Below, in pieces: positions 1 to 37,783 of a DNA stretch of 37,783 nt. This DNA comes from a virus. The notes under the pieces were generated by a model. That model did not search any database, was not told where the DNA came from, and saw nothing but the letters and a program-made list of their open reading frames with translations. Location of the stretch: positions 1-37,783 of the IMG/VR virus record IMGVR_UViG_3300033553_000843. One strand, 5' to 3'. A program made the position numbers and the translations under genes. Position 1 is the stretch's first letter. Each line of letters begins with the position of its first letter.

Positions 1-588
1 TTATGTTGGGTTTTGTCGTGAATATTCAGTAGTCATGTAATTATCTACCATCGATTTAACCGTATTTAAAATGGTTCTTAAAATACCCACTGGAGGGATT
101 GGCAAACCGTCCAGAAATTCTTTGGCAATATCAAAATCCCCATTGACCAAAGGCAATATTGCGGGTCTTAAATTTCTTCTTATAAGATCATATTGAGTTG
201 GTGTCAATTGCCCTTTTGTTTTCAGCAATCGAATCCTTTTTCTAATATCATGGTACATATCTATTCCACTCTGTTCATGTTGCATCTCTAAAGCCGAGGC
301 TTCTTCATCTTCTCGCTGATCGGTTTCAGCATCTATCTGGGATTGTGGTTTGTTCGTGATTGTATATTTCCACTTTCCATCGGTTGCGTCTAAATCTGGC
401 AATTCGCTTATTGTTTGGGTCAATGGATCATATACAGGAGGAACCACTTCTCCCCACTCATCAATTATATGCTCCGCCAAGCTCAACGTTTTATAATCGT
501 CGGTCAATCGGTCAGGCGTCGCTTTACGATACCACTCGTTCGGTATGCCTACTATTGTTTGACCATTTTTGTCTTTGTTTGCTCTCAT
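1..588 (-). CDS. hypothetical protein of the tail-fibre region
   Basis: A complete 195-aa reading frame whose TAA stop occupies the first three bases of the window. I do not recognise a family. The N-terminal half is acidic and polar, and the middle (about residues 85-125) looks helical. The C-terminal third is more hydrophobic, with a PIPPVGILRTIL stretch near residue 165. It starts 4 bases after the LamG-like gene ends and follows the tail-fibre gene, so it is probably co-transcribed with them. That position would suit a fibre-associated protein or an assembly chaperone, but this is inference from location only. No signal peptide or membrane segment is evident. Confidence 0.7.
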   Translation of the reverse strand: MRANKDKNGQTIVGIPNEWYRKATPDRLTDDYKTLSLAEHIIDEWGEVVPPVYDPLTQTISELPDLDATDGKWKYTITNKPQSQIDAETDQREDEEASALEMQHEQSGIDMYHDIRKRIRLLKTKGQLTPTQYDLIRRNLRPAILPLVNGDFDIAKEFLDGLPIPPVGILRTILNTVKSMVDNYMTTEYSRQNPT

Positions 589-592
589 ATTA

Positions 593-1345
593 TTATGGTA
601 ATAAATCGATTCCTGCTTTTTGTTGTGTTGCTAATTCCAAACATTGCTCTGGAGTCAAGCAGACATTCCACAAATATTGGTCTTGCACATAAGCCTTTGC
701 ACTATACGCTGCATGACCTGGTCTTCTACCTATTGTTAACGGTGCCCCTAAATTCTTTAGTCCACTAAAAACACCGCTAGAAGTGTAAGTACATGCTTGT
801 TCAATGCCATTATAATAAACTTTTAATCCCGTTGGCGTTCTGTCACCGTTGTATGTCCAAATGTAATGTTGCCATAGGTCAGGCTCTGGAAAACCGCTAT
901 TTGGAACAGGAGATACAGAAGTGGCTTTTATCCAATTTCCACTTGTGTTATCCCTTAATTCTATCTCTAAATATGCAGTAGCTTGAGTCCACATTGTATA
1001 TTCGTTTGGAAATACATTTGTCCCCTTATGAAAGAAATTATAAGCATTACCGTTATTATTTCTACGACACAGCAATGAACCACTAAAAGGCAAATCAACA
1101 CCAACGCCCGCAAAACTTAAATTGTCATTATCAGCTACAGTCATGGAACTAATAATAGCGGCATTGAAATAATGTATAGCTTGGCGACCTCCAAGACCCT
1201 CAACATAAGTTATATTTTCTGTTGATACAGGTGAATTTCCGTCAACACTGTCATTAGTGTTTCCATCGCCTTTCCATGCTGAAACGATGTTGGCTATTGG
1301 TAATTCAACTGCTGAAGATTTTCTAAAAAACATTTTCTTTCCCAT
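593..1345 (-). CDS. LamG/concanavalin A-like lectin-fold tail protein
   Basis: The 250-aa product resembles LamG/pentraxin-like beta sandwiches. It has an N-terminal SAWKGDGNTNDSVDGNSP stretch, typical of the first strand and loop. Further on come WQHYIWTYNG and GLKVYYNGIEQ, the usual 'W-H-V-YNG...YVNG' strands, then PLTIGRRPG and a C-terminal YLWNVCLTPEQ. Such domains bind carbohydrate or protein surfaces, and in phages they often sit on tail tips or fibres. It lies 3 bases downstream of the tail-fibre gene and is probably translated from the same message. A role in host-surface binding is inferred from fold and position; the ligand cannot be read from sequence. Confidence 0.75.
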   Translation of the reverse strand: MGKKMFFRKSSAVELPIANIVSAWKGDGNTNDSVDGNSPVSTENITYVEGLGGRQAIHYFNAAIISSMTVADNDNLSFAGVGVDLPFSGSLLCRRNNNGNAYNFFHKGTNVFPNEYTMWTQATAYLEIELRDNTSGNWIKATSVSPVPNSGFPEPDLWQHYIWTYNGDRTPTGLKVYYNGIEQACTYTSSGVFSGLKNLGAPLTIGRRPGHAAYSAKAYVQDQYLWNVCLTPEQCLELATQQKAGIDLLP

Positions 1346-1348
1346 AGC

Positions 1349-3655
1349 CTAATCCAATTGAGATACAAATCTTGTTACTTTACTATTATACGCGCAGACC
1401 GCATGAACGTTCTTTTTAGTGCCGTCCCTTGTACCGCTCTTGTTTGCGCTCCAAGCCGCACTCGGATATGTGATTGCAAAGTTGCCTGTCTCGAAAATCA
1501 ATAGTTCCTTTTCAAAACCAGCTGGAGGTAGATTGCTCTCTGTCAATGTAACCGCTCCTGTAACGGTAAGGTCGTATGCTCCTTTTGACCAATCAATATT
1601 GTACGTTCCAGATATTGAGGCTGTAACAATTTCATCATTCTTTCCCCTGTAAAGCGTATCAAAATAAGTTTTGAGGGTTGCTTTGATATTTGCCCATGAC
1701 AATTTTTTGGTAATAAAACTCGCTGCACTGTCTAAAATTCCGAACAAATCCGCATCAACTGGAGTTGTTTTAGCATCGGAAGCATTCACTTCAGAACTGA
1801 AAGAAACATCTGTATAATCTTCATGAAACCAATTGCCTGCATATACACTTGTAGAAGCATTGTCTACTATCGCTGTGATTCTGTCTTTTAAACCAAATAC
1901 AACTCCATCAACAGTCCCTGCTACACTTATCAAATAAGTATATCCTGCTTGAGCTGTTCCACCTCCAGGGAATGTACCTGATGAAGCATCCCAAGTTCCT
2001 GCTAAAACTAAAGCGCTATCTAAACCATTTAATTTATCGCGCTCAACAGAAGTAAATACCTTTTTAGTCGCGGTCTCAACCATGTTATCCATGCTGAAAG
2101 CGTCGGTGTTTTTGTTGGTTGGATCGTAAACTGATTTTAGTTGGTATAAGGAGAGGTCGATGTCAGCGCCCACTAAATCCAGATCAAACCAGACTTCCAT
2201 AACATCAGTGGCTGCAAAAACACCTCCTGTTAGATTAGTGCCAAAACTTACTATAAAATAGTTGTTCGAAGGATTGCTATATACCATCGATGTTACTTTG
2301 GCACAATAGAATTTATTGCCTGATGCCGTTTTATTGAACGCTTTTATATAAATATCCTTACCAGCATCCAAAAGGGTTTTATAGCCTGCAATGTACTTTG
2401 TGAAACTTCTGTCAAACAACATGGCTATTATATCGCCCGCTCCAGTCTGTACGTTTGCCCTACCATTTGGAACTGTTGAAGGTATAGAATCAGCCACGTT
2501 AAGGACAATAAACTGTCTGTAAGATGATGATGTGACTACCACAGCTGCTTCGGTAGGATTTAACAGCGTGTAATCTGATAAACTCGCTGTGGCAATTCCC
2601 TTATACCTATAAAAAGCGTATGTAATACCATCAATCGATACATAGTTTGGGTCTGCGGTCGCATCGGCAACAAACTGTAAAAAGTTCTCCGTTTGTTCTA
2701 CCTGAAGAGCCAACATATCTGCTATATCAGTATAGTCATTCTCCACTGGTGATGATGATAGATCGATGTCTTGGCCTGCTACATCGATATCAACATAGAC
2801 CTCCAAATAATCACCAATAGAAACTTCTAAAGTTGTGATCCCAGGGTTTATATCAACTATATAATAGGTGTCAGAACCGTCGCTGAATGAAAAATCGAGA
2901 ACGCTTGCGATTAACGTATTGGGCTGTGTTTTGTTTGCGATCGCAAAGTATAAAGGGGTGTTTGCTGCAAATATTTCAGCATATCTTTTTAGGTAATTAG
3001 TGAATGTCGCATCAAACAGTATCCCGGTTATATTGGTGCCTACATCTCTTTTTAATACAACCTGTCCAATGGTTGATGCCGTAGGCAAAGTTTCTGTAAT
3101 ATCCTTTACTTCAAATGTTCTGTACGAAGGTGGGTTCAATATAGTTACCAATTCTGAATCGGTAAGTCTTATGTAATCTGCAAGTGTTCCGACAGTCGTT
3201 CCAATATATAAATAAACGGCCCGCCCAGAATCAACTTCTGGATCATCGGACGCATCGGTGACTTCTTGTAAGAATCCTGCGGTCTGGTTGGCTTGATCGT
3301 CTAGCAGCTGACCAACGCTGTTGATGTCATCATAGACGTGTTCCCTTGGATTGGAATTGGAACCGCCAGTGTTTGTAATTATAAAATAACTTACAAGAAG
3401 GCTGATGTTACCGCCCAAATAGATGGCATTGAAAACAAAAGTGTTCTCAATAACTCCAGTAACACGGTCACCGATCTCCTGTTCAATCGATAGGTTTCCT
3501 TCCTTTTTGAGCACCTTGAGTCTGCCCGGCTCCTGAACATCCATACGTTTGGTCATCCACGTAAGCAAAGTCCTCACATTAGAGGACTTTACATTAAATG
3601 GGATTCCAGTCCGGATCCAGGAGATAATATTAGATAATATCTCTTGTATCGTCAT
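1349..3655 (-). CDS. tail fibre protein with an internal tandem repeat
   Basis: A 768-aa structural protein. Residues 1-60 form a short N-terminal region likely to attach to the tail. Two diverged copies of a roughly 195-aa unit follow, at about 106-300 and 307-502. Each contains a SYR-(T/Q)F element, a FDA/R-TFT-Y element, a YFAIANKT/YIKAFNKT element, and ends in a D-D-x-A/G-x-DIDLS motif. The C-terminal part carries ETATKKVFTSVERDKL and KKLSWANIKATLKTYFDTLY, stretches common near the ends of Bacteroidota phage and prophage fibre proteins. The gene lies between a virion protein and the LamG-like protein, consistent with a host-recognition module. Assignment as a fibre is moderately secure; the receptor is unknown. 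Confidence 0.75.
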   Translation of the reverse strand: MTIQEILSNIISWIRTGIPFNVKSSNVRTLLTWMTKRMDVQEPGRLKVLKKEGNLSIEQEIGDRVTGVIENTFVFNAIYLGGNISLLVSYFIITNTGGSNSNPREHVYDDINSVGQLLDDQANQTAGFLQEVTDASDDPEVDSGRAVYLYIGTTVGTLADYIRLTDSELVTILNPPSYRTFEVKDITETLPTASTIGQVVLKRDVGTNITGILFDATFTNYLKRYAEIFAANTPLYFAIANKTQPNTLIASVLDFSFSDGSDTYYIVDINPGITTLEVSIGDYLEVYVDIDVAGQDIDLSSSPVENDYTDIADMLALQVEQTENFLQFVADATADPNYVSIDGITYAFYRYKGIATASLSDYTLLNPTEAAVVVTSSSYRQFIVLNVADSIPSTVPNGRANVQTGAGDIIAMLFDRSFTKYIAGYKTLLDAGKDIYIKAFNKTASGNKFYCAKVTSMVYSNPSNNYFIVSFGTNLTGGVFAATDVMEVWFDLDLVGADIDLSLYQLKSVYDPTNKNTDAFSMDNMVETATKKVFTSVERDKLNGLDSALVLAGTWDASSGTFPGGGTAQAGYTYLISVAGTVDGVVFGLKDRITAIVDNASTSVYAGNWFHEDYTDVSFSSEVNASDAKTTPVDADLFGILDSAASFITKKLSWANIKATLKTYFDTLYRGKNDEIVTASISGTYNIDWSKGAYDLTVTGAVTLTESNLPPAGFEKELLIFETGNFAITYPSAAWSANKSGTRDGTKKNVHAVCAYNSKVTRFVSQLD

Positions 3656-3667
3656 CGGTAGTTTGGA

Positions 3668-4270
3668 TTAGAAGTTCACTTCTCCAGCTAATGGGAAGTT
3701 TGCTCTTGGTGGATCAACTTTGTCCTTCCAGCTGACGGTACCGATATATTTCTCGATTTCACCATCACCTCTGGCTTGGATAAGATTCAAAACCATTTGA
3801 GCCTTCATTCCGCAAATACCTCCATAGACCAATCCGGCACGTGTAACATACCACAGTTTGTAAGTGGCGTTACAGGCGGTAGACCTTGCAAATTCATAAT
3901 TGACTGCATTGGTCTCATCGATCTCCAAGTTTAGCGTATGCGTTTTTCCGGTTTGCAGATTTCGGCCACCAGATACCAATCTATTTTGGATCTCTGGAGC
4001 TGGCTTGTCACCAATGACTCGTATCATACGAATCGTATCGTCTGGAACTGGTGGTACTTCGGCTGCGGTCTGTGTGATACGCGTGGTCCACTCGGTAGCA
4101 TCCTCGACATCAGCAAAGTCAGCCCCGTCAGATTTAGCTACTGCTATCCACTCAATCTCCGATTCGTTGATCTCGGGGGAGCAATCGTCAAAATTTACCG
4201 ATGGCAAATTCTGCCCTTCGCAGTTAACGGGACATAGTACGTCCGTATCGTTGCATTGTACATTTGGCAT
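3668..4270 (-). CDS. putative virion protein, possibly major tail or tail-tip protein
   Basis: A 200-aa protein with no signal peptide and seven or more cysteines, including a DTDVLCPVNCEG stretch near the N terminus and GGICGMK near residue 150. I do not recognise a family. The gene has its own upstream promoter-like module at 4412-4441 and a roughly 140-nt leader with a conserved hairpin. The other leaders of this type precede the scaffold/capsid operon and the tape measure, so this product may be made in large amounts late in infection. It begins the unit that continues into the tail fibre. The start ATG is preceded by an A-rich AAAACGAAT context shared with other virion genes here. Major tail or tail-tip protein is inference. 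Confidence 0.65.
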   Translation of the reverse strand: MPNVQCNDTDVLCPVNCEGQNLPSVNFDDCSPEINESEIEWIAVAKSDGADFADVEDATEWTTRITQTAAEVPPVPDDTIRMIRVIGDKPAPEIQNRLVSGGRNLQTGKTHTLNLEIDETNAVNYEFARSTACNATYKLWYVTRAGLVYGGICGMKAQMVLNLIQARGDGEIEKYIGTVSWKDKVDPPRANFPLAGEVNF

Positions 4271-4318
4271 AATAATTCGTTTTAGAAATTAAACATTCTG
4301 ATTATTATGACTTTTGGC

Positions 4319-4334
4319 GAGGTGTCATTACCTC
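4319..4334 (-). promoter_or_regulatory. conserved leader hairpin (copy 1)
   Basis: On the minus strand this reads GAGGTAATGACACCTC, a 5-bp stem with a 6-nt loop, within the leader of the gene that starts at 4270. Two other leaders (11318-11332 and 18063-18077) carry hairpins with different but still pairing stems and similar flanks: C(A/T)G before and CAA shortly after. The recurrence supports a functional RNA element, such as an mRNA-stabilising or translation-control hairpin. The function is inference. Confidence 0.5.
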
Positions 4335-4411
4335 CAGTTATCCGTTAAGAAGTGGATAAATCTCCTATGAAGAAATCCTTTAAGTGGATCAGACTTTAAT
4401 CATACACAAGA

Positions 4412-4441
4412 CAAATATATAAAAAAGAAACTATTAGTTTC
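4412..4441 (-). promoter_or_regulatory. promoter-like module P1: -7 box plus upstream palindrome
   Basis: On the minus strand the palindrome GAAACTAATAGTTTC (4427-4441) is followed by T6 and then TATATTTG (4412-4419), a match to the Bacteroidota -7 consensus TAnnTTTG. The palindrome starts 5 bases after the stop codon of the upstream gene. It can therefore act as a short intrinsic terminator for that gene, as an operator or activator site replacing the -33 box, or both. The same arrangement recurs at 18089, 21742 and 25475. Transcription would run into the gene starting at 4270. Confidence 0.6.
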
Positions 4442-4446
4442 GTTTT

Positions 4447-5745
4447 TTATGCTTCAGAAAATTCAATTAGATCAAAACCTATCGGTGGAATGTTCACCAA
4501 AGTAAAAGTTATCTGGTTTATTATATCCCCAATATAAGCGAAATCACCCAATGACATGTCTACTTTTTGCCATGTCCCGAAAACTCCAATGTCATATCCA
4601 AAGGTCAATGCGTTTGTTGTGTTGAGCGTAAGTATTGGCGAATTACCACCCCCAGAAATACTTACAGCAATATATGAGCTCGACGCCCAAGGCACATCAT
4701 GTTTCATCCAGAATGATAGGCCTGAAGTTTCAGAATAAGCAAATCCAATGATCGATTGGAATACCATATAGCTGGATGACTGAAATACGCTTGGATGCTG
4801 TATAAATTTAACACCACTGTGTGCTCCAGATTCAGGGAAAGTGCACCCTGCCAAATATCCCGCTAAATTCCACTCGTCTTCCTCTTGATCGTCGAAAACC
4901 AAAAGCGTAGGAAGCATTTCAATGATATCATCCTCGCACGCTGTTTTTATGATGGTCTCCTTTGTGAAGTTGAAATCCACCAATGAGAAACATCCATCGT
5001 TTTCCGGGGTTACTTTTAATATTATAGTCTTAATATTCTCATCATAACCTTCATTGATCTCTCCAATGGACTTATTGACTATATTGTATCTGTCATGTAA
5101 TGGAATGGCAGAAAGTGCCTGTGCGACGAAATTTGGTGCCATAAATGAGAAGTTGAACGACTGTTTAAGCACCTGAAGCGTTGCAACTTCATTCCCATAG
5201 CCATCCTCTTCGGTTTGCTCCTCGATCTCTGGCTGGTTAGGAATAATTATAGCATCAATATTCACAATGTTGGATACATTGCCGTTATAGATCAGGTTTC
5301 CAACCTTACCCTTTTCCAAAGACCATTCAATATGGATCATGTCGCTTGATTGTACCTTTAGGCAAATGATCTCCGAATAATATCTACCAAAACCAGTGAC
5401 CACAGAAATATAATATTTATTTCCTGCTATTCCAGGAGCGAAATCGATAGATATGATAAGGAACTTTTTTCCATTGGAGTCCACCAAGATGGTTCTGTCA
5501 AGATCAGCAACTAAAATTGTATTGTCTGAAACAAATCGTAGATCAACTTCAGTTACCTCATTAGGATTGGTTATGGAATCAGACAATGGAAATTGGAACG
5601 TATGCGCTCCAGGGAATAAAATGTGATCGTAACAACAATTCTGTTTGCAGTTGTTCACAAACCAGAACGGCTTTGTGTTGGTCCATACCGTACCTTCCAA
5701 TTTATAAAATGGAAATGGATTTTTGTCTTTGTTATAGAAGCTCAT
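4447..5745 (-). CDS. putative distal tail / baseplate protein with C-terminal beta-sandwich
   Basis: A 432-aa protein downstream of the tape measure and the 586-aa tail protein, in the place where tail-tip genes normally sit. The N terminus is aromatic-rich (FPFYKLEGTVWTNTKPFWFV) and followed by a CKQNCCYD cysteine cluster. The last ~150 residues (WNLAGYLAGCTFPESGAHSG onward) look like a jelly-roll carbohydrate-binding domain: alternating strands, SGLSFWMKHD, FGTWQKVDMSLGDFA. This pattern resembles glycan-binding domains of tail-associated proteins. I cannot assign a named family. Its stop codon is immediately followed by the P1 palindrome, so the transcript may end here. Confidence 0.65.
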   Translation of the reverse strand: MSFYNKDKNPFPFYKLEGTVWTNTKPFWFVNNCKQNCCYDHILFPGAHTFQFPLSDSITNPNEVTEVDLRFVSDNTILVADLDRTILVDSNGKKFLIISIDFAPGIAGNKYYISVVTGFGRYYSEIICLKVQSSDMIHIEWSLEKGKVGNLIYNGNVSNIVNIDAIIIPNQPEIEEQTEEDGYGNEVATLQVLKQSFNFSFMAPNFVAQALSAIPLHDRYNIVNKSIGEINEGYDENIKTIILKVTPENDGCFSLVDFNFTKETIIKTACEDDIIEMLPTLLVFDDQEEDEWNLAGYLAGCTFPESGAHSGVKFIQHPSVFQSSSYMVFQSIIGFAYSETSGLSFWMKHDVPWASSSYIAVSISGGGNSPILTLNTTNALTFGYDIGVFGTWQKVDMSLGDFAYIGDIINQITFTLVNIPPIGFDLIEFSEA

Positions 5746-5758
5746 AATTTTTTATTTA

Positions 5759-7519
5759 TTAATCAAAATCTTCACTGTGATCACCATCGAAATCACCATA
5801 AATCTGGTCAAAATTGGATTCGTCAATTTTGTCAAGCAGCAGATCAAAATTCATTGAACACTGGGATAGCTTCAACTCTGCTGTTTGAACAAATCCCCAT
5901 CCAAGTGTTGCTCGAATCTTGTCCAATGGATTGAAAACCTTAAGATAATTGCAGCCCATAATAATGTTGAACTGGTCCTGTTTGATCGTTGGAACTGTTG
6001 TAATAAAATCAGTGGCAACATCATTCATCAATCCCGTTTTTAGAACACGTCCGTGTTTCCAAAAATCCCTATGAAGATGAGCCCAGCTCAAAACATTGTT
6101 GATAGTGGTATTGGCCTCAAGAATTCCAGGTTCATAATAGACGTTGTAATCTGGATCACATGCCACAATCACAAAACCATCATCACTAACATCACCTTGA
6201 CTTGATGGATTTTCCAAACAGTACATCACATCGGTTGTGATCTTATCAACCGACACTGTTTTTTTGTTCTCCGGAGAATTGTTAACACAATTCGATTCAT
6301 AGACAATGTCGGTACCAACAAAATCAGCAGAACCCGATTCCATCATTTCAAATTTCTCGTACTTCGGAAGCTTTGTTTCGTCGTAAGAATATTTCTTGGT
6401 GCCCTGAAGCTGTTTCTTTTTGTCAATGGACAAGAGATTTATTCCCAGATCGGTCTCAAACCAACTTATATGTTCTAGCCTGAAAACAGTGTCATCAATT
6501 CGATATCCACAGTTTAATAAGTTCAGAACTTGTTCAATAAGATCCTTATAATTAATTTCTCCTTTTGTCGCATTTCCAGAAACAGCCGGACGCTTAACAT
6601 CTGATTTCTGGAATATGATCAGGTTTCTCAATTTGTTCAACTCTCCAGTAACATAGTTGATCGATGAAACGTTATCGGGATTCCACTGAAGGAAATCTGA
6701 AACTATAGTCAGACCAGATCCGAAACATGCTTTGTCCAAAAGCGTTTGCATGACCTGATGAAGTTTTCGTCCGTTGTCTATTGAAACTATTGGCTCATTG
6801 TACGGACTAGCATCACTTCCGCTTCTAACAACATCAATAATGAATGGGTTGCTTTCTACATCAAAAAGCTTGGCGTATTTCTTTACGCCTCCAGAACAGC
6901 TTTCTACCTCCGTCCATCCAATTGGTGCGATAAAACTACATGGACATGTAAGGGTATGTCGAACATAATAACGATCGTATATGGATCCAGTTCCTGTATA
7001 TTGGTTCAAAGCCAATGACCATAAGCCATTGTCTAAAAAAGTTTGGTTGCATATCGGACTGAAACCTCCTGAAAAGCAATTGTAAAACTCTATCCTAAAA
7101 GTCACGCCTAAATTAACTGTCCTAGGAAGTACGAAATCTAGAATGTTATGATCATCGTCATTCTCCTCAATGCACTCATAAGGATCAATCGCATCAACCT
7201 TGAACTTTACTTTGCACTGATCCAGATCCCAGGTTCCAGAACTCATTGTGAAGTTACCAGTGAACAATGTGAACTCATCATTGATCGCACACTCCATTAG
7301 GACTCTCAAGGTCTGAAGATCGCACCGATCATCGGTGAGCTCCAGTTCACGGAAAACTTTATAGTCGTCCTTCACCAAAGTGATCTCCTTTAGCTCCTTT
7401 TTATAATCGTACTTTCGGTCGTCCTCTTTGTTCCATGTCAATTTCTGGTCTTTACCTGAATAAGGTGTGACTTCAATATCTGGGTTTCCAAAACTGGATA
7501 TACGATAGATTATTCTCAT
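5759..7519 (-). CDS. putative distal tail / tail-tip protein
   Basis: A 586-aa protein whose start overlaps the tape-measure stop by 4 nt (ATGA), indicating translational coupling. In siphovirus gene order the gene after the tape measure encodes a distal tail or baseplate hub component, which fits here. The N terminus (MRIIYRISSFGNPDIEVTP) is strand-rich. A region near 330-400 has helix-strand alternation, including GYRIDDTVFRLEHISWFETD. The C terminus is acidic (DQIYGDFDGDHSEDFD). No catalytic motif of a tail lysin or peptidase was found. The call rests on position and style of sequence, not on recognised homology. Confidence 0.65.
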   Translation of the reverse strand: MRIIYRISSFGNPDIEVTPYSGKDQKLTWNKEDDRKYDYKKELKEITLVKDDYKVFRELELTDDRCDLQTLRVLMECAINDEFTLFTGNFTMSSGTWDLDQCKVKFKVDAIDPYECIEENDDDHNILDFVLPRTVNLGVTFRIEFYNCFSGGFSPICNQTFLDNGLWSLALNQYTGTGSIYDRYYVRHTLTCPCSFIAPIGWTEVESCSGGVKKYAKLFDVESNPFIIDVVRSGSDASPYNEPIVSIDNGRKLHQVMQTLLDKACFGSGLTIVSDFLQWNPDNVSSINYVTGELNKLRNLIIFQKSDVKRPAVSGNATKGEINYKDLIEQVLNLLNCGYRIDDTVFRLEHISWFETDLGINLLSIDKKKQLQGTKKYSYDETKLPKYEKFEMMESGSADFVGTDIVYESNCVNNSPENKKTVSVDKITTDVMYCLENPSSQGDVSDDGFVIVACDPDYNVYYEPGILEANTTINNVLSWAHLHRDFWKHGRVLKTGLMNDVATDFITTVPTIKQDQFNIIMGCNYLKVFNPLDKIRATLGWGFVQTAELKLSQCSMNFDLLLDKIDESNFDQIYGDFDGDHSEDFD

Positions 7520-10500
7520 TTGTTCTTTGGATATTTTTTGGTCACATTTCCTTTTTTCACATAGAAAAACTCTGGAGTTTGCCAGCTGTCGGTTTCATTG
7601 TCACGCTCCTTTTTATAACCGTCGAATTCCTTCTCAAAATTATTATTCAGTTTTTTCAACTGATTGAGCATTTCGTCAGAATCTTTAGAAGAGTTCTCCT
7701 TTGATCTTTGAGCCTTAACCGTGATTTCATTCACATGTCTGACGACCTTAATAGTTTGTTCTCCAGTTTTTTTGATACCATAATAACCTTCAAGTGTGGA
7801 ATCAATGCTTCCCCGACCTTGAGCATCGGCAATAAGAGCATCCAGAACATGCTTGTATTTTCTTTTCTGAAGGGAATTCACAACCAATACATCCTCACCA
7901 TCCTCAAACTCTGCCACTCTTTCTCCGGTCTTGGAGTTATAAAGTCCGAATCCTCTTTCCTCATGCCTTGGACCTTTTAGCGATAGAGGTCCTTCCTGCA
8001 AGCCTTTTCTAAAATTCTGACCTTGGCCAATCGCTTGAAATGCTTTTGTTTTTGCAATTGCAAACGCTCCGAACATCGTGCCGATTAAACCTATTGCCAA
8101 CGGAACTCCAATGAATGGAATTTTTGAAGCCCATTTAAAGATATTGGAAGCTGCTGTGATCAAGTTGCCAAGCTGGGAAACTGTGTCGATTAGAAGTTCG
8201 GCCTTTGCCAATGCAGCCTTCCTTTTTTGTGCTTTCTTGAGCTCCTCTTCTTCTTGGCGCTTTTGCTCCTTAAGGTTTTCAAGATCTTCCTTTCTCGCCT
8301 CGTAATTGTTGGCATAACCATCTTCATAAAGTTGCTTCTCCCTTTCAATTTCCTGCTCGATATCATCGATACTTTGCTGAAATGAATCTACCTTGTTTCG
8401 GTGCTCTTCAATCTCTGCGTCGAATATGGTGACCAAAGAATCGAATGTGGATTGAATCGCTGTTGCTACTCCTTCAGCAAATTCTTGTGCGGCCTTTCCC
8501 TGAAGACCTAAAGTACGCGCCAATTGTAAACTGAAAGACTCCAGAGAAATAGTCCATTTGCTGAAATCATCAATCAGCTTTTCAAAAGTTGTTTTCTCAC
8601 CAATATCATCAATCCCTTGAGAAACTTCGCGAAGTGCGCTGACTGTTTTAAGGATTTCATTAGCGGTTTTATCACCAAGAGCTTCCCTCAATTTATTTCC
8701 CGCTTCTTCGATTTCGGCAGGATCAACGCTGGTTTGCAAAGTTTCAATAAGGCCCTCAAATAAAGATTGATTGTCCAAACCTTTAATACTGTCTCGATAA
8801 GCCTTAATGACATTATCAAGATATTGTTGTTCAAGTCTCAACAATTGCAATTGCTTCAGCTCTTCGTTTTGAATTATGTCCCGGGCATTGGTCTGGTATA
8901 TTCTTAAGATAGAATCTGCAATTTCCTTTTGACGGTCAATGCGGTCCAATTCAGTATCACGATCAAAATCAGTTTCCTCTTGACCTTGAGTCACAACCGT
9001 ATAATTTATGATCGATCTTAATTCTTGTTTTTGAAGTTCATCATTGGTTAATTTGATTTGCTCTTCAAGTTCCTTACGTATTCCGTCCCATTTCTTGGCA
9101 ATAGCCTCTCTCTCCAATTGTTCGGATGTATCATAAACAGCACCGATGGCTGAAAGCGCATCAAACCTAACTTTCTCCAGTTGCTCATCGTATTTCCTGT
9201 CGATCTCTTCAATGGTTTTTCTATATTCCTCATAAGCGGTTCCAGTCTCCTCGTTATAGAGTTTATTATATTCCTGGCGAAGTCTCAACTTTGCTTCCTC
9301 ACTTATTTTTAGATCGTTGATTTGTTTTAAATATCCTGCCTTTTCCTCATCCAATTGAGATTTCAATATTTGCTTTTCCTTCTCTCTTGAGTTTTCTATA
9401 AGATCCAATCTATAGCTTTCCTGACGTTTGATCAGTGATTCCATTATGGCGCCGAACTTCTCATACTCCTTCAGGATTGCTTTCAGCCTTTCTCCATCTT
9501 TAGTAGGATCTCCTCCGAGAGCATTTAAAGATTCCCTATTATCAAACAAATACTTTTCCATCCATTCTTCAAATTCTACAAATCCGTTTTTAACTTTCTG
9601 TAGGTTTTCCTGATTCTGTCTTACAGCATCGGCTCCAACGGTGCTAACCTGAACCCCTGCAGCCTGTTTGATACCATTGGTGATAAATTGCAATGTAGTG
9701 AGCTCCCCTGCGGCCGCTTTTCTTTCTGCTTCCAAAACCTTTGCGAATTCTTCAGATATCAGCTCTTGTGCCGCTTTCAATTTTGCATTTATAATAAGGG
9801 CTTGGTTCAGCTTATTGAATGCCTCCTCGATATCTTTTGCCGTTGATTTTTCATCACCCAAAGCTTTTAAGTATGTTGGATATTGTTCCAACAATCCCTT
9901 TTTGATTTCTTTTTGCCTGTCAAGTGGTGTATTAACGTTCTGAAGCTCCAACTGCAATGATTTCAATCTTCCGATTTCAGATGTTGCGCCAGTGATCGCA
10001 GCTTTATTGATTTTATTCAGTCTTTCGGTTTCATCACTTGTGATTCCAATAGCTTTTGAAATGTCCTTCCAATAAAAAACTATTGCTGCCAGAGCTCCGA
10101 CTAACAAACCAATTCCGATCAATTTGGTAGCTGCTGCAAGTCTTAAAGTGGCTTTTGCACTTGCGTCTGTAGCCAATGCATATTGAGTCCTAACAAAAGT
10201 CAATGCCTTTCCTGCCAAAGTTTCTTTTTTTGTCAACTCCGTCTGGATCTGTTGCAACCCATTCAATAAAGCGATCGCTCCAGTTACCTTAACAAGTGAT
10301 TTCTGCAAATCTTCATTTTCGTCTCCAAATAATGCAGCCGCTCCCTGTGCGGCAGTAAACAGTGCAACAATGCCTGTTGCAGCACCTATAAGATTGTCAA
10401 GCCCAGCTGTGGACTTTGAAGTTCGGTTGATTTCGGCATTGGTGTTTTTGATGGCCTCATTATATTTTGTGGCATCAGCTGTCAGCTCTTGCCATCTTTC

Positions 10501-11280
10501 GCTTCCGCGATCGCCCGCAAGTTCTAGTTGTATGAGTTCCTCTTTGACACGTCTGAGCTGTGTCTCCATCGATACACTTTCCTCACGTGATTTTCTCAAC
10601 TGTGCATTGTAATCCTCCAGAGCAACCTTCTCTTCAAGGAGTGCCTTTTTAGCCTCATCACGTTCCTGAATTAGATTAGCCTGTACTTGACCAGGAGCTG
10701 TCGATTCGATATCCTTGTCGATATTCTTGATAAAGGCTTCTGTGCTTTGAATGTTGAGCTTGGTCTCCTCAATTTTCTGTTTAAGGACATCGAAGGAATC
10801 TGCTATGTTTACAGATGCAGATGTCATTTTGGACTCAAAGAAATCAACCAGAACATTCAGCGCCTCAAAATCATCTTCAACGTTGGCCAGCTTTTTAGAA
10901 AGTTGATCAATGTCCTCTGTGGAAAGCTCGAGCTTATCGAGTTGACCGATGGATCCTGAAACCTTCTTCAGTGTTTCATTGAACTTATCAAGCTCCTTTG
11001 AATCGAATGACTCTTTGTTCTTTTTGTTGAGTGAATCGAACTTCTTTCCAAGTTGATCAATAGCCTTGCCTTCATTGGCAACCTGACTGATATTCTCCTT
11101 GATTTTTTTGTTGACTTTGGTATAAGCAGTTGCAACTTCATCCGCTTGCTTCTGCATAGCAGCGTTGCCTTTCTGGATTTCATTGTTGTGGGTTTTCCAA
11201 AGACCACTGAAGTCCTTGAACTCGCTCTTGGCGTTCTCAAGTTCGAGCGCTACTTTAATTAGTATTTCATCATCGGCCAT
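7516..11280 (-). CDS. tail tape measure protein
   Basis: The 1254-aa product is the longest gene in the window. It is mostly charged alpha-helix and coiled coil, with long E/K/Q-rich stretches at about 20-290 and 640-1060. Three hydrophobic segments interrupt it: LIGAATGIVALFTAAQGAAA near 300, LIGIGLLVGALAAIVFYW near 390, and a V/I/G/A-rich stretch near 1080-1100. That pattern, with the position directly after the tail assembly chaperones, is diagnostic of a tape measure. This protein sets tail length and is threaded inside the tail tube. By the usual rule of about 1.5 angstrom per residue, the tail would be near 190 nm, which suits a siphovirus. It has its own leader with promoter box and hairpin upstream, at 11311-11354. 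Confidence 0.92.
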   Translation of the reverse strand: MADDEILIKVALELENAKSEFKDFSGLWKTHNNEIQKGNAAMQKQADEVATAYTKVNKKIKENISQVANEGKAIDQLGKKFDSLNKKNKESFDSKELDKFNETLKKVSGSIGQLDKLELSTEDIDQLSKKLANVEDDFEALNVLVDFFESKMTSASVNIADSFDVLKQKIEETKLNIQSTEAFIKNIDKDIESTAPGQVQANLIQERDEAKKALLEEKVALEDYNAQLRKSREESVSMETQLRRVKEELIQLELAGDRGSERWQELTADATKYNEAIKNTNAEINRTSKSTAGLDNLIGAATGIVALFTAAQGAAALFGDENEDLQKSLVKVTGAIALLNGLQQIQTELTKKETLAGKALTFVRTQYALATDASAKATLRLAAATKLIGIGLLVGALAAIVFYWKDISKAIGITSDETERLNKINKAAITGATSEIGRLKSLQLELQNVNTPLDRQKEIKKGLLEQYPTYLKALGDEKSTAKDIEEAFNKLNQALIINAKLKAAQELISEEFAKVLEAERKAAAGELTTLQFITNGIKQAAGVQVSTVGADAVRQNQENLQKVKNGFVEFEEWMEKYLFDNRESLNALGGDPTKDGERLKAILKEYEKFGAIMESLIKRQESYRLDLIENSREKEKQILKSQLDEEKAGYLKQINDLKISEEAKLRLRQEYNKLYNEETGTAYEEYRKTIEEIDRKYDEQLEKVRFDALSAIGAVYDTSEQLEREAIAKKWDGIRKELEEQIKLTNDELQKQELRSIINYTVVTQGQEETDFDRDTELDRIDRQKEIADSILRIYQTNARDIIQNEELKQLQLLRLEQQYLDNVIKAYRDSIKGLDNQSLFEGLIETLQTSVDPAEIEEAGNKLREALGDKTANEILKTVSALREVSQGIDDIGEKTTFEKLIDDFSKWTISLESFSLQLARTLGLQGKAAQEFAEGVATAIQSTFDSLVTIFDAEIEEHRNKVDSFQQSIDDIEQEIEREKQLYEDGYANNYEARKEDLENLKEQKRQEEEELKKAQKRKAALAKAELLIDTVSQLGNLITAASNIFKWASKIPFIGVPLAIGLIGTMFGAFAIAKTKAFQAIGQGQNFRKGLQEGPLSLKGPRHEERGFGLYNSKTGERVAEFEDGEDVLVVNSLQKRKYKHVLDALIADAQGRGSIDSTLEGYYGIKKTGEQTIKVVRHVNEITVKAQRSKENSSKDSDEMLNQLKKLNNNFEKEFDGYKKERDNETDSWQTPEFFYVKKGNVTKKYPKNK

Positions 11281-11317
11281 AACGGAAATGTATTAGATTG
11301 ATTTCCGTAATTGTTGA

Positions 11318-11332
11318 GCCTCGGATTGGCTC
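11318..11332 (-). promoter_or_regulatory. conserved leader hairpin (copy 2)
   Basis: On the minus strand the stem is GAGCC / GGCTC around a short loop, preceded by CAG and followed by AACAA. It begins about 15 nt after the -7 box at 11347-11354, so it would form close to the 5' end of the tape-measure transcript. It is the best-paired of the three leader hairpins and closely resembles the one at 18063-18077 in its flanks. Confidence 0.5.
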
Positions 11333-11346
11333 CTGTGCAGTAGTTA

Positions 11347-11354
11347 CAAATATA
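11347..11354 (-). promoter_or_regulatory. promoter-like -7 box for the tape measure (P5)
   Basis: TATATTTG on the minus strand, a match to TAnnTTTG, begins directly after the stop codon of the frameshift reading frame that ends at 11355. It is preceded by a run of seven T. Unlike the other four modules it lacks the 15-nt palindrome, perhaps because the upstream bases are coding. About 65 nt of leader separate it from the tape-measure start at 11280. Confidence 0.45.
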
Positions 11355-11567
11355 TCAAAAAAACGGCATACTCGGATATTTGCTTTCAATTTCAATTCTT
11401 TTCTCGTGGCTCTGAAGGAGATTATAGAACTCAATTTCGTCAACCATTTTAAGGCTTTCGTACTGTGTGATATCGCCCTTGGACATTTGATAGAGAAGAT
11501 TTGAATAGTCCTTTTCTATCTTTATTTTTTCGATGTCGATGTATTGGGTCCCGCTTTCTTTTCCTTT
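11355..11567 (-). CDS. -1 frameshift extension of the tail assembly chaperone (gpT-like)
   Basis: Seventy codons open in the -1 frame relative to the chaperone gene, running from the slippery site at 11567-11573 to a TGA at 11355-11357. The translated part starts KGKESGTQYIDIEKIKIEKD and ends in SKYPSMPFF; it is helical and charged. If read by frameshifting, the fused product would be 234 aa: 164 residues from the 0 frame plus 70. This matches the lambda G/GT arrangement, in which a small share of ribosomes make the extended chaperone that recruits the tape measure. There is an internal ATG (MSKGDITQYE), so a separate 43-aa product starting there is the alternative. Confidence 0.7.
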   Translation of the reverse strand, partial: KGKESGTQYIDIEKIKIEKDYSNLLYQMSKGDITQYESLKMVDEIEFYNLLQSHEKRIEIESKYPSMPFF

Positions 11568-12058
11568 TTTCCCTCCAAGATAACGTCCATGAACTTGCTG
11601 AAGTCTTTTTTCACGCCCGGCAGAACAGACAGAACTAACAAAAAAAAACCCGTCATATCCAATCCAGCCTCCTGCCAGTCATTTATTTTAGTCTCGATAC
11701 GTTCACTGTCAATCGTCCTTCTGTCCTCACCAACTTGGTTAATGTACAGAGCACAATAACGAAGCACCGGAACGTTCTTAAAATTCAGGTTCTTATCGAT
11801 CTTGTTGACCAGGTTGTGGATCTTTATAGCGGCATCAGCAAACTTCACCGTTTTTTCCTTATTGGAGCCGTTCAGATCATTATAAGCACCTATGAGTTCT
11901 TTTTTAATTGTAGAAGTTGACAGCTCGAACAGTTCAAACTCTAGTTTGGAGGCTTCGATTGCCCTCATTATCGAAAGCCTGTCCTCGATGACATAATTTT
12001 TCTCGTTGGCCGTGAACTTAAATCCGATCTTTGGTTCTATTGTTCCAAGTACTTCCAT
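11522..12058 (-). CDS. tail assembly chaperone (gpG-like)
   Basis: A 178-aa soluble protein directly upstream of the tape measure, with a helical centre and a lysine-rich, low-complexity tail (EGKKEKKAGP...). Position, size and the overlapping -1 frame identify it as the G-type tail assembly chaperone of siphoviruses, which coats the tape measure before tube polymerisation. Near codon 162 the heptamer G GGA AAA is in the right phase for -1 slippage. The sequence is too diverged to recognise by homology alone. The start overlaps the end of the preceding membrane-protein gene by 22 nt. Confidence 0.75.
   Translation of the reverse strand: MEVLGTIEPKIGFKFTANEKNYVIEDRLSIMRAIEASKLEFELFELSTSTIKKELIGAYNDLNGSNKEKTVKFADAAIKIHNLVNKIDKNLNFKNVPVLRYCALYINQVGEDRRTIDSERIETKINDWQEAGLDMTGFFLLVLSVLPGVKKDFSKFMDVILEGKKEKKAGPNTSTSKK
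11567..11573 (-). promoter_or_regulatory. slippery heptamer for programmed -1 frameshifting
   Basis: On the minus strand the bases read GGGAAAA, phased as G|GGA|AAA with respect to the chaperone frame: the first G is the third base of codon 162. This is an X XXY YYZ site of the same kind as lambda's GGGAAAG. The -1 frame beyond it is open for 70 codons. The site is followed by further A/G-rich sequence; no strong downstream pseudoknot was worked out by eye. Confidence 0.7.
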
Positions 12059-12342
12059 ATGATTTTTGTAAAAATGGTGGTTAATGTGATGAATGCGATG
12101 TGATAAAATAGTTGATAGTCCTCATTGAAATATAAGTACGACCATAGGGCAAACTGTCCAGAGGTGCAATATTGACAGCCCCAAACAGGCTTATAGACGT
12201 ATTCCTTCCAAGTGTCCTCGTACTGTCCGAAATGATCGTATCCAAACAAAAACCACTTTGAAAGGAGGTCATCTTTCAATATCGTATGATAGAACCAACT
12301 GACTGTTGCCAACAAAAGGGCTTCAAAGATGAAATTTAGCAT
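12037..12342 (-). CDS. small membrane protein with a CxxC motif
   Basis: I place the start at the internal ATG giving MLNFIFEALLLATVSWFYHT, because it gives a 101-aa protein overlapping the upstream gene by only 7 nt. An upstream ATG at 12375 would add 11 residues. A hydrophobic N-terminal segment (about 3-17) and a second one near the C terminus (IAFITLTTIFTKIIW) suggest an inner-membrane protein. Between them lies WGCQYCTSGQFALW, a CxxC motif that could bind metal or form a disulphide. Its place between connector and chaperone genes is unusual for a membrane protein. Function is unknown; a lysis, exclusion or host-modifying role is possible but unsupported. Confidence 0.6.
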   Translation of the reverse strand: MLNFIFEALLLATVSWFYHTILKDDLLSKWFLFGYDHFGQYEDTWKEYVYKPVWGCQYCTSGQFALWSYLYFNEDYQLFYHIAFITLTTIFTKIIWKYLEQ

Positions 12343-12977
12343 GACACAGCGTTTATTATGAGTTCTGGGGTGCAATTGTCGCTTATTGAATATTCCACGG
12401 AGAAATCAATCCCGAACGCCTCGTATGGGTGCATCAAAAACTTTATTGATTCCTTTGGATAGGTGTAGCGCTCAAAGAGTCTGTAATCGTTCTCGATGAT
12501 GTTCGTGCCCTTCACGTTGATGCGCGTCAATTGTCCAGAGTTGAAATATCCCACCTCCAACGTTTTTCGTATTTGGGTTATGAGCAAATGGTTGATGGAT
12601 TTACAGTCATTGCCCTGAATGAGCTTATTATTGATCCAACATACCAAGCGTATCTTTGAGATATAATTGAAGTTCCCACGATCACGGCTTGGCATAGATG
12701 TTCCAAAATCCTCGAAATACAGAATTCCCTTAAGGTTTGAGTTTGGCACCAAGTCTTTATAACATCCGGAGCTTATGCACTGCTCATAATCTGAATCTAG
12801 ACTTATAGGAAACTTTGTAACGGCAAAAGCTCCAGGAATATCTGTTGGCTGAACTTTTTCTCCGACAGATACCATTCCCGATATTTTATCAATGAAAGTC
12901 AGTCCGCTTGGATTGCCCACGCCGTTGTCGATGGCGTTCAATTTGTCCTTTAGGATGGTTGCTAATTGTGATATCAT
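12336..12977 (-). CDS. putative tail terminator / head-tail connector protein
   Basis: A 213-aa protein between the gp10-like connector and the tail chaperone, where tail-terminator or tail-completion proteins are usually encoded. The N-terminal helix (MISQLATILKDKLNAI) followed by mixed strands is consistent with the small alpha/beta fold of such proteins. It is longer than most tail terminators. It has six cysteines, including CISSGCYKD near residue 87 and NAVSC at the very end. Its start overlaps the stop of the small membrane protein by 4 nt. Assignment is by synteny only. Confidence 0.5.
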   Translation of the reverse strand: MISQLATILKDKLNAIDNGVGNPSGLTFIDKISGMVSVGEKVQPTDIPGAFAVTKFPISLDSDYEQCISSGCYKDLVPNSNLKGILYFEDFGTSMPSRDRGNFNYISKIRLVCWINNKLIQGNDCKSINHLLITQIRKTLEVGYFNSGQLTRINVKGTNIIENDYRLFERYTYPKESIKFLMHPYEAFGIDFSVEYSISDNCTPELIINAVSC

Positions 12978-13180
12978 TCGCTTACGAGTTCAAGTATTAA
13001 TAAATAACAATAAAATATTCCAACTCCAAAAAACAGGGTCAGCGTTCCAATGACAGGATTTTCTATTAATTCTTTACTTAAAAAACTAAATGGGAAAACC
13101 TCTCCAATTAACAATGAAATTGAAATGCACGTTACTATCAATGAAACTGTTCCTAAAACAATATTTGATTTTTTTATCAT
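12974..13180 (-). CDS. small two-helix membrane protein
   Basis: 68 aa with two predicted transmembrane segments, about residues 7-28 (LGTVSLIVTCISISLLIGEV) and 44-65 (IGTLTLFFGVGIFYCYLLIL). They are joined by a short loop containing FLSKELIENP. The gene is held by 4-nt overlaps at both ends, so it is translated with the connector genes. Size and topology are compatible with a holin or other small phage membrane protein. Holins, however, usually sit beside an endolysin and none is visible here. I leave the function open. Confidence 0.6.
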   Translation of the reverse strand: MIKKSNIVLGTVSLIVTCISISLLIGEVFPFSFLSKELIENPVIGTLTLFFGVGIFYCYLLILELVSE

Positions 13181-13623
13181 GGGTTCAACAAATTTCGTTT
13201 AAGATTTTCTATCAATCGAGGTGCGACCAAAGTCTCTTTTAAGATATCGCGCTCCTCTTGGTTCACTTGGTCAAAGTTTGGATATCGGCTTTTGTTCCAG
13301 CGCAATTTTGCCTGTGTCTCTTTGTCCAGACCTCCAACAGTTCCTCCGATTTTAAGACCTTGTCTGTAAGTGCCTGGTCTTTTCCATCCTGCGAACATTT
13401 GACCAGTAAAGGTCAAGTTGACGAAACGGATTTCAAAACCTCGCCTAGCCCTCAATCTCACATAGCTTCTGGACGTGTAGTTCTTACCGAACCCTGAATT
13501 CTGAACTCTACGAGCCAACAAAGCTTTTGCGGTCAAGGCAGCTTCTTCCATAACAGGAAGCATGTCATTGGCTGTTTTCTCAATGGCGTTGTTTAGGTTC
13601 TCAAGGAAGTCGTCTGCGTTCAT
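13177..13623 (-). CDS. HK97 gp10-like head-tail connector / tail completion protein
   Basis: A 148-aa basic protein with an N-terminal amphipathic helix (DDFLENLNNAIEKTANDMLP) and a helix followed by ARRVQNSGFGKNYTSRSY. An arginine-rich middle (VRLRARRGFEIRFVNLTFTG) and a C-terminal helix complete it. This organisation is typical of HK97-gp10-like and related virion morphogenesis proteins that complete the neck or tail. The start overlaps the stop of the preceding 46-aa gene by 4 nt (ATGA). Its place between minor virion genes and the tail genes supports the call. The family assignment is moderately secure. Confidence 0.6.
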   Translation of the reverse strand: MNADDFLENLNNAIEKTANDMLPVMEEAALTAKALLARRVQNSGFGKNYTSRSYVRLRARRGFEIRFVNLTFTGQMFAGWKRPGTYRQGLKIGGTVGGLDKETQAKLRWNKSRYPNFDQVNQEERDILKETLVAPRLIENLKRNLLNP

Positions 13624-13760
13624 TGTTTGGCTTTCCAGTTTTCGACATCGGCATGGGTGACGCCATCTTTATTCAGTTCATCAACTGATTCGTTTCGCTC
13701 TTTTGATAAAAGGTAGTTTCCAAAACTTACCAGATCTTTTTTATTGTAGTACGTTACCAA
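13620..13760 (-). CDS. small conserved phage protein, TTG start, possibly disrupted at its 5' end
   Basis: 46 codons in frame from a TTG at 13758-13760 to a TGA that overlaps the next start by 4 nt. The product includes TYYNKKDLVSFGNYLLSKER and ends in HADVENWKAKQ, which resembles a small hypothetical protein common in Bacteroidota phages. No ATG is available. The TTG lies 4 bases after the stop of the HNH gene. I infer that the HNH gene inserted at or near the original start of this gene, leaving it to use a TTG coupled to HNH translation. If TTG is not used, the gene is dead. Confidence 0.55.
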   Translation of the reverse strand: MVTYYNKKDLVSFGNYLLSKERNESVDELNKDGVTHADVENWKAKQ

Positions 13761-13764
13761 AATA

Positions 13765-14238
13765 TTATGTATTTAGAGTTAATAAAAATGATTCGTATTT
13801 ATTCTTGGCGTCTATTTCTCGATCAAACAGTCCTAGAAATTTATTTTTACCATTAAAAAATATAGTCGCTCCCCATTTTCTATTCCTTTTCCAATAACTA
13901 ACTCCAGTAAACCTTGAGTATGAATTAAGTCTTTGTTTTGAGTGTTTGACATTTTCTCTTTGAGAAATGCGCTCTAAATTGGAAACGTGATTGTTTTCTT
14001 TATTAAAATCCTTATGGTTAGTGACCTCTCCTTTTTCTTTCAAAAAAGCATTCGAAACTAATTTATGTATGGTAAATGTTTTTCCTATTCCGTTATTATA
14101 AAGCCTTACTTTTGGATATCCATGAACAGTAAGAGATATACGTAGAATGTTGTCTCTTTTTATATTTCTAACACGGCCACAAGAAGAAACCGAATAATTT
14201 TTATAATTTTTAATCTCTTTCCAAACTTCATTTACCAT
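13765..14238 (-). CDS. free-standing HNH homing endonuclease with NUMOD4 and AP2 domains
   Basis: 157 aa in three parts. Residues 1-30 (WKEIKNYKNYSVSSCGRVRN) match NUMOD4. Residues 55-95 form an HNH_3 core with H58, N74-H75 and N83/N87 in TNHKDFNKENNHVSNLE. Residues 108-150 (SRFTGVSYWKRNRKWGATIF and on) match the AP2-type DNA-binding domain. This architecture belongs to selfish homing endonucleases that cut an intron-less or gene-less allele to copy themselves. It lies among virion genes without being part of them. The neighbouring 46-aa gene has lost its ATG, which suggests the insertion point. No group I intron structure was recognised around it. Confidence 0.85.
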   Translation of the reverse strand: MVNEVWKEIKNYKNYSVSSCGRVRNIKRDNILRISLTVHGYPKVRLYNNGIGKTFTIHKLVSNAFLKEKGEVTNHKDFNKENNHVSNLERISQRENVKHSKQRLNSYSRFTGVSYWKRNRKWGATIFFNGKNKFLGLFDREIDAKNKYESFLLTLNT

Positions 14239-14293
14239 CTTCTTTAGTTTTCATGGTTACATGCCTACTCTTTAAAGGATTTTCGGCTTTCTC

Positions 14294-15319
14294 CTATATT
14301 AGATTTTTACCCATGGTCATGACCTTTCGGGTGTCACAGATAAAACAGTTTGATTCTGTTATACGAGAATTCTCTGAAAGCCACATGACCAGATTGCTGT
14401 AATTGCTCTCGAATTTTTTTTTACGTGTGTAGAGATATTCTCTATCACTGAACGTGTCGAAGTTGATTTTCCTCGATGCAAAAACCTTTTCAATAAACAG
14501 AACTCCCATCTTGTACCAAAGCGCCATACCAGTCCTACGCAAGAACACATCGTCGTCCATGAATCCACATACGAGGTTATCGATTGAACAGCTTATCAAA
14601 ACGTTCAGCGACATGCCATATGCATAGTTGGAATCGATGTCCAAATCTTCAAAAGTTGGTCCTTTCACACCTTGGGCGGTCAAAAATTTGCTTCTGACCT
14701 CTTCGATACCTGAACACGAACAGCTGGTCTTGTTGTTCATCGGCTGCATGGTGCCCACAGCATACACGAAATAATAATCGTTTCGTATGCCGTTCTCTAC
14801 GATTGGGAGTATAAGTGGTTCAGGAAGTGGGTAATTTGTGCTCTGGGCTACAATTGGAATGGTGTATTCTGTCGATAGTAACTCATCGTTCTTGTAGACT
14901 TGTAAAATTATTTCGCCAGTATTGTTGAAATAGAAATTGATCGAGTTTACCACAATCGAAGCTCCATCAACGTGATTTGTTTTCAGTTTCATTCCCACAT
15001 AGGTGGATGTCGATATCGGACTTGAAAACTTGGTCTCGCCAATCTTACCGATATAGGCTTTGTTCTTTTGCCTGAAGTTCTCCGATATTCCCACCTGAAG
15101 GTCGCTCTCAAAGAAATTAACTGCAGAACCATACATCTTATCAAAGCTTTGCTCCAAGGTATCGCCGCAACCGATAGCATTCTGAATAAGTTCCAGGTCA
15201 ATGCCTTCAAGGTCATCAACAAATAGGTTTAGGCTGCTTTCCTTCTGTGCTGCAGCTACAGTAAAACATTCACATTCCAATTGTGACAATCCGACAAGCC
15301 CTTCAAAACATGATTTCAT
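14294..15319 (-). CDS. putative virion protein downstream of the capsid gene
   Basis: A 341-aa protein encoded after the major capsid gene, terminator and tRNA. The middle third is strand-rich (SPISTSTYVGMKLKTNHVDG, INFYFNNTGEIILQVYKNDE). The last third is helical and contains the basic stretch YLYTRKKKFESNY. It has ten or more cysteines, including ECECF near the N terminus and SCSCSG near 210, an odd feature shared with several virion genes here. Its place suits a head-completion, decoration or adaptor protein. I do not recognise a family. The start ATG is preceded by the common AAAACGAAT context. Confidence 0.6.
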   Translation of the reverse strand: MKSCFEGLVGLSQLECECFTVAAAQKESSLNLFVDDLEGIDLELIQNAIGCGDTLEQSFDKMYGSAVNFFESDLQVGISENFRQKNKAYIGKIGETKFSSPISTSTYVGMKLKTNHVDGASIVVNSINFYFNNTGEIILQVYKNDELLSTEYTIPIVAQSTNYPLPEPLILPIVENGIRNDYYFVYAVGTMQPMNNKTSCSCSGIEEVRSKFLTAQGVKGPTFEDLDIDSNYAYGMSLNVLISCSIDNLVCGFMDDDVFLRRTGMALWYKMGVLFIEKVFASRKINFDTFSDREYLYTRKKKFESNYSNLVMWLSENSRITESNCFICDTRKVMTMGKNLI

Positions 15320-15333
15320 AAGATTCGTTTTAG

Positions 15334-15407
15334 TTGTGGGAGCTGGATTTGAACCAACGATCTCTAGGTTATGGGCCTAGCGAGATAACCAACTTCTCCA
15401 TCCCACG
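15334..15407 (-). tRNA. tRNA with CAU anticodon (Met-type)
   Basis: The minus strand folds as a cloverleaf. The acceptor pairs GTGGGA with TCCCAC, the D stem is GAGA/TCTC, the anticodon stem CTAGG/CCTAG has the loop CCCATAA, and the T stem GTTGG/CCAGC has the loop TTCAAAT. U8 is present. The anticodon CAU fits elongator or initiator tRNA-Met, or tRNA-Ile if lysidine-modified. With this fold the first acceptor position is C opposite A, as in initiator tRNAs, but the full three G-C pairs of the initiator anticodon stem are not present. The CCA end is not encoded. It lies between capsid terminator and the next virion gene, so it is probably processed from a late transcript. Confidence 0.9.
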
Positions 15408-15410
15408 GTT

Positions 15411-15446
15411 TAAAAAAAAGCACCATCATTTAAGATGATGCTTTTC
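15411..15446 (-). terminator. intrinsic terminator after the major capsid gene
   Basis: On the minus strand, about 20 bases after the capsid stop codon, a stem AGCATCATC...GATGGTGCT with a short TTAAAT loop is followed by T8. It should stop or weaken transcription between the highly expressed capsid gene and the tRNA. The arms also form a hairpin with T-rich flank on the opposite strand, so it may work both ways. Confidence 0.8.
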
Positions 15447-15465
15447 ACTTTTGCTATTAAGTCAA

Positions 15466-16515
15466 TTACGCGACTTTAGTGTAGGAAAGGATTCCTGACA
15501 CTTGGTCGAATACGTCTGGTCCTGTGCTTACAAGCACATCACATCCAACTGGATTCAAAGCAAAACCGAAGTTAGCCTCGATGTAGTAAGTGTGGGTGAA
15601 ACGTTTTCCGGTACAAGAATACTCATGGTAAATGTCATAACGCAATCCTGCGACTGTGTTTGATGGCATTGACCAACGCATCTGACGACCTTCTTTAGGG
15701 TTCACTTCAATAGGCGTGTTTCCGTTGTAGTTCCTTGAAGCAAAAGCGTAAGCGCTAGAGCTGATCAAGAACGTGTCATCGGTAACCGGTGCTGATGGAA
15801 ATCCTACCAAATCAAAATATGTTGGGAACAACATTGTTTTTCTTTGGCTTCCTTTTCCTTCGGCGTTGCCCTGCTCCAATTGAGCGTTCAGGTAGTAACG
15901 GTACAATGCACCATTATCAACCACAAAAGGATCGGACAGTTTATTGATTTTTGCATCAATGGCCATCTTAACATAAAGGTCTGTTGTGTAGTCCGCAGCT
16001 GGTATCGACAATGTGGTACCTCCAAAAGTATAGGTCTCTGGGTTCTTGTTGTAACCTGCATTCGCAGATAAAAACAACAAAGACTGGGCATTGATATGCT
16101 CGTCCAAAGCTTTCATTTTTGCCAACAGCTTGCGTGCAACGATCTCATCGATGGTGTAACGGTTTCTCAACACGTCGTTCTCATTGATCTTGAAAGAAGC
16201 TGACTTACAATTTGTCAAAGTAAAATCCTTTGAATTCATTGCAACCTCTGCCGCTGTAAGGGCACATACATCCTGACATGTTTCGTCAAGTGTTTCACCG
16301 CAATTGTCAAGCCACACGATTTTAACTGCGTTGTCTTCCAGTTCTGGGTTTTCTAGTTCGGTAATAATTCGGGTGCGTCCTTCTTGACGCTCTGCAAGGG
16401 CTTTGATAGTCTCGGCATCTGCCGTGTACATATCAGTTTGGTTCTGGCTATCTGCCCAGACCTCCTCTGCTTTTAATACGATGTCGCACTGATCGGCGAC
16501 TGATAAATCTGCCAT
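15466..16515 (-). CDS. major capsid protein
   Basis: 349 aa, following a scaffold-like gene and followed by a strong terminator, the classic place of the major head protein. The N-terminal ~110 residues are acidic and helical (LSVADQCDIVLKAEEVWADS). The rest mixes helices and strands, with YTIDEIVARKLLAKMKALDE near 120, RKTMLFPTYFDLVGFPSAPV near 226 and EGRQMRWSMPSNTVAGLRYD near 280. These look like an HK97-like fold, but I recognise position and style rather than a named subfamily. The start has an A-rich upstream region (ATTTAAAAAAATT) and no Shine-Dalgarno, as expected in Bacteroidota. Confidence 0.75.
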   Translation of the reverse strand: MADLSVADQCDIVLKAEEVWADSQNQTDMYTADAETIKALAERQEGRTRIITELENPELEDNAVKIVWLDNCGETLDETCQDVCALTAAEVAMNSKDFTLTNCKSASFKINENDVLRNRYTIDEIVARKLLAKMKALDEHINAQSLLFLSANAGYNKNPETYTFGGTTLSIPAADYTTDLYVKMAIDAKINKLSDPFVVDNGALYRYYLNAQLEQGNAEGKGSQRKTMLFPTYFDLVGFPSAPVTDDTFLISSSAYAFASRNYNGNTPIEVNPKEGRQMRWSMPSNTVAGLRYDIYHEYSCTGKRFTHTYYIEANFGFALNPVGCDVLVSTGPDVFDQVSGILSYTKVA

Positions 16516-16548
16516 AATTTTTTTAAATTAGATTAAACAATTAGCTTT

Positions 16549-17454
16549 TTACGACGCTGCTTGTTTATTCCATTCTTCCTTGATTTTCTGACGCTCTTCT
16601 AAAGGAATGTCCCTATTCGTAACCATTTTAGAATACTCCTCTACGGTTTTAGGCTTATGACCAGAACCAGTTCCTCCGCCTCCAGGAGGGTTTGGATTGC
16701 TTCGGTCGTCAGCCTGTTTGAAATCGAACCACTGCTTGGCAGTGTCCTTTACAAGGCTTTCGAAACTGATACCGTGTCCATGTTGATCCTCAATGCGCTT
16801 TCCATCTTTCAACGGAATGAAATCATCTCCATCTTCCTGAAATTCAAATCCTTTGATTTGCTCCAATAGGATGTTCTTTTGATTCTGCGCCTTAACAGGG
16901 TCAGCTGATAGAACTGGGTTCATAGCTTCAAAAAACGTTAGGGCTCTTTTGGAAACGGTGTTGAAAACTTTCTCTTTATTGAATTGGCCCAACTTTTCAG
17001 CGAACCCTTCCTCGAGTTGTTTCTTTTCCTCTTTCCAAGTTTTTTCCTTTTCGGAAAGCATCTTGATAACAGATGGATGGCTTTTAAGTTCCTCCTCTGT
17101 CAGCTTTGTTGGGTCGGATTTTGATTTTTGGGAGTTTGATTCAACTACTTTCTTTACCAAATCAATTCCTATCAAATCGTCATCATCAATGTTAAAATGC
17201 TCTTTGATCTCGGTTTCAAATGAACTCAAAACTTCTTTCTTTCCCTTGGAGTATCCCTGTTCAAACTTATCCTTACCTTTTTGGTTGATAGCTTCAACTC
17301 GGTTTTTGTCCTGCTCAAGAAATGAAGTGAGAAACTCACCTTCTTTAAAATCTTCCTCTTTTTCAGGTAGAATGGTTGCAATGTCGTCCTCTGAAATTTT
17401 GTACGCGGTTTTCAGCCCCTCCGCCAGTTGTTGTCTTAATTTTGTGTATGACAT
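16549..17454 (-). CDS. capsid scaffold-like protein
   Basis: 301 aa, highly charged and helical, with coiled-coil stretches at about 35-75 and 130-165 (EKEKTWKEEKKQLEEGFAEK). A flexible linker NPNPPGGGGTGSG lies near 255, then a basic-helical C-terminal tail (EERQKIKEEWNKQ). Scaffold proteins of tailed phages have this composition, lie directly upstream of the capsid gene and bind it through a basic C-terminal helix-turn-helix. No serine protease motif was seen, so it is not an obvious prohead protease fusion. It is co-transcribed from the P2 promoter. Confidence 0.7.
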   Translation of the reverse strand: MSYTKLRQQLAEGLKTAYKISEDDIATILPEKEEDFKEGEFLTSFLEQDKNRVEAINQKGKDKFEQGYSKGKKEVLSSFETEIKEHFNIDDDDLIGIDLVKKVVESNSQKSKSDPTKLTEEELKSHPSVIKMLSEKEKTWKEEKKQLEEGFAEKLGQFNKEKVFNTVSKRALTFFEAMNPVLSADPVKAQNQKNILLEQIKGFEFQEDGDDFIPLKDGKRIEDQHGHGISFESLVKDTAKQWFDFKQADDRSNPNPPGGGGTGSGHKPKTVEEYSKMVTNRDIPLEERQKIKEEWNKQAAS

Positions 17455-17466
17455 TTTTAATATGGA

Positions 17467-17691
17467 TTAGTCCTTTTTATCGGATCTGGTTGGTTGTTTT
17501 TTTGTTTTTTCCTTTGGCTTGTCATCCGAAGTATTTGAAACAATCTCCTGTTCCTTGACCTCGATGTCCTTTGCCAATGTGGTGCTCGGTTTTACCCTGA
17601 ATGTTTTGGGGTATTTTTTCAGTACGGCATCAGGATCCGTTGTCTGGAATTCGATGCCTGTCTTTTTGTTGATGAGGACCTTCTTTGCCAT
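17467..17691 (-). CDS. small basic hypothetical protein of the head operon
   Basis: 74 aa, lysine-rich. The first half (MAKKVLINKKTGIEFQTTDP) looks like a short beta-hairpin domain, and the tail is disordered and charged (KPKEKTKKQPTRSDKKD). It lies between a coiled-coil protein and the scaffold gene, 12 nt before the latter. It could be a head-associated or DNA-binding protein. No family is recognised. Confidence 0.6.
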   Translation of the reverse strand: MAKKVLINKKTGIEFQTTDPDAVLKKYPKTFRVKPSTTLAKDIEVKEQEIVSNTSDDKPKEKTKKQPTRSDKKD

Positions 17692-17693
17692 GG

Positions 17694-18020
17694 TTATTTA
17701 GATTTGGCAGGTGCTTTAACCGGCTCTTTATCCGCAGACTTGTTAGCCTCGATCGCATCGACCTGTTTTTGGAGGTCAGTATTTGAGGTTTTCAAAGTAC
17801 CGTTTTCCTTTGTGAGGTCATCGACTTGCTTTTGGAGTTTCTTGATCTCGGTATTTTCAAGCTCCTTGTCTTTGTCAACAACATCATCTGGAAGGTCTGA
17901 TTTTAAACGCCAGCCGTAAAGGGCGTTGTTTTCTTTCATGGAATTCCACTGATCTTGAGAGAATTCCTTTTCCACACCACTACGTGAGGCTTTGACTGTT
18001 TTTGTTTTGGACTTGGCCAT
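17694..18020 (-). CDS. coiled-coil hypothetical protein, first gene of the head operon
   Basis: 108 aa: a basic N terminus (MAKSKTKTVKASRSGVEKEF), a short globular part with NNALYGWRLKSDLPDD, then a clear heptad coiled coil at about 56-92 (IKKLQKQVDDLTKENGTLK). The tail is K/P/A-rich. It is the first gene after promoter P2 and its hairpin leader and stands 2 nt before the next gene. It probably belongs to head assembly, but function is unknown. Confidence 0.6.
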   Translation of the reverse strand: MAKSKTKTVKASRSGVEKEFSQDQWNSMKENNALYGWRLKSDLPDDVVDKDKELENTEIKKLQKQVDDLTKENGTLKTSNTDLQKQVDAIEANKSADKEPVKAPAKSK

Positions 18021-18062
18021 AGTATTTTGAATTAAAGATTAGACTATAATTGTCATGTTGTT

Positions 18063-18077
18063 GAGCCTGACCAACTC
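18063..18077 (-). promoter_or_regulatory. conserved leader hairpin (copy 3)
   Basis: On the minus strand GAGTT-GGTCA-GGCTC. In RNA the stem is kept by G-C, A-U, G-C and two U-G wobble pairs. Flanks match copy 2: CAG before and AACAA after. It starts about 12 nt after the P2 -7 box, so it would be at or near the 5' end of the head-operon message. Confidence 0.5.
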
Positions 18078-18088
18078 CTGAAGTACTA

Positions 18089-18118
18089 CAAATATATAAA
18101 AAAGAACTTATTAAATTC
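18089..18118 (-). promoter_or_regulatory. promoter-like module P2 of the head operon
   Basis: On the minus strand an imperfect palindrome GAATTTAATAAGTTC (18104-18118) is followed by T6, A and TATATTTG (18089-18096). Spacing between palindrome and box is 7 nt, as in P1. It lies in a ~200-nt gene-free gap, downstream of the terminator at 18185-18218 and upstream of the coiled-coil, scaffold and capsid genes. It is the natural start of the head operon. Confidence 0.6.
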
Positions 18119-18184
18119 TTTTTTGTGGAATTTTCGATATATTAGCATTTCGAAGAGTAGGTTAATTTGAATTTTAGTCATGAT

Positions 18185-18218
18185 AAAAAAGAGGTTTTCA
18201 ATACGATGCCTCTTTTTT
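18185..18218 (-). terminator. intrinsic terminator after the minor head gene
   Basis: A 10-bp stem, AAAAAAGAGG / CCTCTTTTTT, lies directly after the stop codon of the minor head gene. On the minus strand the stem ends in six T. The symmetry makes it a plausible terminator in both directions. Confidence 0.8.
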
Positions 18219-19100
18219 TTATTTCTTAAGTTCTGGTCTCAAAACAAATGCTACTTCGTCCGCAATGAAATCTATCGTGTGCCTACAGTTATAACCACCT
18301 CTATCGATAAGCCAGTTATAAGTTTCCCTATTGTCAATTGCCTCCAGAGTTGGATCATCTTTCCATTTCTCGGCTTCCTGTGTGCTGAAAACTTCAGCGT
18401 TTCGCTTCTTGCAGAATTCACGTGATGTTTTTATAAGGCCACCGTTATAGATGAAATGTGACAATCCCAACTTCTGGGCGTAGGTTGCTGAAGTGAATGA
18501 GTTGAGCTGTGCATATGCATCATAGCTGAAGGTTTTGTAATGTTTCTGGAATAGTCCAAATTTTTCTGTCTCCCCTTCAATCAAAATCTTCAGGCTTTCC
18601 TTGAACGACTCAAAGCCGCTCTGCTTGAAGATCTCCCTGAACACATGCTTCTGGATCTCGGACCTGATTGCAGTATCGTCTAGAAGTCCGTTCATGTAGC
18701 CCTCACGGACCAGAGAACCGTTGTCATTGATACCGAGTCGTCGGTTGATCAGTTTTTTGATATCGGATTTGTCCACAGCCTTTTCAACTGTTGATCTGTA
18801 GAATTTATGATTGTCCTCAAGAATATTGTCGATGTCCTCTATGATGGAATTAACCAGATTGTTCTTGGTTGTGTTCTGGTACCGTTTGAATGCCTCGTTG
18901 AATAGAGTGAGCGTCTGCTTGTTGAATTCAGAAATGATCCTTCCCTGTTGAGTGTTCAGTTTATTGACAAACTGCTTGAGCATGATCTTTGTCAGCTCTG
19001 ATGAAGATGTGGATATTCGCTTTTCGAGTGCATCGATAAGTCTCTCCAGTTTCACAGCTTTCTCGTAGGATAGTCTCTGTATTTCTTTAGGTGTTGGCAT
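18219..19100 (-). CDS. minor head protein, SPP1 gp7 / Mu gpF family
   Basis: 293 aa. The first ~220 residues are helical, with several predicted coiled segments. The C-terminal region carries the family signature: REFCKKRNAEVFSTQEAEKW around 227-246, then NWLIDRGGYNCRH around 264-276. Spaced Cys, His and Arg residues there are characteristic of Mu F-like minor capsid proteins. These proteins bind the portal and are packaged into the head in few copies. The gene lies in the portal-to-capsid interval as expected. A terminator follows at once. Confidence 0.85.
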   Translation of the reverse strand: MPTPKEIQRLSYEKAVKLERLIDALEKRISTSSSELTKIMLKQFVNKLNTQQGRIISEFNKQTLTLFNEAFKRYQNTTKNNLVNSIIEDIDNILEDNHKFYRSTVEKAVDKSDIKKLINRRLGINDNGSLVREGYMNGLLDDTAIRSEIQKHVFREIFKQSGFESFKESLKILIEGETEKFGLFQKHYKTFSYDAYAQLNSFTSATYAQKLGLSHFIYNGGLIKTSREFCKKRNAEVFSTQEAEKWKDDPTLEAIDNRETYNWLIDRGGYNCRHTIDFIADEVAFVLRPELKK

Positions 19101-19286
19101 TTATTGTTCAGATAATACCACTACATTAATTTCTTCAATCGAATCGTCGGCATGTTCATAATCAACGTCTATTGTTTTAATGGTATTTATGTCAGCAAAT
19201 TGATATCCACTTTCATTCGCTTCCAGCATTACTTCTTTGTCCATTGGGTATTTTTGCAATGCTTCTATTAATTCTTTTACTGTCAT
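19101..19286 (-). CDS. small conserved hypothetical phage protein
   Basis: 61 aa, beginning MTVKELIEALQKYPMDKEVM. This helix-then-strand opening is common to small hypothetical proteins of phages and prophages, with no assigned role. The rest is acidic and strand-rich. It ends directly before the minor head gene with no spacer, so it is part of the portal transcript. Confidence 0.65.
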   Translation of the reverse strand: MTVKELIEALQKYPMDKEVMLEANESGYQFADINTIKTIDVDYEHADDSIEEINVVVLSEQ

Positions 19287-19288
19287 AA

Positions 19289-19396
19289 TTAAAGTTCTTT
19301 AGCAACCCCATCCACGTAAACATGAACGATGATCGTTGATTTATTATTTAGGCTCTCAAGCCATTCCTGTGAGCACTCGATTGATTGTTTTTTCAT
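19289..19396 (-). CDS. short reading frame (35 aa)
   Basis: A 35-codon frame starting MKKQSIECSQEWLESLNNKS and ending VYVDGVAKEL. It fits tightly between neighbours: 2 nt before the 61-aa gene and 10 nt after the cysteine-rich one. The arrangement and non-random composition make it a likely real gene, but no homologue is recognised. Confidence 0.45.
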   Translation of the reverse strand: MKKQSIECSQEWLESLNNKSTIIVHVYVDGVAKEL

Positions 19397-19406
19397 TGGT
19401 TAGGTT

Positions 19407-19547
19407 TTAAAGTTGGCAATTACATTGAATACAATGGGTGTTACTTTTGCAGTTAGTTGCATTACACGTTCTACAGGTGGTTTCCCATTTCGGAAGGAAG
19501 TCTTTCACAAATTCCCGTGCTTCTCTTCTAATCTCATCTTCATTCAT
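19407..19547 (-). CDS. cysteine-rich small protein
   Basis: 46 aa. A charged N-terminal helix (MNEDEIRREAREFVKDF) is followed by six cysteines at about 25, 28, 33, 39, 42 and 44, with a histidine at 38. The spacing could bind one zinc ion. The start overlaps the stop of the upstream gene by 4 nt (ATGA), which supports translation. No family is recognised; a small zinc-binding protein of the head region is the most that can be said. Confidence 0.5.
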   Translation of the reverse strand: MNEDEIRREAREFVKDFLPKWETTCRTCNATNCKSNTHCIQCNCQL

Positions 19548-19927
19548 GACTTTTTAATTTTTATAATCCCCATCTTCTCCAACTGCTTCAATACGCTTTT
19601 ACGGTTTAGCTTCGACATATAAATGCAGTCTTTCTTTTTGATCAGCTTTCGTTTGATCGGTGCAAGTCCATCCAGAACCAACTTCTTACGACCATCCTTA
19701 TAACCGACAATTCCCAAACCTTTTGGCTTTTCTTTTACGAAAGAAGCAGCTTCAACTTCTTCAAACTCTGCTGGCTCAATCGTGTGCTCCAACAAATTCA
19801 CCTCCCAAATGGTATGACCTTTTTTCGGAAGGATTCTACCAACGAGCTGTTGCTTCTTTTCGACTTCAACTTGTCGCACGTCGACGACCTTGTCTTTTGG
19901 GATTGGTTTGGTTTGGAGTGGGTTCAT
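19544..19927 (-). CDS. hypothetical protein next to the portal gene
   Basis: 127 aa, basic, starting in the last codon of the portal gene with a 4-nt overlap. The middle contains a GLGIVGYKDGRKKLVLDGLA stretch, and the C-terminal third is strongly basic and helical (IKRKLIKKKDCIY, then RKSVLKQLEKMGIIKIKKS). This could bind DNA or an acidic partner. No recognised family; co-transcribed with the portal gene. Confidence 0.6.
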   Translation of the reverse strand: MNPLQTKPIPKDKVVDVRQVEVEKKQQLVGRILPKKGHTIWEVNLLEHTIEPAEFEEVEAASFVKEKPKGLGIVGYKDGRKKLVLDGLAPIKRKLIKKKDCIYMSKLNRKSVLKQLEKMGIIKIKKS

Positions 19928-21726
19928 ATCGATGTCAAATTCAATGATGGAATGGTAGGCGTCAGCTCCGCAATTATTGCATCCACTTCAACCTTGATAA
20001 GTTCCTTCTGTTTGGCATATGCCATATTATAAAATCCCTTGTTCGTGCCCTCGATCTCATCAAAGATGTTATCGAAATTGGCATACAGAACCTGTTTGAA
20101 CTGGGTGGCCAAGTTGTTCAGTATGATGTTCTGTATCTCGAAATCGCTCTTACCTGGGAACGGGAAATGTTTGTTCTTGATGGCCAGTTTTGCCCTTTCC
20201 TCTTGGTCATCGGAATAGATGATATCTGCAATGTCGTTGTTGATGCTCTCACGGATGTACGATGGTGCATTGCTGTCGTTGGCAGTCTTTAGTTCGGTAA
20301 GCAATTGGCCAAGTCGTTTGAGTTTGAAGTCCGACGGGAACTTGTGGTAAACCGTGGTTCCATCAAGGAATCCCATATAAAGTACTTGAAGCTTAACTAT
20401 GAACATCCAGAACTCACTGTACTTTTCGGCAAACGGATGCAATGTGTCATTTATTGAGTCAAAATCAATTTCGGCTTCGGTTGCGGTGGCAAATTGTGTC
20501 TGTACAAGGCTCTCGGAATTGTACACCATCCTAATGACCTTCTTTTCAATCTTGTCTGCGTATTTGTCAAGGAAATCCATGACATTACCGGGGAAAGGAA
20601 CATAAGCGGAGACCGCAGCCACATCCACCATATCCTCTGGGCGTTTTGGCATAGGTATCTCCTGAATGTCGGCAGCTGTCGTGTGGGTTTTCTTTCCTGT
20701 GCCCTCACATGCCAGACACTGGGAAACTCCATCACTCAAGACGCCGCCATTACATCCCTTGGCCTCACATACGGAAACATAGGAAACCTGTTTAGGGAAT
20801 GCATGAAGCGTTATGGACAATTGAAGCTCTGAACTGATCTTTACGAACTGCTCCAACAACGGCATCGCTTCGTAATGGAACGGATTCACAAACGTCTGGT
20901 CATCTGTACTGATGTCCTTGCGATATCCCACGCGCATAAGTGCCACGCGGTCGCTGTTGTGCTCATAGCTGAAAACATTGTAAGTTTTTCTGGTTTTTTC
21001 TTCTGTCCAAATGGATGTCGAGTCCTCTTTTTCCTTGATGTCTTTTGGGACTTCTTTGTACTCATACGATACATCTGGCCCGAATATAATCCAGCGGTCG
21101 GCCTGTTTGGTCTTGTCCTGCCTGTCGGTATAATCATACTTGAGCTTTACGATTACCCATTGCGTCTGATTATTGATAATCGAATAGTTTACCACATCCT
21201 CGCAGCTGTACTCGATGGGAAATGTCTGCGGTTTTTCTGTGTTTGAATCGAAAGGTTTGAAAGTTACCCATACCCAGGCGTTCGGGTCCGTGAATGTCAA
21301 TATCTTGAAACGCTCGCTCAAGAACTGGTCAACCCCATTGTTGTCGCTCTCTCCATAGAACTTCATCAACCTTTCCTCAATTTCCATGACCTTTTTGCTA
21401 TCTGTATTGTCGATGAGCTTCACCACTCTGTTGGAACGCACCACCTTGTTGAAGGGTCGCATGATCTGGGCGCAAATGGAAGGAGTGTAGTGCTTTGTGA
21501 TGTTCTTGCGCTGTTCAAAAAGGTCATCGTCCTCACGCCTAACGAACTGCCTCAAATAATCGTTCAATGGGAATTCCTCTTTGAGTTTACCGTCTTTTCC
21601 CTTTTTGTATCTAGGCTCATTCGTTATGAAGGCCTTGTATTTTAGGGATAGATTGCAGACACGGTCGTAATGCTTGTGCCTTGTGTCGTTGGCGATGGTA
21701 GATTCTAGGTGCTCCTGTAATTCCAT
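19924..21726 (-). CDS. portal protein
   Basis: 600 aa, between the terminase and the minor head protein. It has the long mixed alpha/beta wing with AWVWVTFKPFD near 150 and the portal stem/clip style of helices near 380-460 (VMDFLDKYADKIEKKVIRMV). A helical C terminus completes it. A distinctive insert at about 320-345 has C320, C325, C337 and C340 in a CxxxxC...CxxC pattern with NGG and GTG, resembling a DnaJ-type zinc element. The portal is the dodecameric ring at the head vertex through which DNA is pumped. The call rests on position, length and style; I would not name a subfamily. The P3 module lies just upstream. Confidence 0.75.
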   Translation of the reverse strand: MELQEHLESTIANDTRHKHYDRVCNLSLKYKAFITNEPRYKKGKDGKLKEEFPLNDYLRQFVRREDDDLFEQRKNITKHYTPSICAQIMRPFNKVVRSNRVVKLIDNTDSKKVMEIEERLMKFYGESDNNGVDQFLSERFKILTFTDPNAWVWVTFKPFDSNTEKPQTFPIEYSCEDVVNYSIINNQTQWVIVKLKYDYTDRQDKTKQADRWIIFGPDVSYEYKEVPKDIKEKEDSTSIWTEEKTRKTYNVFSYEHNSDRVALMRVGYRKDISTDDQTFVNPFHYEAMPLLEQFVKISSELQLSITLHAFPKQVSYVSVCEAKGCNGGVLSDGVSQCLACEGTGKKTHTTAADIQEIPMPKRPEDMVDVAAVSAYVPFPGNVMDFLDKYADKIEKKVIRMVYNSESLVQTQFATATEAEIDFDSINDTLHPFAEKYSEFWMFIVKLQVLYMGFLDGTTVYHKFPSDFKLKRLGQLLTELKTANDSNAPSYIRESINNDIADIIYSDDQEERAKLAIKNKHFPFPGKSDFEIQNIILNNLATQFKQVLYANFDNIFDEIEGTNKGFYNMAYAKQKELIKVEVDAIIAELTPTIPSLNLTSI

Positions 21727-21741
21727 GGGATGAAGTTTTCA

Positions 21742-21770
21742 CAAATGTAAAAAAAGAAACTAATAGTTTC
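21742..21770 (-). promoter_or_regulatory. promoter-like module P3 upstream of the portal gene
   Basis: On the minus strand the palindrome GAAACTATTAGTTTC (21756-21770) is followed by T-rich sequence and TACATTTG (21742-21749), spacing 6 nt. It lies right after the terminase stop codon. The hairpin plus T-run could end the terminase transcript. A start site from this box would leave a leader of only about 10 nt before the portal ATG at 21726. Confidence 0.6.
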
Positions 21771-21779
21771 GTTTTTTTG

Positions 21780-24275
21780 TCACGAATAATAATCATCAAG
21801 CAGCTCTACAATTAAATATTCAAGAGCGTCGGAGCAATTATGAACCAAAATACCGTTGGCAAAATACTCGTGCTCATCTTCGACCTGAATATCAAATACT
21901 CTTTTTTTATCTATGACTCCTGCGCAAGCTTGCTCCACATGATCTTCCGCAAGTTTTAACTTTTGCCCATTTATAGATTTCAAACTCTTTATCGCAAACA
22001 ACGCATTTTCGTTTTTCGTGGTATCGTTTCTCTTTTCTGGCAATAGCTGTTTGATGTGTGTTCTTGCATCTGTTTGAGCAGAATTTGATATTTGCAATGT
22101 GAGTGCTTTCGAACTTACTCCCACATTGTAGACACTCAAGTTTTTTTGGGTCGTGGAAAAAAGTGTTTTGAGCGTGTTCTTTATGCCATTCAATACCATC
22201 GTCAGAACTGTGCCACTCCATAGCTTTTGGTTGTGCAAGTTCCAGAAGATATTTGGTTGCTTGCTTAATCCTCTCTTTTGAATAGTGTTTTTTTGAATGT
22301 TGTTTTGGTGTAAGGGCTTCAAGGTTTTCAATCGTATTGTTTGATTTATCCTCGTCTTTGTGATGGATATGAACACCTTTAGGAATTTTACCATTGTTGA
22401 GATACCAAACATATCTGTGAGCAGATGTCTTGATTTTTTTACCGTCGATTTTACACCATCCTTTGTAATACAATTCTCCTGTATGGAGGATGAAATTGAC
22501 ACCGTTGATAATCTGTGAAGGGTTTGGTTTTTCCATGAGATATTATTTTCATCTAATATACAAATAATATCCTCTTGTATCACATCGCAGACCTTTATAA
22601 ATCCTTTATTTTCAGTAAATATCTTATGATCTGGAGTGCATGTGATTTCATGACCGTTCAAGCTGTATGTTTTGACTTCTCGAATACCGTTGTCAAAGAC
22701 ATTTGTCACTTTTTTAAATCCTTTTCTTGTCAAAACAAGTTCACCTATTTCTATTTCATCGATACGCTTATTTCCGTTGATGGTTGTGATTAGTGTTTCT
22801 CCAACAAAGCAATGGCCTAGCTTCTCATAGACCACTCCAGTCTCTGGATCCTTGTCCTTTTCCTTTAGCTTTCCATCCAGTCCCTCTTTGAGCCATTGCA
22901 TATCTGAAATGAGATATTCACAACTTTCATCGATGATCAGAACAACTGTATATTCTTCGCCATTATAATCGATCTTAAGTTTGCGCTCCAGTATCTTATC
23001 TACAAAATCCCTACGGTTCAGAACGTTCTTGTTCTTGCGTGGTACCTTATCCGATGACCTCGAAATATAATCCGCCAACATTTCCCGAACCTTGTCAAAC
23101 TGGGTGAAATCACCGCTCCCTGCCTGACGATAATCCCCTGAAGCATCCCCATAGAAGTAAAGCATTGGATCGTCATGCTCATAATCGCCCAAAAACCTAC
23201 GGCAAAGCGCCTCTGTCGAGTTCGATGGGCTTGAAAGGCAGTATTCCCTGAATATCCGTATCTGGAATTCTTTGACATCATCCACATACTCGACTTGTGC
23301 GCACTCCAAGGTCATGTAAGGTTTGGAGTTGAAATCGAAAGTCAGGTGTATCGGTATTGATTTGTTGTATGTTACTTTTTCGACGTGAATAAGCTCACTG
23401 AAATTTCTATAGAACGAATCCCCTGTCCGTGCAAACGGATAACCGTAAACGAATTTCAATGCTTCACCTTCTGACAGTTGGGCTATTCGATTATCGATAT
23501 AACCTTTTGAGAGATTATGGGCGTTGTGGAAAGTAGAAGAGATGGTAATCGACTGGCTGTCGTTTTCCATGTGGAAATACGTCTTTGGGTTGGTCACTTT
23601 TTTCAGTATCTCCTCCTGAAAGTCTTTCAAGTGAAACATATCGGTCAGCCATTTGACCACTCCTATCGATGGTGAAGTGTTTATGATGCAAGGGTTCCAG
23701 GCGATGTAATCTTCTGGGTTTTCAACGTCATCGATGTAATCAATCTGCAAGGTGTCCTTGTGGTAAACGAATCCAGGCTGTGACAGACGTGCAAGGATTA
23801 CGGCTTTGAGCGCCTCTTCTTTCGTGTCCTTCGTTTCATCGAGCAAGGCCCATCCGATGTTCTTACCATCGTGTGCGATGTAGTTGACCAGTGAGGCGGT
23901 GAATATGATGCCTCCATTCTCAAAACTTATGATGCCGTGGTAATTATCAAACTTCTCAAGCTTTGTAAAGTGTTCCGGTGGTTGGAGGCCATAGACATAG
24001 TTGCCTCTTGGATTGCCTTTTTTATCGTACTGGGTCATTCCGTAGATGGATTTCCATACTTTCTTTATTTCCCTCATGGTGGTCTGGGTGAGCTGCATGT
24101 GGGTGTTTGCTGCGATCATTCCAGCTATCTTTGGAGCGTTGAGGACGTACATGCCAGACTGGAAGCCCATGAGATATGTTTTACCTGACCTTTGCCCTGC
24201 CATGTTGAGCGTCAACTGTTTTCGGCTGGTGAGCGTCTTTATCTGTGGGGATGATAGTTCTATTTCGGTTGGCAT
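21780..24275 (-). CDS. terL: terminase large subunit, interrupted by an intein
   Basis: 831 codons, of which 506 are terminase and 325 intein. The ATPase has Walker A GQRSGKT (27-33) and Walker B ALLDE (143-147). The RuvC-like nuclease has D314 (LTFDFN), D377 (YGDASGDY) and D816 (CSDALEY), the three acidic positions of the family. The intein occupies residues 489-813 and splits the third nuclease motif two residues before D816. The splice junctions read ...EKLGH/CFVGE and VHN/CSDAL. The protein cuts concatemeric DNA and drives packaging with the portal; without splicing the nuclease should be inactive. The terminase small subunit lies 11 nt upstream. Confidence 0.93.
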   Translation of the reverse strand: MPTEIELSSPQIKTLTSRKQLTLNMAGQRSGKTYLMGFQSGMYVLNAPKIAGMIAANTHMQLTQTTMREIKKVWKSIYGMTQYDKKGNPRGNYVYGLQPPEHFTKLEKFDNYHGIISFENGGIIFTASLVNYIAHDGKNIGWALLDETKDTKEEALKAVILARLSQPGFVYHKDTLQIDYIDDVENPEDYIAWNPCIINTSPSIGVVKWLTDMFHLKDFQEEILKKVTNPKTYFHMENDSQSITISSTFHNAHNLSKGYIDNRIAQLSEGEALKFVYGYPFARTGDSFYRNFSELIHVEKVTYNKSIPIHLTFDFNSKPYMTLECAQVEYVDDVKEFQIRIFREYCLSSPSNSTEALCRRFLGDYEHDDPMLYFYGDASGDYRQAGSGDFTQFDKVREMLADYISRSSDKVPRKNKNVLNRRDFVDKILERKLKIDYNGEEYTVVLIIDESCEYLISDMQWLKEGLDGKLKEKDKDPETGVVYEKLGHCFVGETLITTINGNKRIDEIEIGELVLTRKGFKKVTNVFDNGIREVKTYSLNGHEITCTPDHKIFTENKGFIKVCDVIQEDIICILDENNISWKNQTLHRLSTVSISSSIQENCITKDGVKSTVKKSRHLLTDMFGISTMVKFLKVFISITKTRINQTIRLKTLKPLHQNNIQKNTIQKRGLSKQPNIFWNLHNQKLWSGTVLTMVLNGIKNTLKTLFSTTQKNLSVYNVGVSSKALTLQISNSAQTDARTHIKQLLPEKRNDTTKNENALFAIKSLKSINGQKLKLAEDHVEQACAGVIDKKRVFDIQVEDEHEYFANGILVHNCSDALEYLIVELLDDYYS
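21837..22811 (-). other. intein inside terminase large subunit
   Basis: Protein splicing motifs are intact. Block A starts C489-FVGETLITT. Block B is GHEITCTPDHKIFT, with the T-x-x-H type residues. Block F/G is VFDIQVEDEHEYFANG then ILVHN813, and the +1 residue is C814. The splicing domains amount to about 91 residues at the N side (489-579) and 27 at the C side (787-813), the size of a mini-intein. The roughly 210 codons between them do not look like a normal protein in this frame. In the -1 frame the same DNA encodes an HNH endonuclease (21907-22536). Confidence 0.92.
21907..22536 (-). CDS. HNH endonuclease with two zinc fingers, nested out of frame in the intein
   Basis: 209 aa encoded in the -1 frame of the intein: its ATG begins at the third base of terminase codon 580. 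The HNH core is KGVHIHHKDEDKSNNTIENL (53-72), with H58-H59, N66/N67 and N71, then H80 and H84. Two Cys4 zinc fingers follow: C135, C138, C153, C157 and C178, C181, C196, C200. Such HNH plus zinc-ribbon proteins are homing endonucleases. The stop codon falls just where the intein C-terminal splicing domain begins. It therefore occupies exactly the endonuclease slot of a full-length intein, but in another frame. It could be translated from its own ATG or after a -1 frameshift from the intein frame. Confidence 0.85.
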   Translation of the reverse strand: MEKPNPSQIINGVNFILHTGELYYKGWCKIDGKKIKTSAHRYVWYLNNGKIPKGVHIHHKDEDKSNNTIENLEALTPKQHSKKHYSKERIKQATKYLLELAQPKAMEWHSSDDGIEWHKEHAQNTFFHDPKKLECLQCGSKFESTHIANIKFCSNRCKNTHQTAIARKEKRYHEKRKCVVCDKEFEIYKWAKVKTCGRSCGASLRRSHR

Positions 24276-24286
24276 GGGTTATGCCT

Positions 24287-24691
24287 TTAGGTTTTGCGTT
24301 CTGTGATTATCATTTCGACCTTGCCCATTGAGAGTGGCTTGTCTTGATTTCCTGAAATCTCTAAAAGTTGAGGAGCTTTAACCCCGATGATGTCGGCAAT
24401 CTCTTTTAAAATGTTTTTACACTCTTTAAAATCCTCAATGTCATAGCTTTGTTGATAAAGATGATAGTATTGTGAAATTATCTCACTACGCTTGATGTCT
24501 ATCTCTACCTGCTGGTCTTTAGTGAAGATTTCACGAGCCTTAACGATGTATTTATCAATCATCCTGTCAGAAATCTTGTATTTTGCACAATATTGAATGA
24601 TTTGCTTTCTTTGAAATCCTTGTAAGAGCAGTCCATAGACGAAGGTCGTCCGTTTTTGCATTTCTGAACTATCTGACTTAAATTTTGCCAT
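24287..24691 (-). CDS. terS: terminase small subunit (putative)
   Basis: 134 aa, 11 nt upstream of the large subunit. The N-terminal half looks like a helix-turn-helix (TFVYGLLLQGFQRKQIIQYC then KISDRMIDKYIVKAREIF), typical of small terminase subunits that recognise the packaging site. The C-terminal half is helical (ECKNILKEIADIIGVKAPQL) and ends in a short acidic/basic tail. Size and neighbour support the role. The subunit would form a ring on the phage pac or cos site and load the large subunit. Family recognition is moderate. Confidence 0.75.
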   Translation of the reverse strand: MAKFKSDSSEMQKRTTFVYGLLLQGFQRKQIIQYCAKYKISDRMIDKYIVKAREIFTKDQQVEIDIKRSEIISQYYHLYQQSYDIEDFKECKNILKEIADIIGVKAPQLLEISGNQDKPLSMGKVEMIITERKT

Positions 24692-24729
24692 TTTTTAGAA
24701 CGGAACTCCAGTGAAATTTGCTCTTTGTC

Positions 24730-25470
24730 TCAATCTTCGCATTCCTGCGGCTGTTGTGCCTCTATTGTTGTTGATGTTGGAATATCCTTCGCTACCACTT
24801 GCCATAATTCTTTAGATTTAATTGATTTGTTTATTGTTTTGTATCTCTCTAAAATATTTTTGAAATAGAACTGATTAAAGTCATAGATTTCTTTTGAATC
24901 TTCAATCACAAACTGCTCCAGGTTGTCGGAGCTTCTTAAATTAGCGCTTCCATGCATCACAATGAACTTACCACCTTCGGTTTCCATTTGATAGATTTTG
25001 GTATGCGTTCTACATACGGCCAATTGAAACCTATCTTCGTGATCTAGTTTTTCATAGGCGTATTTGATTAGGTTTGATATTTCGTGAGAGTAGAAATAAT
25101 CACTTACAATCAAATTCAGTTTTTCGATATACCCAGCATCTATCAAGTTTTTTAAACTATCAACGTTATCCTGATTCATGGACAAAGTTGAAAGGGTAAT
25201 CTCTTTTACCAGAATGTTATGATTCACGATAAAAGCCTCAATAAAATCGCCGAATATAAAACTACCATCAACCACAACAAACACTCGGTCAAGTGCTTTA
25301 AAATCTAAATCTTTTGCGAGTTTCTCTGCATTTTTATACTTCAGGCGTTTGTAAGGGATTGAATTGTCTTTTTTTGGCTTGATGTATCTGGATGTACTTC
25401 TTGAGCCTTTGAGCTTAAAGTCTGAATGGTTTTTATTAAAATTATTTGCTATTTCGTTAAAGTCCCTCAT
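24730..25470 (-). CDS. phospholipase D-family (HKD) protein, probable nuclease
   Basis: 246 aa with one HKD-type half site. H156-x-K158 in RTHTKIYQ is followed by GSANLRSSDN (174-183) and E185, the pattern seen in PLD-family nucleases. A strand-rich region (VFVVVDGSFIFGDFIEAF near 63-80) precedes it, as in other PLD-like proteins. With only one half site the protein is expected to dimerise, as the Nuc-type endonucleases do. It is the first gene after P4 and precedes the terminase small subunit by 38 nt, so a role in DNA processing or packaging is plausible. A defence or anti-defence role cannot be excluded. Confidence 0.75.
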   Translation of the reverse strand: MRDFNEIANNFNKNHSDFKLKGSRSTSRYIKPKKDNSIPYKRLKYKNAEKLAKDLDFKALDRVFVVVDGSFIFGDFIEAFIVNHNILVKEITLSTLSMNQDNVDSLKNLIDAGYIEKLNLIVSDYFYSHEISNLIKYAYEKLDHEDRFQLAVCRTHTKIYQMETEGGKFIVMHGSANLRSSDNLEQFVIEDSKEIYDFNQFYFKNILERYKTINKSIKSKELWQVVAKDIPTSTTIEAQQPQECED

Positions 25471-25474
25471 CGTT

Positions 25475-25504
25475 CAAATTTAGTAAAAAGAAATCAATAA
25501 TTTC
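25475..25504 (-). promoter_or_regulatory. promoter-like module P4 upstream of the PLD gene
   Basis: On the minus strand GAAATTATTGATTTC (25490-25504) is followed by TTTTTAC and TAAATTTG (25475-25482), spacing 7 nt. The box ends only 4 nt before the ATG at 25470. If the start site is at the usual distance, the message would be leaderless or nearly so. It marks the start of the packaging unit, PLD-terS-terL. Confidence 0.5.
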
Positions 25505-25598
25505 ATTTTTGTTTTAAAATAGCCCTTAAATCGTTCGAAAATTGATTGTAGGTCAAAGCCGTATATCTCAAAACTGTCCGTCCAAGTTTTTGCTTCAT
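25503..25598 (-). CDS. short reading frame coupled to the integrase
   Basis: 31 codons (MKQKLGRTVLRYTALTYNQF... to LRAILKQK) whose ATG overlaps the recombinase stop codon in ATGA, as most coupled genes here do. The stop lies within the P4 palindrome. It is basic and helical. It may be a real small protein or an accident of the overlap; no homologue is recognised. Confidence 0.35.
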   Translation of the reverse strand: MKQKLGRTVLRYTALTYNQFSNDLRAILKQK

Positions 25599-26425
25599 AA
25601 GTTTATATTGCCCAATGGTGATTGAATCTGACTGATTCTGTTATGCGAAATATGGGTGTACATCATAGTGGTCTTTACGGTTTTATGTCCGGCCAATAGC
25701 TGTATCAAATTGATGTCCACTCCAGCCTCGACCATATGAGTAAATGAGTTGTGCCTCATTAAATGTGTGTAAACCCTTTTACTGATTCCTGCTTTTAATG
25801 CCAACTGTTTCATAACTTGATTCACACTTGTGGATGAATATTGGTCTGAAAACTGACCATCCAGAACATAGGTCTCTGTCTCGTATTTTCGGTAGTATTT
25901 TTCTAGTAGCTTAACCAGTTCTGGCGCCAATGGAACCTGTCTGTCTTTTTTGCCCTTACCCTGAATGATGTTTATGACTTTTCTTGACCTATCAATGTGT
26001 GACCATTTAAGATTTATGAGTTCTGATACTCTCATGCCGGTTGCGTAAAGTAAAGCCAGGATGGTTTTGTGTTTTATATTCTCACAGACATCAAACATTC
26101 TCTGAACTTCATCCTGTGAAAGAACGATAGGAAGTTTTTTGTCCGATTTTGGATAAGGTATCTTTTGTATTTTGGAAGGCATTCCAACGGTTATTTTATA
26201 AAAGCTGTTGATCGCGCACAATCTATGTTTCCTTGAGTTTATGGTCTTTGCCTCCAGAAGCCAATCCTTGATCTTGTCGTTAGGAATGGATTTTGGCTCT
26301 ACCTCATTACTGAAATGAGTTAGAAACGACTTCACTTGACTTTTATAGTTCTCGATTGTTGCTTTAGAGCTATAAACCAGTTGTAGGTCTCTCGAATAGT
26401 TGTCTAGATGTTTTCGAATATTCAT
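25595..26425 (-). CDS. tyrosine recombinase, Xer-like
   Basis: 276 aa with a SAM-like N-terminal core-binding domain (about 1-85) and a catalytic domain carrying the tyrosine-recombinase residues. R132 lies in ATGMRVSEL, a lysine in GKGKKDR (about 157-160), H221 and R224 in HLMRHNSFTH, H247 in LLAGHKTVKTT, and the nucleophile Y256 in MMYTH. Length and sequence style match XerC/D-like enzymes. The extra segment typical of integron integrases between the two halves of the catalytic site is not obvious. It may integrate the phage. It also lies directly beside the cassette-like array (first core repeat at 26475-26485, 49 nt upstream), so it may act on those repeats instead or in addition. Confidence 0.9.
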   Translation of the reverse strand: MNIRKHLDNYSRDLQLVYSSKATIENYKSQVKSFLTHFSNEVEPKSIPNDKIKDWLLEAKTINSRKHRLCAINSFYKITVGMPSKIQKIPYPKSDKKLPIVLSQDEVQRMFDVCENIKHKTILALLYATGMRVSELINLKWSHIDRSRKVINIIQGKGKKDRQVPLAPELVKLLEKYYRKYETETYVLDGQFSDQYSSTSVNQVMKQLALKAGISKRVYTHLMRHNSFTHMVEAGVDINLIQLLAGHKTVKTTMMYTHISHNRISQIQSPLGNINL

Positions 26426-26474
26426 ATTGAGTGTATTGATTTTATTGGTTGTTTAAAGTGTTTTGTACATATAA

Positions 26475-26684
26475 GTGTTAGCAACAATGCTTACATTTCG
26501 TACTCAATCCTAACTTTTCGCACACTACCATCGGCAAGCAAAGCATTTTTTCTATGTTCTAGTAGGTCATTTGCTACTGTCCAAGTGTCCAAGCTATAAT
26601 CAGAGTATTGTACTGAATGCTTTGCTTTCCTGCGCTGGGCTTCATTCAATATTTCTTCCATACTTGTCGCACAGTTGCTAACAC
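26475..26684. repeat. matched inverted repeats flanking unit 1 (cassette-like)
   Basis: GTGTTAGCAAC at 26475-26485 and its exact inverse GTTGCTAACAC at 26674-26684 flank a 56-codon segment with an internal ATG at 26661. The outer flanks are also related to the repeats further right (TATAxxACGTGTTA type on the minus strand). Neighbouring units have different core sequences, but each unit's two ends match each other. Confidence 0.6.
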
Positions 26685-26826
26685 GTGGTATAAATAATTG
26701 CTCCGTTTTGTACTTCTCAAGCATATTCGCTAATTTTAAGAAATCTAAAGGGCTTATTTTAAACTGTTCGTCCTTTGGCAGAGATAATATCCAATCTGCT
26801 ATCTTATTTAATTTTTCTACTTCCAT
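26491..26826 (-). CDS. hypothetical protein, frame runs through a cassette-like repeat
   Basis: 111 aa. Residues 1-43 form a helical leader (MEVEKLNKIADWILSLPKDE and following). Residues 44-55 (about LFIPRVSNCATS) are the translation of the inverted-repeat arm at 26674-26684 and its flanks. Residues 56-111 begin at a second ATG (MEEILNEAQRRKAKHS) and could be the original gene of the unit. No family is recognised. Either the whole frame is one protein whose linker was supplied by the repeat, or only the 56-aa part (26491-26661) is translated. Confidence 0.5.
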   Translation of the reverse strand: MEVEKLNKIADWILSLPKDEQFKISPLDFLKLANMLEKYKTEQLFIPRVSNCATSMEEILNEAQRRKAKHSVQYSDYSLDTWTVANDLLEHRKNALLADGSVRKVRIEYEM

Positions 26827-26884
26827 TTTATAATATTTTTAGTTAATTAATACGCAACTATTCATACCACATCTACGTTACCTA
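26674..26884. repeat. attC-like paired arms between units 1 and 2
   Basis: The arms ACGTGGTATAAATAATTGC (from 26683) and the inverse of GCAACTATTCATACCACAT (26855-26873) pair at 16 of 19 positions. Next to the core boxes the two strands have unequal unpaired spacers. That gives an R box, unpaired spacer, L box and variable loop, the plan of integron attC sites. The loop holds the N-terminal 43 codons of the 111-aa frame. The canonical RYYYAAC/GTTRRRY boxes are matched only in AAC/GTT. Confidence 0.5.
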
Positions 26885-28084
26885 CAAGTGCTATGTTCCT
26901 GTTTCACTCAAAGGTTCGTGCTTCAATTCCGTAATAACATTTTTTTCTTCCCTCGCTTTTTTAAAAGGTAAATATTGGAAGATGTGTTCTATAATTGGCA
27001 AAGTCCAACCATCACCCAAAAGTGAAGCTGCTTTGTTTCTACTCAATATATCGCAATGGTTATCGGGAAAGCCTTGTAATCTGCAAAGCTCAATCTTGTT
27101 TAACATTCTCACTTGATTGTCTTTTAACACATATAGAGGTTCATTTCCTTGCAATAAACAAGGTGCTTTTCCTTTTGTTACTCGTCCTCGTCTTGTTGTG
27201 CTACTTGGAAATGATAGGTTTAAACAATCTTCTTCAGTTAAAATATCATAGCCTTTTACTGTATTGGTTTTAACTCTGACTTCATCTTCAACCAAATAAA
27301 CAATAGTATTAAAATCCTTAACATATCGTTTTTTTAAACTTTCTTGGCTTGTAGTCATTCTACTTTCACTTTCTAAAATACAATTTGCTTTTTCTTTATC
27401 AGTCCAACCGTCAGTAATAATATCAATCAACTTTATATTTAAGTCTTTAGGTTCTGTAATATCTGTAACTAAATCCCCAAACATTCCCTCTTGTTTTGTT
27501 TTTGCATTAGTCCAATAATATCTATCTCTTAATTGTGCAGTAAGCAAACTACTATTAAACCTTACAGGATAAACGCCCATTGCCCTGCTCATTATACCAA
27601 TATCTTCTTTTGGTGCAGATCCAACGTTTTCTTGGAAGAAAATTACATTTGGGTTTAATTTTTTAATATGATTGTATATTTCAATAAATTTCCAAAACAA
27701 ACCGCTATTACTTCCGTTAATTCCTTTACGCTTTCCTGCAATACTTAAATCTTTACAAGGCGAGCCACTTAAAAGCAAATCAATACTTTTCCAATCAATA
27801 TCCCATTCACGCCAATTATTTACATCGCCTAATTGTATTGTTTCCGGATAGTGATATTGTGTCAATTCTATTGCGTAAGGTTTCAGCTCGCTACTGTAAT
27901 AATTATTTACTTTAATTCCTACGTTATCAAGTGCCGTATGTCCAGTACTCATTCCGTTAAAAAGAGAAAGCACATTAATTCCTTGGCTTCCTTTGTCAGC
28001 CATTTGCCCTCGCTCAAAAATGTTATTACTATGTTCGTTCATAATTCAAAATTTTGTTCTTTAAAACCGCACCAGATAGGTAAC
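26877..28084. repeat. matched inverted repeats flanking unit 2 (methyltransferase)
   Basis: GTTACCTA at 26877-26884 and TAGGTAAC at 28077-28084 bound the methyltransferase gene, which starts 35 nt inside one and stops 7 nt inside the other. Flanking bases extend the similarity to other repeats in the block. Confidence 0.6.
26891..28042 (-). CDS. DNA (cytosine-5) methyltransferase
   Basis: 383 aa with the ordered motifs of C5 methyltransferases. Motif I is NVLSLFNGMSTGHTAL (23-38), motif IV is GSPCKDLS with catalytic C96, motif VI is QENVGS (137-142), motif VIII is QLRDRYYW (170-177), motif IX-like is RMLNKIELCRLQGFPDN (312-328) and motif X is GDGWTLPIIEHIF (343-355). No cognate restriction enzyme is adjacent, so it is an orphan enzyme. 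The usual roles are protecting phage DNA from host restriction or marking it. The target between motifs VIII and IX (about 180-310) cannot be predicted. It is the main cargo of the cassette-like array. An alternative start at M14 is possible. Confidence 0.93.
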   Translation of the reverse strand: MNEHSNNIFERGQMADKGSQGINVLSLFNGMSTGHTALDNVGIKVNNYYSSELKPYAIELTQYHYPETIQLGDVNNWREWDIDWKSIDLLLSGSPCKDLSIAGKRKGINGSNSGLFWKFIEIYNHIKKLNPNVIFFQENVGSAPKEDIGIMSRAMGVYPVRFNSSLLTAQLRDRYYWTNAKTKQEGMFGDLVTDITEPKDLNIKLIDIITDGWTDKEKANCILESESRMTTSQESLKKRYVKDFNTIVYLVEDEVRVKTNTVKGYDILTEEDCLNLSFPSSTTRRGRVTKGKAPCLLQGNEPLYVLKDNQVRMLNKIELCRLQGFPDNHCDILSRNKAASLLGDGWTLPIIEHIFQYLPFKKAREEKNVITELKHEPLSETGT

Positions 28085-28139
28085 ACGGTATATAAAACAG
28101 CTTGAAAAAAGCCGTTCCATATACCTATTCGTTATCTAC
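28077..28139. repeat. attC-like hairpin between units 2 and 3
   Basis: Arms GGTATATAAAACAGCTT and the inverse of AAGCCGTTCCATATACC pair at 14 of 17 positions around a short A-rich loop. Outside them lie unequal unpaired spacers and then the core boxes TAGGTAAC and GTTATCTAC, which belong to different units. This hybrid arrangement is what integron theory predicts for an attC junction inside an array. Confidence 0.55.
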
Positions 28140-28194
28140 AAGCGCACAAACTTTGTGCTTTTTAAAATTATTAAGCCGTGCGCCAGTAGATAAC
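28131..28194. repeat. gene-less unit 3: palindrome with matched ends
   Basis: GTTATCTAC (28131-28139) and GTAGATAAC (28186-28194) enclose GCGCAC / GTGCGC and an AT-rich centre of about 30 nt. No gene fits inside. It may be a decayed or minimal cassette, a hairpin terminator-like element, or one arm pair of a larger site. Confidence 0.5.
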
Positions 28195-28263
28195 ACGTAA
28201 TATAAAAAATTGCTTTAGGTCAGTTCTCTTTAATTAAGGTCAATGCTTAATTGAAGAAAAAAA

Positions 28264-28473
28264 CTATCCGTTTCCAGTAAAGCAAGCAACACATAATTTT
28301 GGTTCGCTTTTTTTTCCAAACTTTAAGTCAATTTCAGTCATTATTTTTTTACAATGGCTACATCTTTCAGAGCTATATGCTAATTCACTTAATTTATTTA
28401 AAGCATCTAAAGTTTCATCGCTAACACTTTCGTCAACTCTTGCAGTTCCGTATTTTAATTTAACTCTTGCCAT
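28264..28473 (-). CDS. small zinc-ribbon protein
   Basis: 69 aa with the start at MARVKLKYGT, chosen because it is preceded by an A-rich stretch typical of starts in this genome. An upstream ATG at 28491 would add six residues (MLLKKT). Two CxxC pairs, CSHCKK and CVACF, about 25 residues apart, form a probable zinc ribbon, with basic residues between. The N-terminal part is helical. It lies between repeats at 28186-28194 and 28511-28550. Function unknown; DNA or RNA binding is possible. Confidence 0.6.
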   Translation of the reverse strand: MARVKLKYGTARVDESVSDETLDALNKLSELAYSSERCSHCKKIMTEIDLKFGKKSEPKLCVACFTGNG

Positions 28474-28510
28474 AGTTTTTTTTAGTAGCATATTAAAATG
28501 TTCTGTTCTT

Positions 28511-28550
28511 AATCGGCAACACGTCTTATACCTATTCGTTATAAGTGATC
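28511..28550. repeat. cassette-like repeat at the right end of the block
   Basis: Contains CGGCAACACGTCTTATA directly followed by CCTATTCGTTATAAG. Both halves resemble the other repeats (AACACGTxxTATA and ATACCTATTCGTTAT at 28121-28135), but there is no central loop. The stop codon of the 53-aa gene lies inside it. It marks the end of the array. Confidence 0.45.
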
Positions 28551-28700
28551 AGTTTCTACTTCGGTCCAATCTTTGCCGTTTACGGTCATAAGATGATTTA
28601 CATTATCAAATGCAGTTCCACCTTCCATTGGGAATTTATCTTCATCGCACCAATGAGTAAAAAATGGTGCGGAATTTGTTGGTATAATTAAGTATTGCAT
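28539..28700 (-). CDS. small hypothetical protein
   Basis: 53 aa, MQYLIIPTNSAPFFTHWCDE to TEVETDHL. It has the look of a small phage protein seen near early accessory genes. The start is 2 nt after the stop of the 57-aa paralogue gene. The last codons and the TAA lie inside the array-end repeat, so the natural 3' end may have been replaced by the insertion. No family is recognised. Confidence 0.55.
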   Translation of the reverse strand: MQYLIIPTNSAPFFTHWCDEDKFPMEGGTAFDNVNHLMTVNGKDWTEVETDHL

Positions 28701-28702
28701 AT

Positions 28703-28876
28703 CTACTGTTTTTTAAACTCCTTGAATTCCTTGTGATAATCTTCACGACCCATACAGCAAATTGCTTCAGTGACATTCTTAAAGCCTTTTAACTTTATAA
28801 AATCATACGCAAGTGTGTTGTTAGAAGCCCTGCTCCAAGATCTTTTGGTTAATGTATTTCCGACTGTGTTTTTCAT
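28703..28876 (-). CDS. small CCMG-motif protein (paralogue A)
   Basis: 57 aa, clearly related to the 61-aa protein at 29930-30115. Shared blocks are NTxTK, AYDF-K-KGF-NVTEAICCMG and EDYH-EFKEFK. The pair shares an upstream TTTAAAnGATATG-like context, so the promoter or leader may be duplicated as well. A conserved CC in the centre, followed by a helical acidic tail, suggests metal binding or a disulphide. The role is unknown. Confidence 0.7.
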   Translation of the reverse strand: MKNTVGNTLTKRSWSRASNNTLAYDFIKLKGFKNVTEAICCMGREDYHKEFKEFKKQ

Positions 28877-28921
28877 ATCGTTTAAACCTATTTTTAGTTA
28901 ATTGAATTTTGAAAGGGTATT

Positions 28922-29455
28922 TTACCAACTCCAGGACAATACGATTGCGCCATTTTCCTGAAGGAGCGGATTGTTGGTGATCAATCCAGGCTCATAAGCA
29001 TCGCTATCTCCATAGAAATCGTTCTTTTGATCTTCGCGGTAATCCAAGTACAATCGTGGTCCGATGTGGAATTTTGTCTTTGCATTCCATCTAGAAAGTC
29101 TCCAATCAAAGCCAATAACACCTCCCACCAATGGAAAGCCCCTACCATCTCTGAACAGAAACCCCATTCTCGGACCGGCGTAATATCGTACTGGTTCAAA
29201 CTTCAATAGATGGAAGTTGAGACCTCCAGAACCAACGATATCCGTATATCCTGGAGTCAATGCCGCATGTGAAAGCGAAAGCGAAGCCCACCCCCAAAGC
29301 ATGACCTTTGTGATATCTATACCGAACTGCGGTGATCCTTCTTTAAAAGTTACTACTGGATCATTCCAAAGGCCAAACTGTGTGTACTCTTTATCTACAA
29401 ATTGCGCTTGGCATATATTGAAGCCGATCATCACAAAAAATATTATTTTTTTCAT
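28922..29455 (-). CDS. secreted beta-barrel-like outer-membrane protein
   Basis: 177 aa with a clear signal peptide (MKKIIFFVMIGFNICQAQ, cleavage near residue 18). The mature part alternates aromatic and polar residues as outer-membrane strands do (YYAGPRMGFLFRDGRGFPLV, GVIGFDWRLSR, KFHIGPRLYLDY). It ends AIVLSWSW, an aromatic C terminus typical of barrels. Phage-encoded envelope proteins can change the host surface in a lysogen or block superinfection. The small-gene neighbourhood fits an accessory 'moron' role. That function is inference; the signal peptide and strand pattern are seen. Confidence 0.75.
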   Translation of the reverse strand: MKKIIFFVMIGFNICQAQFVDKEYTQFGLWNDPVVTFKEGSPQFGIDITKVMLWGWASLSLSHAALTPGYTDIVGSGGLNFHLLKFEPVRYYAGPRMGFLFRDGRGFPLVGGVIGFDWRLSRWNAKTKFHIGPRLYLDYREDQKNDFYGDSDAYEPGLITNNPLLQENGAIVLSWSW

Positions 29456-29463
29456 CTACTGTC

Positions 29464-29631
29464 TTAATTAGGTTTTGGTTCGTTGATCAAATCAATATTG
29501 TCGTTTGCGAATTTTTCAGCTTCACCATAGGTTTCAAAAGTTCCTATCACTTCATCCCATCTATTTAGAAAAACAGCTTGGTCACCACTCATATAGCAGT
29601 AAGCGCTTCCCAGTTTTATTTCTTTGCTCAT
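29464..29631 (-). CDS. small hypothetical protein
   Basis: 55 aa, MSKEIKLGSAYCYMSGDQAV onward, with an acidic middle and the C terminus NIDLINEPKPN. It starts 5 nt after the 96-aa gene stops, and 8 nt separate its stop from the outer-membrane protein start, so it is part of the same message. The region TFETYGEAEKFAND resembles small domains of unknown function in phages. No role is assigned. Confidence 0.55.
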   Translation of the reverse strand: MSKEIKLGSAYCYMSGDQAVFLNRWDEVIGTFETYGEAEKFANDNIDLINEPKPN

Positions 29632-29636
29632 TGTGC

Positions 29637-29927
29637 CTACTGTTTTAGTGTTAAAGTTATTTTTTCGCCGTGTTCGTAAACAGGCGCATTGTGTTTACAT
29701 ATTCCGTTTTTACCATTTCTTGGTTGATAGGATTTGCACTGCTTACCGCATTCTCCTTTTTCTCCAACTTCCCAAACATCACGGCAAAAGAAAAAATCAC
29801 TTCCAATATCTTTTTTTGCTTCGTAAACTTCTAATTCATCATATCCTTCAAATCGCATCATGTCGAGTATTGATTCTTTAGGTTCGCATATTTCAGCGTT
29901 TTTGTCTTGAAAATATAATTTCGCCAT
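29637..29927 (-). CDS. hypothetical protein with cysteine cluster
   Basis: 96 aa with five cysteines and a histidine in the second half: C49 in FFCRD, then GECGKQCKSYQPRNGKN, and ICKHN. The pattern could bind zinc or an iron-sulphur cluster. The first half is acidic and contains a predicted helix (SILDMMRFEGYDELEVYEA). It starts 2 nt after the CCMG paralogue. No family is recognised. Confidence 0.6.
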   Translation of the reverse strand: MAKLYFQDKNAEICEPKESILDMMRFEGYDELEVYEAKKDIGSDFFFCRDVWEVGEKGECGKQCKSYQPRNGKNGICKHNAPVYEHGEKITLTLKQ

Positions 29928-29929
29928 AA

Positions 29930-30115
29930 TTACTGTATTTGTGATTGATTCTTAAACTCTTTGAATTCCCTATGATAGTCTTCACATCCCATGCAACAGA
30001 TGGCCTCGGTCACATTTACAAAGCCCTTTGACTTTACGAAATCATAAGCAATTAAGTTGTTCGCAGCGTGACTCAATGCGTTCTTTGTTTTTGTATTTCC
30101 AATTGTTGAATTCAT
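29930..30115 (-). CDS. small CCMG-motif protein (paralogue B)
   Basis: 61 aa, the second copy of the family at 28703-28876, with the blocks NTKTKNALSHAANN, AYDFVKSKGFVNVTEAICCM and EDYHREFKEFK. Two copies within 1.3 kb, separated by unrelated genes, point to a duplication in the accessory region. At the DNA level they are clearly alignable, so the event is not ancient on a phage timescale. Role unknown. Confidence 0.7.
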   Translation of the reverse strand: MNSTIGNTKTKNALSHAANNLIAYDFVKSKGFVNVTEAICCMGCEDYHREFKEFKNQSQIQ

Positions 30116-30120
30116 ATCAT

Positions 30121-30282
30121 TTAATGGTTGTTTTGGTTTTTAGAATTTTTAATTTCTAAATCAACTGCTCTCTCCAGTCCTCTCGCCTTATCCAGAGTAT
30201 GGTACTGTTTGCTCTTGAAATAGTCCTTTTGTGCGGTCCTCATTTCTTCTACCAGTTTCATGAATTTTTCGAAGTCTGTCAT
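30121..30282 (-). CDS. small helical phage protein
   Basis: 53 aa, MTDFEKFMKLVEEMRTAQKD followed by YFKSKQYHTLDKARGLERAV, a helical and charged sequence of a kind frequent beside replication genes of Bacteroidota phages. It fits between neighbours with 5 and 24 nt spacers. No role is established. Confidence 0.6.
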   Translation of the reverse strand: MTDFEKFMKLVEEMRTAQKDYFKSKQYHTLDKARGLERAVDLEIKNSKNQNNH

Positions 30283-30306
30283 CTTAAAAAGGTGTTTTAT
30301 TAATGT

Positions 30307-30507
30307 TCATTTTTTTAATGTTTCATAGAGTTTGGTAAAAACCTCCTTTTGTCCATCCTGCCATTTTTTAAAGAGTTTTTTTCCTGTCTTTAAAAACTTA
30401 TCGTCCTTTGTGATGACAAATTTTGTGAGAAGTTGCTCTCTTATTGGTAGCACGTCATATCCTTTGTCATTGCAAAAATTTATCATTTCAATCAGTGATG
30501 GGTTCAT
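30307..30507 (-). CDS. small hypothetical protein
   Basis: 66 aa, helical, with the basic stretch KTGKKLFKKWQDGQKEV and a C-terminal YETLKK. Its start lies 20 nt inside the VRR-NUC gene, so the two are translated together. No family is recognised. A partner of the nuclease is possible only by position. Confidence 0.55.
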   Translation of the reverse strand: MNPSLIEMINFCNDKGYDVLPIREQLLTKFVITKDDKFLKTGKKLFKKWQDGQKEVFTKLYETLKK

Positions 30508-30736
30508 AGTTTACCGTTGCTTTGATTCCTAAATCGTTCAATTCTTTTATTCTATATTCTTGGAGTTTTGAAAGAACTCCTTTTTTTCCTTTCACTTCTA
30601 TAAATTGCACCTCATTCGGTTTTATAGCCACGATGTCAGGGATTCCCGATTTGTTCGTTTTTATGAGTTTCAGGACATACCATCCATCTTTCTCAAGTTC
30701 CTTAATAAGTTTTGACTGGTACTTTGCTTCGCTCAT
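30488..30736 (-). CDS. VRR-NUC domain nuclease
   Basis: 82 aa, a stand-alone VRR-NUC domain. The conserved order is E3, GIPDIVAI with D34, QFIEVKGKKG with E47 and K49, and Q59. These match the PD-(D/E)xK active site of the family. Phage VRR-NUC proteins are thought to process branched or flap DNA and normally sit beside helicases, as here. The gene overlaps the SF2 helicase by 35 nt and the following gene by 20 nt. Confidence 0.85.
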   Translation of the reverse strand: MSEAKYQSKLIKELEKDGWYVLKLIKTNKSGIPDIVAIKPNEVQFIEVKGKKGVLSKLQEYRIKELNDLGIKATVNYEPITD

Positions 30737-31952
30737 AGTGCTTCAGTGTATAGTTCTTTTTGTTCATTACTGTTTGGTAAATCTGTTGCTCGATACCATT
30801 TTCGGAGAAAATCCAATAAACATTATTTACTAATCTTTCTTTTGTGGTCATTCTATCCTTACTCTGAAAGTAGCTGGTGGCCGAAAAGTCAATATTGAAC
30901 ATGACCAGACATTCGGCATTTTTCAGGCTTATTCCTTCACGTCCTGCCACTATCTGGAGTGCTATGTTCTTATTGCTGTTATTGAACTCATTGATGTCTG
31001 TGGTCATATCATGTCCAAATACTTTTTTAAGTAATTCTAATTCTTCAGTAAACTTGTAGAATATTGCTATCTTTTTTCCATTAAAGCGATCTCTTATGAA
31101 TTCTGCCTTTGATCGATCAATGATAACCGCTGTCCCATCTTCCAGCTTCACGGTTCCAGAGTATAACTGATGAACCTTTTGCATAAGTTTGACAGGCGTG
31201 TCGGCTAATATTACGCCTCCATTCTTTCCTGTGAACACAAGGTCGCGCTCAAGTATCTTTATAAGATCGTAAGTGGTCCGTTTCATTGGCACCGTAAGTA
31301 TGTGCTCACTTACCTTTGACGTGAATCCAGCTTCTGCTTGTGTATATGTCAAGATATACTTTCGTGTATAGGTTTGTATCAGTTTTATGTTCGCATCAGA
31401 ATAGTCGTTGACTTGATTTCCGTGAGCCACATAGCGTTTTTTGACGTTCACGAACACGTTTGCCCATTTATAGAAATTGCTTTCGGGAAAAGGGCTGTAT
31501 TCACTTATCCAAAGTTGATGGTATATCTGTGAATAGCTTTCAGGTGTCAGCGTTCCCGATAAAAGAATCATTCTTTTGTTGCCTATTATTTTCTTGATGT
31601 TCTTTGTCCTTTGGCTTGGCTTTGGAAAAGCACCAAGGGAGTGTGATTCGTCGATGATGATAAGGTCATATTTTTTACTGTCAATTTTATGGACGCTCTC
31701 ATAATTTATCTGGTCTACCTCGAAGGATGGATTTAAAAGTTTATGGTCATTATCGATTGTTTTGGATTCAATCACTTTCTTTTTGGTAATGAAAAGCACG
31801 CTTTTGCATCCCGCTTTTTCAGCGGTTAAAAATGCGGTAATTGTCTTTCCAGTCCTGACTTGCATCGATAGAACCAATATTTTAAGTGTGTTCAATATTA
31901 TAAACCCTTTATCACTGATCTCTTCTTGATATTCTCTTGCTTTAAATTCCAT
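30702..31952 (-). CDS. SF2 (SNF2-like) DNA helicase / ATPase
   Basis: 416 aa with SF2 motifs in order: Walker A QVRTGKTI (31-38), DESH Walker B (101-104), SGT motif III (132-134), GREGISL motif V (337-343) and QSKDRM motif VI (363-368). It is compact, lacking extra domains, like the phage SNF2-type helicases that act with a VRR-NUC protein and a primase-helicase. It could load replication proteins or drive recombination-dependent replication. It lies 2 nt from the primase-helicase gene. Confidence 0.88.
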   Translation of the reverse strand: MEFKAREYQEEISDKGFIILNTLKILVLSMQVRTGKTITAFLTAEKAGCKSVLFITKKKVIESKTIDNDHKLLNPSFEVDQINYESVHKIDSKKYDLIIIDESHSLGAFPKPSQRTKNIKKIIGNKRMILLSGTLTPESYSQIYHQLWISEYSPFPESNFYKWANVFVNVKKRYVAHGNQVNDYSDANIKLIQTYTRKYILTYTQAEAGFTSKVSEHILTVPMKRTTYDLIKILERDLVFTGKNGGVILADTPVKLMQKVHQLYSGTVKLEDGTAVIIDRSKAEFIRDRFNGKKIAIFYKFTEELELLKKVFGHDMTTDINEFNNSNKNIALQIVAGREGISLKNAECLVMFNIDFSATSYFQSKDRMTTKERLVNNVYWIFSENGIEQQIYQTVMNKKNYTLKHYERSKVPVKTY

Positions 31953-31954
31953 AA

Positions 31955-34300
31955 TTAAAAAGGTATGTGTTCAACTTCCTCCAGTTCTTTGACCTCCATA
32001 TCCTTGGTGATGACCGAAAACCATCGTATTCCATTTGTATTACCATCTAGGTACTCCGAGTCTGAAAAGCTTGCCCATTTCTGAACCCATATATTGAAGG
32101 TCTTTCTATTTAGCCATTTCTTGAAATCCGGATATTCATTGGTGAAGTTCTCGAAAGCTTCCGCTTTACTGGTCCTATCGAATTCCTGACCATCGTTCAC
32201 CCATTGCATGAACTCCATACTGGTTTCAATGATGAACTTGCGTTTTTTAAGGTTTTTGGCATTATGCTGCTGAATGAGTCCATGGGTCAGATAGCATTGA
32301 AGGCAATAGACCATATAATTGTCAAAGGCCCTAAAGTCATCATCAGACCAATCATCAAAAAGATTGCGCTTAAAATCATCATACGGTGTCAGCTTTTTTC
32401 CATAAAATTGTGCGATCTCAAGCTCATGTCGTCGCCTGTCATGGCTATTACCTTCACCTTTTATAGCGTAGTTGGTGCTTATCAACATCTTTGGGCTGTC
32501 CTCTACCGATAATTTTAGGGCATCTTTATTTTTTCTTTCAATGGTGATGCCCTCGGTTACGAGGGAAAATTTGCTCTCAAAATCGAAGTTCTTTTTTACG
32601 TCATCAAATACAAGGACATGTGTGTCCGGTGTGACGGTCTGATATGCGAAGTTCTTTTTATCGTCAAAGCTTTTGCCGTCCAAGATTGACACCTTTCTGA
32701 TCTGTCTTATACCTTGCACGAACAACCCTTTTCCAGTCCCTCCTTCTGGGTTGTTGGATATCTCTTCGTCATTCAAAATAATAGCTTTGTTGTTCATTTT
32801 GTTCTTATATCCGGAAAGTAGATATCCTATCGCACACTCCATTGGCAGCGGTTCATTGTGCGTGATGTTGATTATGAACTGACGATAATCGTTATCCTTT
32901 GATTTTTGATTTTGGAAATTCCTGTTTATTATCTGGCTGTTCCAGATGTAGCCTTCAACATCAACATATTCCTCAAGTTTTGCACTATCTTTTTTGATCT
33001 TAAGTATGCCGTTTTTGAATGCAATAAAAGAGGTATCCTTTTGATCCCTCAATATCTCAAGCTCTATGCTCTCAAGCATCAAAAGGAAATTTTCTGAAAA
33101 AATATTGCCATAGTTTGAGCAGTATCGCCAAACGTCGAACTCATTTCTGTCAAGAAGGAAGTCGAGCACATAATCTTTTATTTTTTCTACCGATGTTTCT
33201 GATACGATGTTCGACTGTATCTTCACCCATATAGGTTTTTGGGCACCAAACGGAAAGTATTTTTTAAAGCCACTTCTTTCCAGGAACCATTTATATTTTA
33301 GTGGGTCTATTTTAGGTTTCTTTTTTTCAAAATACCAAAAATCGTCATGGCTTTTTTCCTCTTTGATGATCTCATAGGATTCCTCATTGATCTTGTGGAT
33401 CTTTAGCACTTCATCCTTTCCCTTGTTCAGGTCCTTTCTGATCCGCTCTATACGATTATAGTCCTCAAAATATTTAGAGTTGAATGTCCGTGTCCTGTAT
33501 GCGCTTTTAATAGCAGTAAGGGACTCACGCTCCGAAAATTCACCAGACACCACATTGTTCAAAATATATCCCTCGGCCATTGTCTGGGTGACACCATATT
33601 CACAGAATGCTCCTGATATATCAAATATGAAAGAGTTTCTTTCGCCATCTACAAAATCTTTTTTCCAGTCCCATTCCATTATTTTGTCAATGATGATGTC
33701 CTCATTGCTTATGGGAATTATTGGAGCTCTTTCTACGCGATCAAAACCCTCGTCCTTTATAATTGGTGAGTAAATTTCAGCCTCATAATTGATATAGATG
33801 TCTGGATCATAGCTTTCAAAACATACCCTATCGACATTTGAATTTGATATGTCAAAATACTTATAGTCGTATTCTTTCTGGAAGGCCTTGAAATATTGGG
33901 GATGTGTTTCTTTTGTCAGTGAGTTGGGCACTCTTAAAACGGCTTTTATGCCATTACCGCTTGGTGAGATAAAAAGTGTAACAAAATGGTTGTTTTCTTT
34001 CAATTTCTCAAGATGTTCCATCATCACCTCATTTGATGGATATTTATCAAAGTCAAGTATCATCAATCCTGAATGTTGTTTCAGTGACCTACTGTTTCTT
34101 TCAGTAAACTCACCTGCAAAAAGTATGGATGGAAGTCTTTTCTTGATTTCTTTATTTCCCTGTCTTATATCCTCTATCAGATTTTTAGACTTTCCTTGTC
34201 TGATTCGCTCGATGGATTTCCAGAGAGGGACGATATAAGGGACGTCTGTTGATTTAAAAAGGTCCTTAAAAATTGAAATTTGTGTATTTCTGATATCCAT
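31955..34300 (-). CDS. primase-like / SF3 helicase replication protein (VirE_N-BT4734-like)
   Basis: 781 aa. The N-terminal domain (about 60-130) has LMILDFDKY (79-87) and ISPSGNGIKAVLRVP (111-125), the signature of the BT4734/VirE_N domain and related archaeo-eukaryotic primase folds. The C-terminal half is a D5-like SF3 helicase: Walker A NPEGGTGKG (517-525), Walker B HVLVFDDV (561-568), motif C with N610 (ISTNYAIKG) and an arginine cluster DRRRHE (621-626). The middle links them. It is the replication initiator and helicase of the phage. The gene starts directly after the repeat-rich spacer 34312-34488, which may be its site of action. Confidence 0.88.
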   Translation of the reverse strand: MDIRNTQISIFKDLFKSTDVPYIVPLWKSIERIRQGKSKNLIEDIRQGNKEIKKRLPSILFAGEFTERNSRSLKQHSGLMILDFDKYPSNEVMMEHLEKLKENNHFVTLFISPSGNGIKAVLRVPNSLTKETHPQYFKAFQKEYDYKYFDISNSNVDRVCFESYDPDIYINYEAEIYSPIIKDEGFDRVERAPIIPISNEDIIIDKIMEWDWKKDFVDGERNSFIFDISGAFCEYGVTQTMAEGYILNNVVSGEFSERESLTAIKSAYRTRTFNSKYFEDYNRIERIRKDLNKGKDEVLKIHKINEESYEIIKEEKSHDDFWYFEKKKPKIDPLKYKWFLERSGFKKYFPFGAQKPIWVKIQSNIVSETSVEKIKDYVLDFLLDRNEFDVWRYCSNYGNIFSENFLLMLESIELEILRDQKDTSFIAFKNGILKIKKDSAKLEEYVDVEGYIWNSQIINRNFQNQKSKDNDYRQFIINITHNEPLPMECAIGYLLSGYKNKMNNKAIILNDEEISNNPEGGTGKGLFVQGIRQIRKVSILDGKSFDDKKNFAYQTVTPDTHVLVFDDVKKNFDFESKFSLVTEGITIERKNKDALKLSVEDSPKMLISTNYAIKGEGNSHDRRRHELEIAQFYGKKLTPYDDFKRNLFDDWSDDDFRAFDNYMVYCLQCYLTHGLIQQHNAKNLKKRKFIIETSMEFMQWVNDGQEFDRTSKAEAFENFTNEYPDFKKWLNRKTFNIWVQKWASFSDSEYLDGNTNGIRWFSVITKDMEVKELEEVEHIPF

Positions 34301-34311
34301 AATTAATTTAA

Positions 34312-34488
34312 GTGTTGCGGTGTTGCGTTTTTAGATTTACGTGTTGCGCTCAAAGTACAAGTGTTTGTTGGGGTTTCAAGCGTTTCGCAACACATGACAC
34401 GCATAAATTTGTTTTTTTGACCCCCCCTTAAAATAAATATCCGTTTTTTTCTCTGGGGGAGAGTAGGGAAAAGGGCCTTATGTGTTGC
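34312..34488. repeat. GTGTTGC repeats in the spacer before the replication gene
   Basis: The 7-mer GTGTTGC occurs at 34312-34318, 34320-34326, 34341-34347 and 34482-34488, and once inverted at 34387-34393. The spacer (34301-34521) has no gene. It also holds a run of C (about 34421-34427) next to a T-run and an imperfect hairpin AAAAGGGC/GCCCTTTT near 34468-34516. Such short repeats beside an initiator gene may be binding sites for the initiator or for a regulator. Confidence 0.5.
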
Positions 34489-34521
34489 ATGTGTTTTTTG
34501 CTCATAAAGCCCTTTTTGGTT

Positions 34522-35247
34522 TTAAATATCCAGTTCATCAACCAATTCTTCTGCGTTTTTCTCATACTCATCGACCACGCTTCCATCTCTAAACGGTTTA
34601 TCTTCAAGGTAGCCTCTCATATAATCCCCTAACATGGAAGCTGTTTCGGATGCCATTTTATCGGTTTTATCTGTAATTCTTTTACCGAACTCAAACTCTG
34701 GTATGGAATATTTCACACTTCCGCTTTTGCCTTCTGCTGCGGCATTGATCTCTATCCAATGATAGTCCAGATTGCTTTGGTTGTCATTATAGAATTCTGA
34801 CCATCCCTTTTTGTCCTTTCCATCTATGGATTTTTCTTTTTTGATGCCACCTACTGCGGATCCCTTTAGCTGTATGTTTGCCATAGATCCATCTTCAAGC
34901 ATTACATAAATACTTCTGGCGTAGTTTCCCCCAGCGTTTTTTACCTTATCCTTGATGTCCTTGTAAAATCCGGAGGCTATCTCACCGCCCTTAAAGGCTT
35001 TGACCTCCAGTAGGGTGTTACCAATGGAATAGACCTCGTTTGAGTAGATACCACTTTCGCTTTTGTCGTGCCACCCCTTTACGGTGTGATAGTGTTCGAT
35101 GAAAAGAAACTTTAATGGTAGCTCTACGCTAATGTTCTCTTTCAGCTCTTTGTCATAATAAGAGAAACACTTGTCATTGCTTTTCCATTCAAGGAATTTC
35201 GTTGCAGGGTTTCTGCTTTCTGTTGTTGGGCGTTCTAATCGTGCCAT
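34522..35247 (-). CDS. candidate ssDNA-binding-like protein
   Basis: 241 aa beginning MARLERPTTESRNPATKFLE. The body is strand-rich and hydrophilic (SIYVMLEDGSMANIQLKGSA, WIEINAAAEGKSGSVKYSIP). The last residues are acidic (DEYEKNAEELVDELDI), as in single-strand DNA-binding proteins that recruit partners through an acidic tail. The gene sits just before the replication block. This fits a phage SSB or recombination accessory protein, but there is no decisive motif. The gene is followed by the 220-nt repeat-rich spacer. Confidence 0.5.
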   Translation of the reverse strand: MARLERPTTESRNPATKFLEWKSNDKCFSYYDKELKENISVELPLKFLFIEHYHTVKGWHDKSESGIYSNEVYSIGNTLLEVKAFKGGEIASGFYKDIKDKVKNAGGNYARSIYVMLEDGSMANIQLKGSAVGGIKKEKSIDGKDKKGWSEFYNDNQSNLDYHWIEINAAAEGKSGSVKYSIPEFEFGKRITDKTDKMASETASMLGDYMRGYLEDKPFRDGSVVDEYEKNAEELVDELDI

Positions 35248-35306
35248 AATATTGATTTATTTATCTTGCGGAATGAGATACGGCACTCCGCTAACCGTTT
35301 TTGTTT

Positions 35307-35750
35307 TTAGAAACTGATTGCCAAAGACGATTTCCTTGGAGTTGTTGAAACTTTTGGAACTTTAACACCCTCTTCATCATAAAAATCAATGTCAGATTTA
35401 AGGGCTGTTTTCAAAAGGCTTTCGCGGTGTGCCAGTTGTCCTTTTATTTCAAGATATTTCTCATCTTCTGCATAGTTTATTGAGTCGCCACCGCTGCGAT
35501 AAGTACCCTTTAGACCGAACGCTTCAAAGTTTTCATCAGGAAGGTTTGATTTCAAAACCCCCTCAATAACGTTTAAGGCCTCTTTAAGCCTTATGGCCTG
35601 TGCATACAGTTCCTCTGGATTGTGGTTGCCATCATCTATCAACTTTTTAGCGAAAGCGGTCGAGGATTTTGTAATTTCTTTTTTTGTCGGTAAAAAATTT
35701 GATGTGGCTACTTCTGCTTCGCGCATCAAAAAAAATAGTTCTTTGCTCAT
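35307..35750 (-). CDS. hypothetical early protein
   Basis: 147 aa, largely helical (PEELYAQAIRLKEALNVIEG) with a hydrophilic middle and a C-terminal KVSTTPRKSSLAISF. The last stretch resembles the tails of small proteins found beside single-strand binding and recombination genes in Bacteroidota phages. No enzyme motif is visible. It is separated from the ssDNA-binding-like gene by 59 nt. Confidence 0.55.
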   Translation of the reverse strand: MSKELFFLMREAEVATSNFLPTKKEITKSSTAFAKKLIDDGNHNPEELYAQAIRLKEALNVIEGVLKSNLPDENFEAFGLKGTYRSGGDSINYAEDEKYLEIKGQLAHRESLLKTALKSDIDFYDEEGVKVPKVSTTPRKSSLAISF

Positions 35751-35767
35751 AATTTCTTGGTTTTAAT

Positions 35768-36058
35768 TTAAAGATTGAATGATATTATCCCGGTTGGAAG
35801 ATTGACCATTGAATTGGTATTTAATGGACTTACATATTCCAATATTTTTTTTATAGCATCCCTGCGCTCTCTCATGTCCTCCTCATTTGCTCTTTGATAT
35901 AGAGCTGCAATGCGTTTTTTTCTAGCTTGGAAACCATCTTCTATAATCTGCTCCATTGACATTTTTGATTGTTCAACCATAAGGTCATCCCATTTGGATT
36001 TTAAAAAATCAAGCCTTTTATCATAAGAGCCTTTTTTTATGTAGTTGTTGGATTTCAT
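35768..36058 (-). CDS. hypothetical helical early protein
   Basis: 96 aa, rich in charged residues. Its central helix is MEQIIEDGFQARKKRIAALY, followed by RANEEDMRERRDAIKKILEY. The start overlaps the stop of the upstream gene by 4 nt. No family is recognised. It could be a small DNA-binding or scaffold-like protein of the early operon. Confidence 0.55.
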   Translation of the reverse strand: MKSNNYIKKGSYDKRLDFLKSKWDDLMVEQSKMSMEQIIEDGFQARKKRIAALYQRANEEDMRERRDAIKKILEYVSPLNTNSMVNLPTGIISFNL

Positions 36059-36351
36059 GGCTCAAGTGCTTTATTGATTGCTTTTTCTGCCTTTTCAAGA
36101 ACAATACTTAAAGAGTGTTGCTCTAAATATGGAATTGCGCTTTTTAGTGCTTCCAATAAATCGGGTGCTGCCGCTATTAGTTTAGCGTTGGCAATTCCAA
36201 CCTCTCTAATAGGGTCGTTTTTTGTCCAATCACCCTCTCCTGTGTTGTAATGCTTTGCTTGTGCTATTCGTATGTCTTCACAAAATATATCTGTTTCAAG
36301 ACCGTGTTTTAGATTAACAATCCAATCTCCTTTTGTTCCTTTAAATTCCAT
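36055..36351 (-). CDS. conserved small phage protein with NAKLIAAAPDLLEAL motif
   Basis: 98 aa. Residues near 54-70 read NAKLIAAAPDLLEALKSA, a stretch widespread in small early phage proteins of many hosts. The N terminus (KGTKGDWIVN) forms a strand region. Roles of the family are unknown. It is coupled by a 4-nt overlap to the following gene. Confidence 0.65.
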   Translation of the reverse strand: MEFKGTKGDWIVNLKHGLETDIFCEDIRIAQAKHYNTGEGDWTKNDPIREVGIANAKLIAAAPDLLEALKSAIPYLEQHSLSIVLEKAEKAINKALEP

Positions 36352-36354
36352 AGT

Positions 36355-36507
36355 TTACAGTGTTTGAAATTCTTCTACTTCCATTGACGCAATCTTTACC
36401 TCTCTGAAAAAATCATCCATAAATTTCTTTTCCTGGAAGTTCAGTTCTTGGTAGGACTTTCCGTTTACCAACCATTTTCCGTTTGTTTTGGTTATTTCAA
36501 TTTTCAT
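36355..36507 (-). CDS. small hypothetical protein
   Basis: 50 aa, MKIEITKTNGKWLVNGKSYQ onward, with a helical acidic second half. It overlaps the upstream gene by 11 nt and ends 3 nt before the next start, so it is likely translated. The opening strand pair (IEITKTNGKWLVNGKSY) resembles small beta domains in phage early regions. No role is known. Confidence 0.6.
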   Translation of the reverse strand: MKIEITKTNGKWLVNGKSYQELNFQEKKFMDDFFREVKIASMEVEEFQTL

Positions 36508-36739
36508 GGTCTGGAATTAAGGTGTTCGGATTAAAATCTATGCCTGTTGAAAAACTTATCATCGCATATAAAAAGCGTGTTGCAACCTCACTTCCCTCGC
36601 ACAATGTCAATGCGCGGTGGTAGAAGTCTGAAAGTTCTTTATCAGTGGTTGTGGATTGGTGCTCATCATACAGTTTTGTCAGGTCCAAATTGATCAATGG
36701 GTTTCCTATTTGGATTTTTTTCAGTAAATTTGCTTTCAT
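36497..36739 (-). CDS. hypothetical early protein
   Basis: 80 aa, with a helical middle (DKELSDFYHRALTLCEGSEV) followed by ATRFLYAMISFSTGID. No family is recognised. It overlaps the following small gene by 11 nt. A plus-strand hairpin with T-run lies 40 nt upstream of its start at 36780-36807. Confidence 0.55.
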   Translation of the reverse strand: MKANLLKKIQIGNPLINLDLTKLYDEHQSTTTDKELSDFYHRALTLCEGSEVATRFLYAMISFSTGIDFNPNTLIPDHEN

Positions 36740-36779
36740 AGGTTCTAGTTTTTAATTAGGATTTCGATTTATAGATTAG

Positions 36780-36807
36780 AGCCATTCCCCTAGAATGGCT
36801 TTTTTTT
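36780..36807 (+). terminator. plus-strand intrinsic terminator-like hairpin
   Basis: AGCCATTC-CCCTA-GAATGGCT is a perfect 8-bp stem followed by T7 reading on the plus strand. All genes here lie on the other strand. It therefore ends either an antisense transcript or nothing. The stop codon of the 38-aa frame lies in the loop. Confidence 0.55.
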
Positions 36808-36906
36808 GTTTCTTTCAATGATCATCTCCACTGCCACATAGAGAGCTATGCAAACAATTATGGTCGATATTATTTCAAGTGTTGTCACTGTTTCAAAGTT
36901 TATCAT
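36790..36906 (-). CDS. small single-pass membrane protein
   Basis: 38 aa, MINFETVTTLEIISTIIVCI then ALYVAVEMIIERNKKKPF: one hydrophobic helix (about 11-30) and a basic cytoplasmic tail. This is a normal topology for a small inner-membrane protein with its N terminus outside. Its TAG stop lies in the loop of the hairpin at 36780. Function unknown. Confidence 0.5.
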   Translation of the reverse strand: MINFETVTTLEIISTIIVCIALYVAVEMIIERNKKKPF

Positions 36907-36948
36907 AGGTGTAGGTTTTAGGTAGATTTGGGAAAGGAAAACTCGCTA

Positions 36949-37017
36949 TTAATCATCCTTTGTTTCATATAGCTCTGGAAAAAGCCAGAGCAGTATTTGG
37001 TCTATTATCCACTTCAT
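36949..37017 (-). CDS. very short coupled frame (22 aa)
   Basis: MKWIIDQILLWLFPELYETK followed by two aspartates, a short amphipathic helix. Its ATG overlaps the stop of the 66-aa gene in ATGA, as is common in this operon. Too short to assign. Confidence 0.35.
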   Translation of the reverse strand: MKWIIDQILLWLFPELYETKDD

Positions 37018-37214
37018 GTGTTTTGTTTAAGAGCCGTTTTCATTCTGTTCTTGATAAGTTGCTCTCGTTGGTGCATTGAGAGCACTGGTTTGGAAATTGA
37101 GCTGTCCGAACCACCAGACAGCTCCTCCTTCAGTGCCGCAGTGTCTTCTAAAAGACGGCGTGCATTGTTTTCCAATCTTTCAAGTTTCTCTATTATTAAT
37201 TGTTGATGGGTCAT
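37014..37214 (-). CDS. small coiled-coil hypothetical protein
   Basis: 66 aa with a heptad pattern at about 5-31 (IIEKLERLENNARRLLEDTA) and a basic C-terminal helix. No family is recognised. It lies 3 nt after the 72-aa gene. Confidence 0.55.
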   Translation of the reverse strand: MTHQQLIIEKLERLENNARRLLEDTAALKEELSGGSDSSISKPVLSMHQREQLIKNRMKTALKQNT

Positions 37215-37217
37215 GGC

Positions 37218-37436
37218 TTATTGATTTTGAAGTGAAATTTTTTCCTCAAGCATCTCAATCACCCTGTCCTCGTGCGCAGTGGGCACGGAAAAGAAACAGC
37301 TGAACCAATGGTTCTTAAGTGTTCCCGGTTTCTTTTTCAATTCTTTTGCGACCTCTCTAATGAAATCGGCCTTGTTATCCAGGCTCTGGTATTGATTCTG
37401 GATTGTCTCGTTTTTTGTAATTGTTTCTGTTTTCAT
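37218..37436 (-). CDS. small hypothetical early protein
   Basis: 72 aa, MKTETITKNETIQNQYQSLD onward, followed by a helical region (DNKADFIREVAKELKKKPGT) containing a KNHWF-SCFFSVP stretch and ending in an acidic helix. The opening helix-turn-helix-like shape is not strong enough to call a DNA-binding domain. It overlaps the LuxR-type gene by 4 nt. Confidence 0.55.
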   Translation of the reverse strand: MKTETITKNETIQNQYQSLDNKADFIREVAKELKKKPGTLKNHWFSCFFSVPTAHEDRVIEMLEEKISLQNQ

Positions 37437-37783
37437 AAGTATAAAGTGTCTTTTCTTGTTAATCTTGAGAACCTGGCCTCCTTGAAGTTTCTGGGCACCC
37501 TTCTTAAATCCATCTTTTGTGAGTACCCAATGATCCCAAACTGTAGGATCAGAAAAAGGATTGCTGCGAAATATTTCTTTGGATCCTCAAGGCTCAATAT
37601 GAATTTTACGACCAGCTCCAGATTGCTTCGGCTGTTGGTCTTTTTTCTCATATTGTAAGTGTGGTTATGTACCGTAACGGTTGCAACAAATAGATTTGAG
37701 GCCGCTTCCTTTTCTGTATATCCGAGAGCCAGTTCCTTGACTATCTCTCTTTCCCTATCGGTTAATTGGTCCAATATTCCCAT
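37433..37783 (-). CDS. LuxR-type HTH regulator with a membrane tail
   Basis: 116 aa from the ATG at the window edge, so an upstream start beyond the window is possible. Residues 4-65 are a GerE/LuxR DNA-binding domain: LTDREREIVKELALGYTEKE, then VATVTVHNHTYNMRKKTNSR. A hydrophobic helix (about 72-89, YFAAILFLILQFGIIGY) and a basic tail follow. There is no receiver or sensor domain. This small HTH-plus-membrane form is common in Bacteroidota mobile elements. As the first gene in the early direction it may control the early operon. Confidence 0.8.
   Translation of the reverse strand: MGILDQLTDREREIVKELALGYTEKEAASNLFVATVTVHNHTYNMRKKTNSRSNLELVVKFILSLEDPKKYFAAILFLILQFGIIGYSQKMDLRRVPRNFKEARFSRLTRKDTLYL

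Follow-up and report, generated by a model that had tools for sequence, protein, structure and literature searches.

An HNH endonuclease gene nested out of frame in the intein of a phage terminase, and its relatives in other phages and an archaeal plasmid

The window analysed here is the whole 37,783-nucleotide viral record IMGVR_UViG_3300033553_000843. On its minus strand, as are all features of this locus, a single stop-free frame of 831 aa (21780..24275) encodes the terminase TerL, with matches to Terminase_6N and Intein_splicing. Alignment with the intein-less viral terminases L002 and L003 delimits an N-extein of codons 1-488 (22812..24275) and a C-extein of 18 aa (CSDALEYL...) plus the stop (21780..21836). 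Between them, splice motifs and the empty sites of these relatives define an intein of 325 aa, from C489 to N813 (21837..22811), with Cys as the +1 residue. The motifs of a class 1 intein are present: C1, T59 and H62 of the block B TxxH, H324-N325 and C+1. Across 40 aligned inteins C1, H62 and N325 are invariant, and T59 is found in at least 90%. At the intein site, the L002 terminase (77% identical over the whole protein) reads EKLGH-TSDALEYL without interruption, and that of L003 (68% identical) reads EKIGH-TSDAMEYL. As both lack intein and HNH gene alike at GH-TSDA, they represent empty alleles, and the insertion is a precise one in a conserved motif. A sequence-only reading of this DNA had proposed a 325-residue TerL intein; all its coordinates hold, and the related terminases read straight through the intein point. 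In a set of 60 genomes, consisting of the window's own and 59 relatives, no similar terminase besides that of the window was found.

Residues 92-301 of the intein are nonsense in the intein frame and encode a complete HNH protein in another frame. This gene (21907..22536) specifies 209 aa, has its own ATG, at the third base of codon 580, and its own TAA, and is placed such that the intein frame is the HNH frame +1. Its product matches HNH_3 (Pfam, 9.7e-17) and the HNH endonuclease family PHROG 15471 (1.8e-33), and Pfam thus detects both Hint/Intein_splicing and HNH_3 in the window. The protein contains both the HNH motif and the zinc-finger DNA-binding part, with H56, H58, H59, D61, N66, N67, H80, H84 and Cys 135/138/153/157 invariant in aligned kin. 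The invariance of the four Cys residues fits the earlier description of two Cys4 zinc fingers, of which the second is absent from several HNH kin. The complete out-of-frame gene and the position of its start codon are likewise as first read. Since the HNH gene is out of the intein frame, the locus is not a large intein with an in-frame endonuclease, and since TerL is a single ORF, it is not a fractured gene with a split intein.

The two readings of the overlapped DNA differ sharply in their predicted folds. AlphaFold models the HNH reading with a mean pLDDT of 94.2, whereas the intein reading reaches about 95 in its two splicing halves only and falls to 38-69 in the HNH-overlapping blocks between them. 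Both halves adopt the Hint fold: the N half covers residues ~1-91 (22539..22811; pLDDT 86-98 over 1-90) and the C half residues ~301-325 (21837..21911; pLDDT 96-97). This fold resembles the NrdJ-1 intein (8ubs; VIA Z 17.6, rmsd 1.7 over 126 residues) and the gp41-1 intein (6riz; VIA Z 17.5). Among solved structures, the HNH protein is matched best by the homing enzyme I-HmuI (1u3e), whether sequences or structures are compared. In other inteins, the slot between the splicing halves holds an in-frame endonuclease domain (PMC6801210). The same DNA is predicted to fold as HNH and to be disordered as intein; therefore, the HNH occupies the inteins' usual endonuclease slot.

The nested layout is real and widespread, not a one-off. 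Searching with the intein-frame protein by tblastn recovers the TerL genes of a gut phage, Acinetobacter phage Highwayman, Tetrasphaera phage TJE1 and a Rhodobacteraceae phage, each with an HNH ORF 32-38% identical to that of the window lying out of frame in an open intein. HNH profile searches of IMG/VR, GTDB genomes, phages and plasmids, followed by an automatic locus classifier, brought the nested loci to 64, or 46 after removal of near-duplicates, plus L109. Their carriers are phages of Bacteroidota, Acinetobacter, Rhodobacteraceae and Tetrasphaera, together with an archaeal case, a plasmid of Halobacterium sp. GSL-19 in which the locus adjoins a portal gene. Sixty-two loci are in phase +1 (the intein frame being the HNH frame +1), with both intein halves in one ORF, and two, L055 and L109, are in phase +2; the assignment of L109 was completed by hand, outside the 63 single-ORF loci of the automatic classifier. 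In L055, the terminase ORF (522-3698) appears to hold two inteins, an earlier one and a C-terminal one with the phase +2 HNH. The HNH is in frame in none of the HNH loci that lie in an intein. Intein_splicing is matched in all 46 de-duplicated single-ORF loci, the junctions of which are canonical (C1, then HN or SN, then C or S), and all 46 inteins share a site in the C-terminal region of the terminase, mostly before a D-A-x-R-Y-like motif. A further 21 loci have the HNH between the halves of a split intein, and about 22 HNH loci lack an intein. The TerL genes of Vibrio phages 1.238.B and 1.245.O (L028, L033) and Lactobacillus phage CL2 (L022) are apparently of the split kind.

This recurrence bears on the concern that compensating indels, arising in sequencing or assembly, mask an ordinary in-frame HNH intein. 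The window does come from a fragmented bacterial genome assembly of 200 contigs. However, the same layout, nearly always in the same phase, is found in the isolates TJE1, Highwayman and Halobacterium GSL-19 and in many metagenomes from many sources, and the HNH genes are complete, with their own starts and stops. We therefore give almost no credence to such an error, and the compensating frameshifts that the sequence-only reading had listed among its models are excluded.

To obtain a chance expectation, synonymous codons were drawn anew for every HNH protein, with the TerL extein of the same locus supplying the codon usage. This predicts 156.5 intein-frame stops over 41 near-non-redundant loci, and none is observed (product of single-locus probabilities < 1e-88). 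For the window alone, the same procedure predicts 6.9 stops, with a probability of no stop of 0.0005 (2000 draws). In a more conservative test, which permutes the synonymous codons already present in the gene, P is 0.14 for the window and below 0.05 at many other loci. The weaker value arises because this test retains codon choices already shaped by the constraint. The original claim that a stop-free frame is improbable by chance is thus upheld, with the 41-locus comparison being decisive. Homologues outside the nested arrangement behave as controls: in the same frame, split homologues have 6.8 stops against 6.4 in permuted sequences, and free homologues 6.0 against 6.1. Additionally, the open frame tracks the phase of the intein: L055 and L109, both in phase +2, have no stop in their +2 frame, where 6-8 would be expected, but 8 and 6 stops in their +1 frame. 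In a free HNH gene the count is about 6 for phase +1 as against about 17 for phase +2, a difference that would explain why phase +1 is so much the commoner.

It is thus highly improbable that chance alone accounts for an open frame across a recent insertion, or that the element is a decaying relic, even though the own-codon permutation for the window would by itself allow it: none of the 156.5 expected stops occurs in the nested loci, whereas the split and free controls sit at the chance number. The proposal of overlapping genes, in which selection keeps the intein frame open, finds support in dozens of relatives and in these controls. Where it had been worded as a recent insertion with a selected open frame, the selected insertion stands, but the arrangement cannot be called recent, being widespread and scattered over the HNH tree. 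One locus, L077 (2768-3589), has an HNH gene with a perfect Shine-Dalgarno sequence and no detectable intein, and its +1 frame is open for 274 aa (permutation P = 0.012); this is possibly a remnant or an unrecognised host frame.

Substitution patterns tell which of the two frames is conserved as protein. In the overlapped stretch, differences between close kin at HNH codon positions 1/2/3 number 49/45/105, 40/28/86 and 8/5/22. Read in the intein frame, these changes are nearly all non-synonymous, with 127 such codon changes and 12 synonymous ones in the first pair. Within the splicing halves of these inteins, most of the variation falls at position 3 of the intein codons, the exception being the longer N part of L076/L078. 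The excess at position 3 of the HNH frame indicates that the HNH is conserved as protein and the intein-frame loop is held stop-free; comparing synonymous and non-synonymous change in both frames, as the first reading had advised, thus shows substitutions to follow the HNH codons. Residue conservation in the intein-frame loop, sought as a sign of function, was not found. The nested loop is slightly more hydrophilic (-0.38) than the same frame in split (-0.19) and free (-0.16) homologues (Mann-Whitney P 0.003); weak selection for solubility of the loop is possible, but no more than that.

Just upstream of the window's HNH start (22537..22560), the sequence is A/T-rich, with an HNH-frame TGA and TAA close by, and no Shine-Dalgarno sequence is found there. 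Across 47 loci, a Shine-Dalgarno match of at least 5 bases precedes the HNH start in 11, against 5.0 expected, a modest excess, and L016 and L070 have perfect sites. Every HNH gene ends in a stop of its own, which lies at a rather uniform distance from the end of the intein, with 43 and 55 nt the most frequent values. Several of these stops seem to arise at the junction of an intein codon that ends in T with one that starts with GA.

An alternative route to expression, also raised by the sequence-only reading, is a programmed frameshift that fuses the N half of the intein to the HNH, yielding a fusion endonuclease. A slippery-like heptamer in the right phase does occur at 19 of 46 loci, but these heptamers lie at no conserved place and the window has none. 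Moreover, the HNH frame of the window is closed by a TAA six bases before the ATG, an HNH-frame stop falls inside the N domain in 44 of the 46 loci, and the HNH genes have starts of their own, some with Shine-Dalgarno sequences. We consider a frameshift product very unlikely. Removal of the HNH stretch as an RNA intron would be in keeping with the frequently intron-borne state of HNH enzymes of this kind, such as I-HmuI. However, no group I or II intron is matched by Rfam in positions 19500-25000 of the window or in 20 kin loci, there is almost no sequence beyond the HNH gene to house a ribozyme, and an open frame would be needless for an intron, so that this explanation, too, has scarcely any plausibility.

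HK97-type HNH proteins that adjoin terminase genes have been proposed to work in packaging with TerL, and the HNH could accordingly be a packaging helper working with TerL instead of a homing enzyme, its position in the intein merely coupling its expression to that of TerL. Besides the report that the HK97 HNH protein acts with terminase (PMC10448857), what speaks for this is the company kept by free-standing kin of the window's HNH, which adjoin terminase genes in seven of eight annotated phages (PAE1, FBPa53, SN1, EauM-23, BP10, Poludnitsa and PhiSTP1), Gut-P1 being the one in which they do not. Nevertheless, the site is empty of both intein and HNH in the close relatives L002 and L003, the solved protein that matches best is a homing enzyme, I-HmuI, and the HNH sits in the slot where inteins hold homing endonucleases and has a scattered distribution. 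A role as packaging helper is on these grounds improbable. We consider it very probable that an autonomous HNH homing gene occupies the endonuclease slot of the TerL intein as an overlapping gene, with splicing, HNH expression and cutting the parts of this reading that we infer. The position of free-standing kin next to terminase genes speaks for this reading, too.

If the HNH is such a homing gene, the ribosome translating TerL would read through it in the intein frame, so that a non-conserved and probably unstructured loop of ~210 aa would connect the halves of an ordinary Hint splicing domain, and the intein would then excise itself together with the loop. Translation of the HNH would begin independently, at the internal start of its gene, and the enzyme would cut intein-less terL alleles at H|(S/T)DALxY, leading to the copying of intein and HNH gene together. 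The choice of frame may be explained by the stops: in frame, a gene with its own stop would truncate the intein, while out of frame, purging about 6 stops would suffice (about 17 in the other phase). Loss of this purging would yield a split intein with an HNH gene between its halves. In origin, the HNH was likely a free-standing homing gene that targeted terL and came to lie out of frame in terL mini-inteins.

On the weakly supported HNH tree, nested, split and free forms interleave, with 18 label changes in all, and the order of change among the three cannot be read from it. Its starred branches force at least four changes for the nested form and three each for the free and split forms. The two phase +2 cases lie apart on the tree, and so the nested arrangement probably arose or changed more than once. 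It is likely that overlapping intein/HNH genes, with an autonomous HNH gene out of frame in the endonuclease slot of a cis-splicing intein, form a class of mobile elements that is stable, is widespread among viruses of bacteria and archaea, and has evolved repeatedly. Selection on the intein frame in the overlap would act only to keep out stops, and the class would be an intermediate form linking free-standing endonucleases with in-frame and with split inteins.

Several known systems share features with this arrangement. The fractured genes of Dassa et al. 2009 are reportedly split inteins whose halves flank a free-standing endonuclease gene. They resemble the present case in having an independent endonuclease ORF at the break, with gp41-1 and the split intein NrdJ-1 among the closest solved inteins, and our 21 split loci, such as Vibrio phage 1.238.B and Lactobacillus phage CL2, appear to be of that form. 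However, the host gene is there broken into separate ORFs, while the TerL of the window is one ORF and would splice in cis. Canonical large inteins (PI-SceI and others) have the same Hint fold and the same slot between N and C halves, but they encode the endonuclease in the intein frame, as a portion of the intein protein, whereas that of the window is a separate protein in another frame. I-HmuI, from a group I intron, is likewise an HNH homing endonuclease and the only solved sequence relative found, yet its carrier is a ribozyme and not an intein. A close cousin is the ShiLan domain of mycobacteriophages (Arsenault, Gosselin, Gogarten 2025), a gene for a zinc-finger homing HNH of ~195 aa (PMC11855218). 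ShiLan, too, lies out of frame inside a phage gene that is kept open through it, and is sporadically distributed (PMC11855218). Its host is, however, a DNA methylase with no detectable splicing domain, and the insert is thought to be retained in the protein (PMC11855218), whereas the window's HNH occupies the endonuclease slot of a canonical intein, its host gene is an essential one for packaging, and the insert would be lost from the protein on splicing. The description of ShiLan comes from mycobacteriophages, while the TerL-intein HNH spans several bacterial phyla and an archaeon.

In the literature searched, we found no intein with a nested out-of-frame endonuclease, although the actinobacteriophage inteins of 'non-canonical architecture' (Gosselin et al. 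2025) may include cases. TJE1 is an actinophage. The initial statement that no standard form of this arrangement had been described thus holds for that literature, with the exception of ShiLan, which lacks splicing domains (PMC11855218). On present evidence, the arrangement is a new variant of the homing intein: homing inteins are taken to hold their endonuclease as an in-frame domain, while members of this HNH family that lie in inteins were found either out of frame or between the halves of a split one, and in no other position. With free-standing homing genes, inteins and split inteins all represented in one gene family, it offers a route for their interconversion. As an example of gene overlap it is unusually clean, in that one frame is conserved as protein and the other only stop-free, with both non-overlapping forms available as natural controls. 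Since isolates exist, splicing and expression are directly testable.

Annotation overlooks the nested HNH. The public records of Highwayman, TJE1, LS06-2018-MD07 and Halobacterium GSL-19 (L005, L006, L007 and L113) give the terminase or a Hint protein only, for TJE1 and Highwayman just the large terminase, and the HNH ORFs between the intein halves of Vibrio phages 1.238.B and 1.245.O are unannotated.

Elsewhere in the window, a second, unrelated homing-endonuclease-like gene (13765-14238, minus strand; NUMOD4, 2.9e-10) stands alone among structural genes. A prophage is suggested by two genes that lie upstream of those for packaging (25595-28042, minus strand) and encode a phage-type tyrosine recombinase and a C5 cytosine methylase.
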